Both the position numbers and the translations under genes were made by a program. Source: a virus. Taken from it: a stretch of 44,653 nucleotides of DNA. Of this stretch, positions 1-44,653 are shown one piece after another (within the stretch, counting starts at the first letter, position 1; each line of letters starts with the position of its first letter). The stretch is from positions 1-44,653 of the IMG/VR virus record IMGVR_UViG_3300044713_000274; one strand, given 5' to 3'. A model generated the notes under the pieces. It saw only the letters and a list, made by a program, of their open reading frames with translations. It had not been told where the DNA came from and did not search any database.

Positions 1-1059
1 ATGCTCCATTTGTTCCGCCGTCACCTCAAATCGTGCCCGCACCGCTCGATGAGCTATAAGCGATGCACGTGTCCCGTGTGGGAATTCGGGAGCGTGAACG
101 GCAAGCGGGTGCGGCGGTCGCTCGATACGGTGAGCTGGAAGACGGCGGAGGAAATTCAGCGGCAAAGAGATCCCGATGATTCGGGCGAAAAAATTACGGT
201 CGAGCTTGCTGGCGAACGGTTTGTCGCTGACTGCGAATCGCGAAAGCTCGGCCCCGAGACGATCGCAAAGTACAAACTCCTAAACAAGGAAATGAAAGGG
301 AAGTTCGGCAAGATCGAGGTCAAGAGGATCTCGGCCGACGATCTTTCAAAGTATCGGGAGACATGGAAGCTGGCCCCGATCAGCTCCCGGAAGAAATTGG
401 AACGGCTCCGGACGTTTTTCCGGTTCTGCGAAGAACGGGGATGGACCCGGCACAATCCGGCCCTGAAGCTCAAAGCCCCGCTTGCAAAGATAAAACAGAA
501 ACTCCCCTTCACGGCTCAAGAGATGGAGAAGATCCTCTGGGCGGCCGATCAGTACCCCGAGCTCTATCCCCGCTCGGGCGAGCACGGAAAAAAGGTGAAA
601 GCATTTATTCTAGTCTTACGCTACGCAGGGCTCCGGATTCGGGACTGCGTATGCTTGAAGACTGATTCTCTCAACAACGGGAAGATCTTCGTTCCGGATA
701 CCCAGAAGACGGGAGTGCCGGTATGGGTACCGGTGCCTAAAGATGTGATCGATGCGCTCGGGAAGATCCAAGACTTCGGCGCGTACTATTTCTGGTCGGG
801 GAATGGGTTGCCGAAAAGCGCGGTCGCCGATTGGCAGCGGACGCTTACTCGGGTCTTCAAGGCGGCCGGTGTTGTCGGGAACCCACACCGCTTTCGGACG
901 ACGTTCGCCGTTGCCATGCTGGAAAAGGGCGTGGCGATCGAAAGCGTTTCGAAACTCCTCGGCCATCAGAACATCATGGTCACGCAAAAGCACTACGCGC
1001 CATGGATTAAATCGAGACAGGATGAGTTAGAAGCGGCTGTGAAAAAGAGCTGGAAGTAA
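1..1059 (+). CDS. int: Tyrosine recombinase (phage integrase)
   Basis: Site-specific recombinase expected to integrate and excise the phage DNA. The 352-residue protein has an N-terminal Cys/His cluster (C12, H14, C22, C24, then P-x-W) that may bind zinc. A SAM-like core-binding domain spans about residues 65-160 and the catalytic domain about 168-345. Catalytic residues visible are R212 (AGLRIRD), H296-x-x-R299 (HRFR), H322 (LLGH) and the nucleophile Y332 (KHYAPW). The start codon is the first base of the window, so an upstream extension cannot be excluded. The length is normal for a single-unit phage integrase. The N-terminal cluster is a form I associate with Acidobacteriota integrases. 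It is followed by a cargo gene on the same strand. No attachment site could be identified. Confidence 0.93.
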   Translation: MLHLFRRHLKSCPHRSMSYKRCTCPVWEFGSVNGKRVRRSLDTVSWKTAEEIQRQRDPDDSGEKITVELAGERFVADCESRKLGPETIAKYKLLNKEMKGKFGKIEVKRISADDLSKYRETWKLAPISSRKKLERLRTFFRFCEERGWTRHNPALKLKAPLAKIKQKLPFTAQEMEKILWAADQYPELYPRSGEHGKKVKAFILVLRYAGLRIRDCVCLKTDSLNNGKIFVPDTQKTGVPVWVPVPKDVIDALGKIQDFGAYYFWSGNGLPKSAVADWQRTLTRVFKAAGVVGNPHRFRTTFAVAMLEKGVAIESVSKLLGHQNIMVTQKHYAPWIKSRQDELEAAVKKSWK

Positions 1060-1115
1060 TTAGCCGTCGTAGCGTAACGTTCTTATGCGTTCGAATAATT
1101 AATATAGAGGTCACT

Positions 1116-1655
1116 ATGAAGCGTCTTCTCCTGGGCGCGGTTATATTCCTAGCGCCAATGTCACTTGCGTCCGAACAACGAAAATCGCAAACGCTGGAAT
1201 GTTCTGGCGTGCTTCTGCGAATGGGTGATGGGGAAGATACCACGGTTGCGAAACTCAAAAATAGTTCACTGAAGGTCGTGTCAGCACAGCGTATTTCCAA
1301 CGAAACGGTCCATCAATATATCGTTCAAAAAAATGAAAACGAAATTGTTGGTGTCCTTACGTTCAAAGAGGGAACCCTTACGCGAGCGTATCGGGATTGG
1401 TCACCTGATGAAATGACTGCCTACAACGTTGTGATTGCCATCCAAGGAGCGATCAAATCTTTGAAGGAAGATGGGACTTGCATATTGAGCACAGGTTCGG
1501 TGGCGGAGCCAAATTATTCTGATGAATCGTCGTTTATCACTTGTGGAAATAAATACATCGAAATCAGTGGGCTTCAAGGCTTTCAGGTCCCCGGCAGCAA
1601 AACGGTCACCGTATATGAGTGGATTGACGACTATCGAATTCGTCCAAAAAACTAA
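1116..1655 (+). CDS. Secreted hypothetical protein (cargo gene)
   Basis: 179-residue protein with a clear N-terminal signal peptide: MKR, a hydrophobic LLLGAVIFLAP core and a probable cleavage near SLAS-E. Two cysteines (C29, C122 area) plus a later one suggest an exported, possibly disulfide-bonded product. No family recognised. A weak GAGGT precedes the ATG by five bases. It lies just after the integrase on the same strand and is followed by a strong hairpin terminator at 1700, so it is probably a separate unit transcribed in lysogens. Its base composition is more AT-rich than the flanking phage genes. A moron role is inferred from position and export only. Confidence 0.75.
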   Translation: MKRLLLGAVIFLAPMSLASEQRKSQTLECSGVLLRMGDGEDTTVAKLKNSSLKVVSAQRISNETVHQYIVQKNENEIVGVLTFKEGTLTRAYRDWSPDEMTAYNVVIAIQGAIKSLKEDGTCILSTGSVAEPNYSDESSFITCGNKYIEISGLQGFQVPGSKTVTVYEWIDDYRIRPKN

Positions 1656-1699
1656 GTTCTTTTGTCTTTCTTAATTTCTTTTGTTGTTCCCTGGAGTAT

Positions 1700-1752
1700 G
1701 CGACTTCCCCGGCCGGAAATAAATTCGGTCGGGTGAAGTCGCAATTTCTTTC
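1700..1752 (+). terminator. Intrinsic terminator after the cargo gene
   Basis: A 16-bp stem (left arm 1700-1715, right arm 1726-1742 with one bulged T) encloses a 10-nt AT-rich loop and is followed by AATTTCTTTC. The arms begin GCGACTTC and end GAAGTCGC. It lies 44 bp after the 1116-1655 stop codon and would end transcription coming from the integrase side. Confidence 0.8.
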
Positions 1753-2302
1753 GTGTTCCCTTTTCGATTGCGATGAAACGGCGTAAAAGTAATTCTCTGG
1801 AAGATGGGGGCTACTTGATACGGCATGTTGGGGCGGTGAGCGCGTTTTGATTTACCTCTTTCACCATTCCAAGAAAAAGGATTTGTCCAAACGCTTTTGG
1901 AATGGAATGACTATGCCTTTAGTGCATATAAGTATGGAGTGTGTAGCCGCACGTCTTACATGTCCGCCGTATGTTTTGACCCATCTTTCAAAGAACTGCT
2001 CCGGCGCGCGGGGAAGTCGTAGAAGCCGCGCCACTCTTTTTCGTCGCCCGTTTCAGTTTCCCTTCCAGCGACGGACGGTTCTCTGAAAGCCAAGCACAAA
2101 ATTGTTGATAGTTGGGAGCGACCCGCGTATCCGAGGCGCGACCTCTATACATATGCTCAGCTTTCAAAGAACCGCCGAAACAAAAACCTTTCAACTTGAT
2201 ACCAGTCGCCTTGCGAGTAACTGATACCAATGTGAAAGGTCGCAAGGACTTGGGATATTAAGTTAATTTAAGTCTACAAAACTGGCGGCCGGGCGCAATC
2301 CC
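1753..2302. other. Non-coding stretch with small repeats
   Basis: No convincing gene is seen here. It holds an 8-bp perfect inverted repeat CATTCCAA/TTGGAATG (1865-1872 and 1897-1904). It also holds three copies of the 12-mer CTTTCARAGAAC (1985-1996 and 2161-2172 on plus, 2078-2089 on minus), a TGATACCA direct repeat near 2200-2230, and the GC-rich element GGCGGCCGGGCGCAA at 2284-2298. The element recurs at 3078 and the 12-mer recurs in the next non-coding stretch. A long hairpin-rich RNA or an attachment region are both possible, but neither is shown. Confidence 0.5.
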
Positions 2303-2860
2303 CTAGCTATCCACAGGGGAGGGGAGTGCACGAAGCAGAGGGGTGAGATGGGGTTCTAGCTCAGAGATTAGGTTTATAGAAGCTTCAACATTAGGGAGAG
2401 GGGGAGTCTTGCCGCTGATGGCCTGCCCCAGGGTTGAAGCAAGCAAACTCGTCATTTCCTTGATTCGTTCTGTGATCGAGGCCTGGGTGCCGTCGGTATT
2501 GCCGACGGTGTTCAGCAGAATACCTATTGCCTCAAGAACCATACGAGCTACTCCGAATCGATAATAATGTTCTGCCAGGGATTTGCTCGCCGGCGCCATC
2601 TCAAGAAGTGTTTTTTCTTGATCCGCAACTTTCTTAGCGTATTCGTCTACCAACGGCGCGAGTTTCTTCAGTTGGTCGGCTAGGTTCGGGGCTGTCAGGC
2701 ACTCCAGATGCCTGATTTGAGTCTTGAGCGTATCGATTTCAGATTGTTTATTGGCGAGCTGTTGATTAAAAGTCGAGTAGAGAAACTTTCCCAGAATGCC
2801 CAGACTTACCGCGATGACCGTGAGCGCGATCGTTTGAATATATTGCAAGAAGAGCTGCAT
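2303..2860 (-). CDS. Membrane-anchored coiled-coil protein
   Basis: 185 residues from the chosen ATG, which has a strong GGAGGAG six bases upstream. A longer in-frame start at 2893 lies upstream of that site and is less likely. Residues about 5-30 form one membrane segment (YIQTIALTVIAVSLGILGKFLY). A heptad-like coiled coil follows (NQQLANKQSEIDTLKTQI), then a helical soluble domain. No family recognised. It is the leftmost gene of the minus-strand block, next to another membrane/coiled-coil protein and an exported transglycosylase. A role at the envelope, such as lysis control or superinfection exclusion, is an inference. Confidence 0.75.
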   Translation of the reverse strand: MQLFLQYIQTIALTVIAVSLGILGKFLYSTFNQQLANKQSEIDTLKTQIRHLECLTAPNLADQLKKLAPLVDEYAKKVADQEKTLLEMAPASKSLAEHYYRFGVARMVLEAIGILLNTVGNTDGTQASITERIKEMTSLLASTLGQAISGKTPPLPNVEASINLISELEPHLTPLLRALPSPVDS

Positions 2861-2918
2861 GAGTTGCTCCTCCAGCGACTTTATCATAAGCAACTATCCA
2901 AGTTGATTTGTATGTACG

Positions 2919-2941
2919 AAAAAAACCGCCGCATCGGGCGG
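2919..2941 (-). terminator. Intrinsic terminator
   Basis: On the minus strand a CCGCC/GGCGG stem with a 6-nt loop is followed by seven T residues. It lies downstream of the 3119-3721 gene and upstream of 2303-2860, so the latter is probably transcribed from its own promoter or by read-through. Confidence 0.7.
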
Positions 2942-3118
2942 GGCCGCACATTTGGATGTACCCGTGCGAATACGGTGAAAAAGCTAGTTTTGTTTCGGGT
3001 TCATAGACATCAGCCGACCCATACCGGCTGTTCGAACGATAGGTATATACCGTGCAGGCGGAAGGAATGTTACAGCGGGCGGCCGGGCACAAGATTACGG
3101 GATGTGGATAGCTTGTTC

Positions 3119-3721
3119 CTAGTCAGTTAGAGCGGTTTTGTCGGCCTTTTTGGATTGGATGATGTTGTTGATGATCGTTCCTACAAGCGCCGCGAGGATC
3201 AAGCCGATGAGCCATTTGTTCATATCGTACATTCGATTCATTTCGTCTTTAAGTTCTTCGGTTTGAATGTGGGACTCGGCTCTTAGGTCATCGACATCTT
3301 TCTTGAGTAACGGTAGTGCGAGGACCTTTTCCGGAGTGGAAGTGATAGCCGAAGTCAGTGAATCGAGTTTCTGATTTACGGATGAGAGAGCGGCGTTGAG
3401 TGAATCGGTCCGCGTTTGCAAGGCGATGATGGCGCGTGCGGTTTCGGATTTATCGTCAGTCACCTTGATGATTCGTTCGAGTTGGGAAATATTCCGTTCA
3501 ACATCGTTCACCGCATTCCCGAGCTGCGCTTTTTGAATGGCGAATTCCTTTTCAAGATTTTCTAGCCGGTCGAGTTGCTCTCTCTCGTTACGGACGACCG
3601 TGACTGTATTGATGCTGGTATAGGCAAAATAAATAATGGTCGCAAACGTCGTAAGGACTAGAACGATGTTCTGAGCGGACCTAAAGAACGCCAGTTTCTG
3701 GTGGACGATGATCGGCGACAT
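3119..3721 (-). CDS. Coiled-coil protein with two membrane segments
   Basis: 200 residues. The first membrane segment is at about residues 18-36 (NIVLVLTTFATIIYFAYTS). A long coiled coil runs from about 44 to 170 (heptads such as REQLDRLENLEKEFAIQ). A second membrane segment lies near the C terminus (WLIGLILAALVGTIINNII). This hairpin-like topology, with a long soluble coiled coil between two anchors, would place the coiled coil on one side of the membrane. No family recognised. It lies upstream of the similarly built 2303-2860 gene and downstream of the transglycosylase gene. A spanin-like or entry-exclusion role is speculative. Confidence 0.75.
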   Translation of the reverse strand: MSPIIVHQKLAFFRSAQNIVLVLTTFATIIYFAYTSINTVTVVRNEREQLDRLENLEKEFAIQKAQLGNAVNDVERNISQLERIIKVTDDKSETARAIIALQTRTDSLNAALSSVNQKLDSLTSAITSTPEKVLALPLLKKDVDDLRAESHIQTEELKDEMNRMYDMNKWLIGLILAALVGTIINNIIQSKKADKTALTD

Positions 3722-3807
3722 TGGTGACTCCCGCGATAATTCGATTGCTTAGAGACAGGTGAGGACGAAGGATATTGGCATAAGAAGCGACATCCTCACA
3801 AGAAAGT

Positions 3808-4308
3808 TCAGGAGTTAGTGGCGATATTTAAAATTGCCGCACACGACCAATGCCCCACCAATCCGTTTTCAACAGCCCAGATCGCCATCTGCACCGCATC
3901 GATCTCGTTCATCGGGTCCCCCGTAATACCGCTTTGTTGGCTAAAATCTGCCCAGGTTGGGTCTTGGAACTGCAAAATGCCTCTACTCATCAATCCGTTC
4001 GAATCTATCTCCTGAACGTCTTTATTGCGGCTCTCGCAAGCGATTAGGTAGGGAATGACTGAATAGGCCGTCTGGGCGGTTTCCGTCGCTCCTGGGTCAA
4101 TTTTGGGGCCGTAATAGGGTGGCCGCGAGCCGTATACCTCCGAGAGATGCTCGGCCTCGGCCAGAATGGACAGCTCGGGCATCAAAACGACGGCGGGAAG
4201 AAGATTCGGCGTTAAGGATGGTTGCCCTACTACCGCATAGACGCGGCTAGTAAAGAGGGTCGGAAGGAGGAATGAGAGAGTTACGAGGAGAAGGCAAAGT
4301 TTTTTCAA
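3808..4308 (-). CDS. Exported lytic transglycosylase-like endolysin
   Basis: 166 residues with a strong signal peptide (MKK, hydrophobic core, likely cleavage near RVYA). The C-terminal half (about 85-166) carries a lysozyme/SLT-like pattern: catalytic-type Glu in YLIACES, the GILQF segment typical of the active-site cleft, PTWADFS, and a terminal AIWAVENG...GHWSC segment. Family knowledge says such domains cleave the MurNAc-GlcNAc bond of peptidoglycan. A signal peptide suggests Sec export rather than release through a holin. It is the best candidate for the phage lysin. It is a little shorter than typical SLT enzymes. Confidence 0.75.
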   Translation of the reverse strand: MKKLCLLLVTLSFLLPTLFTSRVYAVVGQPSLTPNLLPAVVLMPELSILAEAEHLSEVYGSRPPYYGPKIDPGATETAQTAYSVIPYLIACESRNKDVQEIDSNGLMSRGILQFQDPTWADFSQQSGITGDPMNEIDAVQMAIWAVENGLVGHWSCAAILNIATNS

Positions 4309-4934
4309 ATGGTCGGCGGGTTCGGAGATTCATTGAGTGATGTGTGGTTTGCCGTCGAGGATTAGGCAGTACCAATCCGTAGTCTCCGTCCTCTAGACTT
4401 GCGGTAATGGATGCAAACCTATCTGCCGATATTACACATCATTCAAAGAACCTCGTACTATCCGCCCGCTCGATTATGAGCATCCCCGCAACAGCGGAGA
4501 GCTTTATGGTTTGCGACGTTTTCGGTAATTGGCTGAGAGCTGTGCGATAGGATTTTTTGGCGGCAAATTACGTTGCCGTCGCCCGCTGGCACAGAGGCCG
4601 CACCTACCCACGGGGATTATTCTTAGCGGCGCGTATGACGTTTAGCTCGTAATCTTCACGCCGAGCATCTGATTTTTATGGCTTGGAGCAAGGCCGCACA
4701 GCTTTCAGAGAACTACCTACTGATCCGGCAGCGGGCGTGAGAGTGCCGGAAAATTACGATGGATGAAGAGTTGCTGTTTTTACTTATTAAATTGTGTCGC
4801 GCCCGCCTATTAAGCATGCGACATTCCGGCGCGCATGCAAGGACAGTCTGGGGATAGCGAATTAGAAAGGCCCCGGAAATCATCGTTTTGGCATGGGATG
4901 ACGGGGGCCTTATAGGTGGGTCTATTGGGGAAGA
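4309..4934. other. Non-coding stretch with repeated 12-mers
   Basis: About 625 bp without a supported gene. It contains two more copies of the 12-mer seen at 1985-2172: CATTCAAAGAAC at 4440-4451 and CTTTCAGAGAAC at 4702-4713. It also has a small inverted repeat CCGGCA/TGCCGG near 4725-4752. A 32-codon plus-strand ORF from 4759 has no support. It separates the lysin gene from the zinc/membrane micro-operon and probably contains the promoter for the lysis genes. Confidence 0.5.
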
Positions 4935-5135
4935 TCAAGTGGCTTGTATCGAGTTTTCGCGGAGGTGGTTGAGAAGGAATTGGCCGTAACAGTCTTCCTT
5001 CGGGTTTTCGTGGTTGCGATGGAAGTAGTGGTAGGTATTCATGAATTTCATGCGAGCAAATTCCTGCCCGCTCTCGATCATCCTGTTGCACCAGCCACAA
5101 TTTTTGTCGTGCATGGTGTTGAAAAAGGTGCTCAT
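4935..5135 (-). CDS. Mini zinc-finger protein (CxxC..H..C), copy 1
   Basis: 66 residues. A CGWCNRMI knuckle is followed by YHYFHRNHENPKEDCYGQFL, giving a C-x2-C then His/Cys pattern like a small treble clef. The start was chosen because its ATG overlaps the stop of the upstream 38-residue gene in an ATGA junction, indicating translational coupling; the ORF is open further upstream. It shares the F-H..P..C-[FY]..[FW]-L ending with the protein at 5565-5711 and the CxxC-x3-I start with both other mini zinc proteins in this operon. Zinc binding is inferred from spacing. Function unknown. Confidence 0.7.
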   Translation of the reverse strand: MSTFFNTMHDKNCGWCNRMIESGQEFARMKFMNTYHYFHRNHENPKEDCYGQFLLNHLRENSIQAT

Positions 5136-5248
5136 GTCCGCCGCCAAATCTTCACGAGCAAGATGAGGCAAGCGACCGCGATCGCGAGCACGATGAAGTG
5201 GTAGGCCACGAACACGAAATGGTTCGGCCAGAAATTAATGTATTTCAC
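5132..5248 (-). CDS. 38-residue single-pass membrane protein
   Basis: Short gene with a GTG start preceded by GGAAGGTGA. The product is nearly all one membrane helix (residues about 10-32, HFVFVAYHFIVLAIAVACLI) ending in a positively charged KIWRRT tail, which predicts the C terminus on the cytoplasmic side. Its start overlaps the end of the upstream exported-protein gene by 14 bp. Its stop overlaps the next start by 4 bp (ATGA), so it lies in a translationally coupled chain. It is small enough to be a holin-like or regulatory microprotein. No family recognised. Confidence 0.6.
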   Translation of the reverse strand: MKYINFWPNHFVFVAYHFIVLAIAVACLILLVKIWRRT

Positions 5249-5552
5249 GGCTCACCTTCCGTTTCATGCCGGAGCTCGGCAATGTAGCGACGAGAGCATG
5301 GATCTCGTCGTATTTTTTTAGGTCTACGATTCCGTGCAATTCGTCGTCGTAGGTCTGGTTGATGAGCTGTTGGATGTGCAGGCGGACGTGGAGCGAGTCC
5401 TGCTCGTCCTTCGAGACGTTCGTGAAGTGGTAGAACGGCACGCTCTGGTTGGCCCAGACGACGCCGGATTTTTTCTCTTGGCCACGAAGGACCGAGAGAG
5501 AACACAAGGCAAGCAACGCACAGCAAAAGACGATCAATTTCTTCGATATCAT
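5235..5552 (-). CDS. Small exported hypothetical protein
   Basis: 105 residues with a signal peptide (MISKK, then a hydrophobic FCCALLALCSLSVL core, cleavage likely near LRG-QE). The mature part is hydrophilic and helical, with VSKDEQDSLHVRLHIQQLIN typical of an alpha-helical segment. An excellent Shine-Dalgarno AAGGAGGT lies 7 bases before the ATG and directly follows the stop of the upstream mini zinc-finger gene. Sits inside the micro-operon 4935-6762. A spanin or periplasmic lysis role is possible but unsupported by motif. Confidence 0.7.
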   Translation of the reverse strand: MISKKLIVFCCALLALCSLSVLRGQEKKSGVVWANQSVPFYHFTNVSKDEQDSLHVRLHIQQLINQTYDDELHGIVDLKKYDEIHALVATLPSSGMKRKVSREIH

Positions 5553-5564
5553 CCTTTTACCTCC

Positions 5565-5711
5565 TTACTTTTTGGGTTTGGCGGCGATTTTCAGTTGCCG
5601 TTGAAGCCATTCGTAGAAACAGGGCTGTTCGGGAGAGTTGTGGAAGTGAGCGTTGGGGAAGGGAGTCTCGTGCGAGCCGGTGATCCCCTGCCCGCAGGAT
5701 TTGCAGATCAT
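5565..5711 (-). CDS. Mini zinc-finger protein (CxxC..H..C), copy 2
   Basis: 48 residues: MICKSCGQGI then AHFHNSPEQPCFYEWL and a basic tail (KIAAKPKK). The ATG is set by a strong AAAGGAGG four bases upstream; the ORF is open further upstream but without a ribosome site. C-x2-C plus H-x-H...C suggests one structural zinc. The ending aligns with the 4935-5135 protein (FH...P...C[FY]). Lies between two membrane or exported microprotein genes in the same transcript. Function unknown; nucleic acid or protein binding are both plausible. Confidence 0.7.
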   Translation of the reverse strand: MICKSCGQGITGSHETPFPNAHFHNSPEQPCFYEWLQRQLKIAAKPKK

Positions 5712-5721
5712 GTGCCTCCTT

Positions 5722-5889
5722 TCATTGGCAGTAATGGCGGTGCACTTCGATCGTGATTGCGATCCGGCCGTCATGCGCCGCGCGGATGAAGTAGATGAGC
5801 TGGATGATGTCCATCAACAAGAACAGAAACATGAGGAGCTTTGCTGATGGGAGATAAGGACTCAGAAAGCCATTGAGGCGGCGCATCAT
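5722..5889 (-). CDS. Small single-pass membrane protein
   Basis: About 55 residues with one hydrophobic helix (LLMFLFLLMDIIQLIYFI) flanked by a basic N terminus (MMRRLNG) and a His/Arg-rich C terminus. Two consecutive ATG codons overlap the TGA stop of the upstream gene, and GAGG lies just before them, so translation is coupled. The size and topology fit a class III holin or a small regulatory membrane peptide. No family recognised. The gene lies between two mini zinc-finger genes. Confidence 0.6.
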   Translation of the reverse strand: MMRRLNGFLSPYLPSAKLLMFLFLLMDIIQLIYFIRAAHDGRIAITIEVHRHYCQ

Positions 5890-6059
5890 GGTTCCTCGGC
5901 AATCGAAAAGAGAAATTGGATGTAGCATTTCGTGTGCAGGAAGATGGTTCCCCACTCCCATACGAAATCGCGCCAGATGATGTGGCCGCGCATTTCGACA
6001 TAGGAGGAGTCACCTTTCAGAATGGCCCGGTGACAGTGATGACACTTCCGTTCAGGCAT
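5886..6059 (-). CDS. Mini zinc-finger protein (CxxC..HxxC), copy 3
   Basis: 57 residues. CHHCHRAILKGDS is followed about 25 residues later by WGTIFLHTKCYIQF, giving C-x2-C...H-x2-C, the spacing of a PARP-type or related treble-clef finger (aromatic-x-H-x-x-C). The ATG overlaps the stop of the DUF932 gene in an 8-bp ATGCCTGA junction. Its own stop overlaps the start of the next membrane microprotein. It is the first of three related mini zinc proteins in this operon. Zinc binding is inferred; function unknown. Confidence 0.7.
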   Translation of the reverse strand: MPERKCHHCHRAILKGDSSYVEMRGHIIWRDFVWEWGTIFLHTKCYIQFLFSIAEEP

Positions 6060-6762
6060 TGAAGAATGCCCCGAGGGAAGCGGTCGCTTTGTACTGCGGG
6101 ATGGGATCGAGTTGTTTGAACGCGGACGTGAAGCCGTTGTGTAGGCTCCATTTCGTTCGCGGCGCGAACTCTTGCATCATCGGGTCGAAGTAGAACTGAT
6201 GGACCTGGCGCGCCAAGTGTTTCGGCGCGTCGAGGGTGTCTTCGATGAAGGCGCGGTAAATGATGAGCCGCGCTTGTTCGTCCGTGATGCGGGATTCCTG
6301 CCATTGATCGATCTGATCGGTCATCGGCTTGAAGCTCCGTTGCATCTGATCGATGCCGACCGCGAGGGAATCCTTCAGGTTGAAATGCTTGCTGTGTTTT
6401 GCGAGCAACGGCGTGAAATCGCCATAGAACGCGAGGTTCGAGCAAATGAGCACCCGAAACCCCACGGTCATCGCGAGGCGCATGGATTTGTCGTTCGCGT
6501 TGCGGACGCCGAGAAGGAACCGGACGCCGGTTGAAACGGTTTCGAGTTCGACGACGCCGAAGAATTTCATGCCGTCGTGCGAAACCGCGTACTCGTCTTT
6601 GACGACACTGATGTGCCGGTACGAGAGCGATTCGACGATCGAGTTAACGACTTCAATGTGCGGGATTGGTTTCCACGACTCCGTGCCTTGCGGGGTTGGA
6701 ATCGTGGCAAGCTCTTCACGGGTAAGCGTTTGAGCGTTACGGTCTGCGAGTAAACCATTCAT
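6052..6762 (-). CDS. DUF932 phage/plasmid protein
   Basis: 236 residues resembling the DUF932 family of phage- and plasmid-borne proteins: an N-terminal segment with YAVSHDGMKFFGVVEL, then LGVRNANDKSMRLAMTVGFRVLICSNLAF and a helical C-terminal half. The biochemical role of the family is not established. A strong AAAAGGAG lies 6 bases before the ATG. It heads the chain of coupled microgenes and ends in an 8-bp overlap with the first mini zinc protein. DUF932 genes are more often found with early genes; here it lies between tail/lysis genes. Confidence 0.8.
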   Translation of the reverse strand: MNGLLADRNAQTLTREELATIPTPQGTESWKPIPHIEVVNSIVESLSYRHISVVKDEYAVSHDGMKFFGVVELETVSTGVRFLLGVRNANDKSMRLAMTVGFRVLICSNLAFYGDFTPLLAKHSKHFNLKDSLAVGIDQMQRSFKPMTDQIDQWQESRITDEQARLIIYRAFIEDTLDAPKHLARQVHQFYFDPMMQEFAPRTKWSLHNGFTSAFKQLDPIPQYKATASLGAFFNA

Positions 6763-6859
6763 TGATTTCTCCTTTTAAATTGGAAATGTGCGATAGGGCG
6801 TAAGCCCAGGGGCGCACGGGTGACGGGTCGAAGCGTTCCGTGCGCGTCTGGAGTTGCGG

Positions 6860-7015
6860 CTATTCGAGGGTGGTGAGGTAGTGGAGCGCGCCGGCGGCGA
6901 TGGAGCCGAGCGTGACCGATTGCCATGCTCCACCGGCCGTCACAACGTACGTGATGACGAACACGAGCGCGACAAGGACGGTGTGGACAACCGGGTTGGC
7001 GAAAAATGCTTTCAT
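6860..7015 (-). CDS. Small holin-like membrane protein
   Basis: 51 residues from MKAFFANP, with one to two hydrophobic segments (VVHTVLVALVFVITYVV and a weaker GSIAAGALHYL). The ORF is open upstream, but this ATG begins the hydrophobic protein; no good ribosome site is seen. Located directly downstream of the papain-like peptidase gene and close to an XhlA-like gene, a context suggesting a holin or holin accessory. The assignment rests on size, topology and location. Confidence 0.6.
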   Translation of the reverse strand: MKAFFANPVVHTVLVALVFVITYVVTAGGAWQSVTLGSIAAGALHYLTTLE

Positions 7016-7038
7016 GGTTTTGATAAAGATTTCGACCT

Positions 7039-7980
7039 TTAGAGTTCTTTTTGGATTAAGGCGATGGCCGCCTCGATATCGGTGAGGATTTGCTGAATGA
7101 GTGCAGGTTTGGTTTCCGGGGGGACGGCGGGATTTTGGATGACGGCGGAAACGCTCGGAGGAATTGCTTTGAAGGCGATGCCGGATTTTATGAACGGGGC
7201 GTAGTTCCAGCCGAAATATCCAAAACCGTTTTGCGCCCATTGCGGCGAGGAAGAGTTAATAAACCACGTCCGGTCGTTCGGTTCGTCGTAAGGGGCGACG
7301 AGGACAAAGTGACTATCAATCACTTTCGCGGGCGGCCGGATCGGAAGGATCTCGGCCGCGTCCCACGTCTCTTCTCCCGAAGTGGACGTGTACCATTCGT
7401 TTCCAAGCTGGAGTTCCAAAATGACGGCGCTGTTTTCAAAACATGCTTGGTGTATTCCCTCTATCGAAAGGTCGTCGAGAAGAAATGGACTGCCGAGAAG
7501 GCGCGTTACGGCGTCCGTAATTGCTTGGGGGGTGGCGTCGGCCCACGGTGAGATTTTTTCGCCGGTGGGATTTAATGCGGGGTCGCCGTCGTCTGGGAAA
7601 AGAGTCTTGAGGCATGACGCCACTCTGCTTCCCGCAAGACCGATCGCGGAAATAGTCGTTCCGTCGTCGTGTGGATACCCGTCCACGGTTTTTTCATACG
7701 CATAGCTGAAACTGCCGGAGAGCTCGGTCGGAGCTGCGCCTTTCTTGAGGACTGCGATGAAATTGACGAGCTGCGCGAGGGAAAATCCGCCGCACTCGGG
7801 ACTGAATGACTGCATAAGCGCGGTGAGTCTGAAGAACGGCCCGGCCGGGTCGAGGAGATATTGCGAAGAACGAACGGGAGGGATTGAGGCGCGAACCAAA
7901 CTGAGCGGATGCAGTTTGGGATTTTCTTCGTGGGTGACGCCGAGGGTCTTTCCTACTTTATGGGGATGTGCAAAATCCAT
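7039..7980 (-). CDS. Papain-like (C1-type) cysteine peptidase-like protein
   Basis: 313 residues. A Q-x5-C pattern in MQSFSPECGGFSLAQ (about residues 57-71) matches the oxyanion-hole Gln and nucleophilic Cys of papain enzymes. DSHFVLVAP (about 222-231) supplies the likely His, and FINSSSPQWAQNGFGYF the Asn/Trp region that in papain precedes the GENGY turn. There is no signal peptide. It lies between fibre genes and the holin-sized gene, so it could cut cell-wall peptides, process virion proteins or disable a host surface protein. The catalytic residues are read from the sequence; the substrate is unknown. Confidence 0.65.
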   Translation of the reverse strand: MDFAHPHKVGKTLGVTHEENPKLHPLSLVRASIPPVRSSQYLLDPAGPFFRLTALMQSFSPECGGFSLAQLVNFIAVLKKGAAPTELSGSFSYAYEKTVDGYPHDDGTTISAIGLAGSRVASCLKTLFPDDGDPALNPTGEKISPWADATPQAITDAVTRLLGSPFLLDDLSIEGIHQACFENSAVILELQLGNEWYTSTSGEETWDAAEILPIRPPAKVIDSHFVLVAPYDEPNDRTWFINSSSPQWAQNGFGYFGWNYAPFIKSGIAFKAIPPSVSAVIQNPAVPPETKPALIQQILTDIEAAIALIQKEL

Positions 7981-8078
7981 GTTTTCATTGTGGGATATCT
8001 ATGGAATCTGTCGAGGGGTCGGGTGTGTATAACGTTGACGCTATTGCAGAGTAGACGTGAAGATACTAGTATGCCGCC

Positions 8079-8846
8079 ATGCCCTTCGAGCTTAAAGACG
8101 GAATTACCCTGTCCATCAGTTTGGCGGCTTTTGGTCTCTCGTCGCTCTCATTTTTTCAAAAGAGAGCGGAAAGCATTCAAAATTTGCGAAAGCGATTAAC
8201 TGAAATTTTGAAGGAACTATCTGAGTTGACGCTAAAAGATGCGACCTTTCGAAGCTTGCAGAATAAAGATAGCTATCCACCCAATTATGTTGGCTTGCTA
8301 TCTGACCAACGTCGTTTTTTCGTTCGCGAGGCGGCAACACTTGCAGAAACCGCGGGAATAGATGTTAGTGCCCACGAAAAAAATTTAATTGCGATGACGT
8401 TCGATAGCATTGACTTTGCGGAAGACGCCGAGCACTTCTTCAAGAGTGCGACAGAGGGCGATAGTTCTCAGATCGACCGGGGGCTTTCGTGGCGCAATTA
8501 TGGACGCTTTCTCTATCAGCAAGGATCGTTTGACGAAGGTGCGAAGGCTTTTGAAAACGCGATCGAGGCATTCACGACTGATGACGAGAGAAGTCGCTAT
8601 TACCGCGTAACGACCTATACTCGCTGGGCCGAGGCAACGAAAGCAACAACCGGCAACTGGGCCGCCAGGAAGCAAGGGCGAATGTTGATCATGAAAGCAT
8701 GGAACGAAGCGTTTGATTTAAGACCATTTCGGCGACGAGAAAACGAATTGGCTCGCATTGGGGAGCTTGCCGCTTCCTATGGACTGCCGGTTCCAGAGAA
8801 TCAGCGGTTCAAAGAGGATGAGTTCAAGACGGACACTAAGAGATGA
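8079..8846 (+). CDS. Membrane-anchored TPR-like protein (cargo gene)
   Basis: 255 residues. An N-terminal hydrophobic stretch (LSISLAAFGLSSLSFF) is followed by a coiled coil and a helical repeat region. WRNYGRFLYQQGSFDEGAKAFENAIEAF (about 147-174) is a clear tetratricopeptide motif. It is antisense to the surrounding phage operon and diverges from the peptidase gene with a 98-bp gap that contains a TATAAC box at 8028-8033. No Shine-Dalgarno is visible, and an out-of-frame ATG lies 8 bases upstream. The 3' end is 42 bp from the convergent XhlA-like gene. Likely a moron expressed independently; function unknown. Confidence 0.7.
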   Translation: MPFELKDGITLSISLAAFGLSSLSFFQKRAESIQNLRKRLTEILKELSELTLKDATFRSLQNKDSYPPNYVGLLSDQRRFFVREAATLAETAGIDVSAHEKNLIAMTFDSIDFAEDAEHFFKSATEGDSSQIDRGLSWRNYGRFLYQQGSFDEGAKAFENAIEAFTTDDERSRYYRVTTYTRWAEATKATTGNWAARKQGRMLIMKAWNEAFDLRPFRRRENELARIGELAASYGLPVPENQRFKEDEFKTDTKR

Positions 8847-8888
8847 CTCTACTGCCTAGTGCATTACAATCTCTTTGGTTACGCAGAT

Positions 8889-9191
8889 TCAGTGGTGGAA
8901 GGTTACGTACACGATGAGTGCGAACTCGATGAACCCAACCACACCCCACGCCGCCCAGCTCCAGCGTTCGAGGAATCGAATGCGTCGTTCCTTGTCGAAC
9001 TCGCGCGCTTTGTCGTCCACGAGGAAGTCGGTGAAGGTCTGCTTGTCGAGTTTGTTTTCTTCGACGCGGATCAGACGCTCTTTTGTGTCGTCGGAAAACG
9101 TCTTTAGGTCGGACCGCATTCCCTTCACTTCCGTACGAAGCTCGATGATGATGTCGTGGTCCGGTGTGTTGTCGCGTGTGTCGTCGTTCAT
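8889..9191 (-). CDS. XhlA-like holin accessory protein
   Basis: 100 residues from MNDDTRDN: an acidic N terminus, a coiled coil (about 15-60, LRTEVKGMRSDLKTFSDDTK and VEENKLDKQTF) and one C-terminal membrane helix (AAWGVVGFIEFALIVYVTF). This architecture matches haemolysin XhlA-type proteins that work with holins, and also many tail-proximal phage proteins. The ORF is open upstream into the fibre gene end, but the chosen ATG follows that stop by 4 bp. Position next to the tail fibre and ahead of the lysis block supports a lysis role. Confidence 0.65.
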   Translation of the reverse strand: MNDDTRDNTPDHDIIIELRTEVKGMRSDLKTFSDDTKERLIRVEENKLDKQTFTDFLVDDKAREFDKERRIRFLERWSWAAWGVVGFIEFALIVYVTFHH

Positions 9192-9195
9192 GGGA

Positions 9196-10656
9196 TTAGA
9201 TCGCTTCAACGGAGAACCACGGGGCGCTCGTTGCCGCAAGCGTTTCGGCAAGACTCGGAGAACCGCCAAAGTTCTGCTGGACGCCGAACGCCGGCGAGAA
9301 GCTCACGCTTGAAGGATTGTACACCGTGAAGGTGTTGCTGCCCGACTGATTGAACGCAAACATCTCGAATACAGTCGTCGTCGAAGCGAGCGTGTAATAG
9401 AACTGGATGAGGCCGTAGAGCTGATAGGTGGCGTTCGAGACGGACGACCCGCCACAGATGGTGCCGACGTTCACGCTGTTCGTCGTGTCTTGAATGCTTA
9501 TGCCGCACGATTGGTTTATCGTGACGATCTGCTGCGCCGCTACAAAGGCAGTGATGCGGACGACCTGACCGATAGCGCCGGTGAAGGTTATCTTGAGATT
9601 CGTGGCATCAAGCGCAACGCCCGGCGAGGCGTTCGTCGGAACGGTGTACGGTGTGCCGGACTTCGAACCCATGGCGACGACGGGCGTAAACGGACTCCAT
9701 TGCGGGTTAGCGCCTGGACCTTGGGTTTGGAGAAAATTACCCGCCGTGCCCGCAGGAAGCCGCGCCAAAGCCGACCCGGTCCAATAGTAAATATCACCCT
9801 GGGCGTCACTTCCGGGGTCGAAGAGCACAATCCCAGTCCCAATCTGTGACGCGGAGCTTATGTAGCCGCCGGGAAAGAACGGCCGCACATCGTTGTAAAC
9901 ATATCCCTGCCCCGATTGCTGGTTATCAACGTCATAGAGCGCCGTCTCTCCTACGACGTGGAAGATCTCCGCGAGGACAAGTTTGTTCGCGGGATATGCG
10001 GGAGCTGACGGCGAAGCGCCTTCCGTTCCGGTCACAAGCGCGATCGTGCCGCTTGAGTCCGCCGTCACAAGATCTATGCGCGGATGGGAGACGGGCGCGG
10101 TGAAGGTCGGCGTGCTGCCGCCAAGAAAAAGAACGCGTGTGGTGCCGATATAATATGTGCCGGGCTGGACGTAGAGCTCCATGGTCTGCGCCGTCCATGA
10201 GCCGCTCGTCAGCGTGGTCGAGGCGCTGAAAGAACTGAGCGGCGAATAGGTTGAAGTGTTGAGGGAAAACGGCGTGATGGTTGTGCCGCCTGTTGCCAAG
10301 CCATAACCGAGATATTGGACGAGCTGTGCGTTCGCGGCTACAAGTGCCACGTAGGTCGCGGTGGTGACGGTGGGATTTTGAAGCGCGGCGAAAAGATTGG
10401 CGACAAAACCGGCCGCGGTGCCGGGTGCTTTCACGTCTCCGGAATTTGTCGGACTGCCCGTTACTGCCTGGAACTGCACGTTCGTACCGTTGATGTCGAG
10501 CGTGACCGTCTGGCCGTTCGTAGGCGTAGTTCCCAACGCCAAAGCGCCGAGCTGTTGATGCACGTGGAGCCAAGACGAAGCCACGGCATCCGAACGGAGC
10601 GCGTTGTGTTCCTGCGCGTAGTAAGTGGCTCCGGATGGAAGACGAACGGCCTTCAT
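9196..10656 (-). CDS. Tail fibre / baseplate protein
   Basis: 486 residues, low in Lys and rich in Thr, Ser, Gly and Ala. The N terminus (MKAVRLPSGATYYAQEHNALR) resembles the attachment end of phage fibres. A beta-rich inserted segment follows (about 45-110, GQTVTLDINGTNVQF...). HPRIDLVTADSSGTIALVTG with PANKLVLAEIF is a pattern common in phage baseplate or virion structural proteins. The C-terminal third is a beta-rich domain (about 330-486), probably the receptor-binding head. Minus-strand gene directly after the larger fibre gene. Confidence 0.75.
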   Translation of the reverse strand: MKAVRLPSGATYYAQEHNALRSDAVASSWLHVHQQLGALALGTTPTNGQTVTLDINGTNVQFQAVTGSPTNSGDVKAPGTAAGFVANLFAALQNPTVTTATYVALVAANAQLVQYLGYGLATGGTTITPFSLNTSTYSPLSSFSASTTLTSGSWTAQTMELYVQPGTYYIGTTRVLFLGGSTPTFTAPVSHPRIDLVTADSSGTIALVTGTEGASPSAPAYPANKLVLAEIFHVVGETALYDVDNQQSGQGYVYNDVRPFFPGGYISSASQIGTGIVLFDPGSDAQGDIYYWTGSALARLPAGTAGNFLQTQGPGANPQWSPFTPVVAMGSKSGTPYTVPTNASPGVALDATNLKITFTGAIGQVVRITAFVAAQQIVTINQSCGISIQDTTNSVNVGTICGGSSVSNATYQLYGLIQFYYTLASTTTVFEMFAFNQSGSNTFTVYNPSSVSFSPAFGVQQNFGGSPSLAETLAATSAPWFSVEAI

Positions 10657-10721
10657 GCTGGATTTAGTGAATTAGGAGCGATGGGAGGGCTTTTGAAAAG
10701 CGGGTGGGATAAGGAAAGTCA

Positions 10722-13430
10722 TCATTGGCAGAAAGTCGGTTTAGTCGAAGTATCCACGAGAACGCTTGAAGAAGAATACACATACATTTGGGTCGAAGTG
10801 TTTACGGCATCATACAACTCGATACATCCGTGGCTCGGATTCGCGGAAGTTCCAAAGCGGAGCGTTGAGGTTGGGCCGCCGATATACAGCGTCGCAGAGG
10901 TCGTTGCGCTTCCTGCATTCACGGCGACATTGCCATAGGCATTGAATGCATCGGAACCCGCATTCGCCTGCGATGCAGTCACGCCTGCGACATTCCCATT
11001 AAGCTCTTGCGTATTCCCTCCGCTCAAAGCGTTAAAGTACCCACCTCCGAACCCGTTTATATCGGAGAGAACAGATCCGTTTGCGCTATCCCAATCTTGC
11101 AGATCCACTCCTGTTCCCGCACTATTGATTATGCTGAATTCGGTTCCAACGCTGGGATAAGTGGATGAACCGACCGTAAGCGATGCGATGGTTGTGCTCG
11201 CGCTTATTCCGTACACTCCCGCAGCGGTCGCACCGGTCACGATAGGCGTTCCAGCGTGGAAATCATAGACCGTTCCGTTGAACGTAGTCGTTGAGATGCC
11301 AGCGAGGTTTCCCGCGCCCCACGAAGCGAAGCCGTTATTCGCATTCACGACATTCGTAATCTGAAGGTTTGTATCTGGGCCCATCGCTGCAAAGAGATTC
11401 GGAGTGGAAGAAGCGGTAGCTTGTTTGTTGATTTCTACGCCCGTGATGTTCGCGTTGCCGAGGATTTGGAAGATATCAGCGTAGGTCGTTGAAGTCGCGG
11501 TGCCATCGTTGTATACCTGAATGCCAGACATCGTGAGGTCACCAACCAAACTCGCTCCCTGAATGTAAGGAATATATGCTCCCTCGGCACCTCCCGCATC
11601 TTCAACTTCATCGCCGTTATCTACGACCGTATTGCCCGCTCCGAAGTTCACTTGGCAATTATCATTACTGTTGTCGGTCATATATGCGATTTCTACCGAA
11701 CCATTTCCGAAATCGATGCAATTCGCCCCACCGGTCGTCGCAAGTTGGTCCACGCTCCAATTGAGAATAGCCGTGGCAGACTCTCCTGAGTTCGATGCAG
11801 GCGCGAAATATATGCTCTGGCCGTTCGCTCGGAATGTGTTCTGCTGAATTAATTGCGCATAGGTTCCACTCGCACTCTCAATGGCGTCCCCGAAGCCTAC
11901 AAAGGTATTGCCTGCAATGATGGAGTGCGCACCGCCGGAAGTGTTTGACGCACCACCACTCTGCAAAATGGCGATCGTTGGGTTCGTCGTTGTAGCGCTT
12001 CCGAGGTTATTGAATGTGATACCAATAAAGCCACCGCCCGTCGTATGGGGAGTGGATGGAAATTGCATAGTGGCAAGGACAGTTCCTTGAGAACCGTTCC
12101 AGCTCAAGATCGTACCGTTGCCTCCTACACCTTGGAATGTGCAGCGGCCGTTCTCCACGATTGATGTGGAAAAGGTCTGGCTCGTCTGTGGGAGCATGAT
12201 GAGCGATCCGCTCGCTATGGTGAGTGAATATGTACAGAGGCTGTTAAGGTACGCTCCATAGTCACCCGGAGAACTCGTGGCCGCATAGAGGATTGTGTCG
12301 ATATTTGCGAAAAAGCTGAGCGTACTTGTAACCGATGCAGTGAAGCCGCCCGCGCCGACAGTCACGCCGTTGAAGGTCGGCGCTGAGCCCGTACCGATCG
12401 CCTGCGGCGTCGAAAGCGTCACCGATCCTGTCGCGTTCGATACGTTCACTTCATTCGCGGTGCCGGTAAGTGAACCGACTCCGGTGACCGTGCCGGTGGC
12501 GCTGTTGAACGACCCAACACCGACTACTGTGCCGGTCGCGCTGTTGAAAGAACTAACGCCAGTAACCGCGCCTGTATTCCCGTTAAACGAAGATACGCCT
12601 GTGCCTGCCGGTGTTCCGCACGCTACGGTTCCGGAGGCGGAGAAGCCCGTCACATATTGGCCGCCGCTGCAGGACGATCCTATATAACTTGAGAGGTTGC
12701 CGTTTGTGTCATACTGCCCGAGCGAACTGGTCGCGAGATCTATTTTCCAGGCGCTACCCGAGTATTCGAGCGTGCCCGTCGCAAGCGAAGGCAGGGCTTT
12801 GCCGTTCAATCCGGTCACCGTTATCGTGTCCGTGATGGCCGTCGCGCCAGAGGCAGTCCCGGTCGCATCGCCCGCCATCGTGAACGTGATGCTTTGGTTT
12901 CCGGAAAGGCAGGTGACCGTTAACGAGACGGTTCCGGTCGAGTTCGAAGATGTGACGCAGCCGGTTCCGCTGAAGGACGTGACACCTGTGTTCGCGATCG
13001 ATGGCGTTCCGGTAGGAGAGCTCACAGAAATCCCCGTGCCAGCTGATACGGAAGTGACGCCGGTATTCGTGACGGTTGTGGTGCTGTTTGAAGATCCTGC
13101 CGAGGTCGAGACGCTGATGCCGGTGCCTCCCGTCACCGTCTGTCCGGAGCTCGTCGCCCCATTCAATGAAGTGAGCGCGCTCTTTAGAAAGCCCGACATT
13201 TGCGAGAGGATGCTCGAAAGCGTCACTGTGATGGAACTTGTCGCCGTCGTCGTCCCGATGGTGGACTCAAGCGCGTTGGCCCACGAGGAAGGGATGCAGT
13301 CGTTTGCGACGAACGTGTCGAGAGAACCCGGGTACGTGGAAGAAACCGGTGTGCAGGCTGCCGAAGCGGAGAGGAATCTCACGCCGAAGAAGAAAATGAA
13401 TGCAAGAAGGATAAGAAATGCTTTTTTCAT
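10722..13430 (-). CDS. Large tail fibre-like protein with N-terminal signal peptide
   Basis: 902 residues. It opens with a textbook signal peptide (MKKAFLILLAFIFFFGV, cleavage near LSASA-A), which is unexpected for a virion protein. The next about 300 residues are Gly/Thr/Ser-rich beta repeats of the fibre-shaft type, including tandem units like SSFNGNTGAVTG and GSFNSATGTV (about residues 280-330). The C-terminal about 500 residues look like a right-handed beta-helix (repeated N/G turns and GNTFVGFGDAIES). Its place between tail hub and fibre genes supports a fibre role. An exported surface protein is the alternative. Confidence 0.65.
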   Translation of the reverse strand: MKKAFLILLAFIFFFGVRFLSASAACTPVSSTYPGSLDTFVANDCIPSSWANALESTIGTTTATSSITVTLSSILSQMSGFLKSALTSLNGATSSGQTVTGGTGISVSTSAGSSNSTTTVTNTGVTSVSAGTGISVSSPTGTPSIANTGVTSFSGTGCVTSSNSTGTVSLTVTCLSGNQSITFTMAGDATGTASGATAITDTITVTGLNGKALPSLATGTLEYSGSAWKIDLATSSLGQYDTNGNLSSYIGSSCSGGQYVTGFSASGTVACGTPAGTGVSSFNGNTGAVTGVSSFNSATGTVVGVGSFNSATGTVTGVGSLTGTANEVNVSNATGSVTLSTPQAIGTGSAPTFNGVTVGAGGFTASVTSTLSFFANIDTILYAATSSPGDYGAYLNSLCTYSLTIASGSLIMLPQTSQTFSTSIVENGRCTFQGVGGNGTILSWNGSQGTVLATMQFPSTPHTTGGGFIGITFNNLGSATTTNPTIAILQSGGASNTSGGAHSIIAGNTFVGFGDAIESASGTYAQLIQQNTFRANGQSIYFAPASNSGESATAILNWSVDQLATTGGANCIDFGNGSVEIAYMTDNSNDNCQVNFGAGNTVVDNGDEVEDAGGAEGAYIPYIQGASLVGDLTMSGIQVYNDGTATSTTYADIFQILGNANITGVEINKQATASSTPNLFAAMGPDTNLQITNVVNANNGFASWGAGNLAGISTTTFNGTVYDFHAGTPIVTGATAAGVYGISASTTIASLTVGSSTYPSVGTEFSIINSAGTGVDLQDWDSANGSVLSDINGFGGGYFNALSGGNTQELNGNVAGVTASQANAGSDAFNAYGNVAVNAGSATTSATLYIGGPTSTLRFGTSANPSHGCIELYDAVNTSTQMYVYSSSSVLVDTSTKPTFCQ

Positions 13431-13449
13431 TGTCGATGTTTATTGAAGA

Positions 13450-14259
13450 TTAGCTGAAGCCGGAATCGTCGAAGCCATTATCCGCGCCGAAGGCGAAGTC
13501 CACCTCGACCGTGGTGTCCGTTCCGGCCGATTTGGAATAGGGCGACGTGAACAGCGCGTGATTGAACATATTGCCCGTGCCGATTGTGGATGATCCGCCG
13601 ACGAATGTGCCGAATTCGGTATACGTTCCGTTCGGAATAAAACCATCGGGAAAGAAAAATTGGAGTTGGGCGATGCTGAATCCGTTGTCGGCCGCGTAGC
13701 TTACGCTCGTGCGGGCGGTCGGAACGGAAAGCGCTATGTTGCTCTGCGCGGGGACTGCGACGCCGGTCCCGATCTCACCCCACTGGATGCCGAGCTGCTG
13801 GATCGTCGCGAAGCTGAGCGAAACGGTCGCGGCGGCAGTCGTGTTCTGGGAAATGGTGACGGAGGTCCCGTTATTGACAGAAATGAGCGTACTGTAGGCG
13901 GGAATGCCCGCGCCAGACACCAGCATTCCTACCGTGAGGCCGGCCGTGCTCGAAAGTCCGGTGATAATTCCCGTCGTGCCGTCTGTCGTTCCCGTGAGGG
14001 TCTGCGCGTTGTTGATGCTGAACGTGCCGTTGTACGCGCTCAAGAGGAATTGAACGAGGATGTCGTAGCCGTAACCGAGCGACCAGACGATCATGTTCGG
14101 CTGGACGACTTCCACTTTTCCGCGCTTGAGAAGGCGACGAGCTTCCCGCAGTCGTCCGGCCGCCTTCAGTTCTTCGTAGCGATGAATGGTTCCTGCCGGA
14201 TGGGATCGGACAATGACGGTGCCTCGCACACCCGCTTTTTCTTTAATTTTTCTTCGCAT
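13450..14259 (-). CDS. Phage minor structural protein with inserted beta domain
   Basis: 269 residues from MRRKIKEKAG. It starts with a basic helical part (AGTIHRYEELKAAGRLREAR). The core (LGYGYDILVQFLLSAYNG, then IQWGEIGTG, FFFPDGFIPNGTYTEFGTFVGG, FTSPYSKSAGTDTTVEVDF) is a family I recognise from tail regions of uncultured siphophages. Between YNG and IQQLGIQWG lies a beta-rich insert of about 70 residues, with GLTVGMLVSGAGIPAYSTL, also found twice in the connector at 20602-21741. The C terminus ends NGFDDSGFS, nearly identical to the end of the protein at 19621-20130. Start chosen at the first ATG before the conserved part; the longer ORF overlaps the upstream gene. Confidence 0.65.
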   Translation of the reverse strand: MRRKIKEKAGVRGTVIVRSHPAGTIHRYEELKAAGRLREARRLLKRGKVEVVQPNMIVWSLGYGYDILVQFLLSAYNGTFSINNAQTLTGTTDGTTGIITGLSSTAGLTVGMLVSGAGIPAYSTLISVNNGTSVTISQNTTAAATVSLSFATIQQLGIQWGEIGTGVAVPAQSNIALSVPTARTSVSYAADNGFSIAQLQFFFPDGFIPNGTYTEFGTFVGGSSTIGTGNMFNHALFTSPYSKSAGTDTTVEVDFAFGADNGFDDSGFS

Positions 14260-14305
14260 GGGTACTTTTCTTACTGTAACAAATGGTTTTTTGTGGTCCT
14301 GTGCA

Positions 14306-15820
14306 TTACGAGAGGCGCGAAAATCCCATGCGAAATTGATTGGAAGCGGCGACACCCAATGCATAGGGCATCGACGTTGGAGTGGGAGCGAGAAGCGTTT
14401 CCGTCATGAGCACGGGTTCGCTTACGCCTTCAAATTCTTCGAGGACGGTCGAATCGTCCACCGTAGTTTGATTCGCTTCACTCTGTAAAATGCTCTGCAT
14501 GAGGTCGGGGAAGGTGACCACATCGGAGCCAATGCATTCGAGCTGGTACTGCAACTTGCCGTTCGCACCGGGAGCGTATCCTACGGCGGTGATTATCTTG
14601 ATGATGAGCGTCTCGCTGATCCCGAATGCGGGAAGATTTACGGTGATTGCCTGTCCTATCTTGCAACCGGGAACGAGCGTGTTGAATTTTACGTCATGGA
14701 CTGGATGGCCGAATTGGAGGATCTGCGCGAGCGCCCGTTGCTGGGCTTCGGGAACGCTCAAGATCTTGGAATCGGTGATGACGCCCTGATACTCCCCATA
14801 GGTAGAAATGCTTTCGTCGTCGGCGGCGTGGGCGACGATAGGAACTTTTGCGGTGCCAAAGACTTTGACGGTCTTCCCGATTGAGGGCGCTCCGGTCGTG
14901 AATTGAATCCAGCGCTGTTGGTCGTTGTACATCACATCGAAAGCGGCGGGATCGTCTTGATTGGCGATGCCTATGGTCTGGGGCACGCCGTTCAATGTCA
15001 CGCTTATCGGCACCGCTTCGAAACTCGATGCGGTCGGAGAGTAATAAGGATAGGAGACGCTGAAAAACTGTCGCACGCCGTCCGTCAAAAAAGTATCGGG
15101 GGTATTCGCGGCCGTAAAGGTTTTGGGGTAGGTGCCGCCGATCACGTAGACCGAGTTCTGTAGGTTCGTGATATTCAAATCAACATCGAGTGAGTTCCAT
15201 TGGATGTCGGAACCACTCTCTCCCCCTACGGCGTCCACGGTGATCGGGGCGACGCCGCCTTCTCCCACCCCGTTATCAACGTCCCCCAGGAAGAAATGGA
15301 TGTCCTTGTTGGGGTCAATGTACCAATCCCAGCCGATGAGATTGGCGAGAGACTGGATGGCTTTCGACGGCTGCTGGTAGTTGAATTTGATGGAAGGAAC
15401 GAGAAAATTGCCCTTCTGCACATGGTTCGTCGTGAACCCTTTTCCGGAAGCGAAGTTGGCCACGAGGTCCAGAACGATGTCGTGCGGGTCCATCATCGCG
15501 TAATTCTTTTTTACGAGGACGCCGTTAAAAAAGTATCCCCAATCCGTGCAGGTGATTTGCCACGTGAGCATGAGGCCCTGAATCGTGGCTTCGGTTTCGG
15601 TGACGGTGCCCGCCCAGATCAGTCCGGTGGAATCGGAGAGCTCGATGGTGTCACCGACGATGGGAACCGTGACATCGCTCAGGTTCGCGGCATTCTGGTC
15701 AATGCTAAAGGTCGCGGTGCCAACGTCTTTTGTCAGTTGTGAAATGAAATTGAGCGTCTTCCAAAGGACGGAGCTAGAGATGTCCTGCGAATTGCACGTT
15801 ACGACTATCGGATTGCTCAT
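14306..15820 (-). CDS. Tail hub / tail-associated protein
   Basis: 504 residues. The start MSNPIVVTCNSQDISSSV, followed by repeated beta segments (GDTIELSDSTGLIWAGTVTE), WQITCTDWGYFF, then PSKAIQSLANLIGWDWYIDP and a C-terminal region with NLPAFGISETLIIK, fits baseplate hub (gpD/gp27-like) or distal tail proteins of siphophages. It directly follows the tape measure gene with a 4-bp ATGA overlap, the usual place for a distal-tail/hub protein. Exact family (Dit versus Tal) cannot be fixed by eye. Confidence 0.75.
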   Translation of the reverse strand: MSNPIVVTCNSQDISSSVLWKTLNFISQLTKDVGTATFSIDQNAANLSDVTVPIVGDTIELSDSTGLIWAGTVTETEATIQGLMLTWQITCTDWGYFFNGVLVKKNYAMMDPHDIVLDLVANFASGKGFTTNHVQKGNFLVPSIKFNYQQPSKAIQSLANLIGWDWYIDPNKDIHFFLGDVDNGVGEGGVAPITVDAVGGESGSDIQWNSLDVDLNITNLQNSVYVIGGTYPKTFTAANTPDTFLTDGVRQFFSVSYPYYSPTASSFEAVPISVTLNGVPQTIGIANQDDPAAFDVMYNDQQRWIQFTTGAPSIGKTVKVFGTAKVPIVAHAADDESISTYGEYQGVITDSKILSVPEAQQRALAQILQFGHPVHDVKFNTLVPGCKIGQAITVNLPAFGISETLIIKIITAVGYAPGANGKLQYQLECIGSDVVTFPDLMQSILQSEANQTTVDDSTVLEEFEGVSEPVLMTETLLAPTPTSMPYALGVAASNQFRMGFSRLS

Positions 15821-17625
15821 GGGGCATAGTTCACGATGGGGCGAAGTCCGCGGAGCACATTCTTTGCGAGCGCATTACCGATTTGGGTGGCGGCGTTTTG
15901 GTCCAAATAATATCCTCCCTGAATGTTGACGACGATGGGTTGTCCGCCTCCGAAACCGCCTCCGGACGAGAGGGGAATGACGGCTTCCGGCCCTGCCTCG
16001 CCGATGAGCGCGAGCGTCGGTTGGGTTACGAATCCTCCGGCCGCGAGCATGGGAATATCGGGAATGCTGAAACCCAGATTGATCGCAGGCGTGGCGAGCT
16101 TAGTGCCCGGTATGCTGATCGAAGGAAGTGAAATATGAAGGGAGTCGAGCGCGTTGATGAAGGCGTTGATGGCGGAGATTACGGAATTAACGCCCAGCTT
16201 CACGGTGTTTTCGATAGTCTGCCAGATGGCGGTCAAAACGTTTGCCATGGCCTGCCACACGGTATTCCAGAGAGTTTGGATCTCGGTGAGACCTTCCTGA
16301 AAGACGGCTTTGTTCGCGTTCCAACTGGTGACGAGAAGGTTGCCGATGAAATTCCAAACCTCCTCAGTATCCGTTTTAATGAGATTCCAATTTCCGACGA
16401 CGGCCCCCACGAGGAGCGCGACGACGGCCGCAATGCCGATCCCGAATGCGGCGAATGCGGAGCCGACCGCCGCGACAATGAGACCGACGGCCGTGAGGAT
16501 GGCGAGAAGGGCAGTAAAGGCGACGACGCTCGCGATGATGGCTTCGGTAAGTTTGGGATGCTCACCCACCCAGTTCGTAACGTCCGTGATGATGGGCAAG
16601 AGGGCTTTCGCAAGCGCGTCGAGGTCAGGGAGCAAATCATTGCCGATCTGCGTACCGAGGGATGTCAAAGAGTTATTGAGTTGGATAAGTCCTGCGCCCG
16701 GCGCTTGGGCTGCGGCTTGCGCCATGCCGCCCACTTTGTTGTTGAGCGTATCTAAAATCAGCGCGTCAGCTCCCGCCGTGTCGCCGACTTTGGCCATGTT
16801 CTCGATCATGGTGACCGTGGCGGCGGGGAATGCGACGGTGCCCTGGCGAATAAGTTGGTTGATGCCGGCAACGGGGTCTTCAAGAGCATTGACAAGGATC
16901 TTCGTCGCGTTCGGAAGGTTGTCGGTCATGGTCCCCGACACCTGTGACATTTTCGTCGCAAGGTCTGCCGAGAGCATCGTGAGCGATTGATAGTTCGGCT
17001 GGAGGTCTTTATAGGAAAGGATGAGACCTTCTGATTGGAGCGCTTGCTGTTGGGTAAGGAGTGTGACGGATTGAACCTGCTGGGCGTAATCCTGAATTTG
17101 AGAAAGGGGAATGGCGGAGCCCGTGTCCTTCAAGGTTTGTGCGATTATGGCGGATTCCTCATCCCACGCTTGCGCGGATGAGATGGCATTGCTTACGGCG
17201 CTCATAACGGCGGCAAACGCCAATCCTGCGACCACCCCAATGCTCATGAAACTGCCCTTGGAAAGGGTAGCCGCTTCCTCGGAAGACGCACCGATTTCCT
17301 CGTTGGACAGGGAGACGATACTCGCGGCGGTTTGTGCGTTCACGCTGAACTCCAACATCGTGTCGATGATTGCTTGGTCGCTCTGCGTGGCAATTTCTGC
17401 AGCGAGCGCAAAAGATTCCGCCTGCGCTTGATTGGCGGTTTGAATTATCCCGGTGGCGGCGGTGGCTGACTCCGAAACGGAATCCATCGCTTCGCTTGTC
17501 GTAACGCCCGCTTCGCTCGCGGCTTCGGACAAGCCGGAAAGCGATGCGTTAACTTCTTCGAGCGCAGCCGATGCCTCATCAACAGCGGTGATGAGAATCT
17601 CTAAGTTCGATTGACCATCGGCCAT
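15817..17625 (-). CDS. Tail tape measure protein
   Basis: 602 residues. An Ala/Ser-rich helical N-terminal half (DEASAALEEVNASLSGLSEA) leads to a hydrophobic central region with several possible membrane segments (about 340-400, AVVAFTALLAILTAVGLIVA). The Trp-rich repeat region includes WNTVWQAMANVLTAIWQTIE. The C-terminal end (MLAAGGFVTQPTLALIGEAG, PEAVIPL) is the signature found at the end of many tape measure proteins. It sets tail length and may help DNA entry. It follows the tail assembly chaperone genes as expected. Confidence 0.92.
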   Translation of the reverse strand: MADGQSNLEILITAVDEASAALEEVNASLSGLSEAASEAGVTTSEAMDSVSESATAATGIIQTANQAQAESFALAAEIATQSDQAIIDTMLEFSVNAQTAASIVSLSNEEIGASSEEAATLSKGSFMSIGVVAGLAFAAVMSAVSNAISSAQAWDEESAIIAQTLKDTGSAIPLSQIQDYAQQVQSVTLLTQQQALQSEGLILSYKDLQPNYQSLTMLSADLATKMSQVSGTMTDNLPNATKILVNALEDPVAGINQLIRQGTVAFPAATVTMIENMAKVGDTAGADALILDTLNNKVGGMAQAAAQAPGAGLIQLNNSLTSLGTQIGNDLLPDLDALAKALLPIITDVTNWVGEHPKLTEAIIASVVAFTALLAILTAVGLIVAAVGSAFAAFGIGIAAVVALLVGAVVGNWNLIKTDTEEVWNFIGNLLVTSWNANKAVFQEGLTEIQTLWNTVWQAMANVLTAIWQTIENTVKLGVNSVISAINAFINALDSLHISLPSISIPGTKLATPAINLGFSIPDIPMLAAGGFVTQPTLALIGEAGPEAVIPLSSGGGFGGGQPIVVNIQGGYYLDQNAATQIGNALAKNVLRGLRPIVNYAP

Positions 17626-17635
17626 GCGTTTAGTA

Positions 17636-17779
17636 TTAGGGTTTTTGTTCGGTTACTGAGTCTCGAATATCGAGGAGGACTTCGAGCATCAAGGCGAGCA
17701 TTCTCGTTATGTTGGGAATGCCCGGCATCGTCCCGCCGATGCCTCGTGCCTGTTCTTTTATTTCTTCGCGCGTTTTCAT
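17636..17779 (-). CDS. 47-residue protein between chaperones and tape measure
   Basis: Short gene MKTREEIKEQARG...MLALMLEVLLDIRDSVTEQKP, amphipathic and helical, no family recognised. Its stop is 10 bp before the tape measure start. No Shine-Dalgarno is visible; instead a perfect 11-bp inverted repeat ends 1 bp before the ATG. It may be a third small tail-assembly factor. Coding status rests on its position and on filling an otherwise empty gap. Confidence 0.5.
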   Translation of the reverse strand: MKTREEIKEQARGIGGTMPGIPNITRMLALMLEVLLDIRDSVTEQKP

Positions 17780-17780
17780 T

Positions 17781-17818
17781 GCATTGTTAGATTGGTTTTC
17801 GACCTACTCTAACAATGC
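17781..17818 (-). repeat. Perfect 11-bp inverted repeat in front of the 47-residue gene
   Basis: GCATTGTTAGA (17781-17791) and TCTAACAATGC (17808-17818) flank a 16-nt spacer. There is no T-run, so it is not a classical terminator. It lies between the tail chaperone stop (17843) and the next start (17779) and could control translation or stabilise RNA. Confidence 0.6.
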
Positions 17819-17842
17819 ATCGCAGCGGACAATCTGGCAAGT

Positions 17843-18054
17843 TCACGACTTGGACCTGCGTTTCATTTCTTCCGCTTCGTTTTGAAAGAGCGAAAGCAGA
17901 ATGATGACGAACCATTGCGGCGCGTCCCTGTATTCCTGGTACGTCCAGCCCATTTCCCGGCAAATGAGCGCCATCTTCATTTCGAGGGGAAGATAGGCCC
18001 GCCCTTTGGCGAAGAAGGAAAACCAAATGTGGTCTACGCTTTCTTCGCCTCCGT
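17843..18054 (-). CDS. Tail assembly chaperone, C-terminal (gpT-like) frame, probably reached by -1 frameshift
   Basis: In the -1 frame relative to the gpG-like gene lies an ORF without a credible start, open from 18088. It reads ...VDHIWFSFFAKGRAYLPLEMKMALICREMGW... and then TYQEYRDAPQWFVIILLSLF and a basic end. The MGWTYQEYRDAPQWF segment is typical of the second part of G/GT chaperone pairs. The fusion would add about 70 residues. No perfect heptameric slip site is visible; GATTTTA near 18054-18060 allows a one-tRNA slip. An internal ATG start (MKMAL) is the alternative. Confidence 0.6.
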
Positions 18055-18327
18055 AAAATCCGCGCTCGTGAGCTTCGCGATTTCCTTGCTAAGGAAAAGA
18101 TAGTCGGCGAGCGGGAGGTCGCGCAGTGTGGCGGGAATGTTCCCCATTGCGCCGTTTACCGAAACCACGGCGAGCGCGATCAGGCGCTTCGCAATTTCGG
18201 ATTTGGAAAGCTCGGGGCCGTCCTTCGTATCGGTCGCGTCAAGAAACTCTCCCGCAGAGATGTATTCCTTGAGCTCGAAGACAGCGCCGCTCGGAGTTGT
18301 TACTGTTTTATTTTTTCTTTCGGCCAT
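18034..18327 (-). CDS. Tail assembly chaperone (gpG-like)
   Basis: 97 residues: a beta-rich N terminus with TPSGAVFELKEYISAGEF, then helices (LSKSEIAKRLIALAVVSVNG and LPLADYLFLSKEIAKLT). This matches the small chaperone encoded between the tail tube and tape measure genes of siphophages, which coats the tape measure during tail assembly. It ends in a lysine-rich stretch overlapping the second frame described at 17843-18054. Lies 23 bp downstream of the tail tube gene. Confidence 0.75.
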   Translation of the reverse strand: MAERKNKTVTTPSGAVFELKEYISAGEFLDATDTKDGPELSKSEIAKRLIALAVVSVNGAMGNIPATLRDLPLADYLFLSKEIAKLTSADFTEAKKA

Positions 18328-18350
18328 AGTGATAGTGATTTGTTTCGACC

Positions 18351-19352
18351 TTATGCGTACGTTCCGGATACTCCGTTCGTCAAAAGAACCGTTATCATCG
18401 CGGAGTCCGCGAGCTTATAGGTGCCACGGAATTTCACCGTTTGGTAGACGAGGTCTTTGACCTTGATGGGGCGGGAGTATTCGGTGAAGAACACCTGGTT
18501 GAGCGTGATCTTGAGTTCAGGGTGCGTGGAACTGCCGAGTGTCACATCGGTATTGACGAGGTCAATGAGCATTGCCTGTCCGACGTTCGGCGTCGCGAGC
18601 GCAACGGTCTTGAAGTCGGTGAGGTTCTGGTAGATCGCCTCAAGCTGGCCTTCCACTTTGAACTCTTTGTTGAGGAAGTCTGCGGGCGCAACGTTGCCAA
18701 GGACCTCCTGATCTTCGATGTTCTCGTCAACGGTGAGCTTGATGGATTTGAGCGCAATCGCCGTTGCGCCGGAAAGTCCTGCGATTGCCGTCGCGTATTT
18801 GAACGTCATGTACTGCGGAATGAACCGGTTCTCGGAAAGAATGGAGGGACTGAACGTAGACTGCGAAACTCCTTTGAATGCGCGGGCGGAACATGAAAGT
18901 TGGACGAACTTCTTGAGTTCCGCGTCGATCTCCATTTTGTGGATGACACCGTTCGCGTGGCTGTAATCCGTTGCGGAGAGCGGGTCGTGAATAAAGAGCG
19001 TGAGCGACGGGTGCTGGGCTGATTCTCCGACCGTGAACGTGTGGTCATAGACGACCGATTCGCCCGAGTGCGTGGCTACCGCCTGGGTGCCGAGCAAAGA
19101 CAGGAACAGAAGCCCTGTGCTCTGGTCCATCATCGGAACTTTGAACGAACCGTCCGCGTAATTCTTCACCCGGTACTCGCTGATCGCATTCTCGACGACG
19201 CCTACGGCCTGATCAGCAACGGCATTGTCGTATTTCTCGTCGAAACTGAGGTCGTCAAATGGAAGCCAATAGGTGGCTGCCGAAATTGCGGTGCCCCGCG
19301 TCGCTTCTTTTGCCAGTCCGAGGGCGAATAATCGCCCGATGCCTTTTGCCAT
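18351..19352 (-). CDS. Major tail (tube) protein
   Basis: 333 residues. The N terminus GRLFALGLAKEATRGTAIS and WLPFDDLSFDEKYD, followed by FKVPMMDQSTGLLFLSLLGT and a beta-rich body, matches siphophage tail-tube proteins (T-X-R-G-T motif near the start). About 40-nm tail rings are built of such subunits around the tape measure. The gene sits immediately upstream of the chaperone/tape measure set and overlaps the preceding small gene by one base. Confidence 0.85.
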   Translation of the reverse strand: MAKGIGRLFALGLAKEATRGTAISAATYWLPFDDLSFDEKYDNAVADQAVGVVENAISEYRVKNYADGSFKVPMMDQSTGLLFLSLLGTQAVATHSGESVVYDHTFTVGESAQHPSLTLFIHDPLSATDYSHANGVIHKMEIDAELKKFVQLSCSARAFKGVSQSTFSPSILSENRFIPQYMTFKYATAIAGLSGATAIALKSIKLTVDENIEDQEVLGNVAPADFLNKEFKVEGQLEAIYQNLTDFKTVALATPNVGQAMLIDLVNTDVTLGSSTHPELKITLNQVFFTEYSRPIKVKDLVYQTVKFRGTYKLADSAMITVLLTNGVSGTYA

Positions 19353-19576
19353 TATTCGTTGTTAATTTTTTCGACGGGTTCGACGAGTTCGCGTTTCAAT
19401 TTCCAGATCTCCGTGGCGTCCGCAATCGAATCGGCAATGATGGAGAGAGGTTTGTAGATGCCGGAACCGGCGAAGTGGTACGAGTTCAACATGCGCGATA
19501 CGGCGGTGACCGTGTTCGGCGCGTCAGCAGATTCGTTCGCTAGCCCCATTGATTTGTTCTGCGCTTCGCTAATCAT
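19352..19576 (-). CDS. Small hypothetical tail-region protein
   Basis: 74 residues, mixed polar and helical (LKRELVEPVEKINNE at the end), no family recognised. Its stop overlaps the tail-tube start (TAATG), so the two are probably translated together. Could be a minor head-tail or assembly factor. Position is the only functional clue. Confidence 0.6.
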   Translation of the reverse strand: MISEAQNKSMGLANESADAPNTVTAVSRMLNSYHFAGSGIYKPLSIIADSIADATEIWKLKRELVEPVEKINNE

Positions 19577-19620
19577 TGATTACTTTCACTATAGCATTCG
19601 CGATTTTCCTGGCCTGTGGA

Positions 19621-20130
19621 TTACGAGAAGCCGGCATTGTCAAACCCGTTCGGGTTATTGATGAAGGGCTGGGCGTTAACTCCGGCTGGCACGAGCTGTT
19701 TGGCTTTGAGAGTCACGACGAAGACGGTGTAGGTTACGCTTCCGTTCGCGATCGGGCCGGGCGCTTCGAGGACGCCCGGCATCATCTCCATCGCCGTTCC
19801 CCGAAGCGTAACGTCGAGGTCGAATTCGTTGAGGACACCGTCCACGAGCCCTTCGAGCGACGTCACACTCTGCGGGGTCAGCCGTTCGGATTGCGTGACG
19901 ACCACAATGCTCCACGTGTACGTGCGGAGGTTGGTCGCGGTGTCTTCGTAGTCGGAAGTGGAAATTGTTGGGGGCAAAACGACAGCTGACGGGAATGACG
20001 GAAAGTTCATATCAAGGACGGAGAGTTTCGAATAGTCGATCGAAGAAAACGAGGAGAGAATCCCGTTGTTCACGAGGTCTTGAAGATCCGTGAGGATCGC
20101 GAGCTTCATATTTTGTGCGTAGGTGTTCAT
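19621..20130 (-). CDS. Tail terminator / tail completion-like protein
   Basis: 169 residues with a helical start (MKLAILTDLQDLVNNGIL), a beta-sheet body (YTWSIVVVTQSE) and a helix typical of tail terminator folds (LTPQSVTSLEGLVDGVLNEF). Family assignment is by fold-like pattern and by position between the gp10-like gene and the tail-tube gene. Terminators cap the tail tube and set up the head-tail joint. Its C terminus NGFDNAGFS matches that of the protein at 13450-14259. Confidence 0.65.
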   Translation of the reverse strand: MNTYAQNMKLAILTDLQDLVNNGILSSFSSIDYSKLSVLDMNFPSFPSAVVLPPTISTSDYEDTATNLRTYTWSIVVVTQSERLTPQSVTSLEGLVDGVLNEFDLDVTLRGTAMEMMPGVLEAPGPIANGSVTYTVFVVTLKAKQLVPAGVNAQPFINNPNGFDNAGFS

Positions 20131-20131
20131 G

Positions 20132-20593
20132 CTATGCGTTGCCGTTCGCGGCGATCCCGGTTGTTATCGTTGCGAGAGCTTGGGTAAAAAGCTCGGTGAT
20201 TTCTGGCTGTGCGGCGGCGACGATTTTTTCCATGAAGGGATTTCCCTTCGTGCCGGGGTGGTGGACGAGCGGGCCGAAAATTTGGCCGGTCTTTTGGTTC
20301 GCGAGCACCCGCGCATTCACCGCCTGGATGACGTGCGGAGCCGTGGGAAACTCAACGAACGGCGCATAGCTCGCCTTGGGATACCACCGTGCCTGCAGAT
20401 TGCCGATCTCAAAGCCCCAATTCTGCACGAGATAGCCGGTTTTAATAGGAACAGTGGTCGCGTTCGTGAACTTGGCGAGAACCGCCTGGGCGGCCACGAC
20501 GGCGTTCTGCACGATCGGCGTCGCAACGGCTGCGTAATTCGCAAGTGCTTCTTGAAGCGCGGCAAGGTTGGGGATGAAAACGGAGAATTGCAT
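20132..20593 (-). CDS. HK97 gp10-like head-tail joining protein
   Basis: 153 residues: long N-terminal helices (NLAALQEALANYAAVATPIV), then VPIKTGYLVQNWGFEIGNLQ, ARWYPKASYAPFVEFPTAPH and a C-terminal helix. The TG-L pattern followed by YAPFVEFGT-like wording is characteristic of HK97 gp10 family minor tail/connector proteins. It lies one base from the terminator gene and 8 bp from the connector gene. Confidence 0.75.
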   Translation of the reverse strand: MQFSVFIPNLAALQEALANYAAVATPIVQNAVVAAQAVLAKFTNATTVPIKTGYLVQNWGFEIGNLQARWYPKASYAPFVEFPTAPHVIQAVNARVLANQKTGQIFGPLVHHPGTKGNPFMEKIVAAAQPEITELFTQALATITTGIAANGNA

Positions 20594-20601
20594 TGAAGTC
20601 T

Positions 20602-21741
20602 TTAGAAAATGTTGCCGACGCGTTTGTAATTGTTGATGACGTTCCGGTCGTTCGCGTCAAGCTGGTCGCGCCATGAAGTCGTCGCGCCTTGGATCGCTTC
20701 GCTTGCCCTGCCGTCGAGCTGCCGCCGTTTGAAAAAGCGCACTATGATGTTTTCGCATGTGCTCGTAAGGTCAGCCGGTAATTGATGCGTCGAACCGTCG
20801 CCTGCGTTCGGCCAGTCCACGGGAAACCCCGCGACATACGTAGCACGGAGCATGTTGGAATAGATCCGGGGCATGACTCCGTAGACTTTGACAATGCCCG
20901 AGTACCCTTGTTGTTCCAGTTCGAATTGGTCGGTGATGAAACTCGTCCAATTCGGATTGCTCGGCGTGCCCGCGCGCCATTGGAAGGAAATAAGGCCGCT
21001 GATCTCGAATGATGCGTTGGTCTGCGTGACCGAAGCGGGATTGCTCATCGTGACGGAGGTTCCCGAAACTGAAAGGACGGTCGTTCCCTGCGGAAACAAC
21101 CCCTGAATGTTGTAAAGCGGCATTCCTGCCACGATGCCGGTCGTCGGGGAAACGCTCGCTACTACGGCCGAACCCTGCGTCAGATTCCCCGTAACGATCA
21201 GGTAGGTGACGGGGGCGTTGCGAAGCACGAGTTTGTCCTGCCGCGTGCCTCGCACCGAATACAGTTCGTTCGTATACGTTTTCTGGACGAAATGGCCGTC
21301 GTTCGGATACCGCTCCATTCCCGACTTGCCGCATTCGCGCTCGATGAAATCGGTGACGCCGTTGATGAGGCGCGTGAGGATCACGTCAAATTGCGGCGGT
21401 TGATTCACGACCGTAATGGCGACCGAGTTTGCCGTCGCGGTGGCTTGGGCGGAGATCGTGAGCGCATTGGTGCCGGTATTGACAGCGGTGACGATCGCGC
21501 CGCTCGGAATGCCTGCGCCGGAGATTGCCTGCCCTGCCTGGATGTTCGTAAGGGAAGAGACACCTGCAATGTTCGTCGAGTTCTGCGTCGTGTTACCGGT
21601 GACGCTGATGAGATTTTGGGGATCGAAAAGACGGTCCTTGATTCTTTGGAGCGTAGTGAGAGCGTATGAGGAAACTTGTTCTGTGGAATTAAGCACGAGT
21701 TCGAGGTTTCCCTCGCGGCATGGCCCCGATGAAGAGGCCAT
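20602..21741 (-). CDS. Head-tail connector (gp6-like adaptor) with two inserted beta domains
   Basis: 379 residues, much longer than the usual 100-220. Adaptor parts: SYALTTLQRIKDRLF, FDVILTRLINGVTDFIERE, then the C-terminal YVAGF and helical FFKRRQLDGRASEAIQG. Two beta-rich inserts interrupt it at about residues 43-110 (VTGNTTQNSTNIAGVSSL, ISGAGIPSGAIVTAV) and about 180-250 (VTGNLTQGSAVVASVSP, FPQGTTVLSVSGTSVTMS). Both resemble the insert in the 13450 protein. The start is uncertain: no ribosome site precedes the ATG at 21741, and a GTG at residue 16 (VLNSTEQ) is possible. Confidence 0.7.
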   Translation of the reverse strand: MASSSGPCREGNLELVLNSTEQVSSYALTTLQRIKDRLFDPQNLISVTGNTTQNSTNIAGVSSLTNIQAGQAISGAGIPSGAIVTAVNTGTNALTISAQATATANSVAITVVNQPPQFDVILTRLINGVTDFIERECGKSGMERYPNDGHFVQKTYTNELYSVRGTRQDKLVLRNAPVTYLIVTGNLTQGSAVVASVSPTTGIVAGMPLYNIQGLFPQGTTVLSVSGTSVTMSNPASVTQTNASFEISGLISFQWRAGTPSNPNWTSFITDQFELEQQGYSGIVKVYGVMPRIYSNMLRATYVAGFPVDWPNAGDGSTHQLPADLTSTCENIIVRFFKRRQLDGRASEAIQGATTSWRDQLDANDRNVINNYKRVGNIF

Positions 21742-21782
21742 GAGAGCGAAGAAGCGAATACCGTAGATTTACGGACGTAGAA

Positions 21783-22241
21783 CTACGTATTCGAGGCCGT
21801 GCTGTCGGTCGGCAACTGGGTTGCCGGACCGCCCATGATGATCTCGGCAAAGCCGATGCTCGCCGGGGAGCTGCCTCCCGTGAAGGAGGGCGTGATGACC
21901 GCACGGAGGTACTGGTGCCGGTTAAGGTTCAGTCCCTCGATGCGAGCAAGGCCCTCAGCGCCCGCAGAGGTTACTGTCAGCGTGAAGCCGATGACCGTGC
22001 CCGTGTTGTCAAGGGCGTTCGTCCAGCCGCTCGTGCCCGTCGTGCTCTCTTGGAGCGTGACGACAAGCGTAGCAGCGGACGGAGAGCCGGTAGCGGCGTC
22101 GCCGTATGCGTGGATCGCCGCGTCGGTGTAACCGACCGTATTGATCGAAGATCCGTCAACCGCCGTAGATCCCGTAAAGGACTGCGGGGTAAGCGAGACG
22201 CCGCCGTTGATGGCAACGTTGTCGTAAATTGAATCGCGCAT
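21783..22241 (-). CDS. Probable capsid accessory/decoration protein
   Basis: 152 residues, mostly beta and low in charge. It contains VAINGGVSLTPQSFTGSTAV, LVVTLQESTTGTSGWTNALD and ending IIMGGPATQLPTDS. This profile fits a head accessory protein; the location directly after the major capsid gene supports it. Closely similar small proteins are common in capsid regions of siphophages, but I cannot name the family. A stable hairpin lies upstream at 22359-22388. Confidence 0.55.
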   Translation of the reverse strand: MRDSIYDNVAINGGVSLTPQSFTGSTAVDGSSINTVGYTDAAIHAYGDAATGSPSAATLVVTLQESTTGTSGWTNALDNTGTVIGFTLTVTSAGAEGLARIEGLNLNRHQYLRAVITPSFTGGSSPASIGFAEIIMGGPATQLPTDSTASNT

Positions 22242-22358
22242 TGAATGTTGGTTGGCCCCTGCCTTCCCTCGACTTTAGTGGGAAGGGACGAAATGCCTCG
22301 ATATTCGTAACGAGTGGCGAGGTATTCCGACGGGCGATTTGTTTGGTTTGCCACCGTG

Positions 22359-22388
22359 CCGGCTCCATTGAGGAGTAGACGGAGCCGG
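22359..22388 (-). repeat. 8-bp perfect hairpin after the major capsid gene
   Basis: CCGGCTCC (22359-22366) and GGAGCCGG (22381-22388) flank a 14-nt loop, about 19 bp downstream of the capsid stop on the transcribed minus strand. No T-run follows. It could act as an mRNA 3'-stabiliser or partial terminator that raises capsid output relative to downstream tail genes. Confidence 0.55.
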
Positions 22389-22406
22389 AACCGGTTGCGA
22401 AAAGAA

Positions 22407-23666
22407 CTACGAAGCGGAAGTGCTCAAGAGCACGAACGCCTTGGGAAGCACGACCACGAATGCGTGGCGGTGCTTGTACACGATGCCGGTCTGGTCCGAG
22501 AGGGCAATTTCCTTGCCGCCAAATGAGCCGGACTGGAAGTTGCCTACCCGCATGTCACCCTTGTCGCCGAACGCGCACGCCTTCATGTTGCCGAAGACGC
22601 CGAATACGGTGCTTGCGGAGACGGAGGTCGAGTAAATAGGGAGCCAGCGGTTCGTATAGACGGGGTAGCCCATCAATTCGCCCGCAGGCTTCACCGGACC
22701 ACCACCCGGATTGTCAGAGAGCTCGGAGCGAGCGCCCGACAAAAAGAGGAACGGAATGCCGGAGGTCGAGGCGAGTTGGGTGCGGAAAGCAGCCCAGCTC
22801 GTGCGGTGGAAGTACCACGCAGCGCCGTCGAGGATGGATTCCTCAAGCTGCGCGACGACGTTTCCGGAGTCGGTGATGACGTTGAAGTCGCTGATGTGCG
22901 TCTTGCCGGACGTGCTCGAATTCGCGTTGTAATACGTATTCGTGCCCGGAACGGACAAGATGCCCTGGAACGGTCCCGCAACGGTCGTGCTGTTCGAGAC
23001 GTTTCCCGTCCCGCCAGCAAAGCCCTGCTGGTCAATCATGTTGGCCAGCGCTTCACCCGCCATGGCCAAAAGCCAGTCGGCGAGCGAAACGTTCGTGTCC
23101 GCCATGAGGTCGTTGCCGACCGTAAAGGCGAGCTGCCACTTCTTGGCGACGAGGACGGCCTGCCCGAAGGTCAAGCCCGTCACCACACCCGGAAGGTCCA
23201 GGCCGACGTAGGAGCCGGTCAAGAAGGAGCCGGTGTAATTGGGGATGCCCAATTCATCGGTCCGCATGGGCCACCGCTGGCACTGCTTCATGATCGTGCC
23301 GACAGACGCGGCGATGCGAAGGATCGCTGCCGCGACTTCCGGTTCGACCAAATAGCCGCCACGGTTGTCCTGCTCTTCGATGAGGGCTTCGTTCGCCTTT
23401 GTGACGATGGCTGCCCCGGCTTTGTCGCCGCGGACGGCCGCCTTCACTTGTTTGGCGAACGCGAGCTTTTTCTCGTCGGAGAGGCCCGTGGTGTCAAAGC
23501 CACGGACGTACCGCTCTGCCAACATCGTGTCGACGATCTGGCGCGCGGTCTTTGCCGAAGCCTCGCCGACTTTCGGGAGAATTTCCTTCTCCATAAAGTC
23601 GTTGAGGGTCTTGACGTTGGAATCGCTCACCTTCTCGACGATCGTGTCGATAAGTTTTGTGTCCAC
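22407..23666 (-). CDS. Major capsid protein (HK97 fold)
   Basis: 419 residues starting with GTG (no Shine-Dalgarno seen). The N-terminal about 100 residues are helical (delta-domain-like scaffold). The mature part starts near NRGGYLVEPEVAAAILRIA and has GTIMKQCQRWPM, a YVGLDLPGV loop, a spine helix (WLLAMAGEALANMIDQQGFAGG) and late AFGDKGDMRVGNFQSG, all in the order of HK97-fold phage capsid proteins. It follows the protease gene, the standard arrangement. Confidence 0.92.
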   Translation of the reverse strand: MDTKLIDTIVEKVSDSNVKTLNDFMEKEILPKVGEASAKTARQIVDTMLAERYVRGFDTTGLSDEKKLAFAKQVKAAVRGDKAGAAIVTKANEALIEEQDNRGGYLVEPEVAAAILRIAASVGTIMKQCQRWPMRTDELGIPNYTGSFLTGSYVGLDLPGVVTGLTFGQAVLVAKKWQLAFTVGNDLMADTNVSLADWLLAMAGEALANMIDQQGFAGGTGNVSNSTTVAGPFQGILSVPGTNTYYNANSSTSGKTHISDFNVITDSGNVVAQLEESILDGAAWYFHRTSWAAFRTQLASTSGIPFLFLSGARSELSDNPGGGPVKPAGELMGYPVYTNRWLPIYSTSVSASTVFGVFGNMKACAFGDKGDMRVGNFQSGSFGGKEIALSDQTGIVYKHRHAFVVVLPKAFVLLSTSAS

Positions 23667-23687
23667 TGAATTGTTAGTTGGAATGGT

Positions 23688-25112
23688 CTATCTGTGGTCC
23701 GGAAACTTCTCGCGGAAAACTGGTTTGAGTTTGGCGAGGCCTTCGGACGACGCAGATGCGACCGTCTTCAGGATGTCACGGACGAGCATGTACGATTCGA
23801 ATTCGGAAATTGAATCAACCTTGCTGGGAGCCGCTCCTGCAGACCTCGGCCTTTGGTTCGGGGCAGCGCCCTTCTCGGGCTTCTGTTCCTCCCCCTCGTC
23901 GCCCATAAGTTCTTTAAGGGCCGCGATTACGTTGTTGGAATGTTTGTCGTGGAGCTGTGACGCCTCGGTCTTGAACTCTTCAATGGCTTTGATGACGCCT
24001 TCGAGCTTCGCGCGGTTTTTGGCGGAGATCTGTCTGCCTACTTTCGTCACGAGATCGGTGAGCGCGGCTTTCGTTTCATCGTCCTCGCCTTCGCCCATTT
24101 CCGCCTTGCACATGTCCACGTGAGCCTTTTCGTGGCGGTTCAATTCATCGGCCGCTTTCTTGCCGAATTCCTCGATGGATTTGAACTCCTCGATGGCCTT
24201 GCCGAAACATTTGACATGCTCCGCGTGCTCAGCCTTCATGGCTGATTTAAATTCGTCAATCGCTTTTCGCTGGTCTTGCAACTCGTAATTCTCGTCAATC
24301 GCCTTCATGCATTTGTCGAGGTGGTCGTCGTTTTCCAAATCGAGGGCAGATTTGAATTCATCAATGCCCTTAAATTCCTCGATCGCTTTTTTGACGACCT
24401 TGCCGTGCCTGTCGTGCTCGGCTTTTATGCTTTTCACGAGGTTGTTCTGGTCGTCGTCGGCCGATTTATCTTTCTCGGGCACGCACCGCAATTCACCCGG
24501 ATTGTTGGGATCACTGGCAAGCACACCGGGCGTGCCGTCGTCGAGCTGGCAGGTGTCACCGGGCTTTTCGGCTTTGACGGTAAATTGCAAACCTTTCATG
24601 ACGAGCTGGGGCATATTCAAATTGAGCTTTTTCATTTCACGCATAGAAAGGGCGTAGGGATTCGCGGGGACGGGGACAAACGAGAATTCGAGAAGTTCAA
24701 GTTCGCCGTCTTCGTGCTGGATGTAACCTACGGAAGTGGCTTTGATGTAACCGGCGGCGTAGAGCTTCGCCACTTGGTCGGCGAAGGGGTTCAATTCTGC
24801 TGATGCGAATTTCCCCTCTGCGACGAGCTTGCCGTCCTGCACGGAAATCGACGTGCACACGCCGATCGGCAAGTTGTAATAGTCGTGCGCCCAGAGAACG
24901 ACGGGATTCGCCTCGTAATTGGCGAGTTTCCATTTCGATTGGTCGAGAGCGTCGCCCTGGCGGTCCTCGTCCGACGTAGAGATGACGACGCTAAACGTGC
25001 CCGCAGCTGCGGCGCTCGTTTTTTTCAGAAATTCGTCGGTCTTCTGCTTTTCAAGGGAGGCTTTGAATTCGGCAAGGAGGTCGGCGGAGAATTTTTTTAC
25101 GGTGTCATTCAT
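23688..25112 (-). CDS. Prohead protease with a C-terminal scaffold-like extension
   Basis: 474 residues. The N-terminal about 165 are an HK97-type (U35) prohead protease: H76 in VVLWAHDY, S127 in YIKATSVGY, then LLEFSFVPVPANPYAL. A Cys pair follows (C188, C210). From about 228 to 400 there is a charged helical region with a repeat of about 33 residues carrying His and Cys at matching places (H264/C268, H299/C302, H331/C335) and the recurring unit AI[DE]EFKS. This part likely scaffolds the prohead. The family's usual size is 180-250, so this is a protease-scaffold fusion. Confidence 0.85.
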   Translation of the reverse strand: MNDTVKKFSADLLAEFKASLEKQKTDEFLKKTSAAAAGTFSVVISTSDEDRQGDALDQSKWKLANYEANPVVLWAHDYYNLPIGVCTSISVQDGKLVAEGKFASAELNPFADQVAKLYAAGYIKATSVGYIQHEDGELELLEFSFVPVPANPYALSMREMKKLNLNMPQLVMKGLQFTVKAEKPGDTCQLDDGTPGVLASDPNNPGELRCVPEKDKSADDDQNNLVKSIKAEHDRHGKVVKKAIEEFKGIDEFKSALDLENDDHLDKCMKAIDENYELQDQRKAIDEFKSAMKAEHAEHVKCFGKAIEEFKSIEEFGKKAADELNRHEKAHVDMCKAEMGEGEDDETKAALTDLVTKVGRQISAKNRAKLEGVIKAIEEFKTEASQLHDKHSNNVIAALKELMGDEGEEQKPEKGAAPNQRPRSAGAAPSKVDSISEFESYMLVRDILKTVASASSEGLAKLKPVFREKFPDHR

Positions 25113-25133
25113 TTCTCCAGTTGTTGAGAACCG

Positions 25134-25688
25134 TTACACCCCGGTATGGAAGCAGGTTGTCTTGAGGGTGCTTGATATGCCGGTTGCGCTGCTCGTGGGC
25201 GTGAGCGCGATGGCCGCCGCCCCGCCGTTCCAAAATGTTACGGTCGCCGTTACGTTGCTGCCGCTTACTGCGGTGACGAACGAATCCGCGCCGAACGCGC
25301 CGGTCGTCGTCGCGCCGTTGTACGAAACTTCGCATGCGTCACCTACCGAGAGGCCCGAAGCGCTGAAGGCTACGGACGTGGTCGCCGTCGAGGTCGAGGA
25401 GACCAACGGACCGAGGTTCACGTTCGTGGAGGTCGGGTAGTTCACATCCGTCGTTACCAATGTCACGATCTGGTTTGCCGGCGCGGTACCGCCGAAACCG
25501 AAGGAGAGACTGCCAACGGGGGTCAGGCCGCCGTTTGAGACGTTCGCCTGGAGCAGGTTGTTCGGCGTAATGCCGCCGGGGAAATCGCCCGCGAGCTGCG
25601 GCGCGAAGACCTTTGCCCCGACGAATCCACCGACGATGCTGCACACGACCACGACCGCTGCAACGACCAACAGATCTTTCTTGTTCAT
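25134..25688 (-). CDS. Exported or membrane-anchored beta-rich protein
   Basis: 184 residues from MNKKDLLVVAAVVVVCSIV. One N-terminal membrane/signal segment (residues 5-27) is followed by a Gly/Thr/Ser-rich beta region. The C-terminal about 90 residues (FSASGLSVGDACEVSYNG and later VTATVTFWNGGAAAIAL) look like a small sandwich domain of the kind found in fibre tips. The ORF is open upstream, but this start is the only one giving the signal. It lies between the protease and a divergent cargo gene. An exported decoration-like protein or a receptor mask is possible. Confidence 0.6.
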   Translation of the reverse strand: MNKKDLLVVAAVVVVCSIVGGFVGAKVFAPQLAGDFPGGITPNNLLQANVSNGGLTPVGSLSFGFGGTAPANQIVTLVTTDVNYPTSTNVNLGPLVSSTSTATTSVAFSASGLSVGDACEVSYNGATTTGAFGADSFVTAVSGSNVTATVTFWNGGAAAIALTPTSSATGISSTLKTTCFHTGV

Positions 25689-25786
25689 GAATATTTTGGA
25701 CTTTTTGTTTATTGATTTTAGTGTAGCAAAGCGTTTTCTAGACAGGTGTGCATAACTCTTGGCACCATTAGTTCGAGGGAGATTCC

Positions 25787-26545
25787 ATGCAGAATCACAG
25801 TAGCGGAGTAGATGCAGAGGGGGTATTGAAATGGCTGAGATGGGCAGATACCGATTACCGGGGAGCTCGGTTATGTCTCTTAGCTGGTCTTGTTGTACAG
25901 GGCGCGGCGCTCTCCAATACCGCAATCGAGAAGTATGTGAAATCACTTTTTGTCCATCAGGGTTTGCGAATACCGAGATCCCATAAGGTCTCAGAGCTAT
26001 TCACGCTACTGAAGCAACAAAGAAAAACGGATATTGCCCTGAATGAGAGCTATCTAAGACTCTTGGAGAAGGCGTATGCCCTGCGGTACCCGGATGACCT
26101 CACAGAGGGATTCAACATTGCCCTTAACCAGAAAAGGCTGCTGGCGGAGCTTGACCGGACGGTGTTCCGGCTCACATCGCGGTTCAACATAATGCAAATA
26201 CAAACGAAGCAGAGAATCCCGCTTGTGGTCGAGCGGGCGATCAACGACGGGGATGCGGGCATCTTGGCCGATAACATTGCATTGAATGCAGCCGCCGCTG
26301 ATACATTCTTCTCATCGGAAAGTCGGTCATACGATCTTCGTATGCATTCCGGTAATATCTATGAAACTGAATACACAACCGTTTCGGTGAAGGACGAGCA
26401 GGATCATGAGACTGAGGGATTCCGCGTCATAGACCTCAATGGTCCGCAACTCCAAGTCGCATATCTTCCCATGTTGCCTTCGCCGAACAGCGCCTCAGTC
26501 AATGGCCTTGGCCAGCTTCAGGTTGAGGAAAATCGTAACCCCTGA
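25787..26545 (+). CDS. HEPN-domain protein (cargo gene)
   Basis: 252 residues. Residues about 14-110 form a HEPN-like helical bundle: WADTDYRGARLCLLAG, LSNTAIEKYVKSLFVHQG, then RIPRSHKVSELFTLL (an R-x4-H motif followed by hydrophobics) and YALRYPDD. HEPN domains are often RNases or nucleotide-binding partners in toxin and phage-defence systems. No MNT antitoxin partner is next to it. The C-terminal 120 residues are unrecognised. It lies antisense between portal and head genes, 22 bp from the convergent portal stop. GAGGGAG precedes the ATG. Strong candidate for a lysogen defence or regulatory moron. Confidence 0.7.
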   Translation: MQNHSSGVDAEGVLKWLRWADTDYRGARLCLLAGLVVQGAALSNTAIEKYVKSLFVHQGLRIPRSHKVSELFTLLKQQRKTDIALNESYLRLLEKAYALRYPDDLTEGFNIALNQKRLLAELDRTVFRLTSRFNIMQIQTKQRIPLVVERAINDGDAGILADNIALNAAAADTFFSSESRSYDLRMHSGNIYETEYTTVSVKDEQDHETEGFRVIDLNGPQLQVAYLPMLPSPNSASVNGLGQLQVEENRNP

Positions 26546-26567
26546 CAATGGCTGATGTGTCGAGCTC

Positions 26568-28904
26568 TTAGATCGAAACGTCTTCCGGCCTCGCGAAGCA
26601 CATACAATTCGGATGAAGCGGCGGCGTGCCCACATCGCCGTAATTCGCCGTCATGGACTTATCCCCGGCCGTGAGGGTATCGCCTTCGTTCAAGAAGTTC
26701 GCGTCGATGGAGATGATCTTGCCGTCCATCTCTTTGCAGAAATCGCAGGGGTTCGTCGCGGTGTACCAGCGGATAGTCTTCACGACGCCGGTCTGCTTCC
26801 ACGTCTCTTTAAGGGCCATATTCGAGGTACGGAAGGCTTCGGTCTTTGAAACCCGTTCGGCGCGGTAGGTGTCGGACCATTCGTAGACATCTTTGACGGT
26901 CTCCGTGATTTGGGCGAGGGATTGGCCCTGGCTCAGTCCGGCGTTGATCTTTTCTTCGAGCGTGGCGAGCGTCGTCTCGTTGTAGCTCTCTGCCATCATC
27001 GAAATGGATTTGTGCAACGCTTCCTGCGCCGCGATGTCAGACAGCGGCGTGAGGCCGGGTTTGCCGAGTTCCGCAGCTGCCACAGCCGCCTCGTCTTGAT
27101 AGAGTTTCGTAAGGGCGGGTGTCACCGCGTCCACCGTGATCGAGATCCATTTGTCCACGTCGAACAGTTTTTTCGGATCAACAGCTTTCTCAATCGCGGA
27201 TGGAAGATGTTCGAGCACTTCCTTTTTCTGCGCGGCGTTCACCTCGCGAATGTTTGCTTCGATTTGTTTTTCCGTGCTTTCGACGTGTGCTTTGAACTTG
27301 ACCCACGCCACTTCGTCGTTCGCTTTTGTGGAACCAAACTTTTTCGTGGGATTGTTGGCGAGGTCGGACAGGGCTTTCCTAATGATCGTGTTTAGGTCAG
27401 TCTTCATCCTGTTGCGTTGCTCGGCGCGCTTCTGTAATTTCGTGCGGGTGGGCCGGTAGGCAAGTTTTAGTTTCGTGACGCTCTTTTTTTCGTCCTCATC
27501 ATCTTCGTTGTCTTCTTCATCTTTCGCGGGCTTGGGTTTTGTCTCGGGGTCTTTGGTCGGTTCGTTCACCGGTGCCATCGTGCCGGGCTTCATCAGCACA
27601 TCGCCGCCATCCACCGGACCCAATCCAATGAATTGATCGCGCGCTTCGTTGACGGTGAGGATGGGCTGGCTGCCAACGGATGCTTGCATCTCCGTCGTAC
27701 GCGCCGCGCGGTCTTCGGGAACCGGATCAATGAAGCTAATGTAGAGGTCGTCGCCGTAGCGCGGGATAAGACGCTCGTTGAACACTGCACAAATCAACAT
27801 CATGTGTGGCTTGATGACGCGCTTGCTGAAAACATAGTCCGCCGTTTCTGCCGTGGCGCGATTCGTGTCTGATTCCGCAGTGCCGAGGATCGTGCGGGAC
27901 GTGCCGAACATCATAAGGATGCGTTCCTTCGCTTCCTTTGAAAGATTGCTGAAATCCATGTCCTTCGGGTTCGACCCGACGCCCTGCCATTCAACATCTT
28001 TTGGGAGCACGCCTATCCGGTTCGCGTTCTCCACGCCCTGATGTATGCTCGCAAATCCGACTTGGAGGGTTTCTAGCTGAGTTTCGGAGACGAAGGGGGT
28101 TTTGAGGAACCCGGCCGGCCGCGCGCCGTTCCTGAAGAATTTGCGGTTGAACTCCCACGCGTCGTTGTCGTTGTCAATGTATTCCGCAGCCGCCGCGACG
28201 GGGCTCATCCCTTCGAAGAAATTGCCGGGGTTCGGCAGGCGGAAATGGATGATCTCGTAGGGATTGAAATTAATCTCTTTCCCGTTGTCGAGCTTCATCT
28301 TGTAGCCCACAAGCTGGAACGGCCACGCCCTTCGGTCCACGATGACACTAATCTTGTCAGGCGGCACGAGATGGATGGCCTTGGGTTTGTCGAGGTCGTT
28401 CTTTACGCCTTCAAGGAAGACATACGCGCTGCCGGTGAGATCCAAGCATGAGGAGAGGAGATATTTGAACTCCAAACTCGTCATGTTGTCGTTCACCGCG
28501 TCGAGGAGATCCAACACGGCGTGTTCTTTCTGCTCCTCGTGCTCCTCGCCCGTCACCTGGAACAAGCGCCAGTCAATGACCATGACTTCGCGCGCTTTCG
28601 CGTTCACCGCCGCGTAGACGAACCCTTTATTGTTCGCGAGGGCTTTCTCAGCGTTGAGAGGGACGCCGCCACCTGGCCGTTCGATCATGAACTGGTTGCC
28701 GCCCGTGATGTCGCCGAAGCTGGCTTTGCCCGACTTCGTTTTCACCACCTTCGCAAGACCGTAACGGGTGAACTCGATCTTCTGGTCCTGTTCGATGACC
28801 TCGGGTTCAATACGGGCAGAGAAGGGACTGAATTTGGCGAGCGAACGGAGCGTGCGGATCGGCCAGCTCGGTTTATTTTCTGCGTTGAGGGAAGGTGAAG
28901 CCAT
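26568..28904 (-). CDS. Portal protein fused to a MuF minor-head domain
   Basis: 778 residues. Portal part (about 1-430): NKGFVYAAVNAKAREV, the stem-region wording FRLPNPGNFFEGMSPVAAAA, WEFNRKFFRNGARPAGFL and GTAESDTNRATAE are typical of lambdoid/HK97 portals. A charged linker (KDEEDNEDDEDEKKS, about 465-480) joins a helical domain and a C-terminal MuF/SPP1 gp7-like domain with AERVSKTEAFRTSN, WYTATNPCDFCKEMDGK and PPLHPNCMCFARP. MuF domains normally form a separate protein that enters the head with DNA. Fusion seems genuine because one uninterrupted frame covers both. Confidence 0.9.
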   Translation of the reverse strand: MASPSLNAENKPSWPIRTLRSLAKFSPFSARIEPEVIEQDQKIEFTRYGLAKVVKTKSGKASFGDITGGNQFMIERPGGGVPLNAEKALANNKGFVYAAVNAKAREVMVIDWRLFQVTGEEHEEQKEHAVLDLLDAVNDNMTSLEFKYLLSSCLDLTGSAYVFLEGVKNDLDKPKAIHLVPPDKISVIVDRRAWPFQLVGYKMKLDNGKEINFNPYEIIHFRLPNPGNFFEGMSPVAAAAEYIDNDNDAWEFNRKFFRNGARPAGFLKTPFVSETQLETLQVGFASIHQGVENANRIGVLPKDVEWQGVGSNPKDMDFSNLSKEAKERILMMFGTSRTILGTAESDTNRATAETADYVFSKRVIKPHMMLICAVFNERLIPRYGDDLYISFIDPVPEDRAARTTEMQASVGSQPILTVNEARDQFIGLGPVDGGDVLMKPGTMAPVNEPTKDPETKPKPAKDEEDNEDDEDEKKSVTKLKLAYRPTRTKLQKRAEQRNRMKTDLNTIIRKALSDLANNPTKKFGSTKANDEVAWVKFKAHVESTEKQIEANIREVNAAQKKEVLEHLPSAIEKAVDPKKLFDVDKWISITVDAVTPALTKLYQDEAAVAAAELGKPGLTPLSDIAAQEALHKSISMMAESYNETTLATLEEKINAGLSQGQSLAQITETVKDVYEWSDTYRAERVSKTEAFRTSNMALKETWKQTGVVKTIRWYTATNPCDFCKEMDGKIISIDANFLNEGDTLTAGDKSMTANYGDVGTPPLHPNCMCFARPEDVSI

Positions 28905-29294
28905 TTATGCGGCGTGGAAAAGGACAGGGATTATCTTTCCCTCCTCGATGCTAAAAGATTTGGTGCGGCAGTAGGGACAGGCAACTTCCGGAGAGATAGT
29001 GAGCGGTTCGAGAGAAACGATCGTGTGTTTGTCCGTCGTGGCGAGTGGCTGGAAGCAACTCGGGCAAATGATAATAACCGTGTCGCGCGGGGGCCAGAGC
29101 GGAAGCTCGGTGATTTTCTCGGTGTACTTTACGCCCGTGAATCTTCGGATGATGCGCGTAAAAAATCCTTTCGGGTGTTCTAGGGGTATGCGTTCGGTCT
29201 GCCTGATAGGTTCGCGCTGTTTGATGAACGCGAAGTCGCCGGGCTTTTCAAGATCGGCTGAAGTAGGAACGCGGTGGACTTCGATGGCTTGCAT
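28905..29294 (-). CDS. Small zinc-ribbon protein next to the portal
   Basis: 129 residues from MQAIEVHRVP; a longer ORF start at 29345 is possible. The C-terminal half has CPSCFQPLATT and, 32 residues on, CPYCRTKSFSIEEGKI, two CxxC knuckles of a zinc ribbon. Similar proteins often sit beside portal genes in phages, function unknown. The stop abuts the portal start. It probably binds zinc and may act in head assembly or transcription. Confidence 0.75.
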   Translation of the reverse strand: MQAIEVHRVPTSADLEKPGDFAFIKQREPIRQTERIPLEHPKGFFTRIIRRFTGVKYTEKITELPLWPPRDTVIIICPSCFQPLATTDKHTIVSLEPLTISPEVACPYCRTKSFSIEEGKIIPVLFHAA

Positions 29295-29423
29295 GGAAGG
29301 GATTGCTTTAATTCTACTGCGACTTCGGGAAATAGCGATGTGCATATCTATCGGTTGCGTTAGAGTGATAAATCACTGTATCCTTCCGGCCTTCCCCCGG
29401 TATTTCGAGCTTAAGGAGCGACA

Positions 29424-29924
29424 ATGCGACGGCCATGCGTTTTCGTAGTTTATTGGGCCATCACCGTTGTTGTGGCGGTCTTTCAACTAGGTTGCAGTTC
29501 GACGAATTCCAAAGATCTATCGCGGGGAACTGCGCTATCCATTCTGATGAAATACGACAAATTAGGTGCGGAGCAGAATGTTCGCGTAACCCAAGAAGCT
29601 TTTCAAATGGCAAAACGTGACGGCGTATTAAATCAGTATTTGCAACTAACGCCTGCAGGACAAGTTTATTTTACCCAATATTGGTGGCTCGCCGGGCAGG
29701 CAACGTTGAAAGGAGCCCCGCTTAAACGCAAAGCATCCGAGGTAACCGGCATAACAGATGCGCCGCCGAACGTCGGGGGAAAAATCGTAGACTTCACATG
29801 GCGGCTTTCTGATGCACCAGATTACGTAAACAAGTATACGGGAACGACCGGAAGCCCTCAGAAAGCACAGGCGTTATTTAGACTCTACGACGATGGATGG
29901 CGCGTTGATGGAATAAAGTTTTAA
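29424..29924 (+). CDS. Putative lipoprotein (cargo gene)
   Basis: 166 residues with a lipoprotein signal: MRRP, a hydrophobic VVYWAITVVVAVFQLGC core and lipobox-like QLGC at residues 22-25, so likely lipid-modified at Cys25. The remainder is soluble with no recognised domain. AAGGAG lies 8 bases before the ATG. A palindrome AGTGAT-AA-ATCACT (29364-29377) lies upstream and may be an operator. Its TAA stop touches the terminase stop (29925) with zero spacing. A surface lipoprotein encoded in a prophage often changes receptor or virulence traits, but none is shown here. Confidence 0.7.
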   Translation: MRRPCVFVVYWAITVVVAVFQLGCSSTNSKDLSRGTALSILMKYDKLGAEQNVRVTQEAFQMAKRDGVLNQYLQLTPAGQVYFTQYWWLAGQATLKGAPLKRKASEVTGITDAPPNVGGKIVDFTWRLSDAPDYVNKYTGTTGSPQKAQALFRLYDDGWRVDGIKF

Positions 29925-31388
29925 CTACGCCTCAATCCACTGAATCTTCGGCAGCTCCAACCCCTGCTGCGCCAAGCCCGTAAGAAGCCAGACGCAAGCG
30001 TCTAGGCTGTCATCGTGCGACTCCACCCCGAGGTTGAACATTTGCCCCAACAGCAATTCACATCCCGTTCGCGGAAAAAGTACGGTCCCATTTTTGATGT
30101 ACGGCGCGACGACCTGCAACCGGCTCCGTTTGTCCGTCGTCGGCTTCATCGGAACGACCGGAAGCATCGCCCGTTCCATTTCTTGAATCGCTGCCTTCTG
30201 GTAGCCGACATCCTCGACGAAAAATATGTTCGCGCCTTTCATTTCGCCGGGAATGCTCCGGACGTGCTTAAGAAAGTCGTGGAATGTGACATGCTCGTTG
30301 TAGAGATGGGGGCGGATAAAGATTTTGGGAACGTCGCCGGCGTTGTACGGTGGTTTGTCTTCGACGTAGAACACTTCCCCGGAAACGATGGATGTATAGT
30401 CGGCGTTCTCTTTCTGCGAGATAGCTAAGTCAATCCCGTGACCTTTGAGCGAAGCGACCGCGCCTTTCGGGAGTTCATCGTAGTAATGAATGTCCTCGGG
30501 CGTGATGATCTGGTCTTCGTCGGCGACGATCTTGAGGAGCATTTCCCTTTGCCAGGGAATCGCCCCCATATCCCGTTCTTTGGCCGCTAACGCCTCCTTT
30601 GTGGGATACATCGCAGGCCACGTGCAACGGCCGCCCTTGTCGATAAGGGGGTATTCGAGGACTTTGAATTGCGTGCCGGGCGCTTTGAGACGGGAAAGCA
30701 ACGCATCCATGTGCAGAAGGTTGCCGATGACAACGAGCTTTCCTTTGCGGGCGTCGAGGCCGGGGATGATCTCCGAATGGAGCCAGCGGTCGGTTTTATC
30801 CCTGTTCTCTTTCGTCCTGACCCATTCGCCGTCTTCCGGGTCGTCAATGACGACGAGTTTCGGGCGGTGCTGGAGATGTCTAAGACCACGAACCTTCTGC
30901 CCGCGCGATCGCGCAAGGATACGGACGCCGTTCGACAGAACGATGTTTTGCTTTTGCCACTCTTCGCCTTCGCCTTGTAGAGAAAAGTCTTCAATGACCC
31001 TGCCCTTTATCTCGCCGTAGTCCTGCTTGATGAGGTTGTTCGTTTCGAGCTCATGCTTTATTGCAGAGATGTTGAGCGTCGCCTGCCTGCTTGAATCGGC
31101 TACGAGAATGATGAAGGGATATTTGTCGGGATATTCGAGCGCGGCCCACAACGGAAGCGCGAGCGATCCGAGGGTTGACTTGCCCGAGCCTCTGAACCCG
31201 ATGATGAGCAGGCGGCGAAGCGCATCGCTTTCGAGGGAATGGATGAGTTCTGCGTGGAATGTGGCGGGTGGATCGGTGAAATATCCTGTGAGATAGACGA
31301 GCGAAAAACCGAGGAGGGTCTTGGCGCTCTCTTTGCGGGCCTCGTGCGTATCGAAAAATGTTTCAGGCGGCGGGGCTCGGTGGTTCAT
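29925..31388 (-). CDS. terL: Terminase large subunit
   Basis: 487 residues. ATPase: Walker A GFRGSGKST (residues 64-72), ILVADSS (about 94-100) and Walker B LVVIDDPED (178-186). Nuclease: GIDLAISQ (D320), the NIFFVEDVG segment and a C-terminal HDDSLDACVWLL. It packages DNA into the prohead and cuts the concatemer. Length and motif order are normal for phage large terminases. It overlaps the small subunit gene by 26 bp at its start, and its stop is shared back to back with an antisense cargo gene. Confidence 0.95.
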   Translation of the reverse strand: MNHRAPPPETFFDTHEARKESAKTLLGFSLVYLTGYFTDPPATFHAELIHSLESDALRRLLIIGFRGSGKSTLGSLALPLWAALEYPDKYPFIILVADSSRQATLNISAIKHELETNNLIKQDYGEIKGRVIEDFSLQGEGEEWQKQNIVLSNGVRILARSRGQKVRGLRHLQHRPKLVVIDDPEDGEWVRTKENRDKTDRWLHSEIIPGLDARKGKLVVIGNLLHMDALLSRLKAPGTQFKVLEYPLIDKGGRCTWPAMYPTKEALAAKERDMGAIPWQREMLLKIVADEDQIITPEDIHYYDELPKGAVASLKGHGIDLAISQKENADYTSIVSGEVFYVEDKPPYNAGDVPKIFIRPHLYNEHVTFHDFLKHVRSIPGEMKGANIFFVEDVGYQKAAIQEMERAMLPVVPMKPTTDKRSRLQVVAPYIKNGTVLFPRTGCELLLGQMFNLGVESHDDSLDACVWLLTGLAQQGLELPKIQWIEA

Positions 31389-31875
31389 CCTCCTTCGGGG
31401 CGGGTAACAAACCCCATTGCTCGAACACTTCCCGGATCGCCTTTTTCTTCTCTTCCGGGAGCGGCGCGTTACGGACGGTCAAATCAATCGAACCGAGCCT
31501 CTTTTCGAATATGCCGGCGTCAAAGAGCTTTTGAAACACGTCGTTATGCGCTTCGCGGACTTCTCGAAGAGCCATGACCCTTGCCTGTGGGTTGATGTAT
31601 TTCGTATTCGCTATCTCCCACGCGACGCGCACGATCTCGGTCATGGTGTCTTCGAAGGATGAAAGCGCTTGATTGAGCAGGCGGCGATCCATACGATGCG
31701 CGCGTTCGGCGAGGACTTCATCGTAGAGTTTGCCGAGATAGGCGAGGTCAAGATGCAAACCCGTGGCATCGAGGCGCTCCTGTAATTCGCGCCTGCTGAT
31801 CCCGTGGTCGATCGCAATGAGACGCCGAATTTGGGACTTATAGAATTGCTTGTGTTCCTGGGTATGGCGCGGCAT
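31363..31875 (-). CDS. terS: Terminase small subunit-like protein
   Basis: 170 residues from MPRHTQEHK. An N-terminal helix-turn-helix region (RLIAIDHGISRRELQERLDATG) is followed by a long helical segment and an acidic, proline-rich end (PAPKEDEPPSPAA). Position directly upstream of terL and the DNA-binding start support the assignment; sequence identity to known families is not obvious. The longer upstream ORF crosses the divergent promoter, so the internal ATG is used here. A TATAAT box on the minus strand at 31922-31927 overlaps the plus-strand promoter. Confidence 0.65.
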   Translation of the reverse strand: MPRHTQEHKQFYKSQIRRLIAIDHGISRRELQERLDATGLHLDLAYLGKLYDEVLAERAHRMDRRLLNQALSSFEDTMTEIVRVAWEIANTKYINPQARVMALREVREAHNDVFQKLFDAGIFEKRLGSIDLTVRNAPLPEEKKKAIREVFEQWGLLPAPKEDEPPSPAA

Positions 31876-31900
31876 TTGAAAACGTAGGGTTTGGATGGGT

Positions 31901-31929
31901 TTGAAACGGTGACGTAATTGGATTATAAC
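31901..31929 (+). promoter_or_regulatory. Plus-strand promoter of the 31955 cargo gene
   Basis: TTGAAA (31901-31906), a 17-bp spacer and TATAAC (31924-31929), with the ATG 26 bp downstream and GGGAGA before it. A perfect TATAAT on the opposite strand (31922-31927) overlaps the -10, so the site may be bidirectional for terS. Confidence 0.7.
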
Positions 31930-31954
31930 GTGTCTGGCAAAAAAGGGAGAGTGC

Positions 31955-32830
31955 ATGGAACCGACCCTAAAACGCATCGACGTGATGACAGACGAAGAAC
32001 TAAAAATAGCGACCGACAATTGTTTTGAATATGCAACCGAGCTTACTCCCGTTAGACGCCTCTCGATCCTGCTTGAAGCGGGGTTCTACACCAATGAGCT
32101 GCACAGGCGGGTAGAAGAACAAGCACAGGAAAAACGCGACGGCATTGAGACTGACAGATGGCGTATAGACCTGAAGAATGAAAAAATCATCATCTGGATG
32201 ATTGCCATAGAAATCGGTCTCTCATTGCTCGCTATCGTCCTCACGATATCCAGCGATAGGCATCAATCGCAAGACGTAGAGCGACAATTGACAGAGTCCC
32301 GTGCGATGGTAACCAACCTCCGGAACCTAGAAAACAGTTCAGGTGCGACCGCCGATCGGTTGGTCGAAGCGAAAAATGCTCTTAAAACGTTGAATGATAA
32401 GCTTCAGGCCGAAATCGACTTGTACTACGAGCCGTCCGTCACGCTCGAAGCCTTCCAGCAATATGGGTTCAATCACATCAGGATACTGAACAACGGAAGA
32501 ACGCGCATTGTGGTTTTCGGGGTGAAGGAAAGCAGAAACCCTCGAAGGGATAGGCCATGTAAGTTTGAGGAACCGCTGGCCGTTCCAAGTGCAGGTTCGA
32601 ATGTTCTTACGAATATAGGGACGGTCCAATCCGTCATAATCGGCGGCGGAATAGGTAAAGCAAGCATCTATTTCGAAACCGCGAACGGAGAGAAATACGA
32701 GCACCAATTCGTCGTGGAACGGGTGCCAATCGTTGCCGGCAAGGCCGTCTTTATAGCGCACCAAAACACGATACCGATTGCGTGGACCCCGGAACTAAAA
32801 GGGGCGTTAGCCGGAAAGTGTACGGAGTAA
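31955..32830 (+). CDS. Membrane protein with coiled coil (cargo gene)
   Basis: 291 residues. Soluble helical N terminus (LTPVRRLSILLEAGFYTNEL), one membrane helix at about 76-98 (IIIWMIAIEIGLSLLAIVLTI), a coiled coil (about 105-150) and a beta-rich C-terminal domain (about 170-280). No family recognised. It has a well-placed promoter and ribosome site of its own. Its stop overlaps the 3' end of the minus-strand fragment at 32807 by 24 bp. Likely a prophage-expressed moron; exclusion of other phages is a guess. Confidence 0.75.
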   Translation: MEPTLKRIDVMTDEELKIATDNCFEYATELTPVRRLSILLEAGFYTNELHRRVEEQAQEKRDGIETDRWRIDLKNEKIIIWMIAIEIGLSLLAIVLTISSDRHQSQDVERQLTESRAMVTNLRNLENSSGATADRLVEAKNALKTLNDKLQAEIDLYYEPSVTLEAFQQYGFNHIRILNNGRTRIVVFGVKESRNPRRDRPCKFEEPLAVPSAGSNVLTNIGTVQSVIIGGGIGKASIYFETANGEKYEHQFVVERVPIVAGKAVFIAHQNTIPIAWTPELKGALAGKCTE

Positions 32831-32950
32831 ATCGCTGATCTTCTTCAAATCCCCCGCCTCGCAGATCACTTCGATCTTCACCTTGAGGTGGTGGAGCTTC
32901 TGTAATTCTTCGGGCGCAAATTTCTCTGGTTTAGTAGTATCGTACTCACC
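32807..32950 (-). pseudogene. 3' fragment of a duplicated small phage gene
   Basis: The reading frame ending in KIEVICEAGDLKKISDLLRTLSG matches the C-terminal half of the intact gene at 33428-33610 (RIEIIGDFADLKKVAELLRTL). In this copy the N-terminal half (MIERYTIKF... in the other) is missing and no start codon remains before the cargo-gene leader; translating upstream gives unrelated Cys/Arg-rich sequence. It looks like a paralogue truncated by arrival of the 33023 cargo gene. An undetected short start cannot be ruled out. Confidence 0.55.
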
Positions 32951-33022
32951 GAGGTATCGGCAGTGGGCGCGGCGGAAAGAGCACCGAGAGCACAGAAAGA
33001 GGCAAACGCCGAAATAACGGTA

Positions 33023-33433
33023 ATGCAAGGAGCGTGGTACAAGAGACTGCTCGCGGTCGGTGCGGGAGTGATAGGTGCGCTCGGTGCATTTGAAACACTC
33101 TCGAATCTCCCGGAAACGATAGGGAAGGACAAAACATTTTTTAGCAAATTGTACGACCTGCTCTTTGTCTTGTGTTTCAAAATCCTTATTTTATCAATAA
33201 TATTTTTTGTGATTTTCTGGGGACTCCTCATTTTTGGTGTCCTTATTGGAGCCAGTGTTGAGCTATTGACTTGGAGACGTGTGCGGATTTTTACTGAACA
33301 GCGAAGCTGGCTATTCGACGTTTTGATTTGGGTAACGATCATCTCAACGGCCGGCTTTGCATTGGATATTGGTCCATTCCAATGGATCACCGACCATATA
33401 TACCCCCTTGAAGTACTTATTAGAGGCTCATAG
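33023..33433 (+). CDS. Multi-pass membrane protein (cargo gene)
   Basis: 136 residues from MQGAWYKRL; an in-frame ATG at 32963 would add 20 residues. Three or four hydrophobic segments: AVGAGVIGALGAF, LLFVLCFKILILSIIFFVIF, WGLLIFGVLIGASVEL and FDVLIWVTIISTAGFAL. The gene is AT-rich compared with its neighbours, a sign of separate origin. Its stop overlaps the last 6 bp of the convergent gene at 33428. No family recognised. Confidence 0.65.
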   Translation: MQGAWYKRLLAVGAGVIGALGAFETLSNLPETIGKDKTFFSKLYDLLFVLCFKILILSIIFFVIFWGLLIFGVLIGASVELLTWRRVRIFTEQRSWLFDVLIWVTIISTAGFALDIGPFQWITDHIYPLEVLIRGS

Positions 33434-33610
33434 CGTCCTTAAGAGCTCTGCCACTTTCTTCAGATCGGCAAAATCACCAATGATCTCAATACGCGCTTTC
33501 ATCTTCGTGAGTCTTGAACTGTCAGGCGTTTCCCCTGATTCATGTAGAGCTTTCTCAAGCTCCTTCTGACTAAAGGCCGGGCCAAATTTTATGGTGTAGC
33601 GTTCGATCAT
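33428..33610 (-). CDS. Small phage hypothetical protein (intact paralogue)
   Basis: 60 residues from MIERYTIKFG. The first half is helical (FSQKELEKALHESGE), the second a beta-alpha unit (KMKARIEIIGDFADLKKVAELL). The ATG overlaps the upstream stop in an ATGA junction, showing coupling. The same C-terminal unit occurs truncated at 32807 and resembles the end of the 40431 protein (LGDIQKVAKFMEEM), suggesting a small family. Function unknown. Confidence 0.65.
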   Translation of the reverse strand: MIERYTIKFGPAFSQKELEKALHESGETPDSSRLTKMKARIEIIGDFADLKKVAELLRTL

Positions 33611-33807
33611 GCGGTTACTGGTTCGTTTTCGACGAGGTGATGCAGCTTCCAGAGAACTTGCTCGGAGAGATGTCTTGAGGCTGTCGGGCCGCCGCGGCTC
33701 CATACAATCGTCCATCCACCGCCGCCCTTCTTGCCAGCGATGACGCCTCGGCGTCCGGTGCGGTTATCCTCCCAGACTTGTCCTTTCCGGATCGCGACTT
33801 TTTTCAT
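33607..33807 (-). CDS. Small phage hypothetical protein
   Basis: 66 residues, basic, beginning MKKVAIRKGQVWEDN. The KGQVWEDN...RRGVI pattern resembles small phage and plasmid proteins of an SH3-like kind, but I cannot name the family. Part of a coupled chain: its start overlaps the upstream stop (ATGA), and its stop overlaps the next start. Confidence 0.65.
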   Translation of the reverse strand: MKKVAIRKGQVWEDNRTGRRGVIAGKKGGGGWTIVWSRGGPTASRHLSEQVLWKLHHLVENEPVTA

Positions 33808-34007
33808 TTTTTGATTTCTAAATCCGGATACGCAATCTCCGCCCAGAATCCCCAGCCTTTATCGGTAGCTGATGTTGAGGTGCTCGGGTTGAGCGTCCAC
33901 GTCCAGAGAAAAACGCGGCCGTTTGAGTACAGTACTCCGGAGAGGCGGCCATCTTTGTCCGTCATGACTTGGATTATTTTAGGGGCGGGCGATTTTTTAT
34001 CAGGCAT
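33804..34007 (-). CDS. Small phage hypothetical protein
   Basis: 67 residues from MPDKKSPAPK, beta-rich (IIQVMTDKDGRLSGVLYSNG and VFLWTWTL). The ATG is chosen because it overlaps the upstream stop in an 8-bp ATGCCTGA junction identical in form to the one at 6052-6059. No family recognised. Confidence 0.65.
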   Translation of the reverse strand: MPDKKSPAPKIIQVMTDKDGRLSGVLYSNGRVFLWTWTLNPSTSTSATDKGWGFWAEIAYPDLEIKK

Positions 34008-34248
34008 TGTCGTGGATGCTTTGAACAACGATGTCGAATATTTCGCCGTCTTTTCCTTCTTGAAAAAATCCTCGCACGGAGAGATTTAAATGCGGCGCGC
34101 TCGTCGAGGACCAATCGAGTTCGCCCGAAACAATTTCAACATCTGCTGGAAAACCTTTTAGGACTCGAAAATTGAGCCGGTTTCCCTCCGTAAACATTTC
34201 CGCCAAGAGACTTGTTGAGAGCTTCACAATTCTCGTTGTTCGTTCCAT
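34000..34248 (-). CDS. Small phage hypothetical protein
   Basis: 82 residues, mixed alpha/beta (LNFRVLKGFPADVEIVSGEL, LNLSVRGFFQEGKDGEIFDI). No family recognised. Lies 2 bp after the coiled-coil gene 34251 and overlaps the next gene, so it is in the same transcript, driven by the promoter at 34869-34906. Confidence 0.6.
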   Translation of the reverse strand: MERTTRIVKLSTSLLAEMFTEGNRLNFRVLKGFPADVEIVSGELDWSSTSAPHLNLSVRGFFQEGKDGEIFDIVVQSIHDNA

Positions 34249-34250
34249 TG

Positions 34251-34832
34251 CTAGAGATTTCGAATTTTGTTTGCTACGATGCGGGCGTTCTCGGCGTTCG
34301 CGCGGAATACTTTTGCGGTCTGCTCGCCGCCTTCGGCTTTGTCTTCCTCCTCTTTCGCGGCGGCGCGGCGTGATGTAGATTCAGTTTTCGCGGCGGCGCG
34401 TTTCTCGGCCGACATTTTCTCGGCGTCGCGGCGCTCTTTGTCGGATTCGTATTGCTCTTGGCCGGTCATTTCGGAACGCTTGACGTGCTTTGCCGGTTTC
34501 TGGCAGGTCGGACAAAACGGGGGCGACAGCTCAATGCCGGAAAATGCTTTCGAATAAAGGGGCTCGGGAGATTCATGCCCGTTCTCGCAGAGCCAAAATC
34601 CCGCTTCTTCCTTCGCGGAGTATTCTTTGATCCGCGCATCGAGCTCGTCGGCTTCTTTATTCAACTTACTCTCGACTTCATCCGCTTCGGCGCAGAGCTT
34701 CGCGACCGTCTGTCTTCTTTCTGCCGCGAGATTTTCCGCGAGCCGGGCGTTAATTTCCGTACGGGCGGCCTCGTGTTCTAACTGAAAAACGTAACTGTGC
34801 TTTGCCCAGAGGCGGGCGAAAAATTTAGTCAT
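34251..34832 (-). CDS. Coiled-coil protein with a zinc-ribbon-like knuckle
   Basis: 193 residues. An N-terminal coiled coil (about 15-75, HEAARTEINARLAENLAAER, LNKEADELDARIKEY) is followed by CENGHES and, 23 residues on, FCPTCQKP, giving four potential zinc ligands. The C-terminal part is highly charged (KERRDAEKMSAEKRAAAK). No family recognised. First gene after a good minus-strand promoter. Confidence 0.65.
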   Translation of the reverse strand: MTKFFARLWAKHSYVFQLEHEAARTEINARLAENLAAERRQTVAKLCAEADEVESKLNKEADELDARIKEYSAKEEAGFWLCENGHESPEPLYSKAFSGIELSPPFCPTCQKPAKHVKRSEMTGQEQYESDKERRDAEKMSAEKRAAAKTESTSRRAAAKEEEDKAEGGEQTAKVFRANAENARIVANKIRNL

Positions 34833-34868
34833 TGTTTGGGCGATTATTTTCGACTCGGGGTTTCCTTA

Positions 34869-34906
34869 ATATTACCTCGCCGCCATAACCCGTCAACTGT
34901 GGATAA
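34869..34906 (-). promoter_or_regulatory. Minus-strand phage promoter A with adjoining DnaA-type box
   Basis: On the minus strand: TTGACG (34891-34896), a 16-bp spacer GGTTATGGCGGCGAGG (34875-34890) and TAATAT (34869-34874). Immediately upstream is TTATCCACA (34898-34906), the DnaA box consensus. The spacer is nearly identical to that of promoter B (40864-40891). Drives 34832 leftwards towards the terminase genes. Confidence 0.65.
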
Positions 34907-34931
34907 GGCAGAGGCGAACAAATAGCGAATA

Positions 34932-34940
34932 TGCTACAAT
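34932..34940 (+). promoter_or_regulatory. Extended -10 of the 34949 gene
   Basis: TGC-TACAAT (34932-34940) is a good extended -10. The first usable ATG follows 8 bases after it, so the transcript would be leaderless or nearly so. No convincing -35. Confidence 0.5.
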
Positions 34941-34948
34941 GCCGCGTC

Positions 34949-35152
34949 ATGCCGTCCGACGAGCAAATGACACCCGAGCAGTTACGGGATTTCAAACAGA
35001 GGGTTGCCATGCTGAGCGCCTATACCCTTGAAGCGCATTACCGGGAGCATTTGGAGCGATGTAGACTGCGGCCGGGCTTCATACCCTCGCCCCGGATGAT
35101 TCAGGAATTTGTCAGCATGTGGAAACAGCTGTGGATGTGGAAGAAGAAGTAG
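34949..35152 (+). CDS. Small soluble protein (cargo gene)
   Basis: 67 residues from MPSDEQMTPEQLRDFKQRVA, helical and basic, ending MWKQLWMWKKK. No family recognised. An earlier in-frame ATG at 34931 would overlap the -10 box and is rejected. The 3' end overlaps the convergent minus-strand gene 35112 by 41 bp, making this a clear antisense pair. Confidence 0.55.
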   Translation: MPSDEQMTPEQLRDFKQRVAMLSAYTLEAHYREHLERCRLRPGFIPSPRMIQEFVSMWKQLWMWKKK

Positions 35153-35336
35153 GCCGCTCAGCGCACCCGCAATGCCGCCCATTCTGTTTCCTGGCTCTGA
35201 AGATCGGGCTCGGCTTGATATAAAAAACGCACCCGTTCGGCGCGAAATGGACGTACCAGAGATGTCCGCAGGCGGGGCAGATGCCTTGTTCTTCGGCGGC
35301 GGAATCGTTGGGCTTCTGTTTGTTCGGGCGGGTCAT
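35112..35336 (-). CDS. Small Cys-rich protein, zinc-ribbon-like
   Basis: 74 residues from MTRPNKQKPN. GICPACGHLWYVHF, then GC and HCGC later give several zinc ligands; the Ser/Thr-rich tail is low complexity. The start overlaps the upstream stop as TGATG, so it is coupled to the NinG-like gene. Last 41 bp are antisense to the cargo gene at 34949. Confidence 0.6.
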   Translation of the reverse strand: MTRPNKQKPNDSAAEEQGICPACGHLWYVHFAPNGCVFYIKPSPIFRARKQNGRHCGCAERPTSSSTSTAVSTC

Positions 35337-35767
35337 CAGGGATGTAATTCGGCGTAGAGCTGAAGATAGGGGAGCCATCCTAGTCTCGCCGCGTGGGTAA
35401 GAGCTTCAAGCTCGATGACCTGCCATTGCTTTATTTCGCGGGCGCGTCGCTCCATGAGATCCGCCGTGCCCGTCCCCCAGAGTTCATCCAGTTTCTTTGC
35501 CATCTCATAACTTCGGCCACCCTCAAACCTATTGCAATTTTTACTTTGAAGGCCGAGGTTCCTTAGATCGAAGCGGGTGCTCATGCATTCTCGCCGGCGA
35601 AAATGCCCGCAGTCAGCCCCTTTCCACGGCCCAGTCCAAGTGCAGGTAAAACATCCCATCGGTTCGTAGTGTTCTCGAACAAGGTTGGAAACGGCGCGGT
35701 CTAATTTATCAACCGCTTTTGCGAAGGGAGTGATTGCTTTCCGCCGCAGGCCAAAGATTCGTGGCAT
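35336..35767 (-). CDS. ninG: NinG/Rap-like recombination endonuclease
   Basis: 143 residues. The CFTCTWTGPWKGADCGHFRR region, then CMSTRFDLRNLGLQSKNCN and RFEGGRSYEMAKKL, matches the phage lambda NinG (Rap) pattern: a zinc-bound HNH/His-Me-like core with C-x2-C, D-C-G-H-F, T-R-F-D-x-R-N and a later C-N. It resolves branched DNA (recombination intermediates) in lambda. Shorter than lambda NinG (about 200) but with the key residues. A divergent cargo gene lies 75 bp upstream. Confidence 0.8.
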   Translation of the reverse strand: MPRIFGLRRKAITPFAKAVDKLDRAVSNLVREHYEPMGCFTCTWTGPWKGADCGHFRRRECMSTRFDLRNLGLQSKNCNRFEGGRSYEMAKKLDELWGTGTADLMERRAREIKQWQVIELEALTHAARLGWLPYLQLYAELHP

Positions 35768-35777
35768 TTCCTTTGTG

Positions 35778-35807
35778 TTGGTGGGGGACTTACCTTAATC
35801 GTACAAT
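35778..35807 (+). promoter_or_regulatory. Plus-strand promoter of the 35843 cargo gene
   Basis: TTGGTG (35778-35783), 18-bp spacer and TACAAT (35802-35807); AATGGAGG precedes the ATG. The opposite strand carries a TTGACC that may serve the NinG-like gene. Confidence 0.5.
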
Positions 35808-35842
35808 GCCCGGCCATACGGTCAAATGGAGGTCAAGCCATC

Positions 35843-36571
35843 ATGAGCACCCGTGTCGCGGTTTGGAAAAAGGGTCTGCCGAAGCGTTTCACGCTTAGAG
35901 GCTTCATTCGTCGCCATAACAGCGTCCTCACAATCACCGGCGCAATCATCGTGTTTCTAACGTTCACGGTGAAAGAGGAACTACGCGACAAGGCGCGGGA
36001 ATGGAGTGAATCGTCCAGGCAAGGACTAGCAACTTATTTCTTGGAACAGCAGCTCGCACCCTTAACTGCCGAGCTTAACGGGATTCGTTTGCAGACCGGT
36101 ATTAGCGCGAGGCGATCGCTGGGAGTGAAGTCGGCGGACATCGCTCAATCCAGCTATACGGACCGGATCAATATTGATGCTGGACTATTGGAAGGCTTGG
36201 TCATGCGGGGCGCGGCCATGCTTTTCAGTATGAAGGAGCTGCCTGACAAGGAACGGCGACCGGACGCGATCGCGGCGGGGAATCTTGTGGATACTGCGGA
36301 CGACGAAATAAAGAAACTTACAAATATTCATGGTAGTCCGGGAGAAGACCCTGCTGAACTGAAAGCGATAGAAGCAAAAACAAACGAGCTAGAAAAAGAC
36401 GCGGAAGAGTTAGGCCATAAGGTTGTTTCGGAAGTGCAAGAACAAGGAACGGTGTTTGATGAGGCCTATGAATCGTTGGATTTCCTTAGCTACGTTCTGT
36501 ATGCCGTGGGATGGGGACTCGCGTTGGTCGGCAAGCTATACGGCGGTGGCGAAATTGCAGGAGCAGAATGA
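35843..36571 (+). CDS. Two-pass membrane protein (cargo gene)
   Basis: 242 residues. Basic N terminus, membrane helix 1 at about 28-46 (SVLTITGAIIVFLTFTV), a long helical soluble part, and a C-terminal helix (FLSYVLYAVGWGLALVG). GGAGG lies 9 bases before the ATG. No family recognised. Antisense to the phage early block, ending 14 bp before the convergent 36586 gene. Confidence 0.7.
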   Translation: MSTRVAVWKKGLPKRFTLRGFIRRHNSVLTITGAIIVFLTFTVKEELRDKAREWSESSRQGLATYFLEQQLAPLTAELNGIRLQTGISARRSLGVKSADIAQSSYTDRINIDAGLLEGLVMRGAAMLFSMKELPDKERRPDAIAAGNLVDTADDEIKKLTNIHGSPGEDPAELKAIEAKTNELEKDAEELGHKVVSEVQEQGTVFDEAYESLDFLSYVLYAVGWGLALVGKLYGGGEIAGAE

Positions 36572-36585
36572 ACGAAGCCAAGCGT

Positions 36586-36708
36586 TCAACATTCGCAATA
36601 CGTCTTCGCTTTCCCGAACGTGTAGGTCTTTAATTCCGCACCGCACGTTTCGCATCGCGGCGGTAGTATCAGCCACGAGAGGACGCCGAGGATGATGAGG
36701 TAGATCAT
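36586..36708 (-). CDS. 40-residue membrane protein with CxxC
   Basis: MIYLIILGVLSWLILPPRC, then ETCGAELKTYTF and a terminal YCEC: one membrane helix and a short cytoplasmic zinc-ribbon-like Cys quartet. Starts 2 bp after the upstream winged-helix gene stop. Coding is supported by position, hydrophobicity and regular Cys spacing. Function unknown. Confidence 0.5.
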   Translation of the reverse strand: MIYLIILGVLSWLILPPRCETCGAELKTYTFGKAKTYCEC

Positions 36709-36710
36709 CT

Positions 36711-36998
36711 CTAGAAAAGTGCTTGGTTTGTTTTTACTTCTGGCTTCGGGGGGAACGCGGGCGGGAGGACGGGCACGACCACTGGCCGCATTTGATACCA
36801 ATACAACGAAGGTCTTTCGGGATCGTGGCGGCCGTCAATCTTCACACCGAACTGTTTTTGAACGTCCCAGACGCGCGCACCGATCCTGGCAACGCCTAAA
36901 TGCTCGGAGCCGTACACGACGCGCATGATCTCGTCCGTACGGTGTGGCCGACAATCCTTCAAGAGTTCGTAGAGACGTTGTGTTTGGGTGGGTCCCAT
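36711..36998 (-). CDS. Winged-helix DNA-binding protein
   Basis: 95 residues. RLYELLKDCRPHRTDEIMRVVYG, then HLGVARIGARVWDVQKQFGV and DPERPSLYWYQM follow the winged-helix pattern (three helices and a wing) seen in small phage regulators. The C terminus is proline-rich (VVVPVLPPAFPPKPE). It may regulate phage transcription; the operator is unknown. One of the few regulator candidates in the window. Confidence 0.7.
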   Translation of the reverse strand: MGPTQTQRLYELLKDCRPHRTDEIMRVVYGSEHLGVARIGARVWDVQKQFGVKIDGRHDPERPSLYWYQMRPVVVPVLPPAFPPKPEVKTNQALF

Positions 36999-37088
36999 GA
37001 GTTTGATAATGAGATTTTGCTAAGTCCTGTGATTTCAACGGGTTGAGAAAAAAGATAATTCGGGGTCCCTAGTAGAGGTGAAACACGT

Positions 37089-37208
37089 ATGTTTCTACTA
37101 GGAGTAATCGTTCATTGGTTGTTGGTGGCGTTCCATATTTGCGAGGTCGGGGAGTTCTTTTATAACCTTTACCGTCTCATCGAATACTTGAAACGCCGTA
37201 AGAAATAG
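37089..37208 (+). CDS. 39-residue membrane protein (possible cargo gene)
   Basis: MFLLGVIVHWLLVAFHICEV then EFFYNLYRLIEYLKRRKK: one hydrophobic helix and an amphipathic basic tail. GAGGTG lies 8 bases before the ATG. It fills the gap between two minus-strand genes on the opposite strand. Too short for certainty. Confidence 0.4.
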   Translation: MFLLGVIVHWLLVAFHICEVGEFFYNLYRLIEYLKRRKK

Positions 37209-37240
37209 GGATGGGGGCGGTGCGAGCCGCCCTTTGCTTT

Positions 37241-37558
37241 TCAGTTCAGAAGTTCGTAGAGGAAATTGATCGTATCTTCCGATTGCTTTTCGAGGTCATC
37301 CGCGCGGGTATCCCACTGGCTCAAAACGTTCATTATTCTGGCTTCCCAAACGTTGAGGCGATCGCCAGAAAGGTATCCGTAAAGCAATAATCTCTTTGTT
37401 TCATTCGGGACTGCTCGTAACACATCGGCAAGACGACACGGCGCATGATCCATATAACCGCTTCCTTCGGGTCGCCCACTATCCCAATCCCAACCCTCCG
37501 CGCGATGAGGGTTCGCGGCGATGCACTTTTCGCGGATGAATTGTAGTTTTTCGTTCAT
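37241..37558 (-). CDS. Phage hypothetical protein, paralogue of 39604
   Basis: 105 residues: MNEKLQFIREKCIAANP, RLADVLRAV, a central Tyr/Leu segment and ADDLEKQSEDTINFLYELL. The same start and end occur in the 39604 protein. This is a small phage family I recognise as uncharacterised. The ATG overlaps the upstream stop (ATGA). Function unknown, early region. Confidence 0.7.
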   Translation of the reverse strand: MNEKLQFIREKCIAANPHRAEGWDWDSGRPEGSGYMDHAPCRLADVLRAVPNETKRLLLYGYLSGDRLNVWEARIMNVLSQWDTRADDLEKQSEDTINFLYELLN

Positions 37559-37764
37559 GGGAAAAAATGATGGTAGGTATTGATGAGGTCTGCGATTTCG
37601 ATGATGACTAATTTGAGGATTAATGCTCCCCCGACTACGTAGACGAGGACACGTATTTCGAATTTTGGATCACGACTGGACGGCTGGTTCACGATCCCCC
37701 CTGCTAGTTCCACCGGTCCCCCCGGACCGATAGTGAGATGGGCAATTCGAAGGCCAAATGTCAT
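37555..37764 (-). CDS. Small C-terminally anchored membrane protein
   Basis: 69 residues. A polar start and a C-terminal membrane helix (FEIRVLVYVVGGALILKLVIIEI). The stop overlaps the start of the 37241 gene. No family recognised. Confidence 0.55.
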   Translation of the reverse strand: MTFGLRIAHLTIGPGGPVELAGGIVNQPSSRDPKFEIRVLVYVVGGALILKLVIIEIADLINTYHHFFP

Positions 37765-37895
37765 TTTTGCCTGCGGCGTAAAGTCTTTGGAAAGAGCAGG
37801 ATGGAGAAGAGTGGTTTGCTTTGTCTTTTGCTAAGAGTTACCGGAAGCTGGTGGTGATACAAACGTTCACACTACGGATGCGTGCTTTCCTCTAG

Positions 37896-38291
37896 CTATT
37901 CGGTCGTTTCTCTCTCCTCCCGCGCGATCTTCGTGACTTCTTCATCGGGGAGTTCCTTAGAGGTTGGGGGGGGGGGGCGTTGGGCCGGCGCGTTTTTGCA
38001 GGTCTTAGCGAAGTGGCCCTCCTCACCGCAATTTTTGCAAACTATAACGCGGGGCTTTCTTGACTTTGCCGAGGCGGGTTTTGGTCCGCGCTTTTTTCCT
38101 GGCTTCGGCCCGGTCTTCTCATCGGAGAAGCGCGGCCGGGTCTTGTGACCGTCGTCATCAACGGGATTTTGGATCTCTGAGCTGGTGATGACGCGGATGC
38201 CCCTCAAAACTTCGAGCACGTCGATCTGATTGCTTGACGTGTCGAAGATCATGAGATCCTGCGTTTTTGGGTTGTAGTAGTAATTCTTCAT
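37896..38291 (-). CDS. CCHC zinc-knuckle protein with AT-hook-like segment and a poly-C tract
   Basis: 131 residues. The N terminus (MKNYYYNPKTQDLMIFDTSS) is a small domain; a basic linker (KPGKKRGPKPASAK, about 63-76) resembles an AT-hook. Then C85-x2-C88-x4-H93-x4-C98 (CKNCGEEGHFAKTC) is a canonical retroviral-type zinc knuckle. A 12-C run (37966-37977) encodes prolines 106-109, followed by an acidic tail. Probably binds single-stranded nucleic acid. It lies just downstream of an SSB-like gene and behind a 9-bp GC-only hairpin (38302-38324). Slippage in the C run would alter only the last about 22 residues. Confidence 0.75.
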   Translation of the reverse strand: MKNYYYNPKTQDLMIFDTSSNQIDVLEVLRGIRVITSSEIQNPVDDDGHKTRPRFSDEKTGPKPGKKRGPKPASAKSRKPRVIVCKNCGEEGHFAKTCKNAPAQRPPPPTSKELPDEEVTKIAREERETTE

Positions 38292-38301
38292 GCGGGTCTT
38301 T

Positions 38302-38324
38302 GCGGCCCGGCGATTCCGGGCCGC
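38302..38324 (-). promoter_or_regulatory. GC-only 9-bp hairpin in the leader of the zinc-knuckle gene
   Basis: GCGGCCCGG (38302-38310), 5-nt loop, CCGGGCCGC (38316-38324), ending 10 bases before the ATG. No T-run follows. Such a stable stem next to the start would hinder ribosome binding. Confidence 0.6.
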
Positions 38325-38334
38325 CGCTAATTTC

Positions 38335-38769
38335 TTAGAAGGGGATGTCTTCGAGGGATTCTTCCGGCGCGGACTTCTCCGCGCTCTTCTTCACGATCAC
38401 GGCGTAGCCGTTCTCGTCCTCGATCCGCTTATATCCCTCGGGGATGAGGAATAAGGGAAACTTCTTGCCGGGCAATTTATCAATCTCCACGGCGAGGACG
38501 TGGCCCTGCCACTCGGCCGAACTCCGGCCGAACGCGTCCACCAATGCGTTGACGGTCGCCCGATTGAGCGAAACCTTCAACGCTTCCGGATAGCCGGAAA
38601 ACTGCACGCGACACACGTCCTGCATCTGCACCGTGCCGTCCTCATTCTTGAAGGTGCTCGGCTCCGGGTTCGTCTCGCTCACGATCTTCGCTTTGCTGAC
38701 GCGCTTCTCGTAGAGCTCGGCCTTGTCGGCCCACTTTCCCGCGATGAACTCTTTTTTGTCGTAATCCAT
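38335..38769 (-). CDS. SSB-like single-strand DNA-binding protein
   Basis: 144 residues with an OB-fold-like beta pattern (AKIVSETNPEPSTFKNEDG, CRVQFSGYPEALKVSLN, WQGHVLAVEIDKLPG) and the acidic C-terminal tip EESLEDIPF, which matches the DDIPF tip of bacterial SSB proteins that recruits partners. It lies between a PD-(D/E)XK exonuclease and the zinc-knuckle protein, the arrangement of a phage recombination set. The fold is inferred; the tip is seen. Confidence 0.7.
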   Translation of the reverse strand: MDYDKKEFIAGKWADKAELYEKRVSKAKIVSETNPEPSTFKNEDGTVQMQDVCRVQFSGYPEALKVSLNRATVNALVDAFGRSSAEWQGHVLAVEIDKLPGKKFPLFLIPEGYKRIEDENGYAVIVKKSAEKSAPEESLEDIPF

Positions 38770-38781
38770 TTTTGTTTTTGA

Positions 38782-39585
38782 TTAGTTTGTTTGACTGACC
38801 AACCGATGCAATATCACGCACGCCTTGAAGCCCTGCCGCGCCGCCGCCGTGTCGAAATGAAACTGCGGGGCCGGATGCTCCATGCCAAACGGAAACACCG
38901 CGTAGTACCCTATCGACCTGTCGGGTACGTATGTCTGGGTTCCGTTCGCGTCAAAAATGCCGTTCTCGGCGATCTCAAGGTCGTAGCCGGCCGTCTGAAG
39001 AAATTGCGAGAGATAGGCTTCCTTACTCGATTTGAAGTCCATGATTCCGAGGCGGTCTTGCTTGTCGAGAAAGAGCAGGTCTACGATCCCTCCCGTCCAC
39101 AGTTTCTCTGAATAACAGTGTCCTTCGGACACGAGGAACTTTTTGACATTTTCGAACGCCCAATCGGAGAACAGACGGACGGCTACGTGCTCATTTTTTG
39201 AATCGGGCATCGGCACGCCGCCATAGCTCTTGATGCATTTCTTGACGTACTTCTCCAATTCCTCGTGCATGTCGGTTCCTTTTACGGCCGATTTTTTGAG
39301 GGAGGAGGCGTGCGCGCCGTAGGCTTTGTCGAGGAGCTTAAGAAACTCTTCGTCGTTTAAAGTCTTGATCTCGGCGAATTTCTGCGCGGCGATCGGAAGG
39401 CGGTCTTTAATCGGGACGGGCTTTTTATCTTTGCCGTTGATCGGCGTCCAGCCTAACTCGCTAACTGCAAGCCCCGAGGCCCACCATGTGAGCGGCTTGC
39501 TCATCACTCCGACAACGGTAGACGTTCCCATGAGCGGTTTGCCGTCGAGCGAGTGGATATGATTTACGTCGTCAAACTTGTACAT
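38782..39585 (-). CDS. PD-(D/E)XK exonuclease
   Basis: 267 residues. KGTDMHEELEKYVKK is the helix of RecB/Cas4-type nucleases, then GGIVDLLFLDKQDRLG with D, and IMDFKSSKEAYLSQF with the D-x-K core, then LQTAGYDLEI, giving the usual order H/E, D, (D/E)xK, Q/Y. Predicted to degrade DNA in recombination with the adjacent SSB-like protein. The motif order is clear; the substrate is unknown. Confidence 0.8.
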   Translation of the reverse strand: MYKFDDVNHIHSLDGKPLMGTSTVVGVMSKPLTWWASGLAVSELGWTPINGKDKKPVPIKDRLPIAAQKFAEIKTLNDEEFLKLLDKAYGAHASSLKKSAVKGTDMHEELEKYVKKCIKSYGGVPMPDSKNEHVAVRLFSDWAFENVKKFLVSEGHCYSEKLWTGGIVDLLFLDKQDRLGIMDFKSSKEAYLSQFLQTAGYDLEIAENGIFDANGTQTYVPDRSIGYYAVFPFGMEHPAPQFHFDTAAARQGFKACVILHRLVSQTN

Positions 39586-39603
39586 CCTTTGTGGTGATTA
39601 GAT

Positions 39604-39945
39604 TTATTCGACGGCGGCGCAATTCGTCCTGTGGTTGCGCTCATAGCCTCCGCATTCCGGGCAGTCCTTGCCGTAGTCGGGGTGTTGCGGCGCGAGAAGG
39701 TCGTACAGAAAATTGATCGTCTCCTCGCTTTGCTTTTCGAGATCGTCGGCGCGGAGATTCCAATCATCAATTAGTTCTAGAACTGGTCGCTGAGCTTCTT
39801 CGCCGTTCAAAACCCTTGTCATCGCCAGCAAAACATCTGCAAGGCGAATGGGACGACCAAAGATAATTCCACGCGCTTCGTCTTTATCGATTTGCGGATT
39901 GGCGGCGATGCACGCGTTTTTTACCGCTTTAAGTTTCTGATTCAT
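39604..39945 (-). CDS. Phage hypothetical protein, paralogue of 37241
   Basis: 113 residues from MNQKLKAVKNACIAANP; a longer ORF exists upstream but overlaps the neighbour. RPIRLADVLLAM, ADDLEKQSEETINFLYDLL repeat the pattern of the 37241 protein. The C terminus adds CPECGGYERNHRTNC, a possible zinc site not present in the paralogue. Early region, function unknown. Confidence 0.65.
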   Translation of the reverse strand: MNQKLKAVKNACIAANPQIDKDEARGIIFGRPIRLADVLLAMTRVLNGEEAQRPVLELIDDWNLRADDLEKQSEETINFLYDLLAPQHPDYGKDCPECGGYERNHRTNCAAVE

Positions 39946-39947
39946 GG

Positions 39948-40187
39948 CTATGAATTCGCGAGCCGAAAGGCCTCGCTTCGGTTTTGACCTTTCATCCACT
40001 CCTCGTGCATCGCGTCTATCTCTTCATCGGAGGGCATGGGATCGCGGGGGCGCTCGTCCACTTCGCCGACCGGTTTCAATTCGGCTTTGGCGGCGCGCGC
40101 TTGACGCTTCCGTTCGAGCTCCACATGGCCGCCATACAAGATGGCGTCCATGATGTTCTCTGCTGCTGATTTTTCTCTTGGAAACAT
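39948..40187 (-). CDS. Small charged phage protein
   Basis: 79 residues, highly charged with a helical centre (HVELERKRQARAAKAELKPV). No family recognised. Preceded by a long inverted repeat at 40218-40258 in its leader. Stops 2 bp before the start of the next gene. Confidence 0.6.
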   Translation of the reverse strand: MFPREKSAAENIMDAILYGGHVELERKRQARAAKAELKPVGEVDERPRDPMPSDEEIDAMHEEWMKGQNRSEAFRLANS

Positions 40188-40217
40188 AGTTTTGGTGATT
40201 GGATTTATTTACTGCGG

Positions 40218-40258
40218 ATTCATTCGGACGCAACCTCATCAGCGGCGTCCGAATGAAT
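40218..40258 (-). repeat. 14-bp perfect inverted repeat in the leader of 39948
   Basis: ATTCATTCGGACGC (40218-40231) and GCGTCCGAATGAAT (40245-40258) with a 13-nt loop, between the stop at 40298 and the start at 40187. It may be a processing site, an attenuator or a dimeric operator. No poly-T tail is seen. Confidence 0.6.
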
Positions 40259-40297
40259 GATGACGTTTGTGCTCTTAACGCCGAGCCGCGCACAAGA

Positions 40298-40438
40298 TTA
40301 GAACGCGAGGAAGACAATTAAGGCGGAGAGAGAGAAGAGCGCGATGCCGATGAGGACTACTCCGAGGATGGTCGGTTCGGTGCCCAGGCGGCCATCATGT
40401 TCGATCACGTCATTGTAGAGGAGGTGGGTTCTAAGCAT
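40298..40438 (-). CDS. 46-residue membrane protein
   Basis: MLRTHLLYNDVIEHDGRLG, then one hydrophobic helix (ILGVVLIGIALFSLSALIVF) at the C terminus. Its ATG overlaps the stop of the upstream gene in an 8-bp ATGCTTAG junction, so it is translated together with 40431. No family recognised. Confidence 0.6.
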   Translation of the reverse strand: MLRTHLLYNDVIEHDGRLGTEPTILGVVLIGIALFSLSALIVFLAF

Positions 40439-40697
40439 TGGGGTGGGAATAATCTTGCAGGCGCAGGTTTCTCATTTCCTCCATGAACTTCGCAACCTTT
40501 TGTATATCGCCGAGCCGCTGTTCGGAATCCTCACTCACATACCCATCGCTATTCAAGAATTTAACGAAGACTTCACCCTTCTCGTTAAACGAGATATTTG
40601 CGAACCCGTCGGACGTGTTGAGAGAAAAGACCGCATCATATTCCTTCATGATTTCGGGAAGGCGCTTGGGTTCCTTTTCTTTGGATTTCTGGAGCAT
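40431..40697 (-). CDS. Phage hypothetical protein
   Basis: 88 residues: a basic start (MLQKSKEKEPKRLPEIMKEY), a beta-rich middle (GFANISFNEKGEVFVKF) and a helical end (RLGDIQKVAKFMEEMRNL) reminiscent of the LKKVAELLRTL unit at 33428. Follows promoter B by about 170 bp of leader. Function unknown. Confidence 0.65.
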   Translation of the reverse strand: MLQKSKEKEPKRLPEIMKEYDAVFSLNTSDGFANISFNEKGEVFVKFLNSDGYVSEDSEQRLGDIQKVAKFMEEMRNLRLQDYSHPNA

Positions 40698-40863
40698 GAA
40701 ATTATTGTTTGGGGTTTCGACCTTTGGTGGGGTGATTCGCTGGTGGGGATTCTCGATAGATCGGCCGTGGTGATAGCAGAGGTTCCCGTTTAAGCGCAGG
40801 TCATTACATCCCGCGCGCCGCTTGTATATCGTTCATCTCCCCCATCAGCGAACCACTGCATTA

Positions 40864-40891
40864 ACTATAACCCGCCGCTATAACCTCGCAA
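40864..40891 (-). promoter_or_regulatory. Minus-strand phage promoter B
   Basis: TTGCGA (40886-40891), 16-bp spacer GGTTATAGCGGCGGGT (40870-40885), TATAGT (40864-40869) on the minus strand. The spacer differs from promoter A's at only three positions. TTATCCCCAG lies 9 bp upstream, similar to TTATCCACAG next to promoter A. Feeds 40697 leftwards into the replication block. Confidence 0.6.
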
Positions 40892-40920
40892 GGGCACGGG
40901 CTGGGGATAACTCGGAAAGC

Positions 40921-41091
40921 CTAAGCTACAGAAACCGCTTGTTTATTGGCTTTTTGAGCCTCGCGTCGGTCTTTCCAGTATTGCAACATCCTCGGCTTGT
41001 TCCGTTTGCGGTAAAGAACATGCCAGCGGTTGTAACGCTTGCGGCCGTTTTTCTGTCCATATTTTTCGATGTAGGCCGCGAGGGAGGGCAT
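40921..41091 (-). CDS. Small basic protein
   Basis: 56 residues from MPSLAAYIEKYGQKNGR. Basic and aromatic (YNRWHVLYRKRNKPRML, YWKDRREAQK), typical of DNA-binding or HNH-fragment-like phage proteins, but no complete motif. A promoter is close upstream (41099-41126). Confidence 0.5.
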   Translation of the reverse strand: MPSLAAYIEKYGQKNGRKRYNRWHVLYRKRNKPRMLQYWKDRREAQKANKQAVSVA

Positions 41092-41098
41092 TAGAATC

Positions 41099-41126
41099 AC
41101 CATAACCTTTTTACACAAGCGGTCAA
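41099..41126 (-). promoter_or_regulatory. Minus-strand promoter of 40921
   Basis: TTGACC (41121-41126), 16-bp spacer and TATGGT (41099-41104). The ATG (41091) is only 8 bases past the -10, so the transcript would be nearly leaderless. It diverges from the plus-strand promoter at 41138. Confidence 0.45.
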
Positions 41127-41137
41127 GTAATGCGCTG

Positions 41138-41166
41138 TGGACGGCGCTGCGTGTTCGTGATACTTA
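41138..41166 (+). promoter_or_regulatory. Plus-strand promoter of the 41194 gene
   Basis: TGGACG (41138-41143), 17-bp spacer, then TGA-TACTTA (extended -10, -10 at 41161-41166); start codon 28 bp on with GGAG in front. Confidence 0.45.
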
Positions 41167-41193
41167 ACTCCCAGCTAGGAACGGAGCGTTAGC

Positions 41194-41703
41194 ATGGACT
41201 TTGTATTTGGGTCGCTACCAATCATCCTCGGGCTGCTTGGCATTTTTTTCGCCATGCTTAGTACCCTTTCGGTGAGGGGCGTTTTTGCTGGATGGAGAGA
41301 ACGTCGCCAAGAACGTGCCCGAGCGAAGAATGCGCAATGCGCGCCCTCCGCACCCGCCAGCACAGAGGGAGATACGGGGACGAATATACCCTTTTATCGG
41401 GGAGATTTGCAGCGGGCTTCTGACTGGAGCCCAAAGGGACCATATCTCAAGCGGGAAACGAGTCCTGGGAAGGGCCTCGTCTATTCATTCCTGCTCGTCG
41501 TGTGCGTGTTTGGGATAGCGATTGCCGTGGTGTGGACGCTTACGCACATTGGCGGGCCGCTTCAAGCAACGGTGAACGCAACCGTTGCTCAAGCAGGCGG
41601 CAGTATTTTGATCGTGGGCGGTGGTTTGTTCGCGGCGTTCTTTGCCGTGGCTTTTATGGCCTTTGTTGCTATCCGGTTTTTCGCGGGAAGATTCGATCGG
41701 TAG
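41194..41703 (+). CDS. Membrane protein, first of a tandem pair
   Basis: 169 residues. N-terminal helix (GSLPIILGLLGIFFAMLSTL), a basic soluble loop, then two more helices (FLLVVCVFGIAIAVVWTL, LIVGGGLFAAFFAVAFMAF). The C-terminal half (THIGGPLQATVNATVAQAGG) parallels the next protein (SKIGGPLKAEVKGSISKFGG), indicating tandem duplication. Antisense to the early block. No family recognised. Confidence 0.7.
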   Translation: MDFVFGSLPIILGLLGIFFAMLSTLSVRGVFAGWRERRQERARAKNAQCAPSAPASTEGDTGTNIPFYRGDLQRASDWSPKGPYLKRETSPGKGLVYSFLLVVCVFGIAIAVVWTLTHIGGPLQATVNATVAQAGGSILIVGGGLFAAFFAVAFMAFVAIRFFAGRFDR

Positions 41704-41717
41704 TACAGATATGGCAT

Positions 41718-42134
41718 ATGCAAAATCACGAATCCATGAGCGGGATTAAACGCATAACAATAGGCCTAATTATTTTGGTTATTGATGGTGTCCCTGTCAC
41801 CCTCTTCGGACTTTTTGTGATGGGATTCTTTGATTCGTTCAAAGAACCTGATATCGGTTGGAGAGATAACCATCAGTGGACGATTAAATCGAGTGGGGGA
41901 GGCCCAGCATGGCTGAATTTAGCGGCGGCACTTATAACGGTTGTAATCATTTTCCTATTGACCCTGCTCGTTCTATGGGCGCTTTCAAAAATCGGTGGTC
42001 CTCTGAAAGCTGAAGTGAAAGGTTCTATAAGCAAATTTGGCGGGAAACTGTGGATCACCGCCGCTGGACTTGTCGGAGCGTTTCTCGCAATTGCCCTCGT
42101 TGGAGTTGGCTCAGTTTATCTCCTCGCGCACTAA
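41718..42134 (+). CDS. Membrane protein, second of a tandem pair
   Basis: 138 residues from MQNHESMSG (an ATG six codons later is possible). Three hydrophobic helices: IGLIILVIDGVPVTLFGLFV, AAALITVVIIFLLTLLVLWA, LWITAAGLVGAFLAIALVGV. Shares the IGGPL...GG unit with the preceding protein; starts 14 bp after its stop. Likely a co-transcribed pair of exclusion-type morons, but this is inference. Confidence 0.65.
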   Translation: MQNHESMSGIKRITIGLIILVIDGVPVTLFGLFVMGFFDSFKEPDIGWRDNHQWTIKSSGGGPAWLNLAAALITVVIIFLLTLLVLWALSKIGGPLKAEVKGSISKFGGKLWITAAGLVGAFLAIALVGVGSVYLLAH

Positions 42135-42234
42135 ATCTATTCCTGCGTTTTCCTCGTTTTGAGCAATTTTCCTTCGCTAGACAGATTTTGCCCACGTGCT
42201 TGAATTAAGTCAGCTCGTTTAGGAGCGGGCGAAT

Positions 42235-42411
42235 ATGGCTGAAACGCGAGATGTGTTTGTCATTTCCAAGAGCGGAGACAAGACGTACTGGAATAAGTGC
42301 GGTCGGGCCTTCGTCAATGCTGACGGTTCGTTGAACGTCCGACTCGATTTACTGCCGAACGTGGATCTCCAAATCCGTGAACGCAAAGAGCAGGAGGGAG
42401 CCCAGAAGTAA
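42235..42411 (+). CDS. Small phage protein
   Basis: 58 residues: MAETRDVFVISKSGDKTYWN, then RAFVNADGSLNVRLDLLPN and a charged tail. The pattern D-V-F-V-I...W-x-K...F-x-N-x-D-G-S-L is one I recognise from small conserved phage proteins of unknown role. AGGAG lies 9 bases before the ATG. A terminator hairpin overlaps its stop codon. Confidence 0.65.
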   Translation: MAETRDVFVISKSGDKTYWNKCGRAFVNADGSLNVRLDLLPNVDLQIRERKEQEGAQK

Positions 42412-42426
42412 GGGGCTCCTTTTCTT
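42397..42426 (+). terminator. Terminator/attenuator overlapping a stop codon
   Basis: GGAGCCC (42397-42403) and GGGCTCC (42413-42419), 9-nt loop including the TAA stop of 42235-42411, then a T-rich TTTTCTT (42420-42426). Translating ribosomes would cover the left arm, so it can act as an attenuator in front of the primase genes. Confidence 0.65.
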
Positions 42427-42439
42427 GAAAGGAGGAGCG

Positions 42440-42664
42440 ATGTCAAAACGCGTATATGTTTGCGTCTCGGGCGGCGTCGTTGATGTGGTCGTCGTCCCGC
42501 CCGTTACCGATGGGACGTGGACGGTGATTGATTGGGACAACATCGAAGGCGATCCGGAACGCGAGTGGCTTCATTTCGACGAGGAGGCGCGAGCCTACAT
42601 CGTTGCGACGTATCCCGAGGAAGTACGACGATATTTTCCGAAGTACATCGGGAGCGTGTCATGA
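42440..42664 (+). CDS. Small phage protein
   Basis: 74 residues: MSKRVYVCVSGGVVDVVVVP, WTVIDWDNIEGDPEREW and an acidic tail. Strong GAAAGGAGG upstream. Its stop overlaps the primase start in ATGA, so the two are translationally coupled. Family not named; seen in phage replication neighbourhoods. Confidence 0.65.
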   Translation: MSKRVYVCVSGGVVDVVVVPPVTDGTWTVIDWDNIEGDPEREWLHFDEEARAYIVATYPEEVRRYFPKYIGSVS

Positions 42665-43641
42665 GAGAGAAGATAGATTTTGGAGCGCTGAAGACAACTG
42701 TTCTGCTTTCGGCGGTTCTCGAAAAGTACAGCATAAAAACCCGGCAAGCCAACCCAACGTACCTCCGAGCCGACTGTCCCCTTCCCTCCCACACTTCAAA
42801 GGAATCGAAAGGCTCCTTCGCGGTGAACACGGAGAAGAATATCTGGTGCTGCAAATCAACGTCATGTAATGAGGGGGCCAGAAAAAAGGGCGGCGACGTG
42901 CTCGATTTTGTTTCGATTATGGAACAAACGAATGTCTTGGGCGCGGCGAAAAAACTGCTTGAGTGGTTCCCGCAGAACGGGGAGAAAAAAATGGCCCCTC
43001 CAACTGCGGGAGGAGCCATGGGAGGTGCAAAGGACAACAACGTTGTCCAGGCTAACCCTACCCCGGTCGCGGGAGAAAACAAGCCCCTCAGTTTCGAGCT
43101 GAAGGGGATTGCCTACCATCCATATCTGAAAGAGCGCGGCATCTCGGAAGAACTGGCTCTGAAATTCGGGGTCGGGTTCTTCCCGGGAAAAGGATCGATG
43201 AGCGGGCGCGTCGTGATTCCTATCAGGGACGCGACGGGCAGGCTTATTGGATACGCAGGCCGCGCGATCAATGGGGAAGAACCGAAATACAAACTCCCCG
43301 TTGGATTTATAAAATCAGTTTTGTTCAACCTTCAGAACGTCAAAGGCGACGCCATTACCATCGTCGAGGGGTTTTTCGGATGCCTGCGGGTCACGGCGGC
43401 CGGATTCCCCTGCGTCGGGCTGATGGGCTCAACCTTAACCGAGGCGCAAGAGAAACTTCTGCGCTTCAAGTTCATTACGTTGATGTTAGATCTTGACGCG
43501 GCGGGTGCGGCCGGCATTGCCGACATGCTCCCGCGCTTGGCAAAACATCATTACGTGCGCGTGGCACGCAACGAAAAACCGCCCGATGAGATGACCGAGG
43601 AGGAGATCAAAAACTCCCTTCGGTATGTCTGTCCGATTTAG
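42661..43641 (+). CDS. DnaG-type primase (CHC2 zinc finger + Toprim), short form
   Basis: 326 residues. The zinc finger has C39, H44, C63 or C64 and C69 (CPLPSHTSK, WCCKSTSC). The Pro/Ala-rich linker is followed by a primase core (YLKERGISEELALKFGVGFF, GRVVIPIRDATGRLIGYAGR) and Toprim motifs: E236 (IVEGFFG), D277-x-D279 (LMLDLDAAG). Makes RNA primers for phage DNA replication. It lacks the C-terminal helicase-binding domain of bacterial DnaG and any helicase domain. Starts in an ATGA overlap with 42440-42664. Confidence 0.88.
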   Translation: MREKIDFGALKTTVLLSAVLEKYSIKTRQANPTYLRADCPLPSHTSKESKGSFAVNTEKNIWCCKSTSCNEGARKKGGDVLDFVSIMEQTNVLGAAKKLLEWFPQNGEKKMAPPTAGGAMGGAKDNNVVQANPTPVAGENKPLSFELKGIAYHPYLKERGISEELALKFGVGFFPGKGSMSGRVVIPIRDATGRLIGYAGRAINGEEPKYKLPVGFIKSVLFNLQNVKGDAITIVEGFFGCLRVTAAGFPCVGLMGSTLTEAQEKLLRFKFITLMLDLDAAGAAGIADMLPRLAKHHYVRVARNEKPPDEMTEEEIKNSLRYVCPI

Positions 43642-43649
43642 AAAGACAA

Positions 43650-43674
43650 AGCCGCTGAGTTCCAGCGGCTTTTT
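43650..43674. terminator. Bidirectional terminator
   Basis: AGCCGCTG (43650-43657) and CAGCGGCT (43663-43670), 5-nt loop, followed by TTTT on plus; on the minus strand the upstream AAA runs give a weaker U-tail. It ends both the primase gene (+) and the convergent 43673 gene (-), whose stop overlaps it. Confidence 0.8.
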
Positions 43675-44131
43675 AATTGATCTTGAAGAAACGAAGTGTC
43701 CCCTTGCCCTGTAAACGCACCATTCTTGAAGGAAATCTCTCGTCCTGCTCAGAGGTCATTACTGTCTCATACGTAACCGGCCCGCGCGCTTGCGGCCAAC
43801 CCTGATACCAATAGGCGACCCATGCGGTGTGGTCTTTCCCCACAAACTGCACGCGCCACGTTTGCCATCGAACGGGAAGGAACACATACCCTGAAAAACA
43901 TTCTTCCTTCAACGGAACGTCGAAATAGAGCGGATCAGCATTTTCGTAGTGCAAATAGGTCTGGTCGTCACACATATAGCGGGTGTATTTGAACATCGGG
44001 GCGACGACGGGCGCTCCGACGATGGGAAGCTTTTCGGGTGGTTTGACTAATTCCATACACCCCTTCACGCAAAGCAGAACGATAGCGACCCACGCGAGCG
44101 TGACGACGACCGTCTTTGTTTGCGCTTCCAT
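43673..44131 (-). CDS. Membrane-anchored hypothetical protein
   Basis: 152 residues: one N-terminal helix (VVVTLAWVAIVLLCVKGC, a possible lipobox-like end) and a beta-rich outer domain with several Trp and Cys. No family recognised. Lies with the 44150 protein, perhaps one operon of envelope cargo genes. Confidence 0.65.
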   Translation of the reverse strand: MEAQTKTVVVTLAWVAIVLLCVKGCMELVKPPEKLPIVGAPVVAPMFKYTRYMCDDQTYLHYENADPLYFDVPLKEECFSGYVFLPVRWQTWRVQFVGKDHTAWVAYWYQGWPQARGPVTYETVMTSEQDERFPSRMVRLQGKGTLRFFKIN

Positions 44132-44149
44132 TTTGCGCGGACTATATCA

Positions 44150-44653
44150 CTACTTAGCCGCTTTGACCTGAATCGGTACTTCATAGACGGGCGTTTTTTT
44201 CTGGGGCGCGGGTTGATTGCGATGCATCACTGCGAAAAGGCCCGTGAGCGCGCCGATAATGCCCACGAGACCGCCAAGGATGGGAAGAATAAGCTTTGTC
44301 ATCCAAATAGTTTTCACTTCGAAGCGTCGGGCCTTACTCTCATCAATCAGTCGGCGCAAGTTAGCGCGGGTGCCCATAGTGAGGTACTTACGGTCGTAGT
44401 AGAGACTGTCTTCCCAAACCCCCTCTCCTTTCGGAATCTCGATGTCGTGTTCACGGGCTTCATGCCACAGTTGGTCGGAAAGGAATGCGTTGATTGCATC
44501 GTCCTCCGCTTGCAAGGCTTGCCATTCGGCGTGTTCGAGCTCCTCGAATTCACCGGGGTCCCTATTCTTTTTCTTTTTGAGTTTCTGCCGATCGCGTTCG
44601 TACGCACGCACGACCTTCCGCCGACTTCGCTTTAATCTCCACAGGTCGAACAT
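44150..44653 (-). CDS. Helical protein with C-terminal membrane anchor
   Basis: 167 residues. A basic N terminus (FDLWRLKRSRRKVVRAYERD) leads into a long charged coiled coil, then KYLTMGTRANLRRLIDESK and a C-terminal membrane hairpin (LILPILGGLVGIIGALTGLF). This L-T-x2-[AG]-x2-L-R-x2-I pattern before an IGxIGALTGL helix is one I recognise from a broad bacterial family of unknown function, often carried on mobile DNA. The start codon is the last three bases of the window, so an upstream extension cannot be excluded. Confidence 0.75.
   Translation of the reverse strand: MFDLWRLKRSRRKVVRAYERDRQKLKKKKNRDPGEFEELEHAEWQALQAEDDAINAFLSDQLWHEAREHDIEIPKGEGVWEDSLYYDRKYLTMGTRANLRRLIDESKARRFEVKTIWMTKLILPILGGLVGIIGALTGLFAVMHRNQPAPQKKTPVYEVPIQVKAAK

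Follow-up and report, generated by a model that had tools for sequence, protein, structure and literature searches.

A DUF932-anchored cargo slot with putative zinc microproteins in a temperate phage linked to Acidobacteriota

Six very small open reading frames follow a DUF932 gene in the virus record IMGVR_UViG_3300044713_000274, which raises the question of whether they form a functional unit and what such a unit would do. The whole 44,653-nucleotide stretch of this record was analyzed and is referred to here as the window. The original prediction, made from the sequence, described the six as a coupled operon in which miniature zinc-finger proteins alternate with tiny membrane or exported proteins, with a proposed connection to the envelope or host takeover.

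The window carries an integrase gene at its left end, followed by terminase, portal, head, and tail genes on the minus strand, and is an uncultivated temperate tailed phage. Its DNA had no match in the phage database; at the protein level, a viral contig search found DUF932 relatives with 40-69% identity in 24 viral contigs, whose loci are numbered below with the prefix L. Relatives also occur in 11 bacterial contigs, all 11 of which belong to Acidobacteriota. Since DUF932 relatives are found in this phylum, we infer an acidobacterial host, which, judging from the same relatives, is probably a member of the family Acidobacteriaceae. In the family of one relative-bearing Acidobacterium MAG, DUF932 matches are present in 55 of 398 genomes. 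Single genomes of this set have up to 8 matches, and many of the copies are truncated, a pattern suggestive of numerous integrated or decayed elements.

Layout and coding signals of the operon

The six genes lie on the minus strand in the sizes and order first described (Table 1). The overlaps of 4-14 bp said to prevail are found at four of the six junctions, namely DUF932/Z1 (8 nt), Z1/M1 (4 nt, ATGA), X/M2 (14 nt), and M2/Z3 (4 nt), whereas gaps of 10 nt (M1-Z2) and 12 nt (Z2-X) separate the genes at the other two; strong AGGAGG sites precede both gapped genes, Z2 and X. With a codon usage model built from the window's own larger genes, M1, Z2, X, M2, and Z3 score 0.22, 0.21, 0.27, 0.32, and 0.23 bits per codon, respectively, and each value exceeds the 95th percentile for spurious ORFs (0.12). 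Codon usage thus supports five of the six as real genes. Z1, with a score of -0.08 and without an SD site, is possibly not a gene, its call depending solely on the exact tiling (the 8-nt and ATGA overlaps) and on its CxxC...HxxC residues. The candidate zinc ligands are C6-C9-H42-C45 in Z1, C3-C6-H24-C31 in Z2, and C13-C16-H39-C49 in Z3.

Table 1. Features of the DUF932-linked operon and its flanks (positions in the window).
Feature	Position	Strand	Description
313 aa gene, function not assigned by families	7039-7980	-	conserved upstream neighbour of DUF932
Small membrane gene	7015-6860		on far side of operon from lysozyme-like gene
DUF932 gene	6052-6762	-	236 aa; conserved anchor upstream of cargo slot
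Z1	6059-5886	-	57 aa, CxxC-x32-HxxC putative zinc microprotein; weakest call of the six
M1	5889-5722	-	55 aa, one predicted transmembrane segment; hydropathy 2.4
Z2	5711-5565	-	48 aa, zinc microprotein (motif-based) with family signature FHN-x5-C; AGGAGG SD
X	5552-5235	-	105 aa, N-terminal hydrophobic segment/signal peptide and ~80-residue predicted exported domain; AGGAGG SD
M2	5248-5132	-	38 aa, GTG start inside end of X; single transmembrane segment (predicted); hydropathy 3.1
Z3	5135-4935	-	66 aa, predicted treble-clef zinc microprotein; last in operon
Terminator-like hairpin	4867-4911	-	-20 kcal/mol, z -3.25, U-rich tail
Lysozyme/transglycosylase-like gene	3808-4308	-	166 aa; downstream slot boundary

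Because a hairpin with a U-rich tail follows Z3, this gene is probably the last of the operon, and a terminator closing the operon is predicted at this point; the z-score of the hairpin derives from 200 shuffles, and a short-loop scan missed the same structure. In a related locus (L010), a GC-rich hairpin followed by TTTTT lies directly 3' of the zinc gene. The overlaps, the short gaps, and the hairpin after Z3 bear out the view of one tightly packed unit behind DUF932.

The alternation of zinc and membrane genes fared less well. The genes actually run Z M Z X M Z, and among the 20 possible arrangements of three zinc and three other genes, 4 have no two zinc genes side by side, a 20% chance; alternation was hence rejected as a meaningful signal. 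It is not a conserved unit either, since the membrane genes do not recur in order. Membrane or exported ORFs are sporadic in the slots of related phages (L004, L022, L023, L024, and L029) and differ in order, the membrane gene preceding the zinc gene in L004 and an exported one following it in L022. Thus, from the proposed DUF932-zinc-membrane order, DUF932 followed by a zinc microprotein is the arrangement that is conserved.

A variable slot and a recurrent zinc family in related phages

The DUF932 gene passes the PF06067 gathering cut-off in Pfam (25.5 bits against 23, E=1.4e-5), and its structure model is good (pLDDT 84), with no structural relative in the PDB. A homologue of the 313 aa gene, which has no Pfam match and no significant PHROG match, lies upstream of DUF932 in 17 of the 24 viral loci. 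Downstream of the slot, homologues of the lysozyme-like gene are present in 15 of the 24; the lytic fold of this gene is a by-eye reading of E-S...S-x-G-x-L-Q, and a Pfam search gave no match. In Salinibacter phage M8CRM-1 (L047), a distant DUF932 homologue stands beside a phage-type endonuclease, an SSB, and an ERF annealing protein, a neighbourhood that hints at a role for DUF932 in DNA recombination.

In the 24 related phage contigs, DUF932 is followed by a variable cargo slot whose content changes from one phage to the next. HTH_8 (Fis-type) proteins of 119-123 aa, which end in a C-terminal CPNC...C zinc-ribbon-like tail, follow DUF932 directly in L010, L011, L014, L020-L022, and L025, and L005, L006, and L007 have related HTH ORFs immediately upstream of DUF932. 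Furthermore, an HNH-like protein of 65-70 aa with the pattern HHRKP(K/R)S(L/I)GG...N...KH.AWH.LF is found after DUF932 in 13 loci (L005, L007-L011, L014, L019-L022, L025, and L026, of which L020 is truncated and L026 is a provirus). This protein is without the usual zinc cysteines and matches Pfam HNH weakly (E 0.07), its nearest counterparts in phages being homing endonucleases. A BglII-type restriction endonuclease with a convergent MT-A70-type methylase lies ~0.5-2.2 kb after DUF932 in L005, L014, and L021, and other DNA methylases lie within ~2.7 kb in L002, L003, L004, L015, L017, and L019. A single cargo-slot ORF in L007 (L007:7126-8061, minus strand) encodes an FRG domain and, after it, a SET domain.

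Of the original prediction, the part on zinc miniproteins stands, in that such proteins recur behind DUF932 in related phages. Miniproteins of 61-73 aa with the pattern CxxC...(F/Y)H(N/R)...C occupy the slot in 11 of the 24 viral loci; the form CxxC...(F/Y)HN-x5-C is carried by L008, L010, L011, L013, L014 (two copies), L016, L019, L021, L022, and L025, and L004 holds a looser member. Their genes nearly always have a good ribosome-binding site. The family is absent from Pfam, PHROGs, and NCBIfam and had no match in the phage database. Among unsaturated pairs, dN/dS is 0.15-0.38 (0.26 for the closest pair, L021/L022), values that point to purifying selection on the relatives' family.

The motif is closely tied to this position. 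The pattern [FY]HN.{5}C has 13 matches in 9170 six-frame ORFs of all loci, and all 13 are zinc ORFs behind DUF932; these include the provirus L026 and Z2 of the window, the latter having been left out of the alignment from which the pattern was drawn. A looser pattern, picked after Z3 and the L004 protein had been seen, adds exactly those two. Motif-bearing ORFs number 20 of 672 downstream compared with 42 of 7910 elsewhere (Fisher P 2e-8). Additionally, a degenerate DNA pattern for FHNR...DCLA has four matches in 2.9 million viral contigs, all four in DUF932 phages among the known relatives. In the chromosomal control, the family is present at 1 of 30 DUF932 loci with 55-63% identity, and the exception is a provirus; 2 of the 29 family-negative loci have <800 nt downstream. 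Given its presence at 11 of 24 viral and 1 of 30 chromosomal loci, the family is tied to the phage lineage and not to DUF932 generally, and DUF932 alone was ruled out as the reason for the zinc genes. Besides the provirus, 2 of 347 genomes of the order carry chromosomal homologues of the phage zinc family (L040:8197-8409 and L041 ~7991-8161; E 4e-21 and 1e-13), both adjoining ruvB in a by-eye reading.

Membership and predicted fold of Z1, Z2, and Z3

Like the family members, Z1, Z2, and Z3 lie downstream of a phage DUF932 gene on the same strand. The strict signature, CxxC followed by [FY]HN-x5-C, is present in Z2, whose FHNSPEQPC resembles FHNTLEKPC of L021, and absent from Z1, Z3, and the L004 protein. 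The last two carry a looser form, FHR with longer spacing, and are clear homologues: the L004 protein lies at the same place as Z3, shares 40% identity with it (tblastn 1e-5), and keeps the cysteines and the histidine. Alignment to the family with hhalign gave P 1.6e-4 for Z3 plus the L004 protein, 1e-3 for Z2, and 1.3e-3 for Z1; shuffles that kept C and H reached the single-sequence score in 1/100 cases for Z1, 1/100 for Z2, and 9/100 for Z3, and by itself this profile similarity is suggestive only, not significant beyond the C/H positions. On motif and position, Z2 is accepted as a family member and Z3 with less certainty, while Z1 is left unassigned; the window would thus hold two, possibly three, zinc microproteins of the family.

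Close relatives of the window proteins themselves were not found in 2.9 million viral contigs for the five scanned (Z1, M1, Z2, X, and Z3), and the L004 zinc protein, used as a query there, matched itself only. The signal of selection, for which dN/dS near 1 was to be the counter-evidence, belongs to the relatives' zinc family. Searches of all six small proteins against Pfam, PHROGs, and PADLOC were negative, those of Z1-Z3 against Pfam even at E up to 10, and the three zinc proteins have no significant match in NCBIfam, where the best for Z1 is ribosomal L24e (E=0.032, not significant).

The AlphaFold model of Z3 (pLDDT 84, core ~92) contains strands at 26-31 and 34-39 and a helix at 49-65, in which a knuckle at C13/C16 is followed by a hairpin (26-39) ending at H39 and a helix starting from C49. 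Foldseek searches with this model returned E-values that were all >1, and the fold class was therefore read from the topology, which is predicted to be a treble clef of knuckle, hairpin, and C-terminal helix. The top of the Foldseek list is mostly ribosomal chains with TM ~0.45-0.5, which, judged from length and chain, are most likely eL24, and L24e also appears among the family profile-search matches (E 0.12-0.26). The likeness of Z3 and Z1 to eL24 is read as fold similarity and not as membership. In the family microproteins, zinc is predicted to be held by the CCHC residues.

Possible roles of the operon and known counterparts

On balance, we regard the operon as plausibly, with about even confidence, the moron-type cargo end of a late operon in a temperate Acidobacteriota-linked phage, combining treble-clef zinc adaptors with phage-specific membrane and exported microproteins. 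Moron-type cargo is suggested by the place in the late operon, by the varying content, and by the DNA-facing genes nearby in relatives (HTH_8, HNH-like, BglII, and DNA methylases). In the proposed mechanism, DUF932 would be the conserved anchor of a slot that reaches to the lytic gene and that each relative fills differently; in this phage it would hold two, possibly three, treble-clef zinc microproteins mixed with three membrane or exported ones. The zinc microproteins would most likely be cytoplasmic single-domain adaptors, in which the CCHC site may hold the beta hairpin against the C-terminal helix and the helix may contact nucleic acid or a protein of the host or the phage; one treble clef carrying a short helix most likely serves to bind nucleic acid or protein. 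Expressed late or in the lysogen, these adaptors could change transcription in the host, the handling of DNA, or defence. M1, X, and M2 look like membrane or exported proteins, and the envelope would be their most likely place of action, with superinfection exclusion or the tuning of lysis as tasks; M1 and X have no relatives in viral contigs, slot membrane genes are not kept in order, and these tiny proteins appear specific to the window phage. The operon may be connected with the envelope or with host takeover.

A lysis-control cassette, in which X, M1, and M2 would be holin-, antiholin-, or spanin-like and the zinc proteins regulators, comes to mind because the operon sits between the small membrane gene and the lysozyme-like gene, a lytic gene being near in the relatives as well. 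A single strong transmembrane segment in M1 and in M2, and one at the N-terminus of X, would suit such a cassette. It is nonetheless unlikely, as the lytic gene lies ~630 nt past the operon end, behind the terminator-like hairpin, and comparable slot membrane genes are missing in most relatives. Moreover, X has no lipobox cysteine context and no relatives in viral contigs, the PDB, Pfam, or PHROGs, and for M1, X, and M2 the holin and spanin families gave no match in Pfam and no significant one in PHROGs. Since the operon is near a lytic gene, its membrane genes may still contribute to lysis.

The zinc microproteins might instead be counter-defence or DNA-modification accessories, which would fit the restriction-modification and HNH-like genes of the relatives' slots, with BglII and MT-A70 in three loci and other methylases in six more. 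This is also improbable: PADLOC finds nothing in the window cassette, its slot is without a methylase or nuclease, and a common slot does not prove a common task. Least credible is the view that a recombination hotspot has left most of the small ORFs behind as drifting coding remnants without a function, for although the scanned window proteins have no close viral-contig relatives and Z1 has no codon bias, five ORFs have phage-like codon usage, two strong SD sites, precise overlaps, and a terminator-like hairpin are present, purifying selection acts on the zinc family of the relatives, and Z3 is kept in L004 with its cysteines and histidine.

The moron-type reading can be extended, speculatively and with low confidence, to an operon that temperate Acidobacteriota phages devote to host control or counter-defence and that is made up of the treble-clef family, DUF932, the zinc-tailed HTH_8 regulator, and the HNH-like miniprotein; the window variant would then have swapped its DNA-facing partners for extra zinc and membrane or exported microproteins that link envelope and cytoplasm. 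More broadly, a whole phage lineage can conserve, under selection and at a fixed site, tiny zinc-finger genes that the family libraries miss. Acidobacteriota are among the commonest but least studied soil phyla, and the DUF932 anchor offers an address for finding proteins with which phages control their host; should the family bind a host factor, it would open a way into host manipulation by Acidobacteriota phages.

Several known systems resemble parts of this arrangement. The treble clefs of eL24 (L24e), TRASH, and LIM share the C-x2-C knuckle, the beta hairpin, and an aromatic residue with a second ligand pair at the helix start. The zinc ligands of eL24 are CCCC, whereas the window and relatives' family is non-ribosomal and CCHC with H-x6-C (H-x7 in L004, H-x9 in Z3), and the scores to eL24 are not significant. 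A PARP-type finger, as originally proposed for Z1, has the same C-x2-C...H-x2-C order, but the spacing in Z1 is longer (C-x2-C-x32-H-x2-C), Z2 has H-x6-C and Z3 H-x9-C instead of H-x2-C, and it was ruled out, with no zf-PARP or other Pfam match for Z1 up to E 10. YdaE of the Rac prophage (NF041288), likewise a small prophage protein, is the best NCBIfam match of Z3 (E 0.041), with 14 bits against a cut-off of 35 and only 23 residues covered.

To our knowledge, no DUF932 anchor stands beside the CxxC microproteins of haloviruses. The haloviruses of the HF1 group and haloarchaea encode many small CxxC zinc-finger proteins of <100 aa, whose functions are mostly not assigned and which are proposed to regulate or bind other molecules (PMC7230728). 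The HF1 group thus resembles the window in having many small CxxC proteins in a tailed virus (PMC7230728), a likeness of description; these are archaeal viruses, unlike the window phage. A parallel in organization is offered by phage moron or accessory slots beside lysis and integration genes, which similarly hold variable cargo at a fixed site, including restriction-modification genes in the relatives; here, microproteins make up most of the cargo, and one zinc family among them is recurrent.
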